From Alkalinema sp. FACHB-956 (GTDB lineage Bacteria > Cyanobacteriota > Cyanobacteriia > Leptolyngbyales > Leptolyngbyaceae): a DNA stretch of 60,668 bases. The notes beneath the pieces were generated by a model. That model did not search any database and had not been told where the DNA came from. It saw only the letters and a list, made by a program, of their open reading frames with translations. Below, in pieces: positions 1-60,668 of the stretch (positions are counted from its first letter, which is position 1; every line of letters starts with the position of its first letter). The DNA lies in assembly GCF_014697025.1 (NCBI RefSeq), contig NZ_JACJRC010000030.1:1-60668 (forward strand), given 5' to 3'. Both the position numbers and the translations under genes were made by a program.

Positions 1-141
1 TACCGAAATCGAGGACGGAGCCTGCGGCATAATGTCCTGATTTTGGCACCGTCTCTCACAGAACTCAGCCACTTTAGCAGGTTGGGCAATTTTCCTCTGC
101 TTCTAATCCTTTAGTCCAAACTCCAGATCAGGAGAAATCCC
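1..141 (+). other. Window edge, no gene assigned
   Basis: Frame 1 is open from the first base to a TAG at 112-114 and frame 2 is open to a TGA at 38-40. Either could be the tail of an upstream + strand gene, but both pieces are too short to recognise. The AGGAG at about 130 belongs to the next gene. Confidence 0.3.
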
Positions 142-384
142 ATGACCATCAACTTCGGCGGCACCCACCGCCCGATCGACGATGCCCAAAAAAACCTCCA
201 GTTCTACCTCCTCGGCACCCGCGAAGAAGTCCAAGCCACCATCAACCAACTCCACGCCCTCCGATTTAGCGATCGCGTGCGCTGGAGTCGCCCCATGCCC
301 GTCTCCGGCTCCGACTGGCAATACATCAGCATGATGGAACGCGATCACTCGATCGGTTCCCAACCATTCGGCTCCAGCAAATAG
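142..384 (+). CDS. Small conserved cyanobacterial protein (hypothetical)
   Basis: An 80-residue soluble protein without a signal peptide or membrane segment. The start is supported by AGGAG seven bases upstream of the ATG. The central stretch (KNLQFYLLGTREEVQATINQLHAL, residues about 17-40, cited here in part: YLLGTREEV) resembles a small family I know from cyanobacterial genomes with no assigned function. The last ~13 codons run into the 3' end of the convergent gene at 345-857 (overlap of 40 bases), so the two transcripts would be complementary at their ends. Function unknown. Confidence 0.6.
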   Translation: MTINFGGTHRPIDDAQKNLQFYLLGTREEVQATINQLHALRFSDRVRWSRPMPVSGSDWQYISMMERDHSIGSQPFGSSK

Positions 385-857
385 AATTTGCCATCCTGCC
401 CCTGACTCAGAAACAATTTAACCTTTTCCCCTCGCTTAAGAGAGCGTGACTGGCGTTGTGGCCCCGCCCAGCCTGATTCACGCTCCTTAATCGTCGTGTA
501 ATAGACCTCAATCACCTTCCCAGCTTTCAGCTGCATTGATTGCGACTTCTCCAGCGTTGCAATCTTAACCTTCGCAGCATGGTCATAATTTTTTCCATAG
601 GGCACCGCAACCTCCTTCGATCGAATCGCCATCACCTGACCTATCACAATATGCGTGGAATATTCCCGCAATTTCTGATCTGACAGCGGCGGAATTGCAG
701 CCCCAGCAGATTGAACCATCATCCCCGGAGATCCCATCACAACCACGATCGCCATCACCATCCCAAACCCTTGCACCATTCCCAACCCTTGTTTTGCCAT
801 CATCTTTCCAGTCTTTTTAACTACCTTATTTCCTGAGTCCACCACCTTATACATCAT
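345..857 (-). CDS. Secreted or membrane-anchored hypothetical protein
   Basis: 170 residues. A basic N-terminus is followed by a hydrophobic Met/Val-rich segment at about residues 27-47, then a polar region with Ala-Gly-Ala-Ala before IPPLSD. This looks like a signal peptide or anchor with a cleavage region near residue 54. The mature part is Lys-rich and mixed alpha/beta in appearance, with no Cys and no catalytic motif that I recognise. Two ATG codons are adjacent at the start (857 and 854), so the first residue is uncertain. The 3' end overlaps the convergent gene at 142-384. Confidence 0.6.
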   Translation of the reverse strand: MMYKVVDSGNKVVKKTGKMMAKQGLGMVQGFGMVMAIVVVMGSPGMMVQSAGAAIPPLSDQKLREYSTHIVIGQVMAIRSKEVAVPYGKNYDHAAKVKIATLEKSQSMQLKAGKVIEVYYTTIKERESGWAGPQRQSRSLKRGEKVKLFLSQGQDGKFYLLEPNGWEPIE

Positions 858-1409
858 CCGCTTAAAACATAACTTCGATCAAACCATCCTGTAACCGATC
901 GGCCCGCGATCGCCCTTCCTTAACCCCTTAGAAAATAATTTACAATCACCCATTCAAGTGAATTAAATTAGCAATCAATAACCTTGAAAAAACAGCATTC
1001 AAAAATCACTCATACAGGTGAAATCAACCACCTAAAAAGCCTTGATCCCCTTGATAGAACTGCCCCGACTGACTGGAGGTCATCACCATTTATCAATAGA
1101 TTAAAAAATAGTTTTTCAAAAAAACTCTTGTCAAACTTTAGCCGTATTGCTAGGATTCAATCAAACTTTCACTAACAAATTTTGAGTGTCTTTCCCGACA
1201 TAACTCATATCAGTTAATTCTGCAAGTCTTAGCGATTCACTCTACTTTTTCGGCAATCCTAGATCTTTCTCAGCAATCCTAGATCGGCCTTTACCCCTCG
1301 AACTGATTCGTCATTGGGGTCATTCGATCGTGCCTAAATCAAATTCAATCAAGTCGTGGTCTTGCATCTTGCAATGACTGTTTTAAAAGTATTTATGGGG
1401 AGTGCACAC
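858..1409. other. AT-rich intergenic region
   Basis: About 550 bases between divergent genes, visibly more AT-rich than the flanks. It holds an imperfect direct repeat, GCAATCCTAGATC, near 1252 and 1272. A 63-codon open frame starting with TTG at 984 has no ribosome-binding site and no recognisable product, so I do not call it. The promoters of both flanking genes should lie here. Confidence 0.4.
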
Positions 1410-3206
1410 ATGACATCGTTAACTCAATTTTGGTTAACTCAATTTTGGGCAGTGTTAAAGTTTCCCGATCTCAAGACATCTTCACGGTTTCTACTATTAG
1501 TTTCTAGTGTAGTCACGACTCTAGTATCCGTCGGACTCACTGCAAATGGCGCGATCGCCGTAGAATCCCCTTCCGAAAAAAGAATTGAACAATCCCTTTT
1601 AGAGTCAGGTCACTTACTGGCCACATCAGATCTGGCTACATCAGATCTGGCTACATTAAATGCAGAGAAGACAGAAAACTTAGGTTCCAGCGCGATCGAG
1701 GCAGAAGACCCGCAATCCGATGCCATGGCTCAGGTCACTTCCGTATCGCAACTGAGTGATGTCAAACCCACCGACTGGGCCTTTCAAGCCCTGCAATCTC
1801 TAGTAGAACGCTACGGCTGCATTGCGGGCTACCCCGACAAAACCTATCGGGGCAACCGAGCCATCAGCCGCTATGAATTTGCAGCCGGTTTGAATGCCTG
1901 TATGGATCGGATTAATGAATTAGTCGCCGCATCCACCGCAACCATTGCTAAAAAAGAAGACCTCGAAACCCTACGAAAACTCCAAGAAGAATTTGCCGCA
2001 GAATTGGCTACCCTGCGAGGACGGGTCGATGCCCTGGAAGCCAAAGTGGCCACCCTCGAACGCCAACAGTTCTCCACCACCACCAAGCTATTTGGACAAG
2101 TGATCCTAGGCTTACAAGGCCGCAGCCAAAATAAAGCCGCCTTCTTCCCCACCAATGGCCCTGCCGATACCCCCGATCCCGGCACTAACATCACCTTTGG
2201 CTACAGCGCCAACCTCAGCCTGGTGACCGCGTTTAGTCCCAAAAGTTTACTCTTGGTGGGCTTACAGGCCGGGAATCTCACAACAGCCCCCTCCCTCAAT
2301 AACGATGTTCGGCTGGCCTACGAAAGCAATACGGGCAACAGCCTGCGCATTAGCGACCTGACCTACCGTCAAATGCTGGGCAGAAACTTCGCAGTCGTCG
2401 TTGGCACAGAAGGGCTGAATGCAATCAACGTCTTCCGAGGCGCAAACCGAGTAGAAAGCGCCGGTTCCGGGCCATTGTCCGCCCTGGCACAACGGAACCC
2501 GATCGTGGGGATTGGGGCTGGCAGTGCGGGATTAGGCTTCGATTGGCAAATTGCCCCCCGCGTCAGTTTACAAGCCGTCTATTCCGCAGGCAATGCCAAC
2601 AATCCTGCCTCTAAAGCGGGCTTATTCAACGGCGGATATAGTCTGGGCACACAGTTAACCCTGGCTCCCTCCCGCAGCATCGACCTCGCCATTCAATACA
2701 TTAATTCCTACAACGCAGCGGGAGATCTGGGAACCGCCTTGGGCGACTCGCAGGTAACCCTGGGGCAACCTATCAACACCAATGCGATCGGCTTTTCTGC
2801 CGCCTGGAGAATCAGCCCAGCCATAACCTTAGGCGGGTGGACCGGCTTCACGCGATCGAACCTGCAAGGGGGCTCAGGGGGCGTCAACACCTTTAACTGG
2901 ATGGCTTACTTGAACTTCCCCGACTTGGGCGGTCGAGGCAACTTGGCCGGCCTCTACGTTGGTCAGCCCCCCCGCATTACCAAGAGCGACCTGGCCACAG
3001 GGTTTAACTTGCCTGATATTTCCCGTGGCGGCATTGGTGAACCTGGCGGACAAGAAAAAGCCACCACCCATGTCGAAGCCTTCTACCGGATGCGCTTGAC
3101 CGACAACATTTCCGTCACCCCCGGCTTGATGGTGATCTTCAATCCTGCCAATTCCAACAGCGAAACCATCACCGTTGGGGCCATTCGGACTACCTTCACG
3201 TTCTAG
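1410..3206 (+). CDS. SLH-domain OprB-family outer-membrane porin
   Basis: Outer-membrane channel of the cyanobacterial SLH-OprB type, about 598 residues. Several in-frame starts exist (GTG 1356, ATG 1374, 1395, 1410). I chose 1410 because GGGGAG lies eight bases before it and the protein then begins with a normal signal peptide. Residue ranges from that start: signal peptide to about 49, low-complexity linker, SLH domain about 113-169 (SVSQLSDVKPTDWAFQAL, then GCIAGYPDKTYRG and ISRYEFAAGLNACMDRI), a coiled coil about 180-219, then a long Gly/Asn/aromatic beta-barrel region ending in a terminal Phe (TTFTF), the usual outer-membrane assembly signal. The SLH domain is expected to bind peptidoglycan-linked polymer. 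Related proteins have been linked to inorganic ion uptake; the substrate here is unknown. Two 15-bp tandem repeats sit in the N-terminal region (QFWLTQFW and ATSDLATSDLAT). Confidence 0.9.
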   Translation: MTSLTQFWLTQFWAVLKFPDLKTSSRFLLLVSSVVTTLVSVGLTANGAIAVESPSEKRIEQSLLESGHLLATSDLATSDLATLNAEKTENLGSSAIEAEDPQSDAMAQVTSVSQLSDVKPTDWAFQALQSLVERYGCIAGYPDKTYRGNRAISRYEFAAGLNACMDRINELVAASTATIAKKEDLETLRKLQEEFAAELATLRGRVDALEAKVATLERQQFSTTTKLFGQVILGLQGRSQNKAAFFPTNGPADTPDPGTNITFGYSANLSLVTAFSPKSLLLVGLQAGNLTTAPSLNNDVRLAYESNTGNSLRISDLTYRQMLGRNFAVVVGTEGLNAINVFRGANRVESAGSGPLSALAQRNPIVGIGAGSAGLGFDWQIAPRVSLQAVYSAGNANNPASKAGLFNGGYSLGTQLTLAPSRSIDLAIQYINSYNAAGDLGTALGDSQVTLGQPINTNAIGFSAAWRISPAITLGGWTGFTRSNLQGGSGGVNTFNWMAYLNFPDLGGRGNLAGLYVGQPPRITKSDLATGFNLPDISRGGIGEPGGQEKATTHVEAFYRMRLTDNISVTPGLMVIFNPANSNSETITVGAIRTTFTF

Positions 3207-3345
3207 GCAGCGTCACGTTCTAGGCAGCGTCATGCTCGTTAGCTTGACCCGTTAGCTTGACCCGTTAGCTTGACTCGCTCGCTTCCGTTCTAACTTGCTT
3301 CCGTTCTAGCGGGTTCCCGTTCTAACTCATCTCACGTTCTACACC
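3207..3345 (+). repeat. Cluster of short tandem repeats between porin and secreted protein genes
   Basis: Three successive families of direct repeats fill this gap: TTCTAGGCAGCGTCA (twice), CGTTAGCTTGACC (three times) and GCTTCCGTTCTAACT-like units (three or four copies), with TTCTA recurring throughout. No hairpin with a T-run is evident, so the two flanking genes may be co-transcribed. Confidence 0.75.
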
Positions 3346-3362
3346 TAGGAGACCATCACACC

Positions 3363-4649
3363 ATGGGAAAATGGCATTTTTTTGCTCCACTATTAGGGCT
3401 GCTGGGTCTGGGTCTGATGGCCACCAGCGCCCAAGCTCAAGTTCAAATTACCGGCGGATCGGGTGAAGTCAACAATGCCCGAATTTTCGTGCCCACCACT
3501 GGACAATTTATTGGCCCTGGCAGTTCTGGAACAGATGTGCAAAGCGGCATCTACGACGGAACCTACAACAAAGTTTTCATTAAAACTGAACTCGGCAATT
3601 TACCCACAAATTTGCTGTTTCGCAGTAATCTCATTCCAACCTTCAACACCCAGGCAGGCCAAGCCCCAACGGTAGGCACCACGGGGGAAATCTCTGGGTT
3701 AGTCACCTTTCGGGCCGTCACCAACAGCGGTAGACCCGCATTTTTCACCAATATTCCCACGAAGCTCAACATCACGTTGACTCAGACGCCCTGCCCCGTT
3801 TGTACTACTCCGACCACAGAGTGGAATGCCTTTGATTTTATCTTGACGGAAGTTGGCGTCGGACAAACGCCTTCCAGCGTTTCAGTGGTTGAGCGCAATA
3901 CCCCTGTGCGACTACTGCAATATACCAACGCAGGCAACGGCCCAACGAACCGGACAGTTTTGGGAACCAATGTCCCCGCCAGTCGTTACGATACCCGGCG
4001 TGAGGGAGTGAGCTATTCCGGTGATGTGAAATTTGACATCCAGAATGGAGTCTTCGGAGATGGCAACATTACGTCGGTACGTTTAGCCGAAGTCATTAGC
4101 AATCCGAATCCCACGCCCAGAACCGATGCCCCGATCGTTAACTATACGATCAGCTTCCTGCCAATCTTTGTAACCCCCCGTACAACAACCATCTGGTATG
4201 TTGCGCCCAGTTTGGTTTACGTACCCGTGATCGATCGAGAAGTGATCGTGATTGTACGTGGACGGGAAATTACTCGTCCTAATAGAAATACTGATAAGCC
4301 AAACGACAAGCCGAATGACAAGCCGAGTGATAAGCCAGACGATAAACCCAATGATCAGCCTGGAGATAAACCCGGTGATAAACCCGGTGATAAGCCCGGT
4401 GATAAGCCCAGCGACAAACCCAGCGACAAACCCAGCGATGATAGCGCTGAAAAGCCCGAAGTCGAGATCGATACTGACGAAATCATCTACGTCGATCGGG
4501 AAACTCGGAAAACTTACATCACCATTGGGTTGCCTAGCCGTGTCTTTCCCAACTTCATGGGTCTAGAGGAAGTCGCGCTTGAAAAGGATACCTCTCCCCA
4601 ACCGAATCCAAATCCCAGTCCTACCCCAAATCCCAGTCCCAGTCCCTAA
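3363..4649 (+). CDS. Secreted protein with DKPx tetrapeptide repeat
   Basis: 428 residues, preceded by TAGGAGA about ten bases from the ATG. A clear signal peptide (residues 1-26, ending ATSAQA-Q) exports it. Residues about 27-285 form a Thr/Asn/Pro-rich, probably beta domain that I do not recognise; it contains a CPVC pair near residue 146. A hydrophobic stretch TTIWYVAPSLVYVPVIDREV precedes a 12-unit DKPx repeat at about residues 311-358 (DKPN, DKPS, DKPD, DKPG; one unit is DQPG). A short acidic domain follows, and the C-terminus is a PNPSP-type proline tail. It lies about 155 bases behind the SLH porin on the same strand, which suggests an envelope role. The repeat resembles spacer regions that cross or bind cell wall. 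Confidence 0.7.
   Translation: MGKWHFFAPLLGLLGLGLMATSAQAQVQITGGSGEVNNARIFVPTTGQFIGPGSSGTDVQSGIYDGTYNKVFIKTELGNLPTNLLFRSNLIPTFNTQAGQAPTVGTTGEISGLVTFRAVTNSGRPAFFTNIPTKLNITLTQTPCPVCTTPTTEWNAFDFILTEVGVGQTPSSVSVVERNTPVRLLQYTNAGNGPTNRTVLGTNVPASRYDTRREGVSYSGDVKFDIQNGVFGDGNITSVRLAEVISNPNPTPRTDAPIVNYTISFLPIFVTPRTTTIWYVAPSLVYVPVIDREVIVIVRGREITRPNRNTDKPNDKPNDKPSDKPDDKPNDQPGDKPGDKPGDKPGDKPSDKPSDKPSDDSAEKPEVEIDTDEIIYVDRETRKTYITIGLPSRVFPNFMGLEEVALEKDTSPQPNPNPSPTPNPSPSP
4293..4436 (+). repeat. 12-bp coding repeat (DKPx)12
   Basis: Twelve tandem 12-bp units, consensus GAYAARCCNRRY, each encoding Asp-Lys-Pro-x. The middle GATAAACCCGGT and late GACAAACCCAGC units are nearly identical at DNA level, while the outer units have diverged, as expected for an array growing from the inside. 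Confidence 0.9.
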
Positions 4650-4656
4650 CTGAGCC

Positions 4657-5655
4657 TCAGTCCTCTGCTTGGGGCATTGCCGACGGACGAGCCGACGGTC
4701 GATCGGTCGTCCTTTGCCCACAGTAGGTGATCAAGCCAATCAACAACAGTAAACCTGCTAAATACTTCAACGGTGCCGGGACGATCGGATTGGGCGAAAA
4801 AAAGCCTTCGATCGTCCCGGCAATCACGAGCATCGGTACAATGCCATAGACCAACTGCGCTGCTTGCGTGCCATAGACCTTAAACGCATCGACTCGGCGA
4901 TACTGCCCCGGAAACAGCAAGGCCCGCGCGATCAGAAATCCGGCTCCCCCCGCAAAAAAAATTGCAGGCAATTCCAACGCCCCATGGGGAAACACAAAAG
5001 CCCAAAAGGGATAGGCTAGGTTGTTTTGTCCCACCAAGGTCGCGATCGCGCCAATCATAATGCCGTTGAAAAAAAGCGCCCAAGTCGTCAGTAAGCCCCC
5101 CGTAATTCCCCCCGCAATCACCCGAAAGGACACGACCAGGTTATTGACCATAATGCCACTAGAAGCCAAGGGTTCCGAACCGACAATATTGCCCATCCAC
5201 AGTTCCCCCCGATCGCGCACCTGTTCAATCAAGCTAGCCGGAGCAATCAAGGCAATAAAATCCGGATCCCGCCAAGCCAACCACCAAGCCAAGAGCGCTC
5301 CCAACAAAAATAAAGCCGTCGCCAACGCCGTATAGGCCCAAGTCGCCTGCACCACCGCCGGAAACCCCCAACGGTAGAAACGCCACACCTTCCCCCATTC
5401 CTGCCGCCGTGAACCTTGGTACACCTGATTGTAGGCACGGCTGGTGAGCCCCTGAAGCGCATGGATTAAGGTTTGGCTGGCTTGGGTGGTTTTCGCCCGA
5501 GCAAGATCGGCAGATACCGATCGGTACAGACTCGACAAGGATTGAATTTCCGCCGCTGTCAGCGATCGGATCCCCTTTTTCTCAGCTTTTTGCAGCAAGG
5601 TTTCCAACTGTTTCCAAGAAGGCTCTTTACGGGCAATCCATCGCTGAATATTCAT
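4657..5655 (-). CDS. SpoIIM-family (stage II sporulation protein M) membrane protein
   Basis: 332 residues. The N-terminal ~85 residues are soluble and helical (MNIQRWIARKEPSWKQLE, LSSLYRSVSADLARA), which is the hallmark of the SpoIIM/DUF95 family. Several membrane segments follow: about 104-126, 175-200 (SFRVIAGGITGGLLTTWALF), 205-222, 226-250 (FPHGALELPAIFFAGGAGFLI), and a last one near 297-315. The FPHGxxELPA motif in the fourth is typical. The C-terminus is a Ser/Pro/Arg-rich tail. In non-sporulating bacteria the role is unknown; it is often found beside RDD-family genes, as here at 6924. It is divergent from the next gene pair and converges on the DKPx gene, eight bases away. Confidence 0.85.
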   Translation of the reverse strand: MNIQRWIARKEPSWKQLETLLQKAEKKGIRSLTAAEIQSLSSLYRSVSADLARAKTTQASQTLIHALQGLTSRAYNQVYQGSRRQEWGKVWRFYRWGFPAVVQATWAYTALATALFLLGALLAWWLAWRDPDFIALIAPASLIEQVRDRGELWMGNIVGSEPLASSGIMVNNLVVSFRVIAGGITGGLLTTWALFFNGIMIGAIATLVGQNNLAYPFWAFVFPHGALELPAIFFAGGAGFLIARALLFPGQYRRVDAFKVYGTQAAQLVYGIVPMLVIAGTIEGFFSPNPIVPAPLKYLAGLLLLIGLITYCGQRTTDRPSARPSAMPQAED

Positions 5656-5889
5656 AACAGTCTGTTAACTTTTGAGACGACTCAACCAAGGTCACGGAGG
5701 AGGGAAGGCCCGATCAACGCTAGCTAAGGGTTGAAATAATTAGTGAAATTTTGCCAAGACTGGGCAACTCACGAATAAAACTAAGATAACTGCAAATCTC
5801 TGCTTGCAAAAACTTGTTCGATCGCACGATCGTGGAGCCATTGCAGGATTGTTAAACCCATTACCGAATCAATCTCGGATCGATCGCCT

Positions 5890-6897
5890 ATGTCATTTTC
5901 TTCACCGCCCAATGGCCCATCCCCCCATGCGCCTGAGCCCATCAGACCTCTCAGCGTGGGCAATGTGGTCAGTGCAGCCTTTCGACTGTACAGAGCCAAT
6001 TTTCAACAGTATCTCGGCATTGCGTGGCAAGCGACCCTCTGGGTGGTCGTGCCCTTACTGCTACTGCTGGTTCCTGCGGTTTATATCTTCAGTCAAGCCC
6101 GCAGCAGAGCCAGTGCCGCGCAGAGCTTGGGACTGTTTTGGCTGATCATGATCGTTTGGATTGTCATCTATCTCTACTGTCTCAGCTCCTATCTGGCCCA
6201 TTCCGCAGCGATTACCCGTTTAGTCCACAGTGAGTTACTGGGGCAACCCGAGGATCCCAAAGCCGTTCAGCGCATCACCCAAAGTCGTCGGGGCTCCTTT
6301 TTGGGGAGTGGTTTTTTAATCGGGTTACTGGTGGGTGGCATTTCTTTCCTGGTGGCGATCGCCTTTTTTATTATTACCGCTGTTGTCGCGGGATCCAGTG
6401 GAGCGATTCGATTTAGCGCCGCTGGAAGACCCATTGCCAATGATCCAGCGATGGCGCTACTGGTTGGAGTGCTTTTTCTGCTGGGTCTAGTGCTGTGGGC
6501 GACTTGGTTGACTTGGATGAGTGCGCGGTTTTTATTGCCAGAAGTGGCGATCGCCGTTGAAGACAACGTTGGGGCGGTGGCGTCCCTCGGGCGCAGTTGG
6601 AACCTAACGCAAAGGAATGCATGGCGGATTGTCGGAATTCTGATCGTGGCTTTTCTAGTGACTTTACCGATCCAAATCCTGCTCCAAATTATTAGCGAAG
6701 TAGTCAATAAAATAGTTGCTGTCAGTTTCCCCAGCAATAGTCCCAGCTACGCGGTCATTACTGCCATTGTGGGCATGATCTTGGGATTCGTGGTCAGTGC
6801 GTTTATCCTGCCCTACTGGCAAGCCATCAAGGCGGTGATTTACTACGATTTGCGCAGTCGGCGAGAAGGGATTGGTTTGACTCTGCGCGATCGATAG
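5890..6897 (+). CDS. Multi-pass membrane protein of the glycerophosphodiesterase-membrane-domain type
   Basis: 335 residues. A short Pro-rich N-terminus leads to LSVGNVVSAAFRLYRANFQQYLGIA, the start typical of membrane proteins annotated as glycerophosphoryl diester phosphodiesterase membrane domain or DUF975-like. About six hydrophobic segments follow, at roughly 45-70, 78-103, 140-168, 192-213, 250-275 and 290-315. The loop MSARFLLPEVAIAVEDNVGAVASLGRSW before the fifth segment is the most conserved-looking part. No catalytic phosphodiesterase residues are present. It is followed 26 bases later by the RDD gene and is probably co-transcribed with it. Start by ORF and family pattern; no strong ribosome-binding site. 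Confidence 0.7.
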   Translation: MSFSSPPNGPSPHAPEPIRPLSVGNVVSAAFRLYRANFQQYLGIAWQATLWVVVPLLLLLVPAVYIFSQARSRASAAQSLGLFWLIMIVWIVIYLYCLSSYLAHSAAITRLVHSELLGQPEDPKAVQRITQSRRGSFLGSGFLIGLLVGGISFLVAIAFFIITAVVAGSSGAIRFSAAGRPIANDPAMALLVGVLFLLGLVLWATWLTWMSARFLLPEVAIAVEDNVGAVASLGRSWNLTQRNAWRIVGILIVAFLVTLPIQILLQIISEVVNKIVAVSFPSNSPSYAVITAIVGMILGFVVSAFILPYWQAIKAVIYYDLRSRREGIGLTLRDR

Positions 6898-6923
6898 AAT
6901 AGCCGCTGCGATAGACCCGACCC

Positions 6924-7727
6924 ATGAAATACTTCAACCGCATCACCCTCTATACCCCGGAAAGCGTGGCCCTGGAATTCACCTTGGCGGGTATTGGTAG
7001 CCGCGCCTTTGCGCTCCTCGTGGACTACCACATTCTCGCCTTGGTGATTGTTGTCTTTATATTCCTCTGGCTGGCGTTGTCCTTCCAACTGACCGAATAC
7101 CTTCTCCAACGCAATATTGACTATTCCGGCCTAGGCAATTGGCTGATTGCCATTCCCTTTTTGATCGTCTTTGTCATTTTCGTGGGGTATTTCATTTTCT
7201 TTGAAACCCTCTGGAAGGGGCAAACCCCCGGCAAAAAATGGGCCAAAATTCGCGTCATTCAGGACAATGGACAGCCCGTTGGCCTGCGGCAGTCCACCTT
7301 ACGAGCGTTGCTACGCCCGATCGACGATACGCTGTTTCTAGGCTTTTTATTCATTGTGCTGGGTAAACAGGAAAAACGCATAGGCGACTGGGCTGCGGGA
7401 ACGGTCGTCGTGCAGGAAGAGTTACCCCCCGTGGGATCGGCGGCCTTTCCGCTGTCGGGGCAGGCGCAGGAGGTCGCCGATCGCCTACTGGCCGTGGCCG
7501 ACCTGACGCAATTGCTCCCCGATGATTTCGCGATCGTGCGGGAATACCTCCAGCGGCGCAACCAGTTATCAGCAGATGCCCGGGCCACCACAAGTCTTAA
7601 CTTAGCCAAACAAGTCCAAAAAGTTCTGACTTTAGACAAATTGCCCTTTGATATGACTCCAGATTTATTCTTGGAAGGAGTGTACTTAGCCTACCAGCAG
7701 CAGTTTGGCGATCGCTGGTTGTCGTGA
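6924..7727 (+). CDS. RDD-family membrane protein
   Basis: 267 residues. The RDD domain occupies about residues 15-165: GIGSRAFALLVDYHILALV (the Arg and the Asp of the name), a second segment near 70-95 with ETLWKGQTPGKKWAKIRVI, and the third DTLFLGFLFIVLGKQEKRIGDWAAGTVVV. The remaining ~100 residues are soluble and helical (EVADRLLAVADLTQLLPDDFAIVREYLQRR). RDD proteins are variously implicated in ion exchange or membrane stress, and no substrate can be deduced here. Grouping with a SpoIIM gene and another membrane protein recurs in many bacteria and suggests a common membrane complex (inference). Confidence 0.85.
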   Translation: MKYFNRITLYTPESVALEFTLAGIGSRAFALLVDYHILALVIVVFIFLWLALSFQLTEYLLQRNIDYSGLGNWLIAIPFLIVFVIFVGYFIFFETLWKGQTPGKKWAKIRVIQDNGQPVGLRQSTLRALLRPIDDTLFLGFLFIVLGKQEKRIGDWAAGTVVVQEELPPVGSAAFPLSGQAQEVADRLLAVADLTQLLPDDFAIVREYLQRRNQLSADARATTSLNLAKQVQKVLTLDKLPFDMTPDLFLEGVYLAYQQQFGDRWLS

Positions 7728-7920
7728 ATTCCATAGCCCAAGCCAGCACCAGCACTCCCGCCGATCCAACGAATTTTGTAGATCTTGACTTTTGTAGATC
7801 TTGAAGTAGATCTTCATCGAATGCGTGATCTTGAACAAGGTTCTTGCTGATTTCCTAAGGCATGATTCGAAAAGACTGTTAGCTGTATTAAAGTTCCGAT
7901 GAGGGGTCATTATAAGCTCT

Positions 7921-9054
7921 ATGGATAATTCTATGTTTGACTGCATTGTGGTGGGCGCGGGGCCAGCAGGTGGATCTGCGGCCTACCATTTGGCCAAGCG
8001 GGGACGCTCTGTGATGGTGTTGGAGCGGTCGGCCCTCCCTCGGCAAAAGGCTTGCAGTGGGGGCGTGTCTCCTGCCGTGGGCCAATGGTTTGACTTTGAC
8101 TTCAGCCCCGTCATTGCCAAAAAAGTCTCGGATATTCGCTATACCTGGCGGGTCAGTGATCCTGTGGATGCCAGTTTGAATACCCCGGAACCGATGTGGA
8201 TGGTCGATCGGGCGGCCTTTGATTTCTATGTGCTGCAACAGGCGGAAAAATTAGGTGCCCAGTGGCGCGATCGCACCGAGGTCACGGGCATTGAATTTCG
8301 TGGTGACCATTGGCAGGTCAAAACCAGTGATGGCGAACTGCAAGCCCGCTATTTGATCGCCGCCGACGGAGCCAAGGGGCCGATGGCACAGTGGCTCGGG
8401 TTCAAACCTCGGGATGTGCGCACCGGAGCCTTGCTAGAGCTCCCGATTCAGGACGCCCACACCCGAGCCCAGTTTGACTTCGGCATTATCAAGAACGGCT
8501 TTATCTGGAGCTTCCCGAAGGCGGAAGGCTATTCGATCGGCACCGCCACCTTCCGAGGTAAGGGCAACGAAGATCTCAAAGCTGCACTGTCGGAATATTC
8601 CAGCTTGCAGGGCTACGATCTGAGTCAAGCCAAGATTACGGAAGGAGCCATTTCTGTTTGGGATGGCGATGAGCAACTGCATACCCGCAATGCTTTGCTA
8701 GCCGGAGAAACCGCAGGCGTGGTTGATCCGTTTACCGGCGAAGGGATTCGGCCTTCCATGTTCAGCGGGGTCAAGGCAGCGGAGGCGATCGATCAAGCGC
8801 TGACCGGCAATGCCAACGCCTTGGCCGATTACACCCAACTCATTCAAGAGGAATGGGGCAAGGATATGGCTTGGGCGCAAAAGCTAGCCGGAATTTTTTA
8901 CCGAGTCCCCCAAATTGGCTACAAAGTCGGCGTGAAACGGCCTACCGCCACCGATCGGCTAGGCAAAATTATGTGTGGCGAAATGAAATATGCCGACGTG
9001 GCTACCCGCGCGCTGAAGCGATTGAGTGGTGGATTAATTCCGGGGCTGGGTTAA
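7921..9054 (+). CDS. Geranylgeranyl reductase family FAD protein (ChlP-like)
   Basis: 377 residues. The N-terminal dinucleotide-binding motif VVGAGPAGGSAAYHLAKRG (residues about 8-26) is followed by the E of VLERSALPRQKACSGGVSP, in which the family-typical CSGG lies. A second FAD motif, NALLAGETAGVVDPFTGEGIRPSMFSG, is at about 258-284. The family reduces isoprenoid double bonds, for example on geranylgeranyl groups of chlorophyll or on membrane lipids. This copy differs enough from the usual ChlP (about 400 residues) that I call only the family. The likely start is the ATG at 7921, with another ATG four codons in. Confidence 0.85.
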   Translation: MDNSMFDCIVVGAGPAGGSAAYHLAKRGRSVMVLERSALPRQKACSGGVSPAVGQWFDFDFSPVIAKKVSDIRYTWRVSDPVDASLNTPEPMWMVDRAAFDFYVLQQAEKLGAQWRDRTEVTGIEFRGDHWQVKTSDGELQARYLIAADGAKGPMAQWLGFKPRDVRTGALLELPIQDAHTRAQFDFGIIKNGFIWSFPKAEGYSIGTATFRGKGNEDLKAALSEYSSLQGYDLSQAKITEGAISVWDGDEQLHTRNALLAGETAGVVDPFTGEGIRPSMFSGVKAAEAIDQALTGNANALADYTQLIQEEWGKDMAWAQKLAGIFYRVPQIGYKVGVKRPTATDRLGKIMCGEMKYADVATRALKRLSGGLIPGLG

Positions 9055-9233
9055 TTGCGCGATCGTCGGGGCTGCTGCGCAGCAAAGATCGGGGAACTTC
9101 TCCCCGCCCCCCTGCCATGTCAGGGGACTCTACTCCCCCGACACCCCCCGAAAGTGAATTCTGCGTCCAAGCACAGGGGATTCGTGAGGGACAATTTTGT
9201 TTATCGAACTCACCTTTATCTGGTCTTAATTTG

Positions 9234-9263
9234 AAAAGAGCCGTCTGTTAGACGGCTCTTTTT
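9234..9263. terminator. Bidirectional intrinsic terminator
   Basis: A 13-bp perfect stem (AAAAGAGCCGTCT / AGACGGCTCTTTT) with a GTT loop, flanked by A-run on one side and T-run on the other. It can end transcription from the reductase gene on + and from pyrH-frr on the - strand. Confidence 0.9.
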
Positions 9264-9296
9264 GATCGATTACTTTACTGGTACACGATCGGTCTT

Positions 9297-9842
9297 CTAC
9301 ACCGTCATGATGTCTTTTTCCTTCTCAGCGAGTACCCGATCGACTTCTGAGATGTACTTATCCGTCAGCTTTTGCAGCTTATCTTGCAGGTCGCGGGACT
9401 CGTCTTCCGAGACTTCCTTATCCTTTTCCTGCTTTTTCACCGCATCAATGCCATCCCGACGAATACTGCGAATGGCAACCTTGCCCTCCTCAGCATACTT
9501 CGCCGCCAGCTTGACAAACTCCTTCCGGCGCTCACTGGTCAGCGGGGGAATGTTTAAACGAATCACCGTTCCATCGTTATTTGGCGTTAGACCAACATCA
9601 GACAGGGAAATCGCCTTCTCGATCGACGATAGCGACGTGCGATCGTAGGGTTGAATCTGCAACGTCGTCGAATCCGGCGTGCTGATATTAGCCAATTGCT
9701 TGAGGGGAGTCGGCGAACCGTAGTACTCCACCGTAATTTTGTCTAGCAGAGAAGAATTGGCACGTCCCGTCCGAATCGTATTAAACGCTCGCACCGTAGA
9801 CTCCACCGACTTTTTCATCCGCTCTTCAACATCAGCTAACAT
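9297..9842 (-). CDS. frr: Ribosome recycling factor
   Basis: 181 residues. It releases ribosomes from mRNA after termination together with EF-G. The sequence carries the family signature throughout: [28 protein letters not shown] at the N-terminus, [32 protein letters not shown], and the C-terminal helix [20 protein letters not shown] start at the ATG at 9842 (MLADVEERM) because it matches the family start; an ATG 12 codons upstream lies inside pyrH. The first 11 bases overlap the end of pyrH, so translation is probably coupled. Confidence 0.96.
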
Positions 9843-10560
9843 CACAATCTCCTCCAACAATCGTCCCGATCGGTTCACCCATCACGGCACGGCGTACATT
9901 TCCCTGCACAGAGAGGTTAAACACCATGATGGGAATATGGTTCTCTCGACAAAGGGAAATCGCCGCTGCATCCATAACTTTCAAATCATGGGTCAGAACG
10001 TGCGAGTAGGTCAAGGTGTCAAAGCGTTTCGCCTCAGGATTTTTCTTTGGATCCGAATCGTAGACCCCATCCACCTTCGTCGCCTTAAACAGCACATCTG
10101 CCCCAATCTCAGCGGCTCTGAGGGCTGCGGTGGTGTCCGTGGTAAAGAAGGGATTGCCTGAACCCGCGCCAAATACCACCACACGACCCTTTTCTAGGTG
10201 GCGAATTGCCCGCCGCCGAATGTAGGGTTCCGCCACTTCCTGCATCGCGATCGCGGTCTGGACACGGGTGGGGACGTTAATCCGCTCCAGTGCATCCTGC
10301 AAGGTAATGGCGTTCATAACCGTCGCAATCATCCCAACGTAGTCCGCCGTTGCCCGTTCCATCCCAGCCGCAGCCCCGCTCACGCCTCGGAAGATATTGC
10401 CGCCTCCAACGACGATCGCGACCTGAACACCGGACTTCACCACATCTGCAACTTCTTGAGCAATGCTGTCTACTACCTCAGGGTCGATTCCATAGTTCAA
10501 ATCACCCATCAAGGCTTCACCACTGAGTTTCAGCAACACTCGTCGATATGTTACGCTCAT
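9832..10560 (-). CDS. pyrH: UMP kinase
   Basis: 242 residues. It phosphorylates UMP to UDP with ATP in pyrimidine nucleotide synthesis, and is the bacterial hexameric amino-acid-kinase-fold type. Visible motifs are [11 protein letters not shown] (residues 7-17), [11 protein letters not shown] (about 49-59), [13 protein letters not shown] (about 74-86), the [37 protein letters not shown] region, and [14 protein letters not shown] for nucleotide binding. The gene order pyrH-frr is conserved widely in bacteria. Confidence 0.96.
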
Positions 10561-10784
10561 GCCCGCCTATCCGATTGCGAAGATTTCCAACCTACGATAC
10601 CAGGACAGATGCACTTCAGTAACAGTAGATGACAGTTTTTCCGTTGCCACAATTAAGCCCCAGTCCGGGTGAAATGATCTATCCCAGAGAGTCAACATTT
10701 AGGAAGTCGTTAAATGATTAAGCCTTCGCCAAAGGTCAACACTCAAAGCGTAAAAAGCGTAATTTGATGCATTTCCCGGCTTAA

Positions 10785-11327
10785 CTAAGTCGATCGCCAT
10801 TTCACTGAGCAGCCAATCGGAGCCGTTGAGGTCGGCACGATCGCTTCATCCGCCAAAATTCGCGCGATCGCATCCCGCAGGTGGTTTTGGGTCACGGCGG
10901 CTGGATTTTGGGCATTGTCGTCCACGGCACCGCTGTAGCAGAGAATGCCTTGCTGGTTCAGCAGAAACACATGGGGTGTCTTTTCCGCGCCAAAGGTGTG
11001 GGCTACATCCTGGGTTTCATCCCGCAGGTAGGGAAAATTGAGGCCATTGGCTTCGACGAACGGCTGCATTTGATCGAAGGCATCTTCAGGAAATTGTTTG
11101 CCATCGTTGGGATTGATGCCGATGAGCGTAAATCCCTGGCCTCCGAAGTCCGCTTGAATCTGCTTCAACCGATCCAAGTAAAACTTGACATAGGGGCAGT
11201 GATTGCACATGAAAACAACCCCGATCGCCTTGTATTGTTCCAAATACCGCGCTAGGTGATGCACAGATCCATCTGCACCGGGCAACTCAAAGTCAGGCGC
11301 GTATCCGCCGATCGCTGTTCCTTCCAT
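10785..11327 (-). CDS. Thioredoxin-like/AhpC-TSA family protein
   Basis: 180 residues, cytoplasmic (no signal peptide). The fold starts with APDFELPGADGSVHHLARY, and the active site is FMCNHCPYVKFYLDRLK with a CNHC motif at C41/C44. FTLIGINPNDGKQFPEDAFDQMQPF and FPYLRDETQDVAHTFGAEKTPHVFLLNQQGILCYSGAVDD (with the cis-Pro TP) follow. This matches the thioredoxin family proteins annotated as peroxiredoxin-like; the CNHC pair favours a thiol-disulfide oxidoreductase. Electron partner unknown. It stands alone, with divergent spacing to the hydrolase gene. Confidence 0.85.
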   Translation of the reverse strand: MEGTAIGGYAPDFELPGADGSVHHLARYLEQYKAIGVVFMCNHCPYVKFYLDRLKQIQADFGGQGFTLIGINPNDGKQFPEDAFDQMQPFVEANGLNFPYLRDETQDVAHTFGAEKTPHVFLLNQQGILCYSGAVDDNAQNPAAVTQNHLRDAIARILADEAIVPTSTAPIGCSVKWRST

Positions 11328-11519
11328 AATCGAACTTTACAAGAGCCTCAAGGCAACAGGTTTCCTTACAATTTATAGACCAAATTGGCGGCAGTGAACC
11401 TGAGAAACGATCGAGAAACAATCAAAGTCGATCGAACGATCGGTGTTGATTGAGAATCCCAGTTAAAACAGGCACAATGGCTCAGGTGCTAAAACAGAAT
11501 TCCATTCCCTAAGATATTT

Positions 11520-12485
11520 ATGACTGTTGCATGTTCAGAAACAACGCCCTATCAAATTTGGGAGTGGCAAGGGTTTGAAATTGGCTACCAAACTGCTGAT
11601 TTCCAAAGTGCTAGCGTTCAAAGTACTAGCGTTCAAAGTACTAGCGTTCAAAGTACTAGCGATCAGAGTGAGACCGATCTCGGCCCCGCCGTTGTGCTGA
11701 TCCACGGGTTTGGAGCCTCCTGCTACCACTGGCGCAAGAATATTCCCGTTTTGGCCCAGACCTGCCGGGTGTATGCCTTGGATCTGATTGGCTTTGGCCG
11801 ATCGGCAAAACCGACCCCCAATCAGGAAATTGCCTACACGTTTGAGACCTGGAGTCAGCAAATTCGCGATTTCTGCCGAGAGGTCATTGGTACTCCGGTA
11901 TTTTTGGTGGGAAATTCGATCGGGTGTGTGGCAGCGATGCAGGCAGCGGTGGATGAGCCGGATCAGGTGCGGGGCGTGGTTTTGCTGAACTGTTCCCTGC
12001 GGCTACTCCACGATCGCAAACGGGAGGGACAACCCTGGTATAAGCAGCTCGGTGCGCCGATTTTGCAGTCAGTTTTGCAGAACAAAGCGATCGGGCAATT
12101 CTTTTTTAACCAAATTGCCCAACCTCAAGCGGTCAAAAATATTCTGCGCCAAGCCTACCACCGCCCAGAGGCTGTGACCGATGAGTTGGTGGAGTACTTA
12201 CTCGCCCCCGCCCGCGATCCCGGTGCCGTAGACGTTTTCCTGGCCTTTACCGCCTATTCCCAAGGCCCCTTACCGGAGGACTTGCTGCCCCAATTAACCT
12301 GTCCCACCCTCGTGGTTTGGGGGGAACAAGACCCCTGGGAACCGATCGAACTGGGTCGAGCCTTCAGCCAATATCCCGCCGTGGAGCAGTTTATTGCCCT
12401 ACCCGGTGTCGGCCATTGTCCCCAGGATGAAGCCCCGGAGTTGGTCAACCCGATCGTGCAGGATTGGATTCAAACCCACTCATAA
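11520..12485 (+). CDS. Alpha/beta-fold hydrolase with a repeat-built linker
   Basis: 321 residues. VVLIHGFGASCYHWRKNIPVLA holds the oxyanion HG; the nucleophile elbow is VGNSIG (about residues 129-134); the late acid lies in VVWGEQDPWEP; and the catalytic His is in GVGHCPQDEAP. The pattern resembles plant/cyanobacterial hydrolases of the pheophytinase or pheophorbide-esterase-like group, but the substrate cannot be assigned. Residues about 26-50 are a tandem-repeat linker (SASVQSTSVQ...), absent from the usual fold and placed between the first beta strand and HGFG. The 15-bp unit keeps the frame. Confidence 0.85.
   Translation: MTVACSETTPYQIWEWQGFEIGYQTADFQSASVQSTSVQSTSVQSTSDQSETDLGPAVVLIHGFGASCYHWRKNIPVLAQTCRVYALDLIGFGRSAKPTPNQEIAYTFETWSQQIRDFCREVIGTPVFLVGNSIGCVAAMQAAVDEPDQVRGVVLLNCSLRLLHDRKREGQPWYKQLGAPILQSVLQNKAIGQFFFNQIAQPQAVKNILRQAYHRPEAVTDELVEYLLAPARDPGAVDVFLAFTAYSQGPLPEDLLPQLTCPTLVVWGEQDPWEPIELGRAFSQYPAVEQFIALPGVGHCPQDEAPELVNPIVQDWIQTHS
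11601..11660 (+). repeat. 15-bp coding tandem repeat, four copies
   Basis: GTTCAAAGTACTAGC three times perfectly, preceded by one diverged copy (TTCCAAAGTGCTAGC). It encodes Val-Gln-Ser-Thr-Ser in the linker of the hydrolase. The perfect identity suggests recent slippage expansion. Confidence 0.95.
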
Positions 12486-12527
12486 ACCCCTACGATCGGG
12501 AGAGATGAGGCCAAATTGCCAACCAAA

Positions 12528-12977
12528 CTACCATTTTTTGTAGGGTAGGAATTTCCCATTCATGGTCACCTTCACCCGATCGCCCTTGGGATCTTCCACC
12601 TTCTCGATATCCAACGTGAAATCGATCGCGCTCATAATGCCATCCCCAAATTTTTCCTGGATGACATCCTTCATGGGCATGCCATACACCTGCATGATTT
12701 CGTAGAAGCGGTAGATCAGCGGATCGGTGGGAACGATCGGCCCCAGTCCCTTCGTGGGGCAGGCGGTTAATTCAGCAACCAACGTTTGCGGCAAATCCAA
12801 CGCCGTCAACAACTTGCTGGCTTCGTCTTCCGAGGCCGCCGCTTGACCGTAGAACAAAGCAGCAATCCAAACTTCATCCCGATCGAGTAAGGATTCCAGG
12901 TCAGCAAACGTCAAGCCCTTTTGCTTCTTGGCGGCAAGCAGCGTTTGCGTCAATGCGGGAATTTCAACGCTAGACAT
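12528..12977 (-). CDS. cynS: Cyanate hydratase (cyanase)
   Basis: 149 residues. It converts cyanate plus bicarbonate to ammonia and CO2 and acts as a decamer in the cytoplasm. The three catalytic residues are present with the correct spacing: Arg90 and Glu93 in [13 protein letters not shown], and Ser116 in [10 protein letters not shown]. The C-terminal domain ends [13 protein letters not shown], matching the family exactly. I start at the ATG at 12977 ([10 protein letters not shown]); a longer frame upstream adds 11 residues without homology. In cyanobacteria cynS often belongs to nitrogen control, but I see no clear NtcA box, and the upstream region is filled with tandem repeats. Confidence 0.95.
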
Positions 12978-12984
12978 CCTGAAC

Positions 12985-13147
12985 TCCTGATTCACAAACC
13001 TATAATTCACAACACTGGATTCGCAATCCTAGATTCACAACCCTGGATTCAGGACTACGCCATCCATTGCAAGCAACAATACCTACTGCAAGCAACAATA
13101 CCTATTGCAAGCAGACCTATTGCAAGCAGACCTATTGCAAGCAGCAA
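12985..13147. repeat. Tandem repeats upstream of cynS
   Basis: Two families: GATTCACAAnCCTRGATT-like units (about 12,990-13,050) and TGCAAGCAACAATACCTAT / TTGCAAGCAGACCTA units (about 13,067-13,147; the latter perfect over two copies). They occupy the place where the cynS promoter is expected. Confidence 0.8.
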
Positions 13148-13303
13148 TGATTGCGGTCAGTCATCCCAGCTGAAAATCTATTCCATTAGAGACTAAGTTG
13201 CTGAGTCAAACTGTGAACCATAAGCAGTTTTTTGTGATCGAATGATCCCACAGCCTGGAGACAGCACTTACCCCAGCGATCGCTCCCGCTACGATCACCG
13301 CAC

Positions 13304-13555
13304 CTACAGTTCACATCCATGAATCACAACCCGATCGACCGTAATTAAATCATCCAGCCGAATCACCCTACCGGAGTCGAGGCGAAGAAACTCAACCTTA
13401 TTCTGGCTGTAAATATCAACCAGCTTAGTCTGGATCACAAGGGATTCCCCAGCTTCATTGCGATAGACCACCTCACAGCTCCGGCGACGCAAAATCAGTT
13501 CCACCAAGCGATCGTAAATGTCGCAGTCGATCGGGTGATAGGGTCGATCGTGCAT
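13304..13555 (-). CDS. Rof-like (Rho-binding antiterminator family) small protein
   Basis: 83 residues. YHPIDCDIYDRLVELIL at the N-terminus corresponds to the start of E. coli Rof/YaeO (YxPIxCDxYDxLE), and the following LVDIYSQNKVEFLRLDSGRVIRLDDLITV matches the strand pattern of the Sm-like Rof fold (xxRKNVEYLxV...LRLDKITS). In E. coli Rof binds Rho and blocks termination. Most cyanobacteria lack Rho as far as is known, so the role here must differ or be unknown. The gene lies 43 bases downstream of vipp1 on the same strand, which suggests one operon. I leave the symbol empty because function is not transferable. Confidence 0.7.
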   Translation of the reverse strand: MHDRPYHPIDCDIYDRLVELILRRRSCEVVYRNEAGESLVIQTKLVDIYSQNKVEFLRLDSGRVIRLDDLITVDRVVIHGCEL

Positions 13556-13598
13556 CCCAAAATTCCCCCTCGCCTAAGCCAGCACCTAAATCCACCGC

Positions 13599-14384
13599 CT
13601 AAATGCCCCGAATCTCACGGCGGAGTTTTTCCAACTCGGGATCGGAAGAGCTGCTGGCAGCACTGGAATTTCCCACCGTTGCACTACTGGAACCGCCAGA
13701 ACCGCCGATCTGTCCCGTTGGGGTTGTTCCCAGTAACTGAGTTTTCAACGCCACGAGTTCTTGATCAATCTCACTGGCTTCCCCCAGCGCTTGGAATTTT
13801 TTCTCCAGCTGATCGGTACTCAGTTCCGCCGAAACTTCCGCTTGGGCTTCCAGTTGCAGCACCTTTTCTTCCATCCGTTCAAAGGCTTGGATCGCATTGC
13901 TGGTGCCAATACCGCCCAACATATCGTTCAACTGTTGCGAGGTCTTCGCAGCACGGGCACGGGCAATATACATATCCTTCTTGGTCTTCGCATCAATTAG
14001 TTTGCTTTCCAATTGCTGCAAATTCTGCTTGAGTTGCACAACAACGCTGCCCTGTTGTTGCAGTTGACCCGCCATCGCCTCTGCGGTTTCCTGGTAGGAC
14101 TTGCGTCGGGTCAAAGCTTCGCGGGCGAGGGCTTCATCGCCTTTTTGTAAGGCAAGCTGCGCTCGACGGTACCATTCATTGCTCTGGAGTTCCGCGTGGG
14201 TCACTTGGCGCTCTGTCCGCTTTTGGGTCGCGATCGCCTGGGCTACGGCCTGCCGCATCCGCACCAGGTCATCCTGCATATCCGCAACTGCCTGTTCCAG
14301 GATTTTCTCAGGGTCTTCGTTTTTTTCAATCCAATCGTTGACATTTGCCCGGACTAAACGCCAGACCCGATCGACTAAGCCCAT
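13599..14384 (-). CDS. vipp1: Vipp1/IM30, PspA-family membrane-remodelling protein
   Basis: 261 residues. Vipp1 is an ESCRT-III-type protein that forms rings and rods on membranes and is needed for thylakoid integrity. The N-terminal amphipathic helix GLVDRVWRLVRANVNDWI is followed by the PspA core coiled coil (NEDPEKILEQAVADMQDDLVRMRQAV and EEALAREAL-type helices; residues about 20-215). A Gly/Ser linker (about 220-247) leads to the extra C-terminal helix DPELEKLRREIRGI. That helix distinguishes Vipp1 from PspA. The start at 14384 is fixed by GAGGAG five bases upstream; the frame extends 18 codons further without support. Confidence 0.9.
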   Translation of the reverse strand: MGLVDRVWRLVRANVNDWIEKNEDPEKILEQAVADMQDDLVRMRQAVAQAIATQKRTERQVTHAELQSNEWYRRAQLALQKGDEALAREALTRRKSYQETAEAMAGQLQQQGSVVVQLKQNLQQLESKLIDAKTKKDMYIARARAAKTSQQLNDMLGGIGTSNAIQAFERMEEKVLQLEAQAEVSAELSTDQLEKKFQALGEASEIDQELVALKTQLLGTTPTGQIGGSGGSSSATVGNSSAASSSSDPELEKLRREIRGI

Positions 14385-14491
14385 GGGAAACTCCTCAAAA
14401 AAAGAGAATAGCGGCAGCAGCACCTCTATTCTCATCACTTTTTCACTGAATTTTCAATCTCAATTTTCCAGGGTACAGTTCACCGTTCAGG

Positions 14492-15988
14492 TTACTTCTG
14501 CACTTCAGCTTCAATCCCCTGTTGCTTCAATTCCTGTACCTTTTGCTGGGCTTCTGCTTCGTTGTTGTAGGAACCCCCGGTTTGAATCACTGCCCCTGAT
14601 TCGCTGTTCCGGAAATAGGAATTCGGATCAAGCTGCTGCACTTTTTCTAAAGTGCGATCGTTGTCGTAGGGAACCACTACTTTGTAACCAGAACTCCTAG
14701 GGGTTTCTGGATTGTTGCTAGGAGCAGGTGCAACGGAGGGTAAGGGCGCAGGGGGTAAAGGAGCTGGAGGCAGGGGCGTAGTGCCACTGTCGATGGAACT
14801 AGGTCGATTCGGTGCATAGCGGGGTGCAGGGTCGCGATAACCAGCCGTAGGGGGACTAAACCGACGGGGTTGGGGCAAAGGTGTGGTTCTCACTTGCCCG
14901 CCAGAATTGTCCGATCGCCGATCAAAAACTGGCGCAATCCCAGAAGGTTGAGCATGGCCAGCCGCCCCCGGTGCAGCGCTACCCGATGGGTTACCGGGAG
15001 TCACGGCCTTACCCGCAGATAGTTTGGGGTTCATCACCACCAAACCATTCGGCACGGATTTAGCTGCCTTATTTTTATCAGTCACCCCAGGCTTTCCTAC
15101 TGCTAAGCCCGACGCTAAACCCGATCGTCCCGTCCGCAAAACCGTTAAGTTACCCAAGCTGAGATCGGCAAATTCTTGGGAATCCAGGGCAAAGGCATGA
15201 CTCGCCTCTTCGGTCGGTGAGGCCGCTGGAGCTTGAACGACGGGTTGAGAATTACTCTGAGGGCGTAGCGCAGTCATGGCCCGTCCTGCCAAACCGGCGA
15301 TCGCTTTCAAGCTACTCGGATTCATGACTAAATAGCCAAACATGCCGCTAGCCAGCAACATCAGCAGCATCGATCCCACCCCCAAGGGCGTGAGCAAATT
15401 CTCCAACACCCCTCGCTCTAAATCGGCCTGCGCTTCCTCTTCAGCAAGGCTGCGTAATAAAGCCTCCGAGGATTCCAGATAATCATTCGGCAGATGATGG
15501 GTAGCCGCATGACTGTCTGAATCTCCCGCAACGAAATCCATCGGCAAGTCATAGGGATTATGTTCGATCTCCTCGGACATCAAAGGATCGATCGGAACCG
15601 CAGAATCCGATGGGTTGGGCAGAACTGCTAATGCTGAGTCGGTGGCCAGTGCAGTGGAGGTACTGGCGATCGTGGAATTCCAATCCCCCGGACTATCAAG
15701 TCCCTCTACAGAACCGACTGCCTGACTGCCCGCTGGCACCGATGATGGCACAGAGTGCGCACCAATAATGGGTGCAAAGGTTGCCAATTCCACGCGATCG
15801 GGTTTCGGTTTAGGGTGCATGGCTCTGGCCGAAGAGGGAGCCACCTTCAACCCCGCCCGATAACGACGATAGCGAGCCAATTCATCTTCTAGCCGACTAT
15901 CTAAGTTACTCAGCGCTTTCTGAATGCGAGGGTTCAGGACGGCAGCGAAAGGGCTGCTGGAGGAATTGGCAAACGTTGCTTGCTGCAT
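14492..15988 (-). CDS. Membrane protein with C-terminal SPOR-like domain
   Basis: 498 residues. The N-terminal ~190 residues are acidic and low in complexity but begin with a conserved-looking LNPRIQKALSNLDSRLEDELARYRRYR. A single membrane segment follows (VGSMLLMLLASGMFGYLVM, about 203-221), then a long Pro/Ser/Gly-rich spacer (to about 425). The C-terminal ~65 residues (SGYKVVVPYDNDRTLEKVQ, YFRNSESGAVIQTGGSYNNEAEAQQKVQELKQQG) look like a SPOR domain. SPOR domains bind denuded peptidoglycan at division sites, so a periplasmic wall-binding role is inferred. Similar proteins with this layout occur in many cyanobacteria without a known function. Confidence 0.7.
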   Translation of the reverse strand: MQQATFANSSSSPFAAVLNPRIQKALSNLDSRLEDELARYRRYRAGLKVAPSSARAMHPKPKPDRVELATFAPIIGAHSVPSSVPAGSQAVGSVEGLDSPGDWNSTIASTSTALATDSALAVLPNPSDSAVPIDPLMSEEIEHNPYDLPMDFVAGDSDSHAATHHLPNDYLESSEALLRSLAEEEAQADLERGVLENLLTPLGVGSMLLMLLASGMFGYLVMNPSSLKAIAGLAGRAMTALRPQSNSQPVVQAPAASPTEEASHAFALDSQEFADLSLGNLTVLRTGRSGLASGLAVGKPGVTDKNKAAKSVPNGLVVMNPKLSAGKAVTPGNPSGSAAPGAAGHAQPSGIAPVFDRRSDNSGGQVRTTPLPQPRRFSPPTAGYRDPAPRYAPNRPSSIDSGTTPLPPAPLPPAPLPSVAPAPSNNPETPRSSGYKVVVPYDNDRTLEKVQQLDPNSYFRNSESGAVIQTGGSYNNEAEAQQKVQELKQQGIEAEVQK

Positions 15989-16246
15989 AGGGTTATCTAT
16001 GAGTCTTGACTAAATCCAATTTGAAATCGGAAAAATGCCGGATTAAGCACCCACCCAAGGTTTTACAAGGTATAGAACTTCCTAGAACCTCATGGGGTAC
16101 CAGTGTAGTCGAGCAACTGAAAAGTGCACGAAAAATTTTGATCCCCAGTCTGATCTGAAGACAGACCAGTCAAGGATTTAGCCGAATCTTGAATGTCTCG
16201 AAGGGATCGAAAATGCCTCGAAGGGGTCGAACCTTGGCAAGATATT

Positions 16247-16282
16247 TCTACAGACCTCTCTACCTCTACAGACCTCTCTACA
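16247..16282 (+). repeat. 18-bp tandem repeat, two copies
   Basis: TCTACAGACCTCTCTAC(C/A), two units back to back just upstream of the DciA-like gene. A related imperfect pair (CTCGAAGGGATCG / CTCGAAGGGGTCG) lies at about 16,197-16,230. If the longer reading frame from 16189 is used, the repeat would encode YRPLYLYRPLY. Confidence 0.85.
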
Positions 16283-16314
16283 AAACAATTGCCCGGTTGG
16301 GGCAGCGGAGCACT

Positions 16315-16878
16315 ATGGCTTGGCAATCCTTGGGGAAGGTTCTCCCCCAGCTACATATTCCCTCTCCCTCGATCGAGCAACAAAACCTCGATCGAATCCA
16401 GACCCAATGGGCCGCCGTGGTGGGAGCAACCATTGCCCAACACACCAGACCCGTCAACCTGGCCCAAGGAATCCTCCAAGTGGCAACGGTCAATTCGGTT
16501 TGGGTACAAAACTTAATGTTTCAGCAGACCGCACTACTGGCCAAACTTAACCAAACATTAGAACTACAGCTCGTCAAAATTCGGTTTTCCACGGCTCAAT
16601 GGTTCACGCAAACGGATCCCCCAGCGGATCCCGACCCCATGCTGAGCTCCGCGCAAACCTGGAAACAGCATCCCTCTCTTGATCCCACGATCGCAGGCCA
16701 GTACCAACTTTCCTTGATTTACAACACTCCAGAAACCAGCTTTCAGCAGTGGGCTACCCAGGTTCAGGCCCGCAGCCAACATTGGCCAACCTGTCCTATT
16801 TGTCAGTGCCCCACACCGTCTGGAGAACTCGATCGCTGGGGATCATGTTCGATTTGCATGACAAAATGTCAACCTTAA
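16315..16878 (+). CDS. DUF721/DciA-like protein with C-terminal zinc-ribbon cysteines
   Basis: 187 residues from the ATG at 16315. The frame is open from 16189, but the extra part is built from tandem repeats. Residues about 1-95 match the DUF721 family: LDRIQTQWAAVVGATIAQHTRPVNLAQGILQVATVNSVWVQNLMFQQTALLAKLNQ. DciA, the best known member, loads the replicative helicase in bacteria lacking DnaC, so a replication-initiation role is a reasonable inference. The C-terminal 30 residues add CPICQCPTPSGELDRWGSCSIC, two CxxC pairs that could bind zinc. I do not know that tail from the classical DciA. It is followed 60 bases later by another Cys-motif gene. Confidence 0.75.
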   Translation: MAWQSLGKVLPQLHIPSPSIEQQNLDRIQTQWAAVVGATIAQHTRPVNLAQGILQVATVNSVWVQNLMFQQTALLAKLNQTLELQLVKIRFSTAQWFTQTDPPADPDPMLSSAQTWKQHPSLDPTIAGQYQLSLIYNTPETSFQQWATQVQARSQHWPTCPICQCPTPSGELDRWGSCSICMTKCQP

Positions 16879-16938
16879 GAGTGAGCAATTCTCTCTTACG
16901 AGATTACTCTTCGTGACGAGAATCTAAAGATTGTATGA

Positions 16939-17430
16939 ATGAGTAATTCCACGCAAAACCCTGAGCAAACGACCATGGCTATGGCCTTCGCCCAGTTCGC
17001 GAAAAAAAAAGCCCTTCCCGCGTTAGTTCAGAATGGGATCAACCTTTTTTCACAGTACGCAACCCCTATGAATCTAGGCGATCCCCGGATTTCGACCTGT
17101 CGTCACTGCAAGCATTATCAAATCGAAGGAAGGCGTGGTGGTTATTGTCACCAGCTGAGTTCTCCGGTTCAAGGCAGTTGGAATGCCTGTACTTTGGCGA
17201 TCCCAAGCTTCGAGCCACTGGTCTCCCCTGCGGTCGTTGTCGAAACGGTCATTGCAGAAGCAATTTTGGCTGAATCTGCAGTGAATGAATCTGTGCTAGA
17301 TGAGTTAATTGCTGGGACGGGCGCTGAAAGCACGTTGGAAGGCCGATCGTTCAGCCAACCGTTGCATGTACTGGAGGACAGCTGGATAACCACTCAGATC
17401 GAGTTTCAGCATCATGGGGATGTAGCTTAA
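16939..17430 (+). CDS. Cys-motif protein of unknown function
   Basis: 163 residues, soluble. The only clear motif is TCRHCKHYQIEGRRGGYCHQ followed by WNACTLA (residues about 53-90). Its four cysteines (CxxC, C, C) suggest a metal or Fe-S site. The remaining ~70 C-terminal residues are Ala/Val/Glu-rich and low in complexity. The last 126 bases overlap the convergent GST gene on the other strand, so this tail may be read-through sequence rather than a conserved domain. The Cys region resembles a small family seen in cyanobacteria with no assigned role. Confidence 0.6.
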   Translation: MSNSTQNPEQTTMAMAFAQFAKKKALPALVQNGINLFSQYATPMNLGDPRISTCRHCKHYQIEGRRGGYCHQLSSPVQGSWNACTLAIPSFEPLVSPAVVVETVIAEAILAESAVNESVLDELIAGTGAESTLEGRSFSQPLHVLEDSWITTQIEFQHHGDVA

Positions 17431-17868
17431 CAGCGATCCCACTGCCACATCACTGACAGTAAACTGTTCCCCTTGGATATACGGTTGTTTCTCTAATAGT
17501 GAATTGAGTCCCCCCATTAAGCGAGGCATCTCTCTTTCCCGATTGGCTTCAATAAAAATTCCCGTTCCAAGGGTGGAGTTGGCAAATAAAATCCATTGAT
17601 TCGCGATTGACTTTTCTTCCACAGAAGCGAAGCCGCCGCCATATTTTTCTGCAAGGTAGAGCAAAATTGCTCCGGATTCCCACAGCTTAAACGCTCCATC
17701 CTCAATGGCTGGAACTTTGCCAAAGGGGTTGATGGCTAGAAAAGCTGGCTCCTGGTGAGCTCCCGCCGCCATATCTAGAAGAACAAACTCGTAGGGAATC
17801 CCCAGTTCTTCTAAATACCAATGAATAATTGTGGCGCGACTGCGAGCACCACCATAGAGTTTCAGCAT
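17305..17868 (-). CDS. Glutathione S-transferase family protein
   Basis: 187 residues. The N-terminal thioredoxin-like domain is MLKLYGGARSRATIIHWYLEELGIPYEFVLLD; the conserved ESGAILLYLAEKYG is the Glu-Ser glutathione-binding motif (residues about 64-77); and the C-terminal helical domain has FTVSDVAVGSLLSYIPMM. The putative catalytic position after LYGGARSR is Ser/Arg-like rather than Tyr, so the transferase substrate and activity are unassigned. The length is normal for the group. The 3' end overlaps the convergent gene at 16939-17430 by 126 bases. Confidence 0.85.
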   Translation of the reverse strand: MLKLYGGARSRATIIHWYLEELGIPYEFVLLDMAAGAHQEPAFLAINPFGKVPAIEDGAFKLWESGAILLYLAEKYGGGFASVEEKSIANQWILFANSTLGTGIFIEANREREMPRLMGGLNSLLEKQPYIQGEQFTVSDVAVGSLLSYIPMMLKLDLSGYPAVLQYMQRLAERSAFQRAFSARPSN

Positions 17869-17990
17869 AACAGCTCTCTCAATGCTTCACGACCTCAAAA
17901 TACCCTAGCCAAGCGTTGTGGTCAAAGCGTTAGGTATCAGCAGGCCCATTATACCGACCCCACCTGAGAACGAATCTAATTAGAACGAAT

Positions 17991-18458
17991 CTAAAGAACT
18001 TGATGGGTATAGGCATGTTGCTTAACATTGTCCTCAGTTCGAACAATGTTGGTGGAATTGAGAATGCGTTTCCGCTCGGTGGAATAGTTGAAGTCTTTCC
18101 GGGTTGTTCCTAAGGGAACCAATTCTTGGGCTTGGGGTCGCGCTTGGTAGGTACGAGCCGTTGCTGTTGCTCGGTAAGCAAAGTCGTCACAAAATTGAGC
18201 GATCGCAGGAAATTCCGCTGGCAACTGCGGGCCTTCGGGGGTCAGCACAGAACCAAGGGTGATCCCGATCGCTTGTTCGTAGGAAGTGGGAATTCCTTTG
18301 ATCAGTGCTTCCATAGCAGCCGCTGGAATCGGCTCAATAACTTGCACAGGATGCACTTCCCCATCTTCTCGCAGGAAGCAAGTGGCTAAGCCAACTACAA
18401 GGTAACTTTCTGCACCTAAATCTGTGGCGTTAGGGTAAGTATTTTGGTCCATTGTCAT
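17991..18458 (-). CDS. Conserved cyanobacterial hypothetical protein
   Basis: 155 residues, no signal peptide or membrane segment. It begins with LGAESYLVVGLATCFLREDGEVHPVQVIEPIPAAAMEAL and ends with a conserved-looking basic tail, TRKDFNYSTERKRILNSTNIVRTEDNVKQHAYTHQVL. I recognise the pattern from other cyanobacterial genomes but know of no demonstrated function. It stands alone. Confidence 0.65.
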   Translation of the reverse strand: MTMDQNTYPNATDLGAESYLVVGLATCFLREDGEVHPVQVIEPIPAAAMEALIKGIPTSYEQAIGITLGSVLTPEGPQLPAEFPAIAQFCDDFAYRATATARTYQARPQAQELVPLGTTRKDFNYSTERKRILNSTNIVRTEDNVKQHAYTHQVL

Positions 18459-19163
18459 AGGAATGATGTCACCAGAAAAGTTATTAATCTGAAATTTCGA
18501 CTCAGAACAGTTGCAGATTTGGAGATAGACCTGGTGAACAAGGCACTTTTCACAGGGGCCTAGTCACGGGGGATTGATCTATTCCATCCAGGGTGAAGCG
18601 TTGGGATGACTTTTCGCATTCTATCAACTTTGCACTTCAGCCAACCGACCTATGAACAGTTTATGCACCGTTGGAGACACAACCGTTGGATTTAACTTGG
18701 ACTTTGGATTTAACTTGGACTTTTGTTGATTGGCTGCGGACAACTGATCAACACAACGCGATCGGCCACTCCGCTGACCCTGTTGAGTTTCGAGGGGGAA
18801 TGGGCACATTAGAGCCATGCAGTTCCGCCGCTTCTTGGTGTGCAGTCCAGATCCTTACCCTGCCAGACTAGTTGTTAGCAACTCAGTCGCCAGCGGTAGA
18901 TACCGTTCCTCTCTATGAGGAATTAACTAAACTTCATTGAGAATTGGGTAAAGGAACTTCAAGTTGTACTGAGCAACGGTGGGTTGACTGCATAGGGGAC
19001 ATAGACTCATTGGGAGCACGCTCCATGGGGAAGCCAATCTCAATCTAGATGGGTTGATTCCAAATGATGTCGTACTTTCTTAAAATTTATTTTTCAAGAT
19101 AAATTTTGCCACTCAGAAAGTTCACCCGTTTTTGACGTTGCATCAGGGTCTTTATTGATTGCT
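18459..19163. other. Long intergenic region with an 18-bp repeat and an AT hairpin
   Basis: About 700 bases without a convincing gene. It contains a perfect 18-bp duplication (GGATTTAACTTGGACTTT at 18,688-18,705 and 18,706-18,723) and an AT-rich hairpin, AAATTTAT / ATAAATTT, at 19,083-19,106, about 60 bases before the TPR gene. A 66-codon frame at 18,671 is built on the repeat and has no other support. Confidence 0.5.
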
Positions 19164-20027
19164 ATGGTTACCTCCGTTTCTTCCCATCGCCTGCTAGTTA
19201 ACCGCCGTCCTCGTTCCCGGTGGCGCTTCCAACGATCGGGTACTTGGCGGTTTCTTCCGCGATCCCTTGGCCAGGGCCGCTCGCTGCATCGTACGGTTCA
19301 AGGCAGTACGGTTCAAGGCAACACGGTTCAAGGCAACACGGTTCAAGGCAACTCACCCGCCACCCCAAGCCCTTGGGATAACACCGATCGGGATCGGCTA
19401 CTGCGACAACAATCCTTATTTGCAGCCCAACGGGGGCAATTTGCCCAAGCCATTGCAGGATTTAATTTACTAATTAACCGCAACCCTGACAGCGCAACGG
19501 ATTACAACAACCGTGGACTGGTCTATGCCCAACAGGGAAACTGGGATGCGGCTTTGCAAGACTATAACGAGGCCATTCACCTCAATCCAGACCTGGCCCA
19601 CGTCTTCAATAATCGGGCCAACTACTACGCAGCCCAAGGCGACTTGTTTGCAGCACTCTCCGATTACCAAACGGCCTTGGAACTGGACGCTAATAATATT
19701 CGCGCTTGGGTCAACCAAGGGATTACATTTCGCGAGTTAGAAATGTTTTCCGCCGCGATCGATAACTTTAATCAGTCCCTGTGGCTGGTACAGCAAGAAT
19801 GCGACAGCACCGAGCAGGTCTTGCTCTCGGCCCACGTTCACGCAGAAAGAGGGCGAACCCACCACCTCTTCGGCGATTGGAACTGCGCCCTCTCCGATTA
19901 CTACCTAGCCTTAGACTATCTCAGCCATGAATCCCAGCCAACCGCTTATCCACCCCTGTGGTGGCAAGTAGAGGGGTGGTTGAACGAGATCTTACAAGCC
20001 CATCAAGGGGATGGTGTCACGGGATAG
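19164..20027 (+). CDS. Tetratricopeptide-repeat protein
   Basis: 287 residues from the ATG at 19164. The N-terminal ~60 residues are Arg-rich and contain a 15-bp repeat array (STVQGNTVQGN...). Then come TPR units: the first at about LFAAQRGQFAQAIAGFNLLINRNPDSATDY, then NNRGLVYAQQGNWDAALQDYNEAIHLNPDLAHV, NNRANYYAAQGDLFAALSDYQTALELDANNIRAW, and NQGITFRELEMFSAAIDNFNQSLWL. A last helix pair ends LSDYYLALDYL. The TPR part should be a protein-binding scaffold. It has no clear signal peptide (the Arg-rich N-terminus is unusual). No partner can be named. Confidence 0.75.
   Translation: MVTSVSSHRLLVNRRPRSRWRFQRSGTWRFLPRSLGQGRSLHRTVQGSTVQGNTVQGNTVQGNSPATPSPWDNTDRDRLLRQQSLFAAQRGQFAQAIAGFNLLINRNPDSATDYNNRGLVYAQQGNWDAALQDYNEAIHLNPDLAHVFNNRANYYAAQGDLFAALSDYQTALELDANNIRAWVNQGITFRELEMFSAAIDNFNQSLWLVQQECDSTEQVLLSAHVHAERGRTHHLFGDWNCALSDYYLALDYLSHESQPTAYPPLWWQVEGWLNEILQAHQGDGVTG
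19291..19350 (+). repeat. 15-bp coding tandem repeat, four copies
   Basis: GTACGGTTCAAGGCA twice, then ACACGGTTCAAGGCA twice, in the frame of the TPR protein; encodes Thr-Val-Gln-Gly-(Ser/Asn). The frame is preserved. Confidence 0.95.
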
Positions 20028-20102
20028 TGGCCCAGACAGCCCCCCAGGGAATTGATTCCAGGCTTCAGAAAACTTCTGTCAACCGGGATCATCTAGCCAG
20101 CC

Positions 20103-21419
20103 TTACTTCACACTACCAATTTTGGCAATTTTGCCATCTTCCTGGATTGTCCAGACATCGTAGGTTCCCAGCACGTCGCCGTTCTCATCGATGTCTACAT
20201 TACCGCTTGCCCCCTGGTAGTTAATCTTCTTGCCAGCCCGCAGTAACTCTAATCCTTTGCACACATCGGTGACGTCTTCCCCAGGGCCATTCGCCACTTC
20301 CCGAAGTTTGCTTTGGATGCCTTCTCCCGTATTGGATTGGGACGATTGAGCTGCCAGTACCAGCAGCGCCGCCGCATCCCAAGAGTGGGCTGCATAGGCT
20401 CCCACGGGACGTTTCAGCTTGTCTTCCCAAATCTTGGTAAAGGTTGCCAGGGCGTTGCCACTGGCTCCTGGAATCGTTCCCAACAATCCAGTGGCAATAA
20501 ACTTGCCATCCGTTCCTTTGCCCACTTTGACCGCTAGATCATCGGCATACATGCCATCGGGAACTAAAATCGGGATGCCTTTGCTGACACCTTGCTCGTA
20601 GGCTGATTTCAACAACAGACTGCCCGTTTCCCCATACATAGCAGCCACCACGGCATCGGGCTTTCCGCTAAAGGCTTCTGCTGCTTCCGTTTTCAACGTC
20701 TGGGCTTTGGGATCATAACGAGTGGGCTTCGCTTCATTAACCACAGTCCCGCCCAAGCCCTTAAATGCTTTGACGAATTCTTTTTCAAATCCAACGCCGT
20801 AGTCATTGTTGATCACGATCGTGGACATTTTACGATAGCCCTTCTCATAGGCTAGTTTTGCCAGTGCCGGAGCTTGATAGGTATCAGAGGGTGCCGTTCT
20901 GGCCCAAAACCCTTGGAAATCCTTGGCTTTTTTGGTGAATTCGGGGCTAGTGCTACCGGGGGAAATAAGCATGACTTTATTGCGAGCGGCGATCGTGCCC
21001 GCTGCCATGGAAACACTGCTCGCGAAGGATCCGACTACCCCAGCAACCTTCTCCACGGTCGCCAATTTGGTCATGGCCTCAGTTCCCGCTGCGGGATCGG
21101 TTTGGTCATTGGCAGGAATCAGTGTGACGGGCGCACCGTTCACCCCCCCACACTGGTTGACAGTCTCCACCAGCAACGGTACAGAGGCAATCATTGGCTG
21201 CCCCAACGAGGCCAAATCCCCCGTCGAGGGTAAGAGGGATCCCAGTTTCAGCCCTTTCCCATCCCCGATCGCTGGGCTGGGCGATGCACCACTGGAGGTT
21301 GTCTGAGGTGTTTCCGTTTCTTGGCAAGCTGCGGTTACGAAGCCTAGCCCAAGCGCCAAACTTGCCACTGCTACTGCCTTCAGCAGGCTGATTCTGTCAG
21401 GAGATCCCAAGTTACTCAT
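20103..21419 (-). CDS. ABC transporter substrate-binding lipoprotein (amino-acid/urea type)
   Basis: 438 residues. Signal peptide VAVASLALGLGFVTAAC (a lipobox with Cys at about 31) gives a periplasmic lipoprotein. The mature part belongs to the branched-chain amino acid/urea (LivJ, UrtA) binding-protein class: GLKLGSLLPSTGDLASLGQPMIASVPLLVETVNQCGGVNGAPVTLIPANDQTDPAAG is the hallmark N-terminal lobe, and AFKGLGGTVVNEAKPTRYDPKAQTLKTEAAEAFSGKPDAVVAAMYGETGSLLL the second. No permease or ATPase genes adjoin it, so the ligand is unknown. Tandem repeats precede it upstream. Confidence 0.85.
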   Translation of the reverse strand: MSNLGSPDRISLLKAVAVASLALGLGFVTAACQETETPQTTSSGASPSPAIGDGKGLKLGSLLPSTGDLASLGQPMIASVPLLVETVNQCGGVNGAPVTLIPANDQTDPAAGTEAMTKLATVEKVAGVVGSFASSVSMAAGTIAARNKVMLISPGSTSPEFTKKAKDFQGFWARTAPSDTYQAPALAKLAYEKGYRKMSTIVINNDYGVGFEKEFVKAFKGLGGTVVNEAKPTRYDPKAQTLKTEAAEAFSGKPDAVVAAMYGETGSLLLKSAYEQGVSKGIPILVPDGMYADDLAVKVGKGTDGKFIATGLLGTIPGASGNALATFTKIWEDKLKRPVGAYAAHSWDAAALLVLAAQSSQSNTGEGIQSKLREVANGPGEDVTDVCKGLELLRAGKKINYQGASGNVDIDENGDVLGTYDVWTIQEDGKIAKIGSVK

Positions 21420-21432
21420 CGAATGTTCTACC

Positions 21433-21474
21433 CCTCAACACGGTTTACTCAACACGGTTTACTCAACACAGTTT
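21433..21474. repeat. 14-bp tandem repeat, three copies
   Basis: (C/A)CTCAACACGGTTT three times, the last slightly diverged (ACTCAACACAGTTT), in the 5' region of the binding-protein gene. Confidence 0.85.
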
Positions 21475-21535
21475 AGGTGTTGTTTAGGTTAAGGGTATCG
21501 GGTCTGCGGAATTGGAGCAAGGGCTAGCCATGAAA

Positions 21536-21605
21536 CGCCTCTGCGTAACACGTCTGCGTAATACGTCTGCACAACAGCTTCTGCGTAACACTGCCACTCA
21601 ACACG
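21536..21605. repeat. Imperfect TCTGCGTAACACG repeats
   Basis: Three or four degenerate copies of CTCTGCGTAACACG / TCTGCGTAATACG / TCTGCACAACAGC / TCTGCGTAACACT between the binding-protein gene and the tRNA terminator. Confidence 0.7.
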
Positions 21606-21629
21606 TTCGCAGCAGCAGATATTTGCACT

Positions 21630-21662
21630 AAAAACCGAAAGGCGTTCATTTGAACGCCTTTC
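21630..21662 (-). terminator. Intrinsic terminator of tRNA-Ser
   Basis: Hairpin GAAAGGCGTTCA / TGAACGCCTTTC (12 bp, TT loop) followed on the - strand by GGTTTTT. It lies just downstream of the tRNA. Confidence 0.85.
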
Positions 21663-21687
21663 AATGCAGATTATTTAAGCTTTAGAA

Positions 21688-21779
21688 CGGAGAGAGAGGG
21701 ATTCGAACCCTCGGTACGGAGTTACCTGCCGTACAACAGATTAGCAATCTGCCGCTTTCGACCACTCAGCCACCTCTCC
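21688..21779 (-). tRNA. tRNA-Ser (anticodon GCT)
   Basis: 92 bases on the - strand. The 7-bp acceptor stem GGAGAGG pairs with TCTCTCC; the D arm contains GAGTGG; the anticodon arm is CAGATTGCTAATCTG with anticodon GCT (reads AGC/AGU); a long variable arm of serine type follows (ACGGCAGG...CCGT). The T arm is GAGGG-TTCGAAT-CCCTC and the discriminator base is G. CCA is not encoded. A terminator follows. Confidence 0.97.
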
Positions 21780-21863
21780 AGGCCACTGCTTTACTAATTC
21801 TAACAGATAACTTTTGAAAAAGTAAAGCAGTGAAAACTTGTTTAGAAATTTTTTGGGAAAATC

Positions 21864-22970
21864 TTAGAGAAGCGCCATGGACAGCATGACCAAAAAAGCA
21901 TTGACAGCATAGAACCAGCCAACAATCTGGGTTTCTGTCCAACCGCTCAGCTCTAGGTGATTGTGGTAAGGAGACATTTTAAAGAAACGTTGACCGACAC
22001 CATCAGCATTCTTCGTGGCTTTGTAGTAGCTGACTTGGATGATGACCGAGATGGTTTCCCACAGGAACAACCCGCTGACAATCAGCAAAGCAAAGAGAGA
22101 ATTGGTAAGCAAGGCAACGGCAGCTAAGGCTCCCCCCAGGGCCAGGGATCCGGTGTCACCCATAAAAACCTTGGCAGGGTTACGATTGTGCACCAAGAAA
22201 CCTAGACAACTGCCGCTCATGCAGGCACAAAACAGCATGAGTTCAGGGGCATAGTGGGTGCCTTCCAGTCCAGCGATCGCGCCGAGCCCGAGCAGAGAAA
22301 TGGCGACTGTTCCTCCCGCGAGACCGTCCACACCATCGGTCAGATTGGTTGCGTTACTTTCCGCCACCATAACAAACCCCGCCAGCACCCAGAACAGAGC
22401 CCCGAGGGACAGCCCCGATCCGATTGGTAAGGCAATACGAGTCAAGTCAGGTGACTGAGTCACCATCATCCAGAGACAGAAAAGCACCGCCCCACCGATT
22501 TGCAGCGCCATTTTCATGCGGGGAGAAATGCCCTTGTTGGACTTCTTGCGGATGATTTTCCAATCATCTAAAAAGCCAATGGCAAAGTAGGCGAGGGTGA
22601 GAGCGGAGACCGCTAAAACCTTGGGCGCAAAGCCAGACCCCAAAACCGCTGCAATCACGGCCACTGGAATAAAAAAGGCTCCCCCCATCGTCGGAGTTCC
22701 CGCCTTCTTGAGGTGGGCCTTCGGGCCGTCTTCCCGGATAATTTGACCGGCTTTCAGCGATCGCAGGAGCGGAACTGCTAAGTAACCCACGAGGGCCGTT
22801 ACCACAGCACAGACCACCAAAGGCATGGTCAGAGACATTCCCTGAAACATCGATCGGCCTGACCATAGATCCAACAGCATGGCAGACCCGGTTAATCCAC
22901 CTGCGAGGAATAAAAATAGGCGCGTTCCTGAAAAGCTAAAAGATTGGCTAGTAAATAACTTGGCGTCCAC
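21864..22970 (-). CDS. mraY: Phospho-N-acetylmuramoyl-pentapeptide-transferase
   Basis: 368 residues, about ten membrane segments. It transfers phospho-MurNAc-pentapeptide to undecaprenyl phosphate, the first membrane step of peptidoglycan synthesis. Motifs: KAHLKKAGTPTMGGAFF (residues about 84-100), FAIGFLDDWKIIRKKSNKG with the catalytic Asp pair (about 128-146), AESNATNLTDGVDGLAGG (about 203-220), FMGDTGSLALGGALAAVALLTN (about 268-289) and KMSPYHNHLELSGWTETQIV near the end. All are canonical. No other mur genes adjoin it. Confidence 0.97.
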   Translation of the reverse strand: MDAKLFTSQSFSFSGTRLFLFLAGGLTGSAMLLDLWSGRSMFQGMSLTMPLVVCAVVTALVGYLAVPLLRSLKAGQIIREDGPKAHLKKAGTPTMGGAFFIPVAVIAAVLGSGFAPKVLAVSALTLAYFAIGFLDDWKIIRKKSNKGISPRMKMALQIGGAVLFCLWMMVTQSPDLTRIALPIGSGLSLGALFWVLAGFVMVAESNATNLTDGVDGLAGGTVAISLLGLGAIAGLEGTHYAPELMLFCACMSGSCLGFLVHNRNPAKVFMGDTGSLALGGALAAVALLTNSLFALLIVSGLFLWETISVIIQVSYYKATKNADGVGQRFFKMSPYHNHLELSGWTETQIVGWFYAVNAFLVMLSMALL

Positions 22971-23295
22971 AACGACACTCTCACTTCACGCACTACACCA
23001 CACTGAACAATTCACTCATTGCTAAGCAATTTCATCCTTGAGCCAGCGGACTCAGCCTACCACAACCATATATTGACTACAGGTTATGTCCCACTCAACA
23101 AAGCGTTATGGAAAAACTTCCACCACTGTCAGACCAATCAGACCAAAACGGTATCAGTCAGGAGCAGTGGAGAGTTTTGGCGGCAATCTTAACTCGCGGA
23201 TCAACAGAGCACCCATTGATGGACTAGAGTTCGAAGCGATTTGATTTGGGCGAAGGTTACACCATTGCAACCTTCAAGTCTGAACTTAATTCAAA
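22971..23295. other. Intergenic region, nothing recognised
   Basis: About 325 bases between mraY and the DUF3134 gene. The promoter of mraY should lie in the left part. No gene, repeat or strong hairpin is evident apart from short CAGACCAAT duplications near 23,130. Confidence 0.4.
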
Positions 23296-23535
23296 CTACT
23301 CTTCCAAATCCCCCAAATCGTCATCGTCATCTAGATCATCAAAGGATTCATCATCACTCCCCATCAGATCGTTGATTTCTTCCTCATCATCTACGTAATC
23401 GTAGTCGCCTTTTTGCCGAGCGCGAAGACGACCAGTATTTTCCAGCCAATCCAAGATGGAAGACTCTTGCTGGAGTGGAATCACACTGGCTGGCTTGTCG
23501 CGAGGTTCTTGACGGAGAGAAGGATTGTAGACCAT
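23296..23535 (-). CDS. DUF3134 family protein
   Basis: 79 residues. NPSLRQEPRDKPASVIPLQQESSILDWLENTGRL is the DUF3134 signature, known to me only from cyanobacteria. The C-terminal half is strongly acidic (DDEEEINDLMGSDDESFDDLDDDDDLGDLEE). A soluble protein of unknown function; the acidic tail suggests protein binding. It stands alone. Confidence 0.85.
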   Translation of the reverse strand: MVYNPSLRQEPRDKPASVIPLQQESSILDWLENTGRLRARQKGDYDYVDDEEEINDLMGSDDESFDDLDDDDDLGDLEE

Positions 23536-24136
23536 GTTGTGGGTTCTAGAATAAATACGTATTTTCTGCGTTTGCAGAGTCAGACCTTAGGATGGGCTTA
23601 AGGTACCCAGAGTGTATCATCGAGCGTGAATTTTGCAACATCAATCTCCGGATTTTATAGATTGACCACAAAAATCATCCCTGATGGACTATAGCGCAGT
23701 TAATAAGGTCTGGAAAAGCCGTCTACGAGACATGTTCACCCCTGACTTCAAGCAATCAGGGGAAGATTTCACAAAATATAGGAACTTTAATCCTTTGGGG
23801 CGGTTACTCAGGCCGATCGCCTGATTTTCCTAGTGATCAACGTTAATTCGTCTGAAATTTTCTGTAATTTTGCAGAGACAAGACATGGTTCAATCCGAGT
23901 TCAATCCGAGAAAAGCCTTGTTAGAGTGTAAAGAAATCATCAAGCTGACTGTATGCCTAAGCTACATTCATGCCTGACGGCGGCATCTAACGCTAACGTC
24001 GGCGATCAACGTTGACGCCTAACTAGTTGACGCCTAACTAAGGCTGACGCCTGCGCTGGACTCCCTGGAAGCCAGTTAGCTGAGCAAACCGGAGCAGTTC
24101 ACTTGAGAAAACGTTCATTATCAGGCACCGATCATC
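23536..24136. other. Intergenic region with 15-bp repeat
   Basis: About 600 bases. GTTGACGCCTAACTA is duplicated perfectly at 24,011-24,025 and 24,026-24,040, with a related diverged copy after it. A hairpin CCCCTGA / TCAGGGG at 23,738-23,761 could be an RNA feature but lacks a T-run. No ORF is convincing. Confidence 0.5.
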
Positions 24137-24721
24137 ATGCTGGGAAAGGCCGAACTGTTGACAGCGATCGCGGGAAAAAATCGGGGACTTCTGGCCACTG
24201 AAACGGATAAGCTCGCCATTGCCGCCGCCGTTGCCATGCTAGAAGATCGGAACCCCACACCTCGACCCACAGAAGCGATCGACCTCCTGGCGGGCGATTG
24301 GCGACTGCTCTACACCACCAGCCAAGAGTTACTAGGGTTAGATCGGATTCCGCTCAATCATTTAGGGGAAATCTATCAGTGCATTCGGCCCCAGGGCAGC
24401 CGGGTCTATAACGTGGCAGAAGTGTCGGGCATCTCGTTTTTAGAGGGCTTGTTTAGTGTGGTTGCGCAGTTTGAGCCGATTTCAGAGCGCCGTTTGGAAG
24501 TCCGGTTTGAACGGGCGATCGCGGGATTGCAGCGACCCATTGGCTACCAGTCACCCACGGCCTTTATCCGCGATATTGAGTCAGGCAAGCGGTTTTTGGC
24601 GGTGGATTTTCAGATTCCCCCCCGCGATCGTAACGGTTGGATCGATGTGACTTACTTGGATGCAGATTTACGGATTGGTCGGGGTAATGAAGGTAGTATT
24701 TTTGTGCTAGCTAGATGTTAG
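24137..24721 (+). CDS. PAP/fibrillin (plastoglobulin) family protein
   Basis: 194 residues, no signal peptide. LAGDWRLLYTTSQELLGLDRIPLNHLGEIYQCI (about residues 54-86) is the fibrillin core, and the C-terminal IDVTYLDADLRIGRGNEGSIFVLAR is the family's ending strand pattern with the conserved DxDLRIxRG. These lipocalin-like proteins bind lipids or quinones in thylakoids and plastoglobules and are involved in stress protection; the ligand here is not known. It is followed 44 bases later by a nuclease gene with no functional link that I can see. Confidence 0.88.
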   Translation: MLGKAELLTAIAGKNRGLLATETDKLAIAAAVAMLEDRNPTPRPTEAIDLLAGDWRLLYTTSQELLGLDRIPLNHLGEIYQCIRPQGSRVYNVAEVSGISFLEGLFSVVAQFEPISERRLEVRFERAIAGLQRPIGYQSPTAFIRDIESGKRFLAVDFQIPPRDRNGWIDVTYLDADLRIGRGNEGSIFVLARC

Positions 24722-24765
24722 AGAATTGAGAATTAGACTCCCTCAGAGAACCACTTGGATCAACC

Positions 24766-25593
24766 ATGCGTCTCGCCCAAGGCCAACTTGCTCTGCTTTC
24801 TAGCTGTCCCCGGAAGTTTCAGTATGGGATTTTGGAACAGCTCGCTGTACCGACAGTGCCAGAGGATTCCCGACGCTTAGCGGAAGGGAACCAATTTCAT
24901 GCCCTGCTGCAACAGTGGGACTTGGGTTTGCCGATCGACCCGCTGGTTCAAACCCATCCCACCCTACAAACCTGGTTTGATGCCTTTGTGGCCGCATCGC
25001 CTCAGATTTTGACCCTGGCTGGAGAGTCAGCCCCCATTCGGCAGAGTGAACAAAGCCGCACGATCGCCTTGGCTGATCACGTCCTAGTTGCGGTCTATGA
25101 CTTGCTTCTCTTGGGCAACCACCAGGCACAGATCCTCGATTGGAAAACCTATCCCAAACCCCGCAATGCCACCCTGCTGGCGAACCAGTGGCAAACCCGC
25201 CTCTATCTCTACCTATTGGCGGAAACCAGCCCCTATCCCCCGGATGCCCTCGCCATGACCTATTGGTTTTTCCAAGGCCGCGATGGACAGGCTGCCCCCC
25301 AATCGGTCACCATTCCTTGGGATCAGGCCCACCACGATCGCACTCGGCAGGAGTTACAGACAGTCACTGACAACCTCAGCCAATGGCTCAACCAGTACGA
25401 AGGCGCAGGCCAGAGTTTTCCCCAAGTCGATCCTGCGTCCCCCCTCTGCAAAACCTGTGCCTTTGCCGTCAGTTGCCAACGCCATAGCACGCTTCCGTTG
25501 GACGCCCTGTCTCTGGACGCATCACCGGAGGAGCGATCGCCCCTGGAATGGGACAGCTTATCCTGGGAGACGATCGCCGAGATTCCCATCTGA
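24766..25593 (+). CDS. PD-(D/E)XK nuclease family protein with four-cysteine (possible Fe-S) motif
   Basis: 275 residues. MRLAQGQLALLSSCPRKFQYGILEQL at the N-terminus is the RecB/Cas4-type entry, with one cysteine and a conserved Arg-Lys. The nuclease core is visible as LLLLGNHQAQILDWKTYPKP (D..K, about residues 118-135). Near the C-terminus CKTCAFAVSCQR supplies three more cysteines. The cysteine arrangement (one N-terminal, three C-terminal) is that of Fe-S nucleases such as AddB/Cas4 (established knowledge). The gene is 54 bases upstream of recJ on the same strand, so a joint DNA-repair role is likely. No cas genes or repeats accompany it, so Cas4 in a CRISPR sense is not supported. Confidence 0.8.
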   Translation: MRLAQGQLALLSSCPRKFQYGILEQLAVPTVPEDSRRLAEGNQFHALLQQWDLGLPIDPLVQTHPTLQTWFDAFVAASPQILTLAGESAPIRQSEQSRTIALADHVLVAVYDLLLLGNHQAQILDWKTYPKPRNATLLANQWQTRLYLYLLAETSPYPPDALAMTYWFFQGRDGQAAPQSVTIPWDQAHHDRTRQELQTVTDNLSQWLNQYEGAGQSFPQVDPASPLCKTCAFAVSCQRHSTLPLDALSLDASPEERSPLEWDSLSWETIAEIPI

Positions 25594-25647
25594 TCCCCGT
25601 CGTCCTGATTGTCCTGTGCGCTCGCCCTTTTCCGGAGTCCCGTTGCC

Positions 25648-28095
25648 ATGAATCTGCCCCTGTCACCCCCTTGGACTTTGGCCACCGATGTCCCACCGGC
25701 GGATTTTCAGCGATCGCTCCAAAGGTTGACGGGCTTACCGAGTCAGTACCTCGCCCAATTGCTGTGGAATCGGGGCTTGCGCGATCGGGATCAACTGCCG
25801 GGATGGTTAGACCCCAAACAGTATCAACCTTGCTCTGCGCTGGACTTTGGGCCGGAAATGACCGAGGCGATCGATCGCCTTGTCCGAGCGCGATCGCAGC
25901 AGGAAAAAATCGCCATTTGGGGAGACTTTGATGCGGATGGTGTGACGGCCACAGCGGTCCTGTGGGATGGGTTAGGGCAGTTTTTTGCCAAGCACGATCG
26001 CCTGACCTACTACATTCCTAACCGCCTGACGGAATCCCATGGGCTTTCCCCGCAAGGACTCGATCGACTCCACCGCGAGGGCGTTCAACTCATCGTCACC
26101 TGCGACACCGGCAGTACGAATTTAACGGAAATCAACTACTGCAAAGCACTGGGCATCGATGTGATTGTGACCGATCACCATACACTGCCACCGGAACGCC
26201 CTCCCGTCTGCGCGATCGTCAATCCCCGGTATTTAGCGCCAGAACATCCCCTCGCCTCCCTCTCCGGGGTTGCCGTGGCCTACAAGTTGGTGGAAGCTCT
26301 GTACGATCGCCTGTCCCAAGTGCCTGAAAAACCGTTGGAGCATCTGCTAGACCTGGTGGTGATCGGCTTAATTGCGGACCTGGTAGACCTGAAAGGCGAT
26401 TGTCGGTATCTGGCCCAGCAGGGAATTGCCCAGTTAAAGCAGCAGGCCGATCGCACGACAGCAACGCGCCCTGGTCTCTTTCATCTGCTGGAATTTTGCA
26501 AACGGGCGGGCGATCGGGCAACGGATATTTCCTTTGGCATTGGCCCCCGCATCAATGCCGTCAGCCGCATTCAGGGGGATGCCCATTTCTGTGTCGAACT
26601 GCTGACCAGTAGCGATGCAGCCCAATGTCGTCAACTGGCGGAACAAACGGAACTGGCCAACACACGACGGCGAGCCTTGCAACGGGAAGTGGCTGAGCAG
26701 GTGCTCGCTCGTGTCCGCCAGCTTGATTTATCCACCACCCAAGTGATTGTGCTGTGGGATGAGCAGTGGCCCCCCGGCGTGCTGGGGTTGGTCGCCAGCC
26801 AGGTAGCCCAGGAATTTGGCCGTCCGACCATTCTTCTGAGTACGGAAAGCACGGCTGAAAGGACCGCTGGAGATCTGCCGATCGCCCGAGGCTCTGCCCG
26901 ATCGGCCAACCAAATCGACCTCTACGAATTGGTGCAGGATCAAGCCCACCTGCTCCATCGCTTTGGCGGGCATCCCTACGCAGCCGGCTTGAGTCTCGTT
27001 GTGGAAAATTTACCCCTGTTTGCCGAGGCCATTAATCAACGGGCTTTACAGAGCTTGGCCGATCGAGTAGGCCCCCGCCCCCTCCAAGCCGATCTTCAAG
27101 TCACCGTGGCAGAATTAGGGTTGGATCTCTATCGCGAACTGCGATGCATCGAACCCTGCGGCATGGGCAATCCTCCCCCACAGCTCCTGCTCAAGGACGT
27201 GTGGTTTACCCAAGCCACCCACCGCAACCTCACCGATCGCCAAAACAAAAAAGTCACCTACATCCGCACCACCTTTCGCCTCTGTGATGAAACTTGTCCA
27301 GAAGGCATTTCCGGCAGTTGGTGGGGCCATTACAAAGAAGAACTGCCCACAGGCCGCTGTGAGGTGTTGGTGGAACTGGAAAACAACGTTTACCAGCGGT
27401 GCTATGAGGTGCGGTTGATTGAGGTGCGATCGCGGGCAACGATCGCTGAATCGACAGCATGGCCCAATGTGCTACCCAACCCAAGCAGTCTTGCTGCCCT
27501 AGAGTCCGATCGAGCCCCCTGCGATTGGCTCTTGGATTGGCGATCCCTGGCTCAGTCAAATCAGCCTGTCCCCCCAAACCAGAATGCTGACATTAATGCT
27601 GATATTTTAGTCATGACGACCTGTCCCACCGATTGGGACGCGTTTAAACCTTGGTTCCGGAGAGCCTACCAGGAGCAGAAAAAACTCGCGATCGCTTACT
27701 CAACTTCGCCGCTCTCCAGCAGCACCGAACCCTGGCTGAAATTGTTAGGCATCGCCAAATATCTCAGCCGAACCCAAGCCTGGGTTACCCCGCAGCGGCT
27801 CCTCGATCACCTACAAATTACGCCCTCCACCCTGCGGATCGGGCTGCAAGCCTTACAAACGCTTGGGTTAGACATTATCAGCGGCGATCGAGGCTTAACC
27901 CTGGCCTGGCCATCTGAGCAGCCCCCAGGAGGGACGATCGCCCGCGATCGAGATTGGCAAATCGCAGGCCAGCCCTTTCTCCAAGCCTTGCAGGAAGAGT
28001 CCTTTCGCCGCCAGTATTTTGCGACTGTTCCGCTCAGCTTGCTGCAAACCCTGGCCCACAGAACCATTAGCTTGGAGTTGCGCTCAGGAGTTTAG
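25648..28095 (+). CDS. recJ: Single-strand-specific 5'-3' exonuclease RecJ
   Basis: 815 residues from the ATG at 25648. The DHH phosphoesterase motifs are intact: WGDFDADGVTATAVLW (about 91-106), LIVTCDTGSTN, VIVTDHHTLP (DHH, about 174-183), NPRYLAP, and LLDLVVIGLIADLVDL. The DHHA1 part follows: FGGHPYAAGLSL. RecJ degrades single strands in RecF-pathway recombination and mismatch repair. The C-terminal ~200 residues have extra sequence compared with E. coli RecJ (577), as usual in cyanobacteria. The stop codon overlaps the convergent gene at 28092 by four bases. Confidence 0.93.
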   Translation: MNLPLSPPWTLATDVPPADFQRSLQRLTGLPSQYLAQLLWNRGLRDRDQLPGWLDPKQYQPCSALDFGPEMTEAIDRLVRARSQQEKIAIWGDFDADGVTATAVLWDGLGQFFAKHDRLTYYIPNRLTESHGLSPQGLDRLHREGVQLIVTCDTGSTNLTEINYCKALGIDVIVTDHHTLPPERPPVCAIVNPRYLAPEHPLASLSGVAVAYKLVEALYDRLSQVPEKPLEHLLDLVVIGLIADLVDLKGDCRYLAQQGIAQLKQQADRTTATRPGLFHLLEFCKRAGDRATDISFGIGPRINAVSRIQGDAHFCVELLTSSDAAQCRQLAEQTELANTRRRALQREVAEQVLARVRQLDLSTTQVIVLWDEQWPPGVLGLVASQVAQEFGRPTILLSTESTAERTAGDLPIARGSARSANQIDLYELVQDQAHLLHRFGGHPYAAGLSLVVENLPLFAEAINQRALQSLADRVGPRPLQADLQVTVAELGLDLYRELRCIEPCGMGNPPPQLLLKDVWFTQATHRNLTDRQNKKVTYIRTTFRLCDETCPEGISGSWWGHYKEELPTGRCEVLVELENNVYQRCYEVRLIEVRSRATIAESTAWPNVLPNPSSLAALESDRAPCDWLLDWRSLAQSNQPVPPNQNADINADILVMTTCPTDWDAFKPWFRRAYQEQKKLAIAYSTSPLSSSTEPWLKLLGIAKYLSRTQAWVTPQRLLDHLQITPSTLRIGLQALQTLGLDIISGDRGLTLAWPSEQPPGGTIARDRDWQIAGQPFLQALQEESFRRQYFATVPLSLLQTLAHRTISLELRSGV

Positions 28096-29063
28096 GGCGT
28101 AGATGGCGTCGCTGGGGAATCTGCTGGGGATGGCTGGGGGGATGGCTGTGCCCCGTCTGGCGTAGGCGATTCTGTGGGATTGCTAGAATCCGGTTCTGAC
28201 GGCGGTGGGGAATCCGGGCTGGCGGGGGTTTCTGGTTGGGTTGTCGCGGCGGGTTTATTCGCTGAAGGTAGAACAAAATAGGTTCTGCCTTCGGGATCCT
28301 TCCGTTCTTCTGCACCAATTTTCAACAGATCCTGGCGGGCTCGTTCCTGGGTCGATCGATCGCGGGTGGCTTCCGCTTGTTCAAAGACGGAACTCCAACC
28401 CCAAAGTCTGACCATCCGGCTATCGGGATCTGTTTGGAGAAACGCGGCGGTCTGCTTCATCAACGGCCCGACTTTACGGATTTCCGGATCGGTGGATTGC
28501 AGAGCCCAATCACCAGCCCTGTCATGGGACACGATCGACCCCGGAACATCCCCTAGGAGCAGGAGTTGATCTAACGCCTTAAACCGCCAGGGGAGGAAGG
28601 CTTGAGGGTGTTGATCGGGCTGTAGGGCATCTGTCCCTCGGGTCATATAGTCCACGGCCAACTCAGGTTTTCCCAACCGGTAGGACAGGGTTCCCGATAA
28701 AAAGAGGTAGCTCTCGACAAAACGCGGATCCCAGCGGGTCACTAAGTCAAAAAACTGGGGGGCTAACTCATAGCCTAATTTGGTGCGGGCTTCCTCATCC
28801 CCGTCGTACTGAAGGAAGTTCAGAAAAACCCAGTCCGCCATTAGGTTGTCAAAGCCAAAGGTGGGCGATCGCTGTAAAACCTCTAACTTCCAGCGCTCTT
28901 GCTGATTCAGTTGCTCGGGCGAAAATGTAAACATGGCCCCCTGTTGCAACTGACTGCGCTGCATGGCAACTAGCCCCGTCAGTGCCCCTGCCGAGATCGC
29001 CAGCTTAGCTAGACTGAAGCATAAATTTTTCCAGCGATTTCCAACCCGGTAACTGCCAACCAT
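28092..29063 (-). CDS. Membrane-anchored TPR-like hypothetical protein with Pro/Ser tail
   Basis: 323 residues. Basic N-terminus, then one hydrophobic segment (about 15-34, FSLAKLAISAGALTGLVAM), a conserved-looking FGFDNLMADWVFLNFLQYDGDEEARTKLGYELAPQFFDLVTRWDPRFVESYLFLSGTLSYRLGKPELAVDYMTRG (helical, TPR-like) and the C-terminal Pro/Ser/Thr-rich tail (about 265-323). Predicted to be anchored with a periplasmic body. It converges with recJ and shares its last bases. I do not know a function; the pattern recurs in cyanobacteria. Confidence 0.65.
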   Translation of the reverse strand: MVGSYRVGNRWKNLCFSLAKLAISAGALTGLVAMQRSQLQQGAMFTFSPEQLNQQERWKLEVLQRSPTFGFDNLMADWVFLNFLQYDGDEEARTKLGYELAPQFFDLVTRWDPRFVESYLFLSGTLSYRLGKPELAVDYMTRGTDALQPDQHPQAFLPWRFKALDQLLLLGDVPGSIVSHDRAGDWALQSTDPEIRKVGPLMKQTAAFLQTDPDSRMVRLWGWSSVFEQAEATRDRSTQERARQDLLKIGAEERKDPEGRTYFVLPSANKPAATTQPETPASPDSPPPSEPDSSNPTESPTPDGAQPSPQPSPADSPATPSTP

Positions 29064-29650
29064 AGAACTCCAGTGGTAATGCAGGCAACATCATGCAAGG
29101 CAACTTTGCAGGAAAATGAAAGACAGGAAATCCCTTTAGGGCTTTTGATTAGCTTTCGGCTTCTGCGCCCTCCATTTTGCCAAAAGTTACTGCTACACTA
29201 GCCATACTTCCGTAATTTTATTTTTTATCCTAGGCAGCTTATTTTTATTTTCCCAGCCCGGTTTTGACTGAAGTAGGATTGGTGGTAGATGTTCTTCGTG
29301 ATACATCGTCACTCATTCAAGACACTGATTCAAGACACTTGTCAAACCGTCACACAGCTTTTCTTGCTGACGTCAGAATGTCTAATACTCTTGGACAGGT
29401 TATTTTCTCCGGATTGCTCTCACCTTTTTGAGTGATGGTAAAAAGTCGGTGAAAACAAATTGCTGACTGGTCTCCTTTTCGTGTAAGTCCCCAAGCATCA
29501 ATGCAGGGTTCTGGAGTTGGATATCAAGCTTTGGATATCGAGCAGAAGTATCAAACTTAATGAATCTTAACCTTGAAACCTGAGGGCTATCAGCGCTGCT
29601 ACGGATTGTCCGGTTTTCCATTCCGTTCCTAACTATTGCGATCGCAGCCA
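29064..29650. other. Intergenic region between divergent genes
   Basis: About 590 bases with a 15-base near-repeat (TCATTCAAGACACTG / GATTCAAGACACTTG at about 29,311-29,342). The reverse-strand frame at 29,400-29,651 encodes 83 residues with no recognisable pattern and overlaps the CtpA start, so I do not call it. Confidence 0.4.
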
Positions 29651-30976
29651 ATGAACCACCTTATCCCACGTTCCTTCTTGTCACAGTTGCTTCTCAGCAC
29701 AACTCTCTTCGCTGGTGCCACTCTTACGCCCGGTCTCCTCAATCGCCCCGCCCAAGCATCCTTCCAAGACAGTCCTAAGGTGGTGATTGATGAGGCATGG
29801 CAGCTCGTCAATCGTGAGTATGTTGATCCGACCTTTAACCAGAAGGATTGGCAAGCCATTCGTCAGGATTTATTAAGTCGAGACTATTCATCCAAAGAGC
29901 AGGCCTATGATGCCCTGCGCTTGGCCCTCAAGCAATTGGATGATCCCTACACTCGCTTTATGGATCCTAAGCAATTTGAGGTGCTGAACAGTCAAACCTC
30001 CGGCGAGTTATCCGGCGTTGGGATTCGATTGGAACTGGATAGCCAAACGAAGACTTTGACTATTGTTGAACCCTTACCGAACTCACCGGCGGCGAAGGAA
30101 GGCTTGAAGACCGGCGATCGGGTTCTGGCGGTGAATGGCAAATCCACGAAGGGCATGACAGTGGATGATGCTTCTAGTCTGATCCGTGGGCAAGAAGGGA
30201 CTAAGGTGGTTCTGCGCATTGGCCGATCGGGAGCCAGTGAGTTTGATGTGCCATTGACTCGGGCTCGGATTGAGCTACAAACCGTTCGCTACAACGTCAA
30301 GCAGGAAGGGAAACGCCGGATTGGCTATATTCGCTTAAGTGAATTCAGTAGCCACGCAGCGGATCAGATGCGGCAAGCGATTCGATCGCTGCTGGCCGAA
30401 AAAGTTGATAGCTTTGTCCTGGATCTGCGGGGCAATCCCGGTGGCCTGCTGCAAGCTAGCATTGAAATTAGCCGCATGTGGATGGATCAAGGCAGCATTG
30501 TCAAAACCGTCGATCGCAAAGGCGGCAGCGAAGAAATTGCTGCCAATCGTACAGCCTTAACGAATTTGCCCCTTGCCGTCTTAGTCGATAAGAATTCCGC
30601 CAGCTCCAGCGAAATCTTGACCGGCGCGCTGAAGGATAACAAACGAGCCACAGTGGTGGGCAGTCAGACCTTTGGCAAAGCCCTTGTGCAATCGGTGCAT
30701 CCCCTTTCTGGCGGTGCAGGGCTAGCGGTCACGATCGCCCATTACTACACACCCAATGGGACTGATATTAGCCATAAGGGCATCGAGCCGAATGTTGTTC
30801 TGGATTTGTCCACGGATCAACAACGCAAGCTCTACACCAATCCTAAGTTACTGGGTACTTTAGAGGATCCGCAGTACATTCGAGCGATCGCGGCCTTAGA
30901 TCAAATTGCCAATAGCAAGAGTAGCAACCAAAATCTCGGTCAAGGGCCTGCAACCCGTGGGTTATTAGCTCAATAG
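29651..30976 (+). CDS. S41-family C-terminal processing protease
   Basis: 441 residues from the ATG at 29651 (the frame also has a TTG at 29636). Signal peptide to about 34 (LLSTTLFAGATLTPGLLNRPAQA), so it is periplasmic or lumenal. N-terminal helices, then a PDZ domain (TSGELSGVGIRLELDSQTKTLTIVEPLPNSPAAKEGLKTGDRVLAVNGKSTKGM, about 112-170). The peptidase core follows, with catalytic Ser in DKNSASSSEILTGAL and Lys in GSQTFGKALVQSV. This is the CtpA/CtpB/CtpC family; members mature D1 of photosystem II or process lumenal proteins. A second copy lies at 34343-35584, so I do not assign the symbol here. Confidence 0.88.
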   Translation: MNHLIPRSFLSQLLLSTTLFAGATLTPGLLNRPAQASFQDSPKVVIDEAWQLVNREYVDPTFNQKDWQAIRQDLLSRDYSSKEQAYDALRLALKQLDDPYTRFMDPKQFEVLNSQTSGELSGVGIRLELDSQTKTLTIVEPLPNSPAAKEGLKTGDRVLAVNGKSTKGMTVDDASSLIRGQEGTKVVLRIGRSGASEFDVPLTRARIELQTVRYNVKQEGKRRIGYIRLSEFSSHAADQMRQAIRSLLAEKVDSFVLDLRGNPGGLLQASIEISRMWMDQGSIVKTVDRKGGSEEIAANRTALTNLPLAVLVDKNSASSSEILTGALKDNKRATVVGSQTFGKALVQSVHPLSGGAGLAVTIAHYYTPNGTDISHKGIEPNVVLDLSTDQQRKLYTNPKLLGTLEDPQYIRAIAALDQIANSKSSNQNLGQGPATRGLLAQ

Positions 30977-31112
30977 AGCCAGCCCTCTTCAACTACATTT
31001 TGACCTTCCAGGTTTTTCTCAAGCCTTCACCCGAAGCAGAGCGGTGCAGTTTTGCTCAGTCATGGGGGTCAGGGATTCGAGGGAAACGATGGAGGGTCTC
31101 TTTTATGGAGGG

Positions 31113-32363
31113 TCAATAGGGAGGGTCAAATTGTAGAAGTGGCACGATCGTCCGAGGGCAAATCAAGTAGGTTCGCTCAATCGGTTGAATGAGCGTGCGA
31201 ACGAGGGCCGATCGTTCACTGATTTCCTGCAAGCCCTGCGTGGTTTGTAGGTTAATGCCGCGCTGATAGAGGGTATAGCCTCGACTACAGGCCACCCGCA
31301 TGCCGATCGCATCGTCTGGAGGGTGGCCCTGTTGCAGGGCAAGACGATGGGCTTGGGCCAGCAGTGACTGCTGCTGTTCGGGGGCCATGGACGTCACTTC
31401 GATCGCCTTGGGCAAGTCCCGATCGTAGACCTGGCGGCACAGCTCAGCTAATACCGAATCCGCTTCCCCTTGCCAGCGTTGAATGTGATAGAGCAGTCGA
31501 TAGTCATCCAAGGCCAGGTAGTTATCCAGCGAAAGTTGATCCCCGCGCGCCTCTAACCAAGCTGCCATCACCTCATCAGCCCAGAGTTCGCCCCGCCTCC
31601 AACAATCCCGAGCCCGGACAAATAGACGCTCCAATGTCCAAGTTGCAGCTAAATTTTTCGGATGGTTATAGACCTGGGCATACATGAACGATCGCACGAC
31701 CAAATAGTGTTCGATCGCGGCCATCCCCTTTTGCGCCACCGTGAGTTGTTGGGTCACGGGGTCATAGCGCAGGGCTAGCAAAATCCGATCCAAGTCAATA
31801 TGACCGTAGGAGGCACCTGTGAAGTAACTATCTCGCATCAGGTAGTCCAAGCGATCGCAATCCAGTTGACTGCTGACCAGTTGCCAAACTAGCGGAATGG
31901 GATGTTTTTTGTGATAGACCGCTTCCAGTTGGGGCAGCAGTTCTGGGTTGAACCGATCGAGCAATTGGCGAATCGGGAGGGACTCTTGCAAAATGCGGCC
32001 AGTCCACAGTTCATGGTGCGTACCAAAAATTTCTTCCCCGGTATGACTCAAGGCACTATGCCCAATATCATGTAACAGCGCAGCACAGAGAACCACCGAT
32101 CGAAACGGCTCCAATTGAGGATGCATCCCTGCGAGGCGATCGAAGGCACGGCGAGCCACGGCCAACACCCCCAGGGAATGGGTAAAGCGCGATCCTTCTG
32201 CCCCATGGAACGTTAAGCTGGCTGGGCCTAACTGTCGGATACGCCTCAGGCGCTGAAAGGCCGGGGTATCAATTAAGCGAATCAGCAACCCTTCCGTGGA
32301 ATCTGCCCCGTTTAGGGTAATGGCCCCATGGAGGGCATCGTGGTAAGTCCGTTCAGTCAGCAC
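31113..32363 (-). CDS. HD-domain phosphohydrolase
   Basis: 416 residues from the GTG at 32363; the frame is open to 32462 but without an ATG. HD motifs: FQRLRRIRQLG, GSRFTHSLGVLAVARRAF, CAALLHDIGHSALSHTGEEIFG (the HD pair) and later QLDCDRLDYLMRDSYFTGASYGHIDLDRIL. These match the dGTPase/SAMHD1-like HD family, which removes triphosphate from dNTPs or acts on other nucleotides. The substrate is not deducible. I prefer the GTG start because the protein then begins LTERTYHDALHG, like its relatives. The gene is divergent from the channel gene. Confidence 0.85.
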   Translation of the reverse strand: MLTERTYHDALHGAITLNGADSTEGLLIRLIDTPAFQRLRRIRQLGPASLTFHGAEGSRFTHSLGVLAVARRAFDRLAGMHPQLEPFRSVVLCAALLHDIGHSALSHTGEEIFGTHHELWTGRILQESLPIRQLLDRFNPELLPQLEAVYHKKHPIPLVWQLVSSQLDCDRLDYLMRDSYFTGASYGHIDLDRILLALRYDPVTQQLTVAQKGMAAIEHYLVVRSFMYAQVYNHPKNLAATWTLERLFVRARDCWRRGELWADEVMAAWLEARGDQLSLDNYLALDDYRLLYHIQRWQGEADSVLAELCRQVYDRDLPKAIEVTSMAPEQQQSLLAQAHRLALQQGHPPDDAIGMRVACSRGYTLYQRGINLQTTQGLQEISERSALVRTLIQPIERTYLICPRTIVPLLQFDPPY

Positions 32364-32516
32364 AACTGGATCAACCTCATGGTGGGGGAATGGGCGGGAA
32401 GGGGGCGTTTTAGACCTAACCGTGCTTTGAGCTACAACGATTCGGCCCTGACTACAGGACAATCAATCCTAAGCTTAGGGTTGGCCAAGGGCGACCCTGA
32501 TAAGGAGCCCCCCGCC

Positions 32517-34277
32517 ATGAAGCCGCGCATCATTGTTTGTGGTTTGGGTCAGACAGGATACAAGATTTACACGCTCCTGAAACAACAGGGGCTGGGCGTT
32601 GTCGGCATTAGTACCCATCCTGTCGTGGGAGGAGCAGTGGAATCTAGCCCCAACCCTAGACCTAATCTTCGATCCGACGCCATTTCCACCAGTATTCCCG
32701 ACATTAATATTCCCGACATTATCGTTGGTGATTTACGATCGGCGTCCACATTGCTGGCAGCCGGGATCCGAGACGCCCAAACGTTGGTACTGGCTACCAG
32801 TGATGATGCCTTGAATCTAGCGGTTTTGGTGCAGGCCAGGGTGCTCAATCCCCACATTCGCATTGTCAATCGACTCTACAACACCAGTTTGGGCGATCGC
32901 CTCGATCAAACCTTGGCGCACCACACCAGCATGAGTGTCTCGGCGTTAGCGGCTCCCGTCTTTGCCTTCGCCGCGCTGGGCAACTTGGCGATCGGTCAGC
33001 TCAAATTGTTTAACCAAACTTGGCCGATGCATGAAGAGCATATTGAGGCAGATCATCCTTGGCGGGGGCGGCTTTTACAGGAACTGTGGGACGATCGCGC
33101 TCGTATGCTGATTTATTATCTCCCGGCGGATCATACGACAGACCTGGTGTCAGCAATGCTACGGGGGGAACGGTTACAAGTGGGAGATCGCTTAATTGTG
33201 GCAACCCAGCCCAGTGTACGGCTGACCCAGCGATCGCTCAAGGCAACCGTTCTCAAGTTTCTCGCCTCTCTCAAACGATTGCACTCCCATGGCCGATCGG
33301 CGATCGTGGTCTTGCTGCTGCTGTTTTGCACCATTTTTATCGCTACCCTGACCTACATTTGCATCAACTTCAATACATCGGTGGAGGATGCGCTCTATTT
33401 CTCCGTGGGCATGATTACGGGCGCAGGGGGCAACGAACGCATTGCCGAACAAGCCCCACCCAGCATTAAAGTGTTCACCGCCATCATGATGCTCGTCGGA
33501 GCTGGAGTCATTGGCGTGGGTTACGCCTTACTCAATGACTTTGTGCTGGGAACCCGCTTCCATCAATTGTGGGATGCGGCCCAAGTTCCCCAGGCGGGGC
33601 ATTACATCGTCTGTGGGTTGGGGGGCGTTGGGATGCAGATTGCCAAACAATTGCGCGATCGCGGCCATGAGGTGGTGATTATTGAGCGAGATCCCCATTG
33701 TCGGTTCTTGAGCACCGCCCACCAACTCAAATTACCTGTAATTCAAGGGGACGCCAATCTCGCTGATGTCCTCCAGTCAGCCCACATTGATGCAGCCCAA
33801 GCTCTGCTCGCAGTCACCAGTGACGACACCGCGAATCTAGAAATTGCCCTAACGGCAAAGGGATTATCCCCTCGGTTGGCTGTGATTGTCCGCAATCAAG
33901 ATCCCAGCTTTTCCCACATGGCTCAGCAGGTCTTCGAATTTGAAGCAGTGCTCAGTCCCACGGAGCTAGCCGCTCCTTCCTTCGCAGCGGTGGCCTTTGG
34001 GGGACGGATTTTGGGTAATGGCTTAACGGGCAACCATTTGTGGGTGGCCCTCGCAGCACTGATAACTGAGAATCACCCCTTTTGCGGTCAACCGGTCAAA
34101 GAGATTGCGATCCAGGGTGATTTAGTCCCGCTCTACTTGGAAACCTCTCACCAAACTATCCATGGGTGGCCCCTGCTGGATGCATCCCTGAGTGTAGGCG
34201 ATATCCTGTACCTGACAGTACCGGCCCACCGCCTAGACGAACTGTGGCGATCGGTGCAACTTCCGGTGATTGGTTAG
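32517..34277 (+). CDS. Ion-channel-like protein with two RCK/TrkA-N domains
   Basis: 586 residues. The start at 32517 is fixed by AAGGAG about ten bases upstream. An N-terminal Rossmann domain (IIVCGLGQTGYKIYTLLKQQG) is followed by a first pair of membrane segments (about 261-285 and 318-345), with the re-entrant pore-like stretch SVGMITGAGG between. A second Rossmann/RCK domain (YIVCGLGGVGMQIAKQLRDRGHEVVIIERDP, about 361-391) and a C-terminal TrkA-C-like part follow. The potassium-filter signature TVGYG is not present, so ion and selectivity are uncertain. N-terminal RCK plus 2TM plus C-terminal RCK is an unusual order. The tandem pair NIPDI (SIPDINIPDI) near residue 60 is a 15-bp repeat. 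It might be a K+ channel or a related gated pore. Confidence 0.75.
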   Translation: MKPRIIVCGLGQTGYKIYTLLKQQGLGVVGISTHPVVGGAVESSPNPRPNLRSDAISTSIPDINIPDIIVGDLRSASTLLAAGIRDAQTLVLATSDDALNLAVLVQARVLNPHIRIVNRLYNTSLGDRLDQTLAHHTSMSVSALAAPVFAFAALGNLAIGQLKLFNQTWPMHEEHIEADHPWRGRLLQELWDDRARMLIYYLPADHTTDLVSAMLRGERLQVGDRLIVATQPSVRLTQRSLKATVLKFLASLKRLHSHGRSAIVVLLLLFCTIFIATLTYICINFNTSVEDALYFSVGMITGAGGNERIAEQAPPSIKVFTAIMMLVGAGVIGVGYALLNDFVLGTRFHQLWDAAQVPQAGHYIVCGLGGVGMQIAKQLRDRGHEVVIIERDPHCRFLSTAHQLKLPVIQGDANLADVLQSAHIDAAQALLAVTSDDTANLEIALTAKGLSPRLAVIVRNQDPSFSHMAQQVFEFEAVLSPTELAAPSFAAVAFGGRILGNGLTGNHLWVALAALITENHPFCGQPVKEIAIQGDLVPLYLETSHQTIHGWPLLDASLSVGDILYLTVPAHRLDELWRSVQLPVIG

Positions 34278-34342
34278 GCATTTGCCTAGGCAGGTTAGGC
34301 CATTTGCCCAGGCATCTGTTGGGATAATCGAATCAGACCGAG

Positions 34343-35584
34343 CTAGGAAATTCCCGCTAGCAACGACTGGGATTGCAAGGTATCCAATGCGGCTCGGTAT
34401 TGCGGATCGCCATCGGTGCCCAATTGCTCCGGCGCGATCGCCTGCAAGGGCACAACGCGATCGGGGGTAATCCCCAGCTTGTTAATGTCGCGATGGTTCG
34501 GCGTTTCGTACTTCGCTACGGTGACCGCTAGCCCCGATCCATCGGATAGGTTGAACAGAGATTGAATCAACCCCTTGCCGAAGGTTTTCTCGCCCAGAAT
34601 GATGGCGCGGCCATTGTCCTGCAAAGCCCCCGCTAAAATTTCGCTAGCACTGGCCGTGCCTTGATTGACTAACACAACCAACGGGGCTTGAGTCAGCGCC
34701 TTACCCGCCGCTTCAAAGCTACCTAGGGTTCCTTGGCGGTTGACGGTATAGACGATCGTGCCATTGTCGATCCACTGCTTGGCAATCTCAATCCCGGCCT
34801 GCAACAGCCCCCCCGGATTATTGCGTAGATCCAGAATGTAGCTGCTGGCTCCTTGGCGCTCCAGTTGCTTGATGGCCTGTGCTACTTCCGTGGCTGCATT
34901 GGCATTGAACTGCGTTAGACGAATGTAGCCACTCTTTTGTCCATTGGGCTGGGTGCGCAGGTCTGCAATGACCGGATTTAACTCAATGCGATCGCGGACA
35001 ATGTTGTATTCCTTGATCGGCTCATTGCCATGCTGCACCTTGAGGCTCACGATGCTGCCAATATTGCCGCGCATCCGCCCTGCGGCTTCATCGAGGCTCA
35101 GCCCCTGTGTCGATAGCCCATCAATTTCTAGGATCGCGTCCGCTGGTTGAATGCCAGCCTTCGCGGCAGGAGACCCACTGATCGGCGCAATCACCTTCAG
35201 TCGTTGAGTATCGGTATCTAGGGAAATCTGCAACCCCACCCCAGTCAATTCACCGGAAGTACTGGTTTGCAGGCTGCGGTATTGCTCTGGCTGCATAATG
35301 CGGGTGAAGGGATCCCCGAGCAGCCCCAGCATTTCCTGCATGAGGACATAGGTTTGTTCGCGATGTTCAGGTGCTTTCTTCAAGAACTTTTCCCGTACCG
35401 CCCACCAATTCTGATGGTTAAAACTCGCGTCCACATAGGCCCGATCGATGATGCGCCACACTTCATTAACAAACCGTTGTTCCTCCGTGAGCGCTTGGGC
35501 TGACCCTGCAAAGGCCAGCACGGAAATCACAACAGCTAGCAGCGAAACAATCAGCGATCGAGACCAGGCAACATATTTTCCCAT
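34343..35584 (-). CDS. ctpA: Carboxyl-terminal processing protease CtpA
   Basis: 413 residues from the ATG at 35584, which gives a normal signal peptide (SLLAVVISVLAFAGSAQA). PDZ domain: TSGELTGVGLQISLDTDTQRLKVIAPISGSPAAKAGIQPADAILEIDGLSTQG. Catalytic Ser in GTASASEILAGAL and Lys in EKTFGKGLIQSLFN. CtpA cleaves the C-terminal extension of the D1 precursor of photosystem II in the lumen. Divergent orientation next to petB-petD, as here, is a known cyanobacterial arrangement and supports the CtpA assignment over the paralogue at 29651-30976. Confidence 0.85.
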   Translation of the reverse strand: MGKYVAWSRSLIVSLLAVVISVLAFAGSAQALTEEQRFVNEVWRIIDRAYVDASFNHQNWWAVREKFLKKAPEHREQTYVLMQEMLGLLGDPFTRIMQPEQYRSLQTSTSGELTGVGLQISLDTDTQRLKVIAPISGSPAAKAGIQPADAILEIDGLSTQGLSLDEAAGRMRGNIGSIVSLKVQHGNEPIKEYNIVRDRIELNPVIADLRTQPNGQKSGYIRLTQFNANAATEVAQAIKQLERQGASSYILDLRNNPGGLLQAGIEIAKQWIDNGTIVYTVNRQGTLGSFEAAGKALTQAPLVVLVNQGTASASEILAGALQDNGRAIILGEKTFGKGLIQSLFNLSDGSGLAVTVAKYETPNHRDINKLGITPDRVVPLQAIAPEQLGTDGDPQYRAALDTLQSQSLLAGIS

Positions 35585-36016
35585 AGCTTTTGATAGTAAA
35601 CGGTAACCGAACGTTCTGCCTACCCTGTCCCGTGATCGAAGAACTGGCAAGGAACTGGGGCAAAAACCTCATCTAACAACTGAGCAATTGGACTCCACGG
35701 GTGAGAGGCTTCAGACCGATCGCAGTACGCTCTAGATTGACCCACTCACGGAATAAACGAACATGTGATCGTCGAGTCATCGCACCATCACGGCTCCGCA
35801 GTACCCCGCAAAAGGCCCCCTTGAAGAAGCGTCGATGGGTTGACAATTTCTGAGAAACTTCATACTTCTTCATAAACTAACCTATCCGCTTTCCCTTGCC
35901 AAGTCCGCACCTGATCGCTCAAGCGGCAGCTGATCCCGGCTATGAGGGATCCTTGAGGGGTTAAGGTGTGTTACATTTTTTATGAACAGCAATCATTTTT
36001 AGGAACGCTCTCGACT
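35585..36016. other. Divergent ctpA/petB promoter region
   Basis: About 430 bases that should hold both promoters. A reverse-strand frame (35,673-35,873, 66 Arg-rich residues) could be a small gene but has only a weak ribosome-binding site and no recognisable pattern. Nothing else stands out. Confidence 0.4.
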
Positions 36017-36664
36017 ATGGCAAACGTGTACGACTGGTTCGAGGAGCGCTTAGAGATCCAGGCGCTCGCTGACGACGTAACCAGCAAGTACGTGCCGCCC
36101 CACGTGAATATTTTCTACTGCCTGGGTGGAATCACGCTGACTTGCTTTTTAATCCAGTTCGCCACTGGATTTGCAATGACTTTCTATTACAAGCCCACCG
36201 TAGCTGAAGCGTTTAGCTCCGTTCAGTACATCATGAACGAAGTCAACTTTGGCTGGTTGATTCGCTCCATCCATCGTTGGTCTGCCAGCATGATGGTGCT
36301 GATGATGATTCTGCACGTTTTCCGGGTTTACCTGACGGGTGGTTTCAAGAAACCCCGTGAGTTGACTTGGGTCAGTGGCGTGATTCTTTCTGTCATCACC
36401 GTCTCCTTTGGTGTGACCGGTTACTCCCTCCCTTGGGATCAGGTTGGCTACTGGGCGGTCAAGATCGTATCCGGTGTGCCCGAAGCGATTCCTGTCGTTG
36501 GGACGCTGATTGCCGACCTGCTACGGGGTGGTGCTAGTGTTGGTCAAGCAACCCTGACTCGCTACTACAGTGCTCACACATTTGTGCTGCCTTGGCTGAT
36601 CGCCGTCTTCATGCTGATTCACTTCTTGATGATTCGGAAGCAAGGCATTTCCGGCCCTCTATAA
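36017..36664 (+). CDS. petB: Cytochrome b6 of the cytochrome b6f complex
   Basis: 215 residues, four membrane helices. It is the haem b-binding core subunit that oxidises plastoquinol in the thylakoid. Haem-ligand His pairs lie in the second and fourth helices ([21 protein letters not shown] and [21 protein letters not shown]); the extra haem c' Cys is in [13 protein letters not shown]. The start [15 protein letters not shown] is at 36017; the frame reaches back to 35966. It is as long as the plastid form and a few residues shorter than the 222-residue form in several cyanobacteria. petD follows 174 bases later. Confidence 0.98.
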
Positions 36665-36838
36665 ATCGCTGGTTAGTCTGCTTTACAGGGCTTGGAATGA
36701 CCTGGTATGGTCGTATCCAAAGAAAAAACTTTCTGCGTGCTGGAGCATACCATTCTTCAATCCGGCCCAAAGATCGATCAAGACAATTCACAATTATCTG
36801 TTTGCCGACTTCCAGATTTTGAGGAGAGCCTTTTCGCA

Positions 36839-37318
36839 ATGGCAACTTTAAAAAAACCGGATCTAACCGATCCCGTATTGCGTGCGAAGCTAGCGAAGGG
36901 TATGGGTCACAACTACTATGGTGAACCCGCATGGCCCAACGACCTGCTTTACATCTTCCCCGTTGTAATTTTGGGCACGATCGCCCTGTGTGTCGGGTTA
37001 GCCGTTCTAGATCCTGCACTGGTGGGTGAGCCTGCTAACCCCTTTGCAACCCCCTTGGAAATTTTGCCCGAGTGGTACTTGTACCCTGTCTTCAACATTC
37101 TGCGCCTTGTTCCTAACAAGCTCCTAGGCGTTGTGTTGATGTCGTCTGTCCCCCTAGGAATGATTACGGTTCCTTTCATTGAAAATGTGAACAAGTTTCA
37201 AAATCCCTTCCGTCGCCCCGTCGCTATGGCTGTCTTCCTGTTTGGGACGGCTGTTTCGATGTACTTAGGTGCTGGCGCAATCTTCCCTGTGGACAAGGCG
37301 CTGACCTTAGGTCTGTAA
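36839..37318 (+). CDS. petD: Subunit IV of the cytochrome b6f complex
   Basis: 159 residues. [48 protein letters not shown] is the classic start, and [22 protein letters not shown] (with the PEWY motif of the Qo site) is complete. Three membrane helices. Start at 36839 from homology and GAGGAG about ten bases upstream. It forms an operon with petB and is followed by a strong terminator. Confidence 0.98.
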
Positions 37319-37423
37319 TTGCCGGGTCTGTAAGGATTGGTTATCCTTAGAAGTCGTATCTCAGTGATATCAATCTCTGAAATCCTTTTTTCAAGGGAAA
37401 CCTAATCTAGTTTGATTAAATTC

Positions 37424-37467
37424 AATCGTCTGGATAGCCGCTAGGGTTATTCAGACGATTATTTTTT
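37424..37467 (+). terminator. Intrinsic terminator of petBD
   Basis: Stem AATCGTCTG / CAGACGATT (9 bp plus some AU pairs) with a loop containing GCCGCTAGGG, followed by a T-run ATTTTTTGG. It lies about 100 bases past petD. Confidence 0.88.
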
Positions 37468-37678
37468 GGCTCAATTTTCCTTGATCACCATTTGAACATC
37501 CGGTCGAGGGGCGACATCCGGTGTAAAAACACAAAAGGTAGAAGTCCAAAAGGTAAAAGCACAAAAGTCACCCCCGATCTGAATTTTGGGAGGGTAGACT
37601 AGAGAGAATATACGGCTCAGCATTCTGTTCTGAAGACTGTTCTGAATTCCCATAGCACCTGATTTCGATAGGCTAGGC

Positions 37679-39607
37679 ATGAGACAAGGCATGAAACGTT
37701 CTTTAGGGAAGCCCCACCAGCAAACAAAGTCCCGCGCTCGATCGCCCTTTCGATCGGCGGGTATTGTGAAATTTTTAATGGGTCTGGCCATTTCCCAGAC
37801 CGTTCTGCTAGCTAGCCCTGTCCTTGCCCAGCAACGTCAAAGCCCCTTGAGTTATGGGGACTTGTTCGATCGCATCCGCAAGGACAAAGTGGAGCAGGTC
37901 AAAATTGATCCCACTCAGCAAGTGGCCAAGGTTTATTTAAAGGATGCGCCGAAGAAGGATCAGCCTGTTGAAGTGCAGTTGCTGGAGCGGAATGATGAAC
38001 TGATCAATCTGCTGAATGACCAAAAAGTGGCTTGGAGTGTGGAGCGATCGGCAGATAACAGCGCCCTGATCAGCATCATGATCCAGTTGCTTGCGTTTCT
38101 CTTGCTGATTTCCGCCGTCATGTTTGTCATCCGGCGATCGGCCAATGGCCCCGGTGGCCCTGGTCAAGCTATGAGTTTTGGTAAGTCCCGTGCCCGCTTC
38201 CAAATGGAGGCAAAAACCGGCGTGGTGTTTGACGACGTAGCCGGGATTGAAGAAGCCAAGGAAGAACTTCAAGAAGTCGTGACTTTCCTGCGGAAGCCTG
38301 AGAAGTTTACCGCTGTGGGTGCCCGTATTCCCAAGGGTGTGTTACTGGTTGGGCCGCCGGGAACCGGGAAAACCTTGCTGGCCAAGGCGATCGCGGGAGA
38401 AGCGGGCGTGCCTTTCTTCAGCATGTCGGGGTCGGAATTTGTGGAAATGTTTGTCGGGGTTGGGGCCTCCCGGGTGCGGGATCTGTTCAAAAAAGCCAAG
38501 GAAAATGCCCCCTGCATCGTGTTCATCGATGAAATTGATGCGGTCGGTCGTCAGCGCAGTATTGGCTATGGTGGCGGCAACGATGAGCGGGAACAGACGC
38601 TGAACCAGTTACTGACAGAAATGGACGGGTTTGAGGGCAATTCCGGTGTGATTATCATCGCTGCCACCAACCGAGCCGATGTCTTGGATCAAGCCCTCCT
38701 GCGTCCAGGCCGATTTGATCGCCAGGTGACGGTGGATTTGCCCACCTTTAAGGGGCGCTTGGGCATTTTGGAAGTTCACGCCCGTAACAAAAAGATTGAA
38801 GAAGAGGTTTCCCTAGAGGCGATCGCCCGTCGGACACCCGGTTTCTCCGGTGCGGATTTGGCCAACTTGCTGAATGAGGCTGCCATTTTGACGGCCCGGC
38901 GACGCAAGGAAGCTATGACCATGGAAGAGGTGGAAGATGCGATCGATCGCCTGACGATTGGGCTAACGCTGACCCCGCTACTTGACAGTAAGAAAAAACG
39001 GCTGATTGCCTACCATGAAGTGGGCCATGCCTTGCTGATGACTCTGCTAAAGCGTTCTGATCCGTTAAACAAGGTGACGATTATTCCCCGATCGGGGGGG
39101 ATTGGTGGGTTTGCCCAGCAAGCCTTTAACGAAGACATGGTAGACAGCGGCTTGTATACCAAAGCTTGGATGATGGATCAGATTATCCTGACCCTGGGCG
39201 GGCGGGCAGCGGAGGAGATTGTCTTCGGTCACGATGAAGTCACTGCGGGAGCCAGCAGCGATATCCGTTACGTGGCCAGTGCCGCACGGGAAATGGTGAC
39301 GCGCTATGGCATGACGGAAATGGGATTGGTGGCACTGGAAGGTGCGGGCGATGTCTATGCCACTCGGGGCGGGAATTTAACCCGAACTGACTACTCGGAA
39401 GAAGTGGCCACCCAAATCGATCACAAGGTTCGAGAAATTGCCCAGCAATGTCTAGAGGAAGCAAAACGGATTCTGTTGGAGAATCGATCGCTGATGGATC
39501 GGCTAGTAGATCTGCTCCTAGAAAAGGAAATGCTAGAGGGAGATGAGTTCCGCCAAGTGGTTGAGGAGTATCAGGCGAAAACTGAAGAAGTTATGATTTC
39601 TGTCTAG
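37679..39607 (+). CDS. ftsH: ATP-dependent zinc metalloprotease FtsH
   Basis: 642 residues, from ATG 37679 (or ATG 37691). One N-terminal membrane segment (about 28-48), a lumen/periplasmic domain, a second membrane segment (about 120-150), then the AAA+ domain: [19 protein letters not shown] (Walker A), [15 protein letters not shown] (Walker B) and the [16 protein letters not shown]. The zinc protease motif is [10 protein letters not shown] (HEVGH), with the third ligand expected downstream near [12 protein letters not shown]. Thylakoid FtsH complexes degrade damaged D1; which of the several cyanobacterial FtsH forms this is cannot be told from sequence alone. Confidence 0.97.
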
Positions 39608-39641
39608 CCGCCTAACGACTTGAGAAAAGTTAATTGATTCA

Positions 39642-39673
39642 AAAGGGGAGATCCGCTAGCGGATCTCCCCTTT
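39642..39673. terminator. Perfect palindromic terminator between ftsH and the PRC-barrel gene
   Basis: A perfect inverted repeat of 32 bases: AAAGGGGAGATCCGCT followed by AGCGGATCTCCCCTTT. It can end transcription from both converging genes. Confidence 0.88.
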
Positions 39674-39734
39674 CTCGTAGATGAATGAATGGATGCAGTA
39701 TTTCCGAGACTTCGCCCGAGTCACTTCCTCCCAA

Positions 39735-40814
39735 TTACTCTTCGTATTCAGGTTGCTTCACTTTGTCAGGAATATTCAGCGCTTGTGGCTTGTATTCTGT
39801 CGCTTCGGGATCCGTCCAAGGATCTTCCGCTGAGGCTTCCTCCGGTGTAGAGGCATCGGCGATCGTGGCCTCGGGTTCAACGATCGCAGCCTTGGCTGCA
39901 TCAGTAGGTTGAACCTCCACCACAGGAGTGACATCTACGACTTCCTCGACGACTTCCGCGAACTCAACATCTTCGTAGTCGTCGGCATCATCATCTTCGT
40001 TGTAGGGTTCATCGTAGCGATCGCGGGTGGTCGCGTTCGTCCAGTTGTCCGCAGGTTCGTTCTCTAAATACCGCGCTTGCTGGCGGGCTTGGGGGGGTTG
40101 CCGTAGCTCCAGCGGTTCTGGCTGGCGTTCCCAGTTATCTTCATCCCAGGTTTCCTCTACGCTTTCCACCTGGGGACGACGCAGGGGCGGGGCTTCTAAG
40201 GGAACCCGCTGACCTGAGGGCAATTGATTTTCAATGCGTACAGGACTGGGGGGGGCGTAGAGTTCATCCTTCTCCCAGGGCGCTTTACCCAGACCGAGGC
40301 GTTCTAAGACCCCGACGGTCATCTGATTTAGCCGTTCTTCCGCTCCTTCATAGACAATCAGGCGATCGGGGCCGCTGCTAACAATTTCCGTCACCCCCAA
40401 TTCAAAGGTACTAACGACTTGATCGGGAATGAGCGGAAACCCCAGGGACGCGATCGTGAGGGACTCCAGCTTGCCATTGTCAATATCGAACTTGTAGCCC
40501 CGCACCTTGCCTAGGACTTCTCCGGTTTCGGTAATGACTTCACAGTTGATCAGGCTATTGAACTGTTCAACATCAATGTCTTCAATCACATTTTCGTCAT
40601 CCACCAGGATGACATCCCCAATTTGCCGAATGCTACTCAGCATCATGGGTTGGGGGGTTCCGTAGAACAAACTGGGTCGCAGACTCAGCGCAACCACTTC
40701 CTGGCTATCAATATCGACCCAAAGTTGACTCACGACACCTAGCTTTTTCCCCGTGTCGCGGGTGATGACTTGGGTGCCCAGGAGATCGGTGCGTTGGCGA
40801 AATTCTGCTGACAT
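39735..40814 (-). CDS. PRC-barrel domain protein, cyanobacterial type
   Basis: 359 residues. Two PRC-barrel domains: RTDLLGTQVITRDTGKKLGVVSQLWVDIDSQEVVALSL (about 7-45) and FNSLINCEVITETGEVLGKVRGYKFDIDNGKLESLTI (about 85-121). The second half is a Pro/acidic-rich region (DDDADDYEDVEFAEVVEEVVDV) ending QALNIPDKVKQPEYEE. PRC barrels bind RNA or proteins in ribosome maturation and photosynthetic reaction centres. Function here is unknown, though the layout recurs in cyanobacteria. Confidence 0.8.
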   Translation of the reverse strand: MSAEFRQRTDLLGTQVITRDTGKKLGVVSQLWVDIDSQEVVALSLRPSLFYGTPQPMMLSSIRQIGDVILVDDENVIEDIDVEQFNSLINCEVITETGEVLGKVRGYKFDIDNGKLESLTIASLGFPLIPDQVVSTFELGVTEIVSSGPDRLIVYEGAEERLNQMTVGVLERLGLGKAPWEKDELYAPPSPVRIENQLPSGQRVPLEAPPLRRPQVESVEETWDEDNWERQPEPLELRQPPQARQQARYLENEPADNWTNATTRDRYDEPYNEDDDADDYEDVEFAEVVEEVVDVTPVVEVQPTDAAKAAIVEPEATIADASTPEEASAEDPWTDPEATEYKPQALNIPDKVKQPEYEE

Positions 40815-41131
40815 TACTAATCTCGAAGCCTACGTGGATGAATTCTGCTTAAGTTTACCAAATCACGATCGGCGTGGCGTTGTGGAGTCGAGTGCGGGTT
40901 TCCGATACAGGACTGCCCCTACCCTGCAACCGCCTTAATGCAGAATAGACTGGAGGGCATCATGGGGACAGCATTGAGTCTGCCACCTATTGAGTCCATC
41001 CCATGGCAATTAGCGGTGCGGCATAAACGCTAGCCCTGACCAGTGATTTCAGTAACCTAGATCACACCGGACGGCAATCGGATACCGGTTGGAGCAAAGT
41101 TCAGGGCTAGCTACTGCTTAATTTAGAGCCT

Positions 41132-41512
41132 CTATTCAGCTAAATCTTCGCCGTCCACTTCCGGTGTTTCTGGCATCATCTTGGGTTGGCTGGTTGCGCC
41201 TTGCTCATAGGTCTTACCCATTTTGGGCGAAGTGGGCAAATCCGGTACCGTATTCCAGAGTTCGGAGGGTTTATCTTTGCCAATCATAATGATTTGGGCT
41301 GGTGCATTGGGATCCAGCTTATAGCGTGGTGCTGGACTGGAAGACTTGCCGCAAATGTGGGAAAGATCCACCGTTTGCCCAGATGAGTTTTCCATTTCGC
41401 ATAGAGAATCCTGTTGCGGCTGTGGGTTAGCGCGGCTGGCAATGCCCCAAGACACGGCTGCTCCCAGCAACACGATCGCGACAGTACCTAAGACAATCTG
41501 TTTCTGATGCAT
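41132..41512 (-). CDS. Small signal-anchored protein, hypothetical
   Basis: 126 residues from the ATG at 41512 (the frame is open further upstream without homology). One signal/anchor (about 5-26, IVLGTVAIVLLGAAVSWGI), then a polar periplasmic part with two Cys (SLCEMENSSGQTVDLSHICGK), which could form a disulfide. Pro/Asp-rich C-terminus. It is downstream of the trypsin-like protease on the same strand (91 bases), so a shared operon is possible. Confidence 0.6.
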   Translation of the reverse strand: MHQKQIVLGTVAIVLLGAAVSWGIASRANPQPQQDSLCEMENSSGQTVDLSHICGKSSSPAPRYKLDPNAPAQIIMIGKDKPSELWNTVPDLPTSPKMGKTYEQGATSQPKMMPETPEVDGEDLAE

Positions 41513-41603
41513 AACTATTCTTCTATCCTTGAAGCGCTTTAGGTTTGGATCAATTGATTCGCTGACTGCGCGGTTGAAGTTTTGCGGTTGAAGTGTTTCT
41601 GCG

Positions 41604-42500
41604 TTAGATCCGAGGGACGATCGTTGACCCTGCACCTTTAGTTTTCCGCAAGGCTACCAGGGCAGGCATGAAGCGATCGATCGGCACCGCCACACTAAAA
41701 GCGGTAATTTTAGTTTTTGGATCAAAGACGGTCGCGACTTGTAGCCCTTGAAGTTTACGATTGCGGGTATGAATTCCAGTACCCGAAGATCCTGGGGTTC
41801 CATCGCAGTCATGGATAATAAGACCAATTTCTACAGACAGAAAATTGCAATTAAAATGAGCGCCAGGAGTTTGACCTCGGATGTCACCAGGTTGCGCTTT
41901 TTCCGCCGTCGGCCAATCCCCTGAGTAGCCGATGAGGTTTACTTTTTTGCCAACAGCCGTTAATCCTGCTTGATTGATATCAGTAGACCAATTTGTTTGG
42001 CCGAACCATCCCGTGGATTTGCCCAGACTACGGTTAAATCGCACGATCGCCCAATCGCGACGATAATCGCCGACCGTTCTGGGAGAAAAATCGAGTCCTG
42101 TCCAAATCACATCCACATTGGCAGCTTTGTAATAGCGACTACCGTGGGATATTGCATAGGCTTTTACTTGCAGTGGCCCATTCCCCTCATCATCCAAAAG
42201 GCAATGGGTATTGGTTAACCCAAGATTAGTCCCCACGACCGTAAAGGTGCAGCTATAGAATTTTCCGTCCGCTTTTTGAATTTCCAATTGCCCTACCGCT
42301 TTTCGCTTATTACGCTTCATCCAACTGTAGGAAGGCGTCACGCGATCGTCTTGGCCAATTACCCCGATCGGCGGCTTTTGAGGGGGGGCTTCCTGGGCTT
42401 GGACTGGACTGGAAAGCGCAAGCAGCATGGCCTCTGTTCCGATCGACCCAGTGAGTAATGCTACCAACACAAGAAACTTCGAGATCTTTGGAATTGCCAT
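41604..42500 (-). CDS. Secreted trypsin-like serine protease
   Basis: 298 residues. Signal peptide (about 1-36, ending SSPVQAQ). Catalytic triad visible: His99 in TNTHCLL, Asp149 in RRDWAIVRF, Ser239 in GTPGSSGTGI. The overall pattern is that of trypsin/V8-like periplasmic proteases. Cys84, Cys100 and Cys218/232 may form disulfides. The substrate is unknown. It is followed by the small anchored protein, and the two could work together (inference). Confidence 0.85.
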   Translation of the reverse strand: MAIPKISKFLVLVALLTGSIGTEAMLLALSSPVQAQEAPPQKPPIGVIGQDDRVTPSYSWMKRNKRKAVGQLEIQKADGKFYSCTFTVVGTNLGLTNTHCLLDDEGNGPLQVKAYAISHGSRYYKAANVDVIWTGLDFSPRTVGDYRRDWAIVRFNRSLGKSTGWFGQTNWSTDINQAGLTAVGKKVNLIGYSGDWPTAEKAQPGDIRGQTPGAHFNCNFLSVEIGLIIHDCDGTPGSSGTGIHTRNRKLQGLQVATVFDPKTKITAFSVAVPIDRFMPALVALRKTKGAGSTIVPRI

Positions 42501-42653
42501 AGCAAAATCAGGTGAATTAACTATCCCTGATGGGATATAGGCTAATTATGGCAATTTCATTTCAGCGCGTCGAGACTACTCCACTAGTTTTCCATTCACG
42601 GCCCAATAAACTGGCAGAGGCCCCCTCACCCTGGCCAGGGGGGACATCCAGGC

Positions 42654-42690
42654 AAAAAGAAAAAAGGAGAGCGATCGGCCCTCCTTCCAC
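42654..42690 (-). terminator. Intrinsic terminator of dxs
   Basis: On the - strand: stem GGAGGG / CTCTCC around CCGATCG, followed by TTTTTTCTTTTT. It lies about 35 bases beyond dxs. Confidence 0.85.
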
Positions 42691-42724
42691 TTAAGTGATT
42701 GGATTGAAAATAATTGGATTGGGC

Positions 42725-44617
42725 TTACACGCCAACTTTAGACAGGGCAGGTTGCACAATCTTGAGAATACGATCGGCCATCTGCGGCGGCGTCAACCCT
42801 AACTCCGCTTTGGATTGCTCTGGCGTCGCATGTTCCACTAACAGATCGGGAACCCCAATGCGCGTCACCGGAACCGTAATCTCAGCATCCATCAGCGCTT
42901 CCACCACCGCAGAGCCAAATCCACCGGGCAAGCAACCTTCCTCAAAGGTCACCACGCGACCGATCTTCTGCGCCAGCGGCAGAATCAACTCCGTATCCAA
43001 CGGCTTGGCAAACCGAGCATTCACCACCGTTGCTTCGATGCCGTGCTCATGCAGGATTTCCGCCGTTTGCAAGCTGGGGTAAACCATAGACCCATAGGCC
43101 AGTAGCAAAATATCATCGCCATGGCGCAGAATTTCACCCTTACCGATTTCCAAGGGTTCCCAACCCTCTTCCATCAGGGGCACCCCGTAGCCATTGCCCC
43201 GTGGATAGCGCATGGCGATCGGGCCATCGGTGTAGTTAATCCCCGTCACGAGCATCCGCTGTAACTCCGCTTCATCCTTGGGAGCCATCATGACCATGTT
43301 GGGAATGCAACGCAGGTAAGCAATGTCGTACATCCCTTGGTGCGTCGGGCCATCGGAACCCACAATCCCCGCCCGATCCATGCAGAAAAAGACCGGCAGA
43401 TTCTGAATGCAGACATCATGGATGATCTGGTCGAAGGCCCGCTGGAGGAAGGTGGAATAGATCGTCGCGATCGGGCGCATCCCCTCACAAGCCAAGCCTG
43501 CTGCCAGGGTCACAGCGTGCTGTTCTGCAATCCCCACGTCGATGTACTGCTTGGGCACCCGTTTTTGGAAAATATCCAACCCCGTCCCCGTGGCCATCGC
43601 AGCGGTAATCCCGATAATCCGAGGATCATTTTCTGCCAACGTAGAAAGAGTCTCGCCGAATACTTTGGAGTAGCTGGGGGGCTTGGGTTTGCTAGAAGGA
43701 ATCGCTTTCCCAGTAGCCAGGTTAAAGGGATTCTGGGCGTGGTAACCCACCTGATCCTTCTCAGCAATTTCGTACCCCTTGCCCTTGACGGTGGACACAT
43801 GCACCAGTACCGGGCCAGGATGCTTGTGGGCTTCGCGGAAGGTCTTAATCAGCTCTTCCAGGTTATGTCCATCCACCGGGCCAATGTAGGTAAAGCCCAA
43901 CTCTTCAAATACAGCGCCCACCTTGGACACCGCCAACCGCTTCATCCCTTCCTTCACTCGGTTTAACTCCGGCGAGAAGGGCAGATTGCGAATTTGCTCC
44001 TCTAGGTTGTCACTGAGGAACTGCATGGGCGGGCTGAGGCGAATCTTGTTGAGGTAGCGGGGAATGGCACCCACGTTGGGGGAGATGGACATTTCATTGT
44101 CATTCAAGACCACCAGCAACTTGGTCTTGGGCAAGTGTCCCGCGTGGTTGATCGCTTCCAGTGCCATCCCGCCAGTCAAGGATCCGTCGCCAATCACGGC
44201 TACGCATTTGAAATTTTCCCCTTTGGCATCCCGGGCTAGGGCCATCCCCAGGGCAGCGGAAATACTGGTGGAAGCGTGACCTGCTCCAAAATGGTCAAAC
44301 TTACTTTCACCCAGCTTGAGATAACCCGCAATGCCATCCTTTTGGCGCAGGGTATGGAAGTCGTGGTAACGACCCGTGATCAATTTGTGGGGGTAGGCTT
44401 GGTGGCCAACATCCCAAACCACCTTATCCTTATCCAGATCGAGCGTTTGGTAGAGAGCCAGAGTCAATTCAACAACACCAAGGCCGGGTCCGAGGTGGCC
44501 CCCACTAGCAGCGACTGTCTGGAGGTGCTTTTCACGAATCTGACGAGCAATGTCCTGGAGCTCCTTAATTGACAGACCGTGCAACTGGTTAGGGTGGGTT
44601 ATTTCACTCAGATGCAT
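42725..44617 (-). CDS. dxs: 1-deoxy-D-xylulose-5-phosphate synthase
   Basis: 630 residues. Thiamine-diphosphate enzyme joining pyruvate and glyceraldehyde 3-phosphate, the first step of the MEP isoprenoid pathway that supplies carotenoids, phytol and quinones. Visible: [35 protein letters not shown] (the ThDP/Mg motif GDG...N), [43 protein letters not shown] (with the catalytic Glu) and [15 protein letters not shown]. Complete and of standard length. The start is ATG 44617. Confidence 0.97.
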
Positions 44618-45108
44618 GGGGTATCCTTCGGTTGTACGCTAAGTGGATTGGCGATTTAACAGGTAGCTGTATCATTCACAGGTGTCTGTATAGCATTCAG
44701 CTTATAGCGATCGCGGGATCCATTGTCTCAGCTACAGGTTAGGTTTGTCCGCAGAGTACAAGGCAGGGATCGATCGCTACTCGATCGCTACAAGTCAAAG
44801 GTGTAACTTTAGCTTTTTTCACTGTAGTTCATCAAATGGTCGCATTCAGCTTTCTCTGATGCATTTCGCAACGGTTTGAGTCAATTTGATGAAGATGTGC
44901 AAAGATGGCGAAAGAGTTACGGCCATCGTGCCCAGTTTTTGTTCAGGGAACTGAAAAATTCCCCCAACGAAGGATGATTCTTTCCCGGTGTTACCAGTGT
45001 GCGTTTAGAGCCATTCTTAGCGGTCAAACCTGAAAAATTGGGGAAGTTTTAAGTTGGGTCACCGTGATTTCTAGCTATGTCTTGTTATTGTGCGATCGCA
45101 TTTTATCT
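44618..45108. other. Divergent intergenic region
   Basis: About 490 bases between dxs and the Cys-repeat gene. A short duplication of TCGATCGCTAC lies near 44,770. No gene or RNA that I can support. Confidence 0.4.
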
Positions 45109-45792
45109 ATGCTGAAGCTTCAAATCTTCAATCCTGGTTTATCCCGGCCCCGTTTATTCCGGCTTAGTCTATCCCGGCTTAGCCTGGGCCTATTGGTTAT
45201 TTCCGGCTTGGGCGTTGGCATGGGGACTGGGCGACCTGCAATGGCCAACACCTATGAAACCTGTGCCAAAACGGTGGTGAAAGCGGGGGTGGAGGGCAAC
45301 GTCGCCGGATTGGCCTGTGCCCAAGATCTCCATCCCGAGCACCTAGGCCACTGTGTAGAGCGCGTCACCAAAGCGACGTTGGGGGCCGACGCAGCGCTCT
45401 CTGCCTGTCGGCGAGTCCGTCGGCCCTTGGACTTGGCAGAATGTGTGACGGACATTCATTTTCAGGATAAGCAAGCTCCCATGGCTGATGTGCTGGAATA
45501 TTGCCGTAAGAGTTTATTGCCCGTTCGGTTTGGAGAATGTGTGACTGGGCTAGGTCGGGATCCCCTCAAGCTTGCAACCCGAGAAGGACTGGATGTCTGC
45601 ATTAATGCCAGCGATCGGCCTAAGGATTTACAACTGGTTCCTTTGGACTCTGTTCTAGGCCCTAACCAATCAACAACAGTCATCCCTACACCCAGCACCC
45701 CTGCGCCAGTCATCATGCCTTCACCCATGCCGAACCCAACACCAAACCCAACGCCGAACCCAACGTCGAATGTCATCCCTCAACGGTTCTAA
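45109..45792 (+). CDS. Secreted Cys-repeat protein with Pro-rich tail
   Basis: 227 residues from the ATG at 45109 (the frame also has GTG 45064). Signal peptide, with a Leu-Ser-Arg repeat in its basic part and ending near GRPAMA. The mature part has three related Cys-containing units: ETCAKTVVKAG...LACAQDLHPEHLGHCVERV, ALSACRRVRRPLDLAECVTDI, and LEYCRKSLLPVRFGECVTGL. They share a C(x)nC spacing and LGHCV/LAECV/FGECV endings, probably disulfide-linked helical hairpins. The C-terminus is a PNPTPNPTPNPT-type tail. I do not recognise the family. Confidence 0.65.
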   Translation: MLKLQIFNPGLSRPRLFRLSLSRLSLGLLVISGLGVGMGTGRPAMANTYETCAKTVVKAGVEGNVAGLACAQDLHPEHLGHCVERVTKATLGADAALSACRRVRRPLDLAECVTDIHFQDKQAPMADVLEYCRKSLLPVRFGECVTGLGRDPLKLATREGLDVCINASDRPKDLQLVPLDSVLGPNQSTTVIPTPSTPAPVIMPSPMPNPTPNPTPNPTSNVIPQRF

Positions 45793-46277
45793 AGGCATTT
45801 TTCGGCACTTGTTCTAGGCGCTTGTTCTAATTGTTTGTTCTAGGCATTTTTACTCGGGGATACCAATTCGTTATTGGTGTCCCTTTGGTAATTTTTAGGC
45901 TGTTCTACCCATGGGTCTACTCAGACATTCACGATCTGCTTAGAACTCCTGCTGAGAAAGCGACGTAGCTTTTAGACAATGGCCATTTCTTGGGCAGAAT
46001 TGCCATCAAACGATGACGACAAAAAAAATCTTAGGCATCACTCATTACATATTTTCTTAAGGCTCTCGGCTTGAGAAAAGCATCAGTAGGTTGATTCAGC
46101 GCGAATTTGGGGCATACTAACCCCAGGCGATACCCCCAGTGATCAACTTAGATTTACCTAAAAATCACTAGAACTTAAGACAGTTATCACAAATAATTCG
46201 CTCTATTTTCTTTAAGATAGAGTTGTCCGGAAAGTGATTGACCCCAAGGGAAGATCCCGGTTAGAAGGAGTCAAGTA
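45793..46277. other. Intergenic region, TTGTTCTA repeats
   Basis: Copies of CTTGTTCTAGGC / TTTGTTCTAGGC (about 45,807-45,847) precede the terminator. The right part is AT-rich and probably holds the promoter of the leader ORF and small membrane protein. Confidence 0.5.
45857..45890 (+). terminator. Probable intrinsic terminator
   Basis: Stem GGGATACCAAT / ATTGGTGTCCC (11 bp with one G-U pair), loop TCGTT, followed by TTTGGTAATTTTT. It follows the Cys-repeat gene. Confidence 0.75.
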
Positions 46278-46316
46278 ATGATCACAACGTCTTACTCTGC
46301 AACCTTGATTTCCTAG
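46278..46316 (+). CDS. Possible 12-codon leader ORF
   Basis: ATG followed by 11 codons and TAG (product MITTSYSATLIS). GAAGGAG ends seven bases before the ATG, a textbook ribosome-binding site and stronger than that of most genes here. It ends 40 bases before the small membrane-protein start. It may be a regulatory leader or a chance ORF; I cannot tell. Confidence 0.4.
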   Translation: MITTSYSATLIS

Positions 46317-46356
46317 TTCACAGCCTCATCCACTAACGCGCTCCAGAGGTGCCCTT

Positions 46357-46458
46357 ATGTTTAAGCCAGTTGTTCTGCAAGATAATACCGAACGCTCCGT
46401 TTTTGCCCAATCGGCGATCGCTATGATCCTCTTTCTTTTGCTCGTGGCATTGCTGTAG
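46357..46458 (+). CDS. Possible 33-residue single-span membrane protein
   Basis: The product is a 13-residue polar N-terminus (MFKPVVLQDNTER) and one hydrophobic helix (SAIAMILFLLLVALL, residues 19-33) ending at the C-terminus. AGAGGTG lies about seven bases before the ATG, and GCGATCGC (HIP1) occurs within it. It resembles small subunits of photosynthetic complexes in size but matches none of those I remember (PetG, PetL, PetM, PetN, PsbI, PsbM, PsbT, PsbX, Psb30, PsaI, PsaM). It sits in a 1.3-kb gap between the Cys-repeat gene and chlB. Confidence 0.55.
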   Translation: MFKPVVLQDNTERSVFAQSAIAMILFLLLVALL

Positions 46459-46562
46459 TCAATCCCGATCGCTGCACACCCGATCGCTGCACAGTGCACT
46501 GTCCTGAACAAACAACCTTCCAGCCATACAGGTAGGAAGGAGTCGCTAGCCAGACATCTTCG

Positions 46563-46627
46563 CTAGCTATCTCAGTTAGAGATCTTAATTAGAGGTCTGA
46601 GTTAGAGATCTTAAGTTAGAGATCTTA
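46563..46627 (+). repeat. AGTTAGAGATCTTA tandem repeat
   Basis: About four copies of (A)GTTAGAGATCTTAA-like units, the middle ones diverged (AATTAGAGGTCTGA). Confidence 0.85.
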
Positions 46628-46758
46628 CCCACCTGTCGCAATGTTGCAGCCTGTTGCAGGAGCAAACCTAGGACAGAATGGAGTTAAAAATCCGAACTGA
46701 GTTCAGCATGGAGTCTGGATATGGCTTCTGGGCAGAGGGTGACAGTGCAAGGTTAGCT

Positions 46759-46855
46759 GTAGAGTTAAACCGTAGAGTTAAACCATAGGGTTAAACCGTA
46801 GAGTTACGCTATGGATTCATCCTGTAGAGTAATCCTGTAGAGTAATCCTATAGAG
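46759..46855 (+). repeat. Two successive 13-bp tandem arrays
   Basis: GTAGAGTTAAACC, three to four copies (46,759-46,806), followed by TCCTGTAGAGTAA, three copies (46,819-46,855). Both share GTAGAGT, suggesting that one array arose from the other. Confidence 0.88.
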
Positions 46856-47076
46856 AAACACTAGCTTACATTGAGGGTGATACCAAGGGAAACTCTATAC
46901 AAATATCTGAAATCAATGGTTGAGTAGTCACGTAATGAGATTTACTGAGAATCGTTTCTGAGTCAGATGCGAGATATCAGAAGCATGACGGATGGCATCG
47001 ACTTTTTGTCATTCGATTTGTTGAGTGGGTATAGGCTCCTTTTTAGGGTTAACTGACGAAAAACAGTTCGAGTGAA

Positions 47077-47110
47077 TGAAGCCTCCTGGGGATTTCCCCA
47101 GGAGGCTTCA
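47077..47110. terminator. Strong palindromic hairpin, likely chlB terminator
   Basis: TGAAGCCTCCTGGGGA / TCCCCAGGAGGCTTCA is a perfect 16-bp stem with a TT loop, about 55 bases past the chlB stop. No long T-run follows directly on the - strand, so it could also be an mRNA-stabilising hairpin. Confidence 0.75.
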
Positions 47111-47166
47111 GATTATGCAGCGATGGCTATGCGGCAATAGGTATGCGGTAATACCGGACTAGCGGA

Positions 47167-48693
47167 CTAGGCCCCAACTGCTTCCTTGGCAGCGTAAAGC
47201 ACCTCAGCGGTGATTTCTGAAAGACCCCGATCGCGGGCAAATTTCTCCGTATTGCGTTTGACCTTGCCCCGCACAAAGCCGGGAATTTTGTTCAGTTCTG
47301 CCAAGCCATCCTTACTCCAGTTCATCTCGGTATCACTGGATAAGCCTTTGGTAATGACTTCCTTGGTGTCGTGGCCACCAAAGATCTCCAACAGGTGATC
47401 TTCCATGCCTAGGGTGAAGGAATTGTAGATTAAATCCACCAATTGGTTCGTTCCTTCGTAGCCCAACATCGGCTTGTAACCGATCGGGAAGTTCTGCACA
47501 TGGATCGGTGCTGAAATGACGCCGCAGGGAATATTTAAGCGTTTCCCCACATGGCGTTCCATTTGGGTACCAAAAATGGCTGCCGGTTCCACCCGAGCCA
47601 CGGCATCGCCCACGACGGTATGGTCATCGGTGATGAGAATTTCGTCGCAGTATTCCGACACTTCATTGCGGAACCACGCTTCATCGTATTTGCAGAAGGT
47701 GCCCGCCCAGACGACGTGAATGCCCATTTCCCGCGCCAGAATTTTGGTAATCGCTGCTGCGTGGGTGGCATCACCGTAGACCACCGCTTTTTTGCCCGTC
47801 AGGTTTTGGCAGTCGATCGATCGAGAAAACCAAGCAGCTTGGGAAACAAAGCGGGTTTGCTCATCGATGAATTCTTCGTAATCCACAGCCACACCGCGAT
47901 CGTTGAGTAGCTTTTGCACAGCCCGGATAAAGCGAGCCGTTTCCACTACCCCCATCGGCGTAATGTCGATACAGGGCATGCCAAAGGTTTGCTCTAAATA
48001 CTGGGCGGTCATCGGCCCCAATTCACGGTAGGGCGCGATATTGAACCAGGCACGGGAGAGATTTTTCAATTCATGGACGGAAGCCCCATCGGGGATCACC
48101 GCATTGACCGTGATCCCAAGGTCTTTCATCAAGCGTTTGAGTTCTGTACAGTCGTGGTTGTTGTGAAAGGCGAGGGTGGAAATTCCCAAAATATTCACCG
48201 ACGGTTCTGGGGTTTTGTCCGTTGGGAGTTCGCCTTTTTTGCGGGCCTTTTCCGTGTAGAACTCAACAATTTGGTGCAAGGTACGATCGGCGGCTTGCAG
48301 TTCGTTGACCCGATAGTGGTTCACATCCGCTAGCAGCACATCGCTCTTGGCATCGAGGCTCGCCCGCTCCACAAAGTTCTGCAAATCTTCTTGTAGGATG
48401 CTGGAAGTACAGGTTGGGGTCAGAACGATCAGATCGGGATGTTCTTCGCGATCCTTACGGGTGATGTTGTCCACCACTTTTTCCTGGGATCCCCGCGCCA
48501 ACACATTACGATCGACCACACTGGCGGTCACTGGGGTGAAATTGCGATCGCGTTCCAGCATCGATCGCATCACGTTGAAATAATCATCGCCTAAGGGCGC
48601 ATGCATAATTGCATGGACATTGTTAAACGAACTTGCCACCCGCAAGGTGCCGATGTGCGCGGGGCCTGCATACATCCAGTAGGCCAATTTCAT
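47167..48693 (-). CDS. chlB: Light-independent protochlorophyllide reductase subunit B
   Basis: 508 residues, the normal length. It forms the NB component of DPOR, a nitrogenase-like enzyme that reduces protochlorophyllide in the dark, with ChlN and the ChlL Fe protein. The N-terminus [26 protein letters not shown]-type sequence, [18 protein letters not shown] (Cys ligand), and the C-terminal [24 protein letters not shown] are family-typical. The start at 48693 is fixed by GGAGAG eight bases upstream; the frame extends 74 codons further through repeats. chlL and chlN are not in this window. Confidence 0.97.
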
Positions 48694-48763
48694 AGAGTCT
48701 CTCCAAACTAAGCGCAGTGATGCTTCGGATCGAACGGGAGGTGCAGCGGCGCAACTTGGCAAC

Positions 48764-48910
48764 GGGAATTCAACCCAAGATTTAACCCAAGATTCAACCC
48801 AGAATTCAACGCAATGGGAACAATGCAGTGAAGTTGAATGGAGTGGAGTTGAATGTGAAGTTGAATATAGCGAAGTTGAACGGAGCGAAGTTGAGCGCAG
48901 TAACGTTAGA
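48764..48910 (-). repeat. Tandem repeats upstream of chlB
   Basis: Two families on the + strand: AATTCAACCCAAG / ATTTAACCCAAG / ATTCAACCCAG (about 48,767-48,810), and five GAAGTTGAAyrkAGC-like units of 14-15 bp (about 48,829-48,899). They fill the expected chlB promoter region. Confidence 0.85.
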
Positions 48911-49106
48911 CGCAATGAAGCGGAAACCCGTCACTCTGCACGGCCTGTTCCTCTCTTATACCTTGCGATGTTTGACCGACTCAATTGTTGTGACACGAGA
49001 CGAAACGATTCTTAGTGTTCTGTAACCGATCGCGGGGGCAAAACTCTCATCGGGGTGGGGCAGCCCTAACTTGATTGGGGTGAGGCAGCCCCTTAAATAA
49101 ACCCCT

Positions 49107-49844
49107 CTAGCAACTGAGGGCGTAGAGGGGTTGTTTCACTTTCCGTTGCAGGAGGAAGAGTTCTTGAATGCCTTGATCAGCCAGATCCAAAATTTGATTG
49201 AGTTGGCGACGGCTAAAGCTGCCCGCTTCTGCGGTGCCTTGTACCTCAATGATCCCGCCTTCTTCGTTCATAACAATGTTGGAATCAATATCAGCGCGCA
49301 CATCTTCCAAGTAATTTAGATCCAGAAAGGCTTCGTCATCAATCAATCCCACAGAAACAGCTGCCACTTGATGGATTAAGGGAGAGGTCTCTAGGATGTC
49401 ACGGGTTAGCAAGGAGTCGATCGCGTCCTGGAGCGCCACGAATGCCCCCGTAATGGCCGTTGTGCGGGTGCCTCCATCGGCCTGCAACACATCCGCATCG
49501 ACAATTAACGTCCGTTCCCCCAGTTTTTCCATGTCCAAGGTCGATCGCAAACTGCGACCGATCAGGCGTTGGATTTCCTGGGTGCGGCCCGATAGTTTCA
49601 TAAATTCCCGATCGCAGCGATCGTGGGTGGCTCCGGGGAGCATCCGATATTCTGCTGTCAGCCACCCTTGACCTTTGCCTTCTAAAAACCGAGGAACTTT
49701 CTCCTGAATGCAAACGGTGCACAGCACGTGGGTATCTCCACACTTCGCTAGGACGGATCCCGCTGCATGTTTCGTAAAGCCTCGCTCAAAACTCACCGGA
49801 CGAAGTTGATCGGGTTGCCGACCGTCAGGACGCTGCCAAACCAT
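49107..49844 (-). CDS. rph: Ribonuclease PH
   Basis: 245 residues. Phosphate-dependent 3' exoribonuclease for tRNA trimming. [23 protein letters not shown] at the start, [64 protein letters not shown], and [25 protein letters not shown] are all typical, including RSLR (RNA/phosphate binding). The start at 49844 was chosen from homology; the frame extends 108 codons further upstream through adk-rph intergenic and adk sequence. The adk-like gene lies 97 bases upstream on the same strand. Confidence 0.94.
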
Positions 49845-49941
49845 GCCCCATTCCTCAAAACGCTGGCAATAGGATAGCAGGGGAACTCCTCGACCTGCCG
49901 TAAAGGAGACATAAAAAATCCTGCGTCTTGGAAGGGGGGCG

Positions 49942-50493
49942 TTAGGTAGGCAGCTTATCCACGATCGCTTGGGTGACGGCTTCAATGGAGTGCTGCCCAT
50001 CCACCCGGAGTAGCTTACCGCGCCATTCGTAATAATCCAGCATCGGCAGGGTGATTTCTTGGTGCAGGGCAATCCGCCGCTCGATCGCTTCGTGGTTATC
50101 GTCTTCGCGGGCGCGACTGAGCGATCGATGCAGCAAGAGATCTGGGGCAACCTCCAAGGAAACGGCAAAGGTGAGGCATTGATTCAAACTATCCAGTAAA
50201 AAGTCGAGTTCTTCTGCCTGAAACGCTGTGCGGGGATAGCCTTCTAAGATCCACCCCTGAGCCACATCGGGACGAAGCAACCGCATTTTGATATATTCAA
50301 TCATCAACTCATCGGGCACCAATTCGCCCTTTTCCACATAGGTGCTGACGTTTTTGCCAATTTCAGTTTCCGCCGCGATCGCATCCCGGAGGACTTCGCC
50401 GGTGGAAACGACGGTGACAGCAAGCTGTTCGGCAAGGCGTTGGGCTTGGGTACTGCGACCGGAACCGGGGCCTCCCAGAATAATTAGGCGCAT
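49942..50493 (-). CDS. Adenylate-kinase-like protein with altered P-loop
   Basis: 183 residues. Overall pattern of adenylate kinase: [37 protein letters not shown] (LxGYPRT) and [27 protein letters not shown]. The P-loop reads [10 protein letters not shown] instead of GGPGSGKGTQ, so the invariant Lys is Arg and the next Gly is Ser (residues 13-14). The lid is short. Cyanobacteria usually have a regular adk elsewhere, so this is likely a paralogue with weakened or changed activity. It is upstream of rph in one orientation. Confidence 0.75.
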
Positions 50494-50644
50494 GGCGATC
50501 GCTCCTCTGACTACTGGACATAGGTTAGGGGTTGCATGACTATTTTATTCAGTCCCCTTCCAGATGATCCGCCGTGATTCTGCGAAAGATTTGGCCCATC
50601 CCGCTCTTGACAAGGCCGCTAGAATAATAAGTACAAGAGTTCTA

Positions 50645-50680
50645 TTGACACTCCTCTGTATATAGTGTTTTATATCGCCA
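50645..50680 (+). promoter_or_regulatory. Candidate sigma-70-type promoter
   Basis: An exact TTGACA at 50,645-50,650 followed after 17-18 bases by TTTTAT/TTTATA. It lies about 200 bases before the CobA-like gene; a long 5' leader would result. A dyad-like AGTACAAGAGTTCT lies just upstream of it. Sequence-only guess. Confidence 0.4.
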
Positions 50681-50873
50681 ATAGGGTGACTCTCGCACTA
50701 TATGTGTCTCACAGTGAGTCTTAATCTAGCGGCTTTCTAGACATCAGAAAGTATGAGGTTAAACCTACTCAGGATCCAAACATGGACTTGAAGTCATCCT
50801 TAAGCTTGTATCTGTCCTACCAACTTTTTCAGTTCTTTCAGTTCAGCCCCCTCGTTCTGTTCACCCTTGTCCT

Positions 50874-51410
50874 ATGGTTTCTCAACTACAGCGTCCTGCC
50901 GTTGGTACCTCCCGATCGCTCAATCTGTCGATCGAGGGATTAGTTCAAGTCTTTACCTGTCCCCACCGCAGCTTTTTTACTAGTGTGATGGCGCAGGCGT
51001 TGCGCATTGCAGGTCAGGGAACGCCTGTGCTAGTGGTGCAGTTTATGAAAGGGGGCATCGGCCAGGGCTACGATCGACCGATGCAACTGGGGCAGCATCT
51101 TGACTGGGTGCGGTGTGGCATTACCCGTTGCCTGGATACGCCCCAAGTCAGCGAAGAGGAAGCCCGCGCATTGATTGACCTGTGGCAATACACCAAACGC
51201 ATGGTCTATGACGAGCAGTATGACCTGGTGGTGTTGGACGAGCTGAGTGTGGCGATGCAGTTTGGCCTGATTCCGCCGATGGAAGTGTTGGATTTCATTC
51301 GCAAGCGGCCTAAGCATGTGGATGTGATTCTAACGGGGCCAGATATGCCGGAGGTGATTTTGGATGTGGCGGATCAAATTACGGAACTCCGTCGCAGTCA
51401 TCAACCCTAG
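50874..51410 (+). CDS. CobA/BtuR-like protein lacking the P-loop
   Basis: 178 residues. The second half matches ATP:cob(I)alamin adenosyltransferase CobA/BtuR: VLVVQFMKGG, YDLVVLDELSVAMQFGLIPPMEVLDFIRKRP, VDVILTGPDMPEVILDVADQITELR. At the place of the nucleotide-binding NTGNGKGKTTAAFG of the family the sequence reads VFTCPHRSFFTSVM, so the Gly-Lys-Thr are lost. It is therefore unlikely to bind ATP in the classical way; possibly a regulatory or ligand-binding paralogue. Followed 120 bases later by dcd. Confidence 0.7.
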   Translation: MVSQLQRPAVGTSRSLNLSIEGLVQVFTCPHRSFFTSVMAQALRIAGQGTPVLVVQFMKGGIGQGYDRPMQLGQHLDWVRCGITRCLDTPQVSEEEARALIDLWQYTKRMVYDEQYDLVVLDELSVAMQFGLIPPMEVLDFIRKRPKHVDVILTGPDMPEVILDVADQITELRRSHQP

Positions 51411-51529
51411 GGTTTGGGCTTGAGGGGAATCATTTCGTCCAGAGTGCGCTACTAAATCGTTTACTATTTGCTGGGTTACTCCAGTGTTAACCGATCGACC
51501 TTATCTACATTCGACCTTGTCTACAGAAC

Positions 51530-52111
51530 ATGATTAAGAACGACACTTGGATTCAGGAAATGGCGGCAGAGGGCATGATTGAGCCGTTTGAGCCGCAGTT
51601 GGTGCGCCGTGTTGAAGGGAATCCTGTCATTTCCTACGGCTTGAGCAGTTACGGTTATGATTTGCGTCTCTCGCCCAATGAGTTTCGTATTTTCCGCCAT
51701 GTTCCGGGTACTGTTGTCGATCCGAAAAATTTTAATCCTGAAAATCTTGAGCCAGCCAAGCTACACAAAGATGAGCAGGGTGAATTTTTCATCTTACCTG
51801 CCCATTCCTATGGTTTAGGCGTTGCCTTGGAGCGCATTGCGGTTCCTGATAATGTAACTGTGATTTGCATTGGTAAATCTACTTATGCTCGCATTGGCTT
51901 AATTGCTAACTTAACGCCTGCTGAGGCTGGTTGGCGTGGGCATTTGACGTTGGAATTTTCCAATTCTTCTAGCGCGGATTGCCGGATTTATGCCAGTGAG
52001 GGAATTGTGCAGTTGTTGTTCTTTGAGGGTGCGCCCTGTGCGGTGAGTTATCAAACTCGCAATGGGAAGTACCAGGATCAGTTGCAGCAAGTGACCCTAG
52101 CTCGGGTGTAG
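51530..52111 (+). CDS. dcd: dCTP deaminase
   Basis: 193 residues. Deaminates dCTP to dUTP in thymidylate synthesis. MIKNDTWIQEMAAEGMIEPFEP, VISYGLSSYGYDLRLSPNEFRIF, LPAHSYGLGVALERIAVPDNV, CIGKSTYARIGLIANLTPAEAGWRGHLTLEFSNSS (with the catalytic Glu and Arg-Ser region) and ASEGIVQLLFFEG all match. It is of the cyanobacterial/bacterial trimeric type. Base usage is more AT-rich in this gene than in the neighbours (seen in the third positions). Confidence 0.95.
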   Translation: MIKNDTWIQEMAAEGMIEPFEPQLVRRVEGNPVISYGLSSYGYDLRLSPNEFRIFRHVPGTVVDPKNFNPENLEPAKLHKDEQGEFFILPAHSYGLGVALERIAVPDNVTVICIGKSTYARIGLIANLTPAEAGWRGHLTLEFSNSSSADCRIYASEGIVQLLFFEGAPCAVSYQTRNGKYQDQLQQVTLARV

Positions 52112-52162
52112 GGGGGCGTTACCCATTTAATACCCAATTAATTTGTGATTGCCACACATAAC

Positions 52163-52247
52163 GATCCCCCTAAATCCCCCTTAATAAGGGGGACTTTGAG
52201 AAAATTTAGTCAAATCCCCCCCTTATTAAGGGGGGTTAGGGGGGATC
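52163..52247. repeat. Palindromic CCCCCT...AGGGGG element
   Basis: An 85-bp inverted repeat: GATCCCCCTAAATCCCCC followed by TTAATAAGGGGG, and CCCCCCCTTATTAAGGGGGG followed by TTAGGGGGGATC. The arms are complementary. This motif (ATCCCCC / GGGGGAT around TTATTAAG) is a known kind of dispersed cyanobacterial repeat. No transposase is attached. It could be a small MITE-like element or a transcription-ending structure. Confidence 0.75.
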
Positions 52248-52410
52248 GGATCTGTAGCAGTAGTAAATCAATTTGGTATAGCCCTAGAAGTTGGGAAGAC
52301 AAGTTTGTCCGTGGAAGTGTGATTCTTGAAGTTTGTGACGATCGCAGTTTTCTCCTTGGGAAAGCGCGATCGTTTTTCTTTGCGATGCTATGACAGCAGG
52401 GACAGTGCGA

Positions 52411-52653
52411 TTAAAAGTCTGGTTCATCGGATAAACTTTCGATCAGTAAGTCTACTTGACCTTGCCGATCGGCTAAAAAGCGATCGCATTCCTTCAAACG
52501 TTCGACTGCGACGGTAAACTGATCGAAGACCTCTGCCAAGTCCAAATCCCCCGATTCGATCAGCGCTAAAATTTCTTCAACTTGGCTGACCGTTGCTTCG
52601 TAGTTCCAATTGTTTGGGAGCGTTTCCGTTTTGCTCTTCCGCTTGGTTACCAT
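52411..52653 (-). CDS. xseB: Exodeoxyribonuclease VII small subunit
   Basis: 80 residues from the ATG at 52653, preceded by GGAGGA five bases upstream. NWNYEATVSQVEEILALIESGDLDLAEVFDQFTVAVERLKECDRFL is the XseB signature (FExxxxxLExIVxxLExGxLxLExSLxxFxxGxxLxxxCxxxL). It lies 80 bases behind xseA. Confidence 0.9.
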   Translation of the reverse strand: MVTKRKSKTETLPNNWNYEATVSQVEEILALIESGDLDLAEVFDQFTVAVERLKECDRFLADRQGQVDLLIESLSDEPDF

Positions 52654-52733
52654 GCTGTCCTCCGCAATCACTGATTTGAACGTTGACTCAGGTTGAATGT
52701 TTGGTTAACACTTCTGGTTAATGATTGGTTGAA

Positions 52734-54017
52734 TCATTCTGTTGAATGCTCTGTTACTGCGTCCGATGGGATTTCGGTAATTTGGGCAACCATGGAACCC
52801 TGGGCTAATTTGATTGCGATCGATTGGCCCACCTGTACCTGTTGACTCGATCGGACAATTTGGCCTTCTGATCGCACCACGGCATAACCACGTTTGAGAA
52901 CCGCATTGGGATCTAGGGTGATTAACTTTTCTTTTAACAATTTCTGGTGCTGTTGAGCCTGTTGTAATTGCTGCTGGATAGATTGCATCAACTGCTTTTT
53001 GAGCCAATGGAGGCGCTGTTGTTCCTGGTGCAATTGCCGATCGGGTCGGACGCGGGTTAAGCGATCGCGCAAGCGCATTAAACGAATCTGTTGATCGGCG
53101 ATCGCGGCTTCCATGGCATCCCGTAACGCCTGTACCCGATCGAGATGGGCGATCGCCAAATCCGCTAAACAGGGTACCGCCACTTCCGCCGCTGCCGTGG
53201 GCGTGTGGGCAAAATAATCCGCTGCCAAATCCGCCAGCGACTCATCCCGTTCATGGCCAATCCCAGAAATTACCGGGATCTTGCACAGCGCCACGGCCCG
53301 CACCACCCACTCATCATTAAAGCAAGCCAAATCCTCCGCTGCACCGCCCCCCCGCGCCAAAATCACCACCTCCGCCCGCCCATCGGTTTCCACCCGATCG
53401 ATCGCGGCGGCGATCGACGCGGGAGCCGTTTCCCCCTGCACGATCGCCGGAGAGAGCAACACCTGCAAACCAGGATACCGATGCCGCAACGTTTTTTGGA
53501 TATCGCCCCAGGCGGCTGCGTTGGGAGAGGTGACCACGGCGATCGTTTGGGGATGGCTGGGCAGGGGGCGTTTCCGATCGGGATCAAAGAGGCCCTCCGC
53601 TGCGAGGCGATCGTAGAGTTGCCGGAAGCGCAGTGCTTGCAGTCCCGCCCCTGCTGGCAAAATTTGATAGACCTGAAGTTGATAGCGGCTCTGCTGAATA
53701 TAGGTTTTAACTTCACCGAGGGCGATCACCTGTTCCCCCGCACTAGGCAGGGTTTTCAGGCGATGGGCATAGCTGTTCCAAGCCACACAAAGCAGCGATT
53801 GCTTGCCAACGGGATCCTGCAAGGTGAAGTGAATGCCCTTCGCACTTTGACTAACGCTAGAGACTTCCCCCAGCACCCAAATTTGCCGTAAATTCGGATC
53901 CAGTTCCAGGGACTCCTTAATATAAGTCGCCACGCCTGCTACCGTCAGCGTCCCCTGGGGAAATCCGGAGTCCGCCTCGTCGAGGGAATCTAGGTGCGAT
54001 CGTAGGTCATCCAACAT
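52734..54017 (-). CDS. xseA: Exodeoxyribonuclease VII large subunit
   Basis: 427 residues from the ATG at 54017 (a TTG lies seven codons upstream). OB-fold N-domain (QGTLTVAGVATYIKESLELDPNLRQIWVLGEVSSVSQSAKGIHFTLQD) and catalytic core: IAVVTSPNAAAWGDIQKTLRHRYPGLQVLLSPAIVQGETAPASIAAAIDRVE, VVILARGGGAAEDLACFNDEWVVRAVALCKIPVISGIGHERDESLADLAADYFAHTPTAAAE. The motif GIGHExDxxLxDxxAxxRxxTPTAAA is complete except that A-D-Y replaces the usual R. C-terminal coiled coil (QQLQQAQQHQKLLKEKL). ExoVII degrades single strands. Confidence 0.93.
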   Translation of the reverse strand: MLDDLRSHLDSLDEADSGFPQGTLTVAGVATYIKESLELDPNLRQIWVLGEVSSVSQSAKGIHFTLQDPVGKQSLLCVAWNSYAHRLKTLPSAGEQVIALGEVKTYIQQSRYQLQVYQILPAGAGLQALRFRQLYDRLAAEGLFDPDRKRPLPSHPQTIAVVTSPNAAAWGDIQKTLRHRYPGLQVLLSPAIVQGETAPASIAAAIDRVETDGRAEVVILARGGGAAEDLACFNDEWVVRAVALCKIPVISGIGHERDESLADLAADYFAHTPTAAAEVAVPCLADLAIAHLDRVQALRDAMEAAIADQQIRLMRLRDRLTRVRPDRQLHQEQQRLHWLKKQLMQSIQQQLQQAQQHQKLLKEKLITLDPNAVLKRGYAVVRSEGQIVRSSQQVQVGQSIAIKLAQGSMVAQITEIPSDAVTEHSTE

Positions 54018-54182
54018 AGACAAGCCCTTACAGAACAAGACTGAGGCAACAAACGAATTTACAGAACTTGAGACAGGCGCACCGCTGATTGTAGAGCGTT
54101 TCTAAGGAGAACCTTGCCCGTAGACAGCATTGTAAAACGCTTCGGGACGGAAATCCGCGATCGCCGCCAGCAAAATAATAAA

Positions 54183-54223
54183 TTTGTTCTACTCAATCCG
54201 GTTTTTATGATATATTTGTTCTA
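54183..54223 (+). promoter_or_regulatory. Paired TTTGTTCTA boxes upstream of recA
   Basis: TTTGTTCTA occurs at 54,183-54,191 and 54,215-54,223, starts 32 bases apart (about three helical turns), just upstream of recA. They could be repressor or activator sites. They do not match a LexA box that I can write from memory with confidence. Confidence 0.4.
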
Positions 54224-54252
54224 TCAGTAAACTTCTGTGTTATAAGAGGTGG

Positions 54253-55455
54253 GTGAGAACCTTGGCTAAAGAATCGCTAGACTGGGATATGCCATTGGCA
54301 GACGCGCCAAGCTCCAAAAATCCTACACGTTCAAAGGATAGTTCACGAATGCCGCCCAAAGCATCCTCCTCGGATAACGCCGCCGATAAGGCAAATGCTG
54401 ATAAGCAAAAAGCCCTCAATTTAGTCCTGGGGCAAATTGAACGCAACTTTGGTAAGGGCAGCATCATGCGCCTCGGTGATGCCACCCGCATGAAAGTGGA
54501 AACCATCCCCAGTGGGGCGCTGACCCTGGATTTGGCCCTGGGGGGCGGAATGCCCAAGGGTCGAGTAATTGAAATTTACGGGCCAGAAAGTTCCGGTAAG
54601 ACAACGGTGGCGCTCCATGCCGTTGCGGAAGTGCAGAAACAGGGAGGCATCGCAGCCTTTGTGGATGCAGAGCACGCCCTTGATCCGACCTATGCCGCCA
54701 ATCTGGGCGTAGACATTGATAACCTGCTCGTTTCCCAGCCCGATACCGGGGAAGCCGCCTTGGAAATTGTCGATCAACTGGTGCGATCGGCGGCGGTGGA
54801 TATTGTCGTCATCGACTCGGTGGCGGCCTTGGTACCCCGGGCAGAAATTGAAGGGGAAATGGGTGACTCCCACGTAGGTCTGCAAGCGCGGTTGATGAGC
54901 CAAGCGCTACGGAAAATTACGGGGAACATTGGGAAGTCCGGCTGTACGGTTGTCTTCCTGAACCAATTGCGCCAAAAAATCGGGGTCACCTACGGTAGCC
55001 CAGAAACCACGACGGGCGGCCAAGCGCTGAAATACTACGCTTCGGTGCGGTTAGACATTCGCCGGATTCAAACCCTGAAGAAGGGCAACGAAGAATTTGG
55101 GATTCGGGCGAAGGTAAAGGTTGCCAAGAATAAAGTTGCGCCACCCTTCCGAATTGCCGAGTTTGATGTGATTTTCGGGAAGGGAATTTCCACGCTGGGT
55201 TGCTTGGTGGATCTGGCGGAAGAAACCAACGTCATTTCCCGCAAGGGTGCTTGGTACAGCTACAACGGCGACAACATCAGCCAAGGCCGTGACAATGCGA
55301 TTAAATACCTAGAAGAAAAGCCTGAACTAGCCCAGGAAATTGAAAAGCTGGTACGGGAAAAACTGGAGATGGGCGCACAGGTATCGGCGAATACGGTGGG
55401 TCATGCCGAGCCGGAGGATGAAGAGGATGATTTTGATCCGGAGGCTGATCAATAG
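54253..55455 (+). CDS. recA: RecA recombinase
   Basis: 400 residues from the GTG at 54253; other in-frame starts are TTG 54262, ATG 54289 and ATG 54349. The conserved part begins [55 protein letters not shown]. Walker A is GPESSGKTT, followed by [56 protein letters not shown] and the RecA C-terminal acidic tail [13 protein letters not shown]. The ~50 residues before KQKALN ([39 protein letters not shown]) are an unusual extension, if used. RecA catalyses strand exchange and activates the SOS response. Confidence 0.97.
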
Positions 55456-55506
55456 GACATTGGGTGGTCGCTTACGGTTTAACGTTTGTTTCCGCTAGAT
55501 AGGGTA

Positions 55507-55534
55507 AAAGGGTTCACGATCGTGAACCCTTTTT
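55507..55534 (+). terminator. Palindromic terminator of recA
   Basis: A perfect palindrome, AAAGGGTTCACG followed by AT and CGTGAACCCTTT, then TT. The HIP1 core CGATCG is at its centre. Confidence 0.88.
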
Positions 55535-55644
55535 CGTAGGACGTTTCATAGATTGTTGAGTGTAGCGGGTGTGCGAAAGGACTCTGTTCTCTGCTTAGGC
55601 TGGATCGCCTCGTCAATGGATTCTAATTAATACTTCAATACGAA

Positions 55645-55980
55645 TTAATATTCCAGCACGAAGGTCTGGTAATCCGATCGATTCAGGACAGGGAGGTGTA
55701 AAGCGGGCTTGGACTCTGTACGGGTGGACTCAGGACTGGTCACCGCACTGGCAGACAAGGCGGTAGACAAGGCTGACTGCTCCAATTCCACGGCTTTCTG
55801 GGCCAACTGTTCCAGCCGCTGCTCGATCTGGAGGCGACGCTGTTCGATCGTGGCCAGTTCGTTTTCTAGGCGGCTTTTTTCGATCGCCATTTTGTACAGA
55901 TCCAGGTATTGACTCGCCTCGGTTTTGGGACGGGGCATAGTGCTGATTTTGGAATGGATGGCATGGGGGGGACGTCGCAT
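55645..55980 (-). CDS. Small coiled-coil protein
   Basis: 111 residues from the ATG at 55980, preceded by AGGAGA eight bases upstream. The middle part (YLDLYKMAIEKSRLENELATIEQRRLQIEQRLEQLAQKAVELEQ, residues about 25-68) is a heptad coiled coil. It resembles small gas-vesicle accessory proteins of the GvpV type, but no gvp genes are near, so I keep the function open. The C-terminal tail is Ser/Thr-rich and ends VLNRSDYQTFVLEY. Confidence 0.6.
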   Translation of the reverse strand: MRRPPHAIHSKISTMPRPKTEASQYLDLYKMAIEKSRLENELATIEQRRLQIEQRLEQLAQKAVELEQSALSTALSASAVTSPESTRTESKPALHLPVLNRSDYQTFVLEY

Positions 55981-56088
55981 GCAAAGGGTCTCCTAAAAGG
56001 TCAGTTTTAGAATTCCCCCTGTAGAGTGATTTATCACGTTTTGAGAAAATAAATTTCTAAAATGGTGGCAGAAAGATTGCACATCCGT

Positions 56089-56124
56089 GTCGTAATTCAA
56101 GTCGTAATTCAAGTCGTAATTCAA
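56089..56124 (+). repeat. 12-bp tandem repeat, three copies
   Basis: GTCGTAATTCAA three times, perfect, just before the TPR gene start. Confidence 0.95.
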
Positions 56125-56138
56125 GCAGTGAACCAGGT

Positions 56139-57785
56139 ATGGCCAGAACACGATCGCAGACAGTTTCGTTTTACTCACTCAAATGGGTTAGACGACTTTT
56201 TGGGAATGGGTTGACGGTTGGTCAGGTAGCCGTGGGACAAGTGGGGCGTGGGCGCACTGTTGGCCTCATTTGTCTACTGGGTGGATGCTTCAGCAGCATT
56301 GGTGTAGATGCCGCGATCGCAACTTCCCGGCGACCGCAACTTCCGAATGCATCCCAAGCGAAAGCCATTTGTGCAGCGAGTCCCTTGTTGCTGGAAGTGA
56401 ATCCTTTGGCGGCGGATGCTTGGCCGAAATACGACCCGTCGGTACAGTTATTTGACTTGCCAAAAACGCCTGCCGCCTTCTATGAAATAGCCCAGAACTC
56501 CTATGATTCAGATATCCGGCTAGCTGCGATCAGTCGCGCGATCGAACTGGCTCCCAACTATGTCGATGCGTACCAGCAGCGGGGCTGGCTGAGGCAGCGA
56601 GATTTTAGAGATTTTGCGAGTGCGATCGCGGACTACCGCCGGGTGTTGGAACTGGAGCCGGAGCATGAGGAAGTTCAGGTGCGTCTGGTGCAGAGTCTGG
56701 AAGGATTAGGAAACTGGAAAGGCGCGATCGCGGAGTACGATCGCCTCGTTGCTAAACGTCCCAACGGTTTTGAATATCGGCTCCACCGCGCCTATGCTTA
56801 CCAGCAACTCCAAAATTGGCAAAGCGCGATTCAGGACTACACCCAAGCCATTAAATTGGTGGGCAAAAAACAAAGCAATGACAAAAATTGGGCGTTTTTG
56901 CTAGGTTGGGTCAATACGGATCTCCATAAGCTTTATATGGATCGGGGGAATTTGTATGCCTTAGCCAATCAACGATCGCAGGCTTTAGCGGACTACGATC
57001 GGGCGCTCAACAGTACCTCTTCACGCTTCGAAAAGTCTGATATTTATAAGCAGCGCTGTAAGTTGCACGTTGCGTTAGGGGATGTGTCCCAAGCCAAAGC
57101 CGACGCTCGACAAGCTGAGTGGTATCTGACCCAAGGCAAGCCGTTGGCACAAGTTTCTGCGAACTTTCCTCTACCCAAAACGGGCGTCCAAGTTGAAATT
57201 CCTACGATGAAGCTGGCTGAAACAGCCCCCGAATTGATTCGGGTGGGTTTGGATTTATGGGTACGCAATCAAGAGAGTGATTTCTTGGAGGCAGCGGTTA
57301 CTAAGGATCCTAACTATGCGCCTGCCTACTATCATCGGGGTAGCCAGCGGCTCAAAGCGGGACGGGTGGATGGGGCGATCGCGGATTTTGACAAAGCTAT
57401 TCAACTCAATCCCAAGTTTTCTTTGGCCTATCAAGCGAGGGGATCTGCTTATTTAAAGCAGCAAAAGTTTGATAGCGCGATCGCGGATTTCAACCAAGTT
57501 TTGGACGTTGATCCGAATTTTTCCCTGGCGTTAATCGATCGTGCCCAAGCCTATCAACAAACAAAACAAATGGCAGCGGCAATGCAAGATTTAAATCGGG
57601 CGATCGCGGTCGATCCGTTTTCGGAGCTTGCGTTGAGCGATCGGGCAGAACTGCGCGAAGCCACGGGGGATTTGGCAGGTTCGCTAACGGATAACCGTCG
57701 GGTGAAGCAGTTACAACGACGCTGGTTCAACCTAGCAAATCGTTGGTCTTTGCCTGCCCGCCTGCCGGAGCGCAGAAAACGATAG
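56139..57785 (+). CDS. Secreted tetratricopeptide-repeat protein
   Basis: 548 residues. Basic N-terminus and hydrophobic segment (TVGLICLLGGCFSSIGVDAAIA, residues about 41-62), so it is exported or anchored; GGC in it could also be a lipobox. Then TPR units: about 117-180 (YVDAYQQRGWLRQRDFRDFASAIADYRRVLELEPEHEEV), 181-245, 255-330, and a second block at about 390-505 with NYAPAYYHRGSQRLKAGRVDGAIADFDKAIQLNPKFSLAYQARGSAYLKQQKFDSAIADFNQVLDVDPNFSLALIDRAQAY. A scaffold for protein contacts. Its downstream neighbour is also a TPR protein. Confidence 0.75.
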   Translation: MARTRSQTVSFYSLKWVRRLFGNGLTVGQVAVGQVGRGRTVGLICLLGGCFSSIGVDAAIATSRRPQLPNASQAKAICAASPLLLEVNPLAADAWPKYDPSVQLFDLPKTPAAFYEIAQNSYDSDIRLAAISRAIELAPNYVDAYQQRGWLRQRDFRDFASAIADYRRVLELEPEHEEVQVRLVQSLEGLGNWKGAIAEYDRLVAKRPNGFEYRLHRAYAYQQLQNWQSAIQDYTQAIKLVGKKQSNDKNWAFLLGWVNTDLHKLYMDRGNLYALANQRSQALADYDRALNSTSSRFEKSDIYKQRCKLHVALGDVSQAKADARQAEWYLTQGKPLAQVSANFPLPKTGVQVEIPTMKLAETAPELIRVGLDLWVRNQESDFLEAAVTKDPNYAPAYYHRGSQRLKAGRVDGAIADFDKAIQLNPKFSLAYQARGSAYLKQQKFDSAIADFNQVLDVDPNFSLALIDRAQAYQQTKQMAAAMQDLNRAIAVDPFSELALSDRAELREATGDLAGSLTDNRRVKQLQRRWFNLANRWSLPARLPERRKR

Positions 57786-57981
57786 GCCATCGGCCATCAT
57801 CTGTCCAAAGTGGGGGAGCCTCTGCCCCATCACGCCAGCACAACGTAGACAAAGTTCTGGAATGGTGATGATCAGTAACGAAAAACTACATTTTCAAACT
57901 TCAGGAAATCAACAGGCTACAACTGAATTTATCCTCCATCATCCCTGAATTTTTCGCGTTGCTGCTGCGTGACTTTGCCCT

Positions 57982-58986
57982 ATGGAAATCGCCTCTCCCG
58001 TCATTCTTCTCATCCATGGTTTGCCGTTCAGATGGATAGTTACGATCGTGCTTGGGGCTACTGTACTCACTGGAGGTTGCTCAATCCTCGATCGTGGACA
58101 ATCTGCGCTCAATCCTAAACCTCAAGCTACGGCCCTTGCAGATCCTCAAACGAAAGCACAAACTTCAACACAGGTTAAAACGCAAGCTAAAACGCAGGCT
58201 AAACAGCAGGTCAAAACGCAAGCTAAAGCGGCCCCGCTCAGTCCGGCCCAAAGTAAAGCGATGGCTTTTAATAATCAAGGGGTTGGTAAAATTGCCAACG
58301 CTAATTATCAAGGAGCCATTCAAGATTTGAATCAAGCGATCAAATGGAATTCCAAACTTGCAGAAGCTTACTTGAACAGAGGCATTGCTTATTCTAGTCT
58401 AGACAATTCGACGGCAGCCTTCAAAGACTTTAACGCAGCGATCAAACTAAACCGTACCTTCGCCTTGGCCTATCTCAACCGGGCGGATGAATATGTCAAA
58501 TGGGGCAACCGAACCCAGGCAATCGCGGATCTTCGTAAAGCTACTGATCTGTTAACGAAACAGGGGGATTCAGCCAATGCTCAGGTGGCCAAAGCCAGTC
58601 TCCAGCAATTAGAGAATCCGAATGCAGAGAATTCTAATGCATCCACGCTCCTAGCTTCAGCCAGCGATTCCACCCCATCCATGCCCCGATCGGCTGAACT
58701 GACCTTGGTTCAACATCTCAACAAGATCAATGCAAAGATGTATGGAACCTATTGGTGCTCTGCTTGTAACTGGCAGAAAGAACTGTTTCGGGAAGGCCGC
58801 CATCAATTTAATTACATCGAATGTGATCCGAGGGGGACAACACCCCAACCCGATCGGTGTGATGCTGCGGGAATTGAAGCCTATCCCACCTGGGAAATTA
58901 ATGGGGAATACCGTCGAGGAGGCTTGTCTCTGGAGGAATTAGCGGATTTGTCGGGATATCAAGGCCCGCGCAATTTTAGTGAATAG
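57982..58986 (+). CDS. TPR lipoprotein with VKOR-type thioredoxin-like domain
   Basis: 334 residues. A hydrophobic signal (about 17-32) ends in LTGGC, a lipobox-like site with Cys33. A low-complexity spacer QVKTQAKTQAKQQVKTQAKAA (about 64-84) is a tandem repeat. TPRs follow at about 93-200 (AMAFNNQGVGKIANANYQGAIQDLNQAIKWNSKL, AYLNRGIAYSSLDNSTAAFKDFNAAIKL). The C-terminal ~95 residues (LTLVQHLNKINAKMYGTYWCSACNWQKELF, CDAAGIEAYPTWEINGEYRRGGLSLEELADLSGYQGPRNF) match the thioredoxin-like domain found fused to VKOR in cyanobacteria, with CSAC (residues about 258-261) instead of CPHC. ccdA follows 64 bases later. Probably a periplasmic or lumenal thiol oxidoreductase. Confidence 0.8.
   Translation: MEIASPVILLIHGLPFRWIVTIVLGATVLTGGCSILDRGQSALNPKPQATALADPQTKAQTSTQVKTQAKTQAKQQVKTQAKAAPLSPAQSKAMAFNNQGVGKIANANYQGAIQDLNQAIKWNSKLAEAYLNRGIAYSSLDNSTAAFKDFNAAIKLNRTFALAYLNRADEYVKWGNRTQAIADLRKATDLLTKQGDSANAQVAKASLQQLENPNAENSNASTLLASASDSTPSMPRSAELTLVQHLNKINAKMYGTYWCSACNWQKELFREGRHQFNYIECDPRGTTPQPDRCDAAGIEAYPTWEINGEYRRGGLSLEELADLSGYQGPRNFSE
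58150..58227 (+). repeat. Coding repeat (QAKT)n
   Basis: ACGCAAGCTAAA and related units encode QAKTQAK in the spacer of the TPR lipoprotein. Units are 12 bp, imperfect. Confidence 0.8.
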
Positions 58987-59050
58987 CCTGCTCAGCTTGA
59001 ATGATTTCCAGCTTGAATAATTTTAATCTTTACTCAGTTCTGGCTCCACA

Positions 59051-59656
59051 ATGGCAAAAAAGTTCCTGATATTGCTGCTGTTCGGCTTGGGCAGTTTCCT
59101 GTCAGTGATGGTGGTTCACTGGCTTAGCCAAAGTCCCTTGGCGAGAAGTTTTGACGGATTGGTGAACGGTTTGGCAATGCAATATCGCCTGTGGTTTCGC
59201 CAGCAGCAAGCCCATGGTTTACCGACGCTCATCAGCCTCTCTTTTGTGGGGGGATTGGTGGCCAGCATTTCGCCCTGTATTTTATCGTTACTTCCAGTCA
59301 ATCTGAGTTACATTGGCACTCGCAATATTCAATCCCGTTGGGATGCATTTGCAAAGGCAGGATTTTTTGTGTTGGGAGTTGTAACGATTCTCAGCCTATT
59401 TGGTGTTTTCTCTTCCCTTGCAGGGTTTGTTTCAATTAAGTTCACAGGTTACTTTCAGCTTGGGGTGGGTCTGCTGATTATTCTGATGGGGTTGAGTTTA
59501 GCGAATATCATTCATCTGCCCCAATTCCCGAGATTATTTGCAGATAGTATGACTCCGCGTCAGACGATCGATCGACCTTGGTTGCAGGCGTTGTTCACAG
59601 GCCCCTATGGGGTTGGGCTGACCTTTGCCTTGATCAGTTCTCCCTGCACCAAATAA
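59051..59656 (+). CDS. ccdA: CcdA/DsbD-type membrane protein, 3'-truncated at a junction
   Basis: 201 residues in this form. CcdA moves reducing equivalents from the cytoplasm across the membrane to periplasmic thiol proteins, for example in cytochrome c maturation. The N-terminal membrane segment, the motif [28 protein letters not shown] (about 56-83), and segments at about 98-122, 128-150 and 180-200 are typical. The frame ends ISSPCTK-stop, whereas the family continues SSPCTSP with two more helices. The second catalytic Cys is therefore just kept and the end is lost. The break lies at about 59,649-59,652, where yejE-like sequence begins. It lies 64 bases after the thioredoxin-like lipoprotein. 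Confidence 0.88.
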
Positions 59657-59657
59657 C
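59645..59657 (+). other. Junction of cyanobacterial and foreign sequence
   Basis: Left of here the sequence is ccdA, right of here it is the middle of a yejE-type gene. Both genes are broken at the same point. CTGCACC fits ccdA (SSPCT) and the following AATAACAAACCT fits yejE (NNKP of ANDKP). Base composition falls from GC-rich to AT-rich and GCGATCGC stops. Confidence 0.85.
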
Positions 59658-60572
59658 AAACCTTTGTTTGTCTACTATGAAAGTAAAGTTTCATTTCCGA
59701 TTCTGTTTTTTTATCCAGAATCAAATTTTGGTGGAGAAAATCTGACAGAACCAAATTATAAAAAACTTAATAAATCAATTCAGTTCCAAAATAAAAATAA
59801 TTTAATGTTATTTCCTCCCATTCCCTATGGAGTAAACGAAGACAATCTAGAAAGTTTAGAAGAGGGCAGTAATCCCCCAAGTAAACCTTCGCTCATCCAT
59901 TGGTTTGGAACAGACGATCGTGGTAGAGATGTGTTTACAAGAATTATTTATGGCTATAGGCTTGCTATGACCTTTAGTTTAATACTTGTATTTTTGGAAA
60001 TCATTCTTGCATCCATTATTGGCGGAATTCAGGGATATTTTGTAGGCAGACTCGATTTAATTTTACAACGAATCATCGAAATTTTATCTGCAATTCCATT
60101 TTTGTACTTAATTTTAATTATGGGAGCATTTTTTGGTCGTAGTTTTATGGTGCTCCTCGTAACATATGGCGCGCTCAGTTGGATTGGTTTAAGTTACTAT
60201 ATGCGAGGTGAATTTTTAAAACTTCGAAGCCAACAATTTGTTGATGCTGCTAAAACTTTAGGAGCAAGTTCCACATCCATTATTTTGAAACACCTATTGC
60301 CAAATGCGTTAACCCCACTGGTTACTTTTTTGCCATTTATACTTGTCTCCGCAATTTCAGTTTTATCTGCCTTAGACTTTTTAGGATATGGAATTCCGGC
60401 TCCGAATCCTTCTTGGGGGGAACTCATTGGCCAAGGAAGAGAACGACTAACCACTTGGTGGCTTATCACCTTTCCTTCCCTTGCTTTATTTTTTACAATC
60501 CTACTTTCAGGTTTCGTCGGAGAAGGTCTGCGAGATGCATTTGATCCCAAGGAAAAGGTAAGTTACGAATGA
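59655..60572 (+). CDS. yejE: YejE-type ABC permease, 5'-truncated
   Basis: In-frame sequence from [28 protein letters not shown] corresponds to the YejE domain IANDKPLLVRYDGSWYFP. The usual ~45 upstream residues, including the first helix, are missing, so it is truncated at the junction; the TTG at 59664 is only a formal start. The rest is complete: [81 protein letters not shown] (EAA-loop) and [23 protein letters not shown]. This family imports oligopeptides or microcin C. Strongly AT-rich codon use; the source looks like a different, low-GC bacterium. Confidence 0.8.
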
Positions 60573-60668
60573 ACCTTACCATCTCATTATTAACAGTAAA
60601 TAATTTGTCTGTGACTTTACAAAGTGAAGGTAGATCGCTTCCCATCATTTCAAATATTAATTTTTATA
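60569..60668 (+). CDS. yejF: Start of YejF-type ABC ATPase, cut by the window end
   Basis: ATG at 60569 overlaps the yejE stop (ATGA). 33 codons are visible ([26 protein letters not shown]), matching the beginning of a dipeptide/microcin transporter ATPase before its Walker A. The order yejE-yejF is the family's normal one. Confidence 0.75.

What the first reader, a model, noticed from the sequence alone, without database searches (positions are those of the whole stretch)
13304..14384. Rof-like protein in a vipp1 operon, in a lineage expected to lack Rho
The 83-residue protein matches the Rof/YaeO pattern (PIxCDxYDxL...). Rof is known as an inhibitor of Rho. Rho is missing from most cyanobacteria, so a different target is implied. 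It is 43 bases behind vipp1, which protects membranes under stress.
Basis: partly seen in the sequence, partly recalled or inferred. Interest (0 to 1): 0.6.

Follow-up and report, generated by a model that had tools for sequence, protein, structure and literature searches.

The report
Rof-like protein in Rho-less cyanobacteria
A small protein related to Rof, which in E. coli switches off the transcription terminator Rho, is found in cyanobacteria that have no Rho; there it often sits beside, and is sometimes fused to, enzymes that remove peroxides or other reactive chemicals, so it probably has another partner and another job.

Summary
An 83-residue ORF at 13555-13304 (-) lies 43 bases behind vipp1. 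It is a distant Rof homologue: NCBIfam Rof E 5e-5, E. coli Rof E 2e-7 with a 63-sequence profile, model matching Rho-bound Rof at Z 10.2, rmsd 1.4 over 72 residues. No rho was found in this genome or in 37 other cyanobacterial carriers tested; 8 of 8 carriers tested outside the class have it. [quoted passage not shown]

The vipp1 link is local: no other carrier examined shows it, and relatives keep a SPOR-vipp1 pair without rof. Thiol/peroxide genes (OsmC, Tpx, thioredoxin-fold, FAD reductase) lie near 18 of 41 cyanobacterial copies and in 0 of 36 control regions (classes chosen afterwards, loci partly related); 23 of 41 lack them. In four genomes the Rof domain is fused in frame to OsmC. The window's nearest relative lies in an osmC/cyanase/nitrile-hydratase cluster, and the window's rof precedes cyanase.

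Best reading: a Rof-fold accessory of thiol/electrophile-stress cassettes with a non-Rho partner. The partner is inferred.

The parts
13304..13555 (-). rof-like gene, 83 aa, Sm-like fold
   Evidence: no PF07073 match above cut-off
13599..14384 (-). vipp1 (PspA/IM30 family), 261 aa, 43 bases upstream of rof; linkage found in no other carrier examined
   Evidence: PF04012 E 1.6e-59. A second PspA/Vipp1 paralogue lies at G000:C8:20047-20829
12528..12977 (-). cynS (cyanase), 326 bases downstream of rof on the same strand
   Evidence: TIGR00673 E 6.2e-66; the G401 copy of rof also lies in a cluster with cynS, 84% identical
12989..13144 (.). short tandem repeats (periods 14/28, 19 and 15) between cynS and rof
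10785..11327 (-). AhpC/TSA (redoxin) protein about 2 kb downstream of rof; context only, not counted in the enrichment
   Evidence: PF00578 E 2.2e-18
17305..17868 (-). glutathione S-transferase-like gene about 4 kb upstream; a 63% identical gene lies near rof in L135

Best explanation
The gene encodes a single-domain Sm-like protein homologous to Rof. In Rho-less cyanobacteria the family often travels as an accessory of gene cassettes that deal with peroxides and other thiol-reactive or toxic small molecules (OsmC-type peroxidases, thiol peroxidase, HTHP heme protein, globin, GST/SDR, cyanate and nitrile breakdown). It most likely works as Rof does, as a small cap that uses helix alpha1 and the beta3-beta4 loop to cover a surface of a partner protein, but the partner is not Rho. 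The fusion points to the OsmC-type protein itself or to something that controls the cassette. In the window the copy sits before cyanase and, as a lineage-specific accident, behind vipp1. Shown: homology, fold (as a model), no rho found in the carriers tested, no vipp1 linkage elsewhere, cassette association in a minority to half of the loci, OsmC fusion. Inferred: the capping action, the identity of the partner, and a role under thiol/electrophile stress.
For: Profile and fold match to Rof. No rho in 38 of 38 cyanobacterial carriers tested: G000, G185, G005, G170, 34 more. Thiol/peroxide genes near 18 of 41 copies against 0 of 36 control regions; HTHP near 9 of 41, the query's own locus included, against 0 of 36. 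Four in-frame OsmC-Rof fusions and four genomes with the two genes about 1 kb apart, in 63 genomes. Nearest relative of the window copy (51%) stands in rof-osmC-acyl-CoA dehydrogenase-ABC transporter-cynS-TetR-DsbA-...-nitrile hydratase. A Nostoc plasmid copy lies next to globin, with MarR, tpx and thioredoxin genes; a Comamonas plasmid copy lies behind msrB, a mercuric reductase and grxC. Purifying selection.
Against: 23 of 41 cyanobacterial copies have none of the thiol/peroxide classes within 6 kb, and the window copy is one of them by that count. Classes were chosen after seeing the neighbours, and several loci are close relatives, so the p value overstates. Outside the class only 1 of 50 loci was hit by the same queries. 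No interaction with OsmC or any other protein is shown. Neighbourhood can reflect shared mobile islands rather than shared function.
Confidence: 0.45

Rival explanations
1. It keeps a Rof-like role in gene expression: under stress it covers the RNA-binding domain (OB, S1 or cold-shock type) of another factor, for instance an unknown terminator that replaces Rho in cyanobacteria, RNase E or ribosomal protein S1, so that its stress operon is read through or its mRNA is spared.
For: Rof covers the RNA-binding N-terminal domain of Rho (PMC11018626 passages). C10, D14 and mostly E17 of the Rho-binding helix stay conserved in the cyanobacterial set although no rho is there: 40, 41 and 39 of 41. Intrinsic terminators do not account for most transcript ends in Synechococcus elongatus, and the absence of Rho suggests other termination mechanisms (PMC13289151, abstract passage).
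Against: No transcription or RNA gene stood out among the recurrent neighbours. S. elongatus was not shown to carry a copy. Nothing here identifies a target.
Confidence: 0.25
2. It is a thiol-based sensor: its two conserved cysteines (window C11 and C27) react with peroxide, cyanate or other electrophiles and change its contacts, so that it reports stress to the cassette.
For: The first cysteine is present in 40 of 41 (the missing one is a truncated sequence) and the second in 39 of 41 cyanobacterial copies; neighbours handle thiol-reactive compounds.
Against: The first cysteine is also conserved in Rof-like proteins elsewhere (49 of 49) and in E. coli Rof, where it contacts Rho, so it need not be redox-active; the second is present in 37 of 49 others. 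The distance between them in the model was not measured.
Confidence: 0.15
3. It is a horizontally acquired passenger that has no important role in cyanobacteria.
For: Patchy distribution: 5 of 386 genomes of the phylum, 17 of 42 in the window's family; plasmid copies; varied contexts.
Against: dN/dS 0.03-0.32 in 11 of 12 close pairs; conserved positions across 41 copies; fusion kept in four genomes.
Confidence: 0.1
4. It works with Vipp1 in membrane stress.
For: 43-base gap on the same strand in the window, which allows co-transcription.
Against: Linked in no other carrier examined; relatives have SPOR-vipp1 without rof.
Confidence: 0.05

Closest known systems
Rof/YaeO of Pseudomonadota (PF07073; NF008636)
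   Same: Sequence profile match over most of the length (E about 2e-7); best VIA-align match is Rof in the Rho complex (Z 10.2, rmsd 1.4, 72 residues); the window keeps the residues equivalent to C10, Y13, D14 and E50.
   Different: No rho in the genome; V instead of E at 17; below the curated cut-offs of both family models. In most other cyanobacterial copies Y13 is H and E50 is D.
Hfq and other Sm-like proteins
   Same: Same fold class, Z up to 7.9 over about 57 residues.
   Different: Lower Z than Rof; 7-14% identity in the aligned rows. Whether this protein forms a ring or binds RNA was not tested.
WYL domains of regulators (CapW, BrxR, DriD, PafBC)
   Same: Model residues 1-75 align at Z 7.3-8.4; BrxR is Foldseek's top hit, E 1.7e-3, just ahead of Rof at 1.9e-3.
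   Different: WYL domains are parts of larger regulators; rmsd about 3 A against 1.4 for Rof; this protein is a lone domain, or fused to OsmC in relatives.
OsmC-family peroxidases (PF02566)
   Same: Natural fusion partner in four genomes.
   Different: The window protein is the Rof domain alone, and no osmC gene was seen beside it.

Membership tests
Rof (Rho-off) inhibitors | Sequence match to the curated Rof models at their cut-offs | tested here: not met
   PF07073 13.4 bits against 27.6; NF008636 23.4 against 117
Rof (Rho-off) inhibitors | Sm-like alpha/beta fold of Rof | tested here: met
   AlphaFold model pLDDT 84.3; Rof best by VIA-align, Z 10.2; by Foldseek Rof is second and no hit reaches E 0.001
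Rof (Rho-off) inhibitors | Rho present in the same genome | tested here: not met
   for the window; 37 other cyanobacterial carriers
Rof (Rho-off) inhibitors | Rho-contact residues of helix alpha1 (C10, Y13, D14, E17) and E50 | tested here: inconclusive
   Window: C, Y, D, V, E at these positions, so four of five kept; most other cyanobacterial copies have H at 13 and D at 50
Rof (Rho-off) inhibitors | Inhibits Rho-dependent termination | not testable with these tools
   needs an assay
Hfq/Sm RNA chaperones | Ring-forming, RNA-binding Sm protein | not testable with these tools
   only a monomer model was made
WYL-domain proteins | WYL-type fold | tested here: inconclusive
   Z 7.3-8.4 at about 3 A rmsd, below Rof; no WYL family was reported by Pfam at E 10 or better
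Accessory of thiol-stress cassettes (proposed here) | Recurrent neighbours or fusion with thiol-peroxide genes | tested here: inconclusive
   Across the family: 18 of 41 loci and four fusions. Window copy: not among the 18; it has cynS 326 bases away and an AhpC/TSA gene about 2 kb away

The most novel reading that the evidence does not exclude
A redox- or electrophile-linked Rof that, in lineages which lack Rho, restrains the unknown factor that ends transcription in its place, so that detoxification operons are read through during stress. The Rof fold would then be broader than Rho inhibition, and its partner would be a handle for finding the cyanobacterial terminator.
Probability: 0.1. Interest if true: 0.9.

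Novelty: new variant of a known kind. Interest (0 to 1): 0.6.

Why it matters
Two 2024 structural papers on Rof state that it is restricted to Pseudomonadota (PMC11018626) and present only in organisms that encode rho (PMC11018607). A homologous family in 38 cyanobacterial genomes in which no rho was found, under purifying selection and fused to an OsmC-type protein in four genomes, is hard to square with both. It means that the Rof scaffold has a partner other than Rho, which could be found by pull-down in a cultured strain such as Leptolyngbya sp. PCC 6406.

Tried and rejected
Vipp1 coupling: rejected as a general rule; one search counts a different contig as 'not linked', which in broken assemblies is not proof. 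A hidden Rho: none found; in 386 phylum genomes TIGR00767 was found in 12, all 12 labelled outside the window's class. Five weak profile hits in genomes of family code f31 (E 2e-4 to 9e-3) were set aside as unconvincing: partial coverage, one with internal stops. The first genome-collection scan with the window protein found no relative; the second, with alignment A2, found 117 and kept 80.

The same detoxification queries hit 1 of 50 loci from outside the class (L113, FAD-reductase query); the queries were cyanobacterial, so this is weak evidence of absence. The Y13H and E50D shift falls mainly in one part of the tree, so I do not count it as many independent events. The comparison set of 49 is dominated by Hymenobacter and its relatives, and rho was tested in 8 of its genomes only, although the script labels it rho+. 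The tree has few columns and mostly unresolved forks: the one-group support for all cyanobacterial copies is 0, while 38 of 40 group at SH-aLRT 87 and window plus L138 at 94. Promoter- and terminator-like sites around vipp1-rof-cynS were no more than shuffles give (3 against 1.6, sd 1.4; 2 against 2.4, sd 1.4). Paper searches: Rof/Rho/antiterminator/YaeO, cyanobacteria with Rho, 'Rho-binding antiterminator' with cyanobacteria and alone, Rof with OsmC (the cyanobacteri term could not match as a whole word), Sm-like/Rof/Hymenobacter, PF07073. None of the listings shows a title or abstract start on Rof in cyanobacteria; subscription papers and preprints were not searchable.

Rows dropped before counts: L122, L123, L126, L129, L130, L133, L134 and L136 (second fetches of named loci) and L140 (fragment) from the 41-locus cyanobacterial set; L084 (truncated) from the tree; L091 (my reading met a stop after 27 residues) from the comparison set. 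Alignment A3 took 62 of 78 usable locus proteins plus the window, to thin Hymenobacter. In the 41 loci some flanks are cut short by contig ends.

Full report
What is there. An 83-residue ORF runs from 13555 to 13304 on the minus strand, 43 bases behind vipp1 (stop at 13599) and 326 bases before cynS (12977-12528), all on one strand. The DNA just before its ATG holds a purine-rich, ribosome-binding-like stretch (sequence).

Is it Rof? Single-sequence evidence is modest: NF008636 E 5.1e-5, far below its curated cut-off, PF07073 E 0.088 and below cut-off, E. coli Rof chains E 0.003. With relatives it is firm. A profile of 63 sequences finds E. coli Rof at E about 2e-7, and 42 of the 63 members match PF07073 at E 0.01 or better; the window protein is not one of them. 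The AlphaFold model (pLDDT 84.3, pTM 0.69) matches Rho-bound Rof best by VIA-align (Z 10.2, rmsd 1.4, 72 residues); CapW and BrxR WYL domains (Z 8.4, 8.2) and Hfq (7.9) follow. By Foldseek alone no hit reaches E 0.001: BrxR is first (1.7e-3) and Rof second (1.9e-3).

Rho. TIGR00767 gives one 22.8-bit match in the genome (cut-off 509), inside an ORF that I recognise as the F1-ATPase beta subunit; PF07497 gives none. Of Rof-like carriers, one search tested 34 cyanobacterial genomes (0 with rho at E 1e-30) and 7 others (7 with rho); one further handle, L071, was not held. In one search G185, G005 and G170 have only weak hits far below the cut-off (at most 31.6 bits), and G038, in the phylum but outside the class, has rho (589 bits). 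With the window genome this makes 38 cyanobacterial carriers without a rho found, and 8 of 8 others with it. Among 386 genomes of the phylum 12 have rho, all 12 labelled 'same phylum', none 'same class' or 'same family'. [quoted passage not shown] The four members from the window's class that I scanned one by one score below the Pfam cut-off, while the G038 one scores above it; low scores against PF07073 probably explain the difference.

Distribution. Single-sequence search: 5 of 386 phylum genomes, the window's included. Profile: 10 of 386 at E 0.01, the same five plus five weak ones. Window's family: 17 of 42 genomes, one of them a fragment at a contig end. The named collection gave 117 relatives, 80 kept: 31 cyanobacterial loci; the other 49 mostly Hymenobacter and other Bacteroidota, with Leptospiraceae, a planctomycete (Rhodopirellula), Ignavibacteriae, Methylocaldum and one record titled Williamsia. 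Five plasmid records carry one: Nostoc, Comamonas, Hymenobacter and two Persicobacter; three are annotated there only as hypothetical proteins, one has no gene there, one record has no annotation. On the tree the window copy pairs with the G401 copy (SH-aLRT 94).

The vipp1 link. Window Vipp1 has no match in 99 fetched carrier stretches (L042-L140, up to about 6 kb on each side, some sites twice). In 16 other family carriers no rof lies within 10 kb of a vipp1/pspA hit: 12 have them on other contigs, 4 at 111 kb to 1.8 Mb. In 29 relatives' vipp1 loci rof is absent, while 26 keep the SPOR-protein neighbour. The link appears specific to this lineage.

What it travels with. In 41 cyanobacterial loci, thiol/peroxide genes (OsmC, Tpx, thioredoxin-fold, FAD reductase) occur within 6 kb in 18, and in 0 of 36 regions of 12.24 kb from nine carrier genomes (Fisher p 1.2e-6; classes chosen after inspection, own-locus queries left out, loci partly related). 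SDR 14 against 2, MarR 9 against 0, globin 8 against 0, GST 6 against 1; NIPSNAP, NMO, cupin, TetR, LLM, acyl-CoA dehydrogenase, FmdA and VOC are 2 to 4 of 41 against 0 and not significant alone. HTHP is near 9 of 41, the query's own locus included, against 0 of 36. The other 23 of 41 loci, the window among them, have no thiol/peroxide hit. Pfam confirms OsmC, Redoxin, HTHP, globin, NMO, NIPSNAP, ChrR cupin and formamidase among representatives; the thioredoxin-fold representative had no Pfam hit, so that label is mine. The FAD-reductase, MarR, SDR, GST, VOC and LLM labels of neighbours, and TetR outside G401, are mine from sequence. At least five arrangements recur: HTHP-rof-thioredoxin-fold-Tpx-MarR, often with a globin; OsmC with SDR, TetR and LLM genes; SDR-NIPSNAP-rof with an FAD reductase or NMO; SDR-rof-VOC-GST; and nitrile/formamide/cyanate clusters.

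Fusion. A search with the Leptolyngbya sp. PCC 6406 protein in 63 genomes of its family found four in-frame OsmC-Rof proteins of 208-216 residues (G440, G482, G490, G471) and four genomes with the two genes about 1 kb apart (G438, G439, G479, G480). Pfam sees OsmC in the PCC 6406 protein (E 4.9e-18).

The window copy. Its nearest relative (51% identity) is in G401, in the order rof-osmC-acyl-CoA dehydrogenase-ABC transporter (ATPase above the nitrate-transporter cut-off)-cynS-TetR-DsbA-...-nitrile hydratase beta and alpha; that cynS is 84% identical to the window's. So a rof-cynS neighbourhood, unlike rof-vipp1, has a parallel elsewhere, though in one genome only.

Residues. E. coli Rof contacts Rho through I8, C10, Y13, D14, E17, K47, N48 and E50 among others; Y13A and D14A abolish binding (PMC11018626 passages). 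In the 41 cyanobacterial copies C10 (40), D14 (41) and E17 (39) stay, while Y13 (13; H in 26) and E50 (10; D in 31) shift; in the 49 others Y13 is 47 and E50 is 49. Y13 and E50 both touch Rho R88. The window copy keeps Y and E but has V at 17. This fits a changed partner surface but does not prove it: two of the 49 others also have H at 13, and one of these, G038, has rho, as does Methylocaldum, the other.

Selection. dN/dS is 0.03-0.32 in 11 of 12 close pairs, so the gene is maintained.

Mechanism. I favour a Rof-type protein cap with a non-Rho partner in thiol/electrophile-stress cassettes (0.45). Rivals are a gene-expression role on another RNA factor (0.25), a thiol sensor (0.15), a passenger (0.1) and Vipp1 (0.05). 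[quoted passage not shown] the word Rof does not occur in that paper's main text.

Noticed in passing
L069 5587-6237; L213-L216: In-frame OsmC-Rof fusion proteins of 208-216 residues in four cyanobacterial genomes, one of them Leptolyngbya sp. PCC 6406.
   Followed up: yes
L138 and L143 (G401): A cluster of rof, osmC, acyl-CoA dehydrogenase, ABC transporter, cynS, TetR, DsbA-like and nitrile hydratase genes in a cyanobacterium.
   Followed up: partly
L226 5001-5237 (Comamonas aquatica plasmid pB1A): A Rof-like reading frame with no annotated gene, behind msrB, a mercuric reductase, an oxidoreductase and grxC.
   Followed up: no
L225 6001-6243 (Nostoc sp. C057 plasmid p057_A): A Rof-like frame covered by two small hypothetical genes on opposite strands, between a globin and a hypothetical gene, with MarR, tpx and thioredoxin genes nearby.
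   Followed up: no
L099, L103, L106, L113, L118, just upstream of the main copy: Hymenobacter relatives carry a second, more diverged Rof-like ORF (about 80 aa) in tandem.
   Followed up: no
L050 5753-5992 and homologues: HTHP (hexameric tyrosine-coordinated heme protein, PF11534) encoded directly upstream of rof in several cyanobacteria.
   Followed up: partly
window 12989-13144: Short tandem repeats (periods 14/28, 19, 15) fill part of the gap between cynS and rof.
   Followed up: no
G000:C8:20047-20829: A second Vipp1/PspA paralogue (54% identity) in the window's genome; most of the 42 family genomes show two hits.
   Followed up: no
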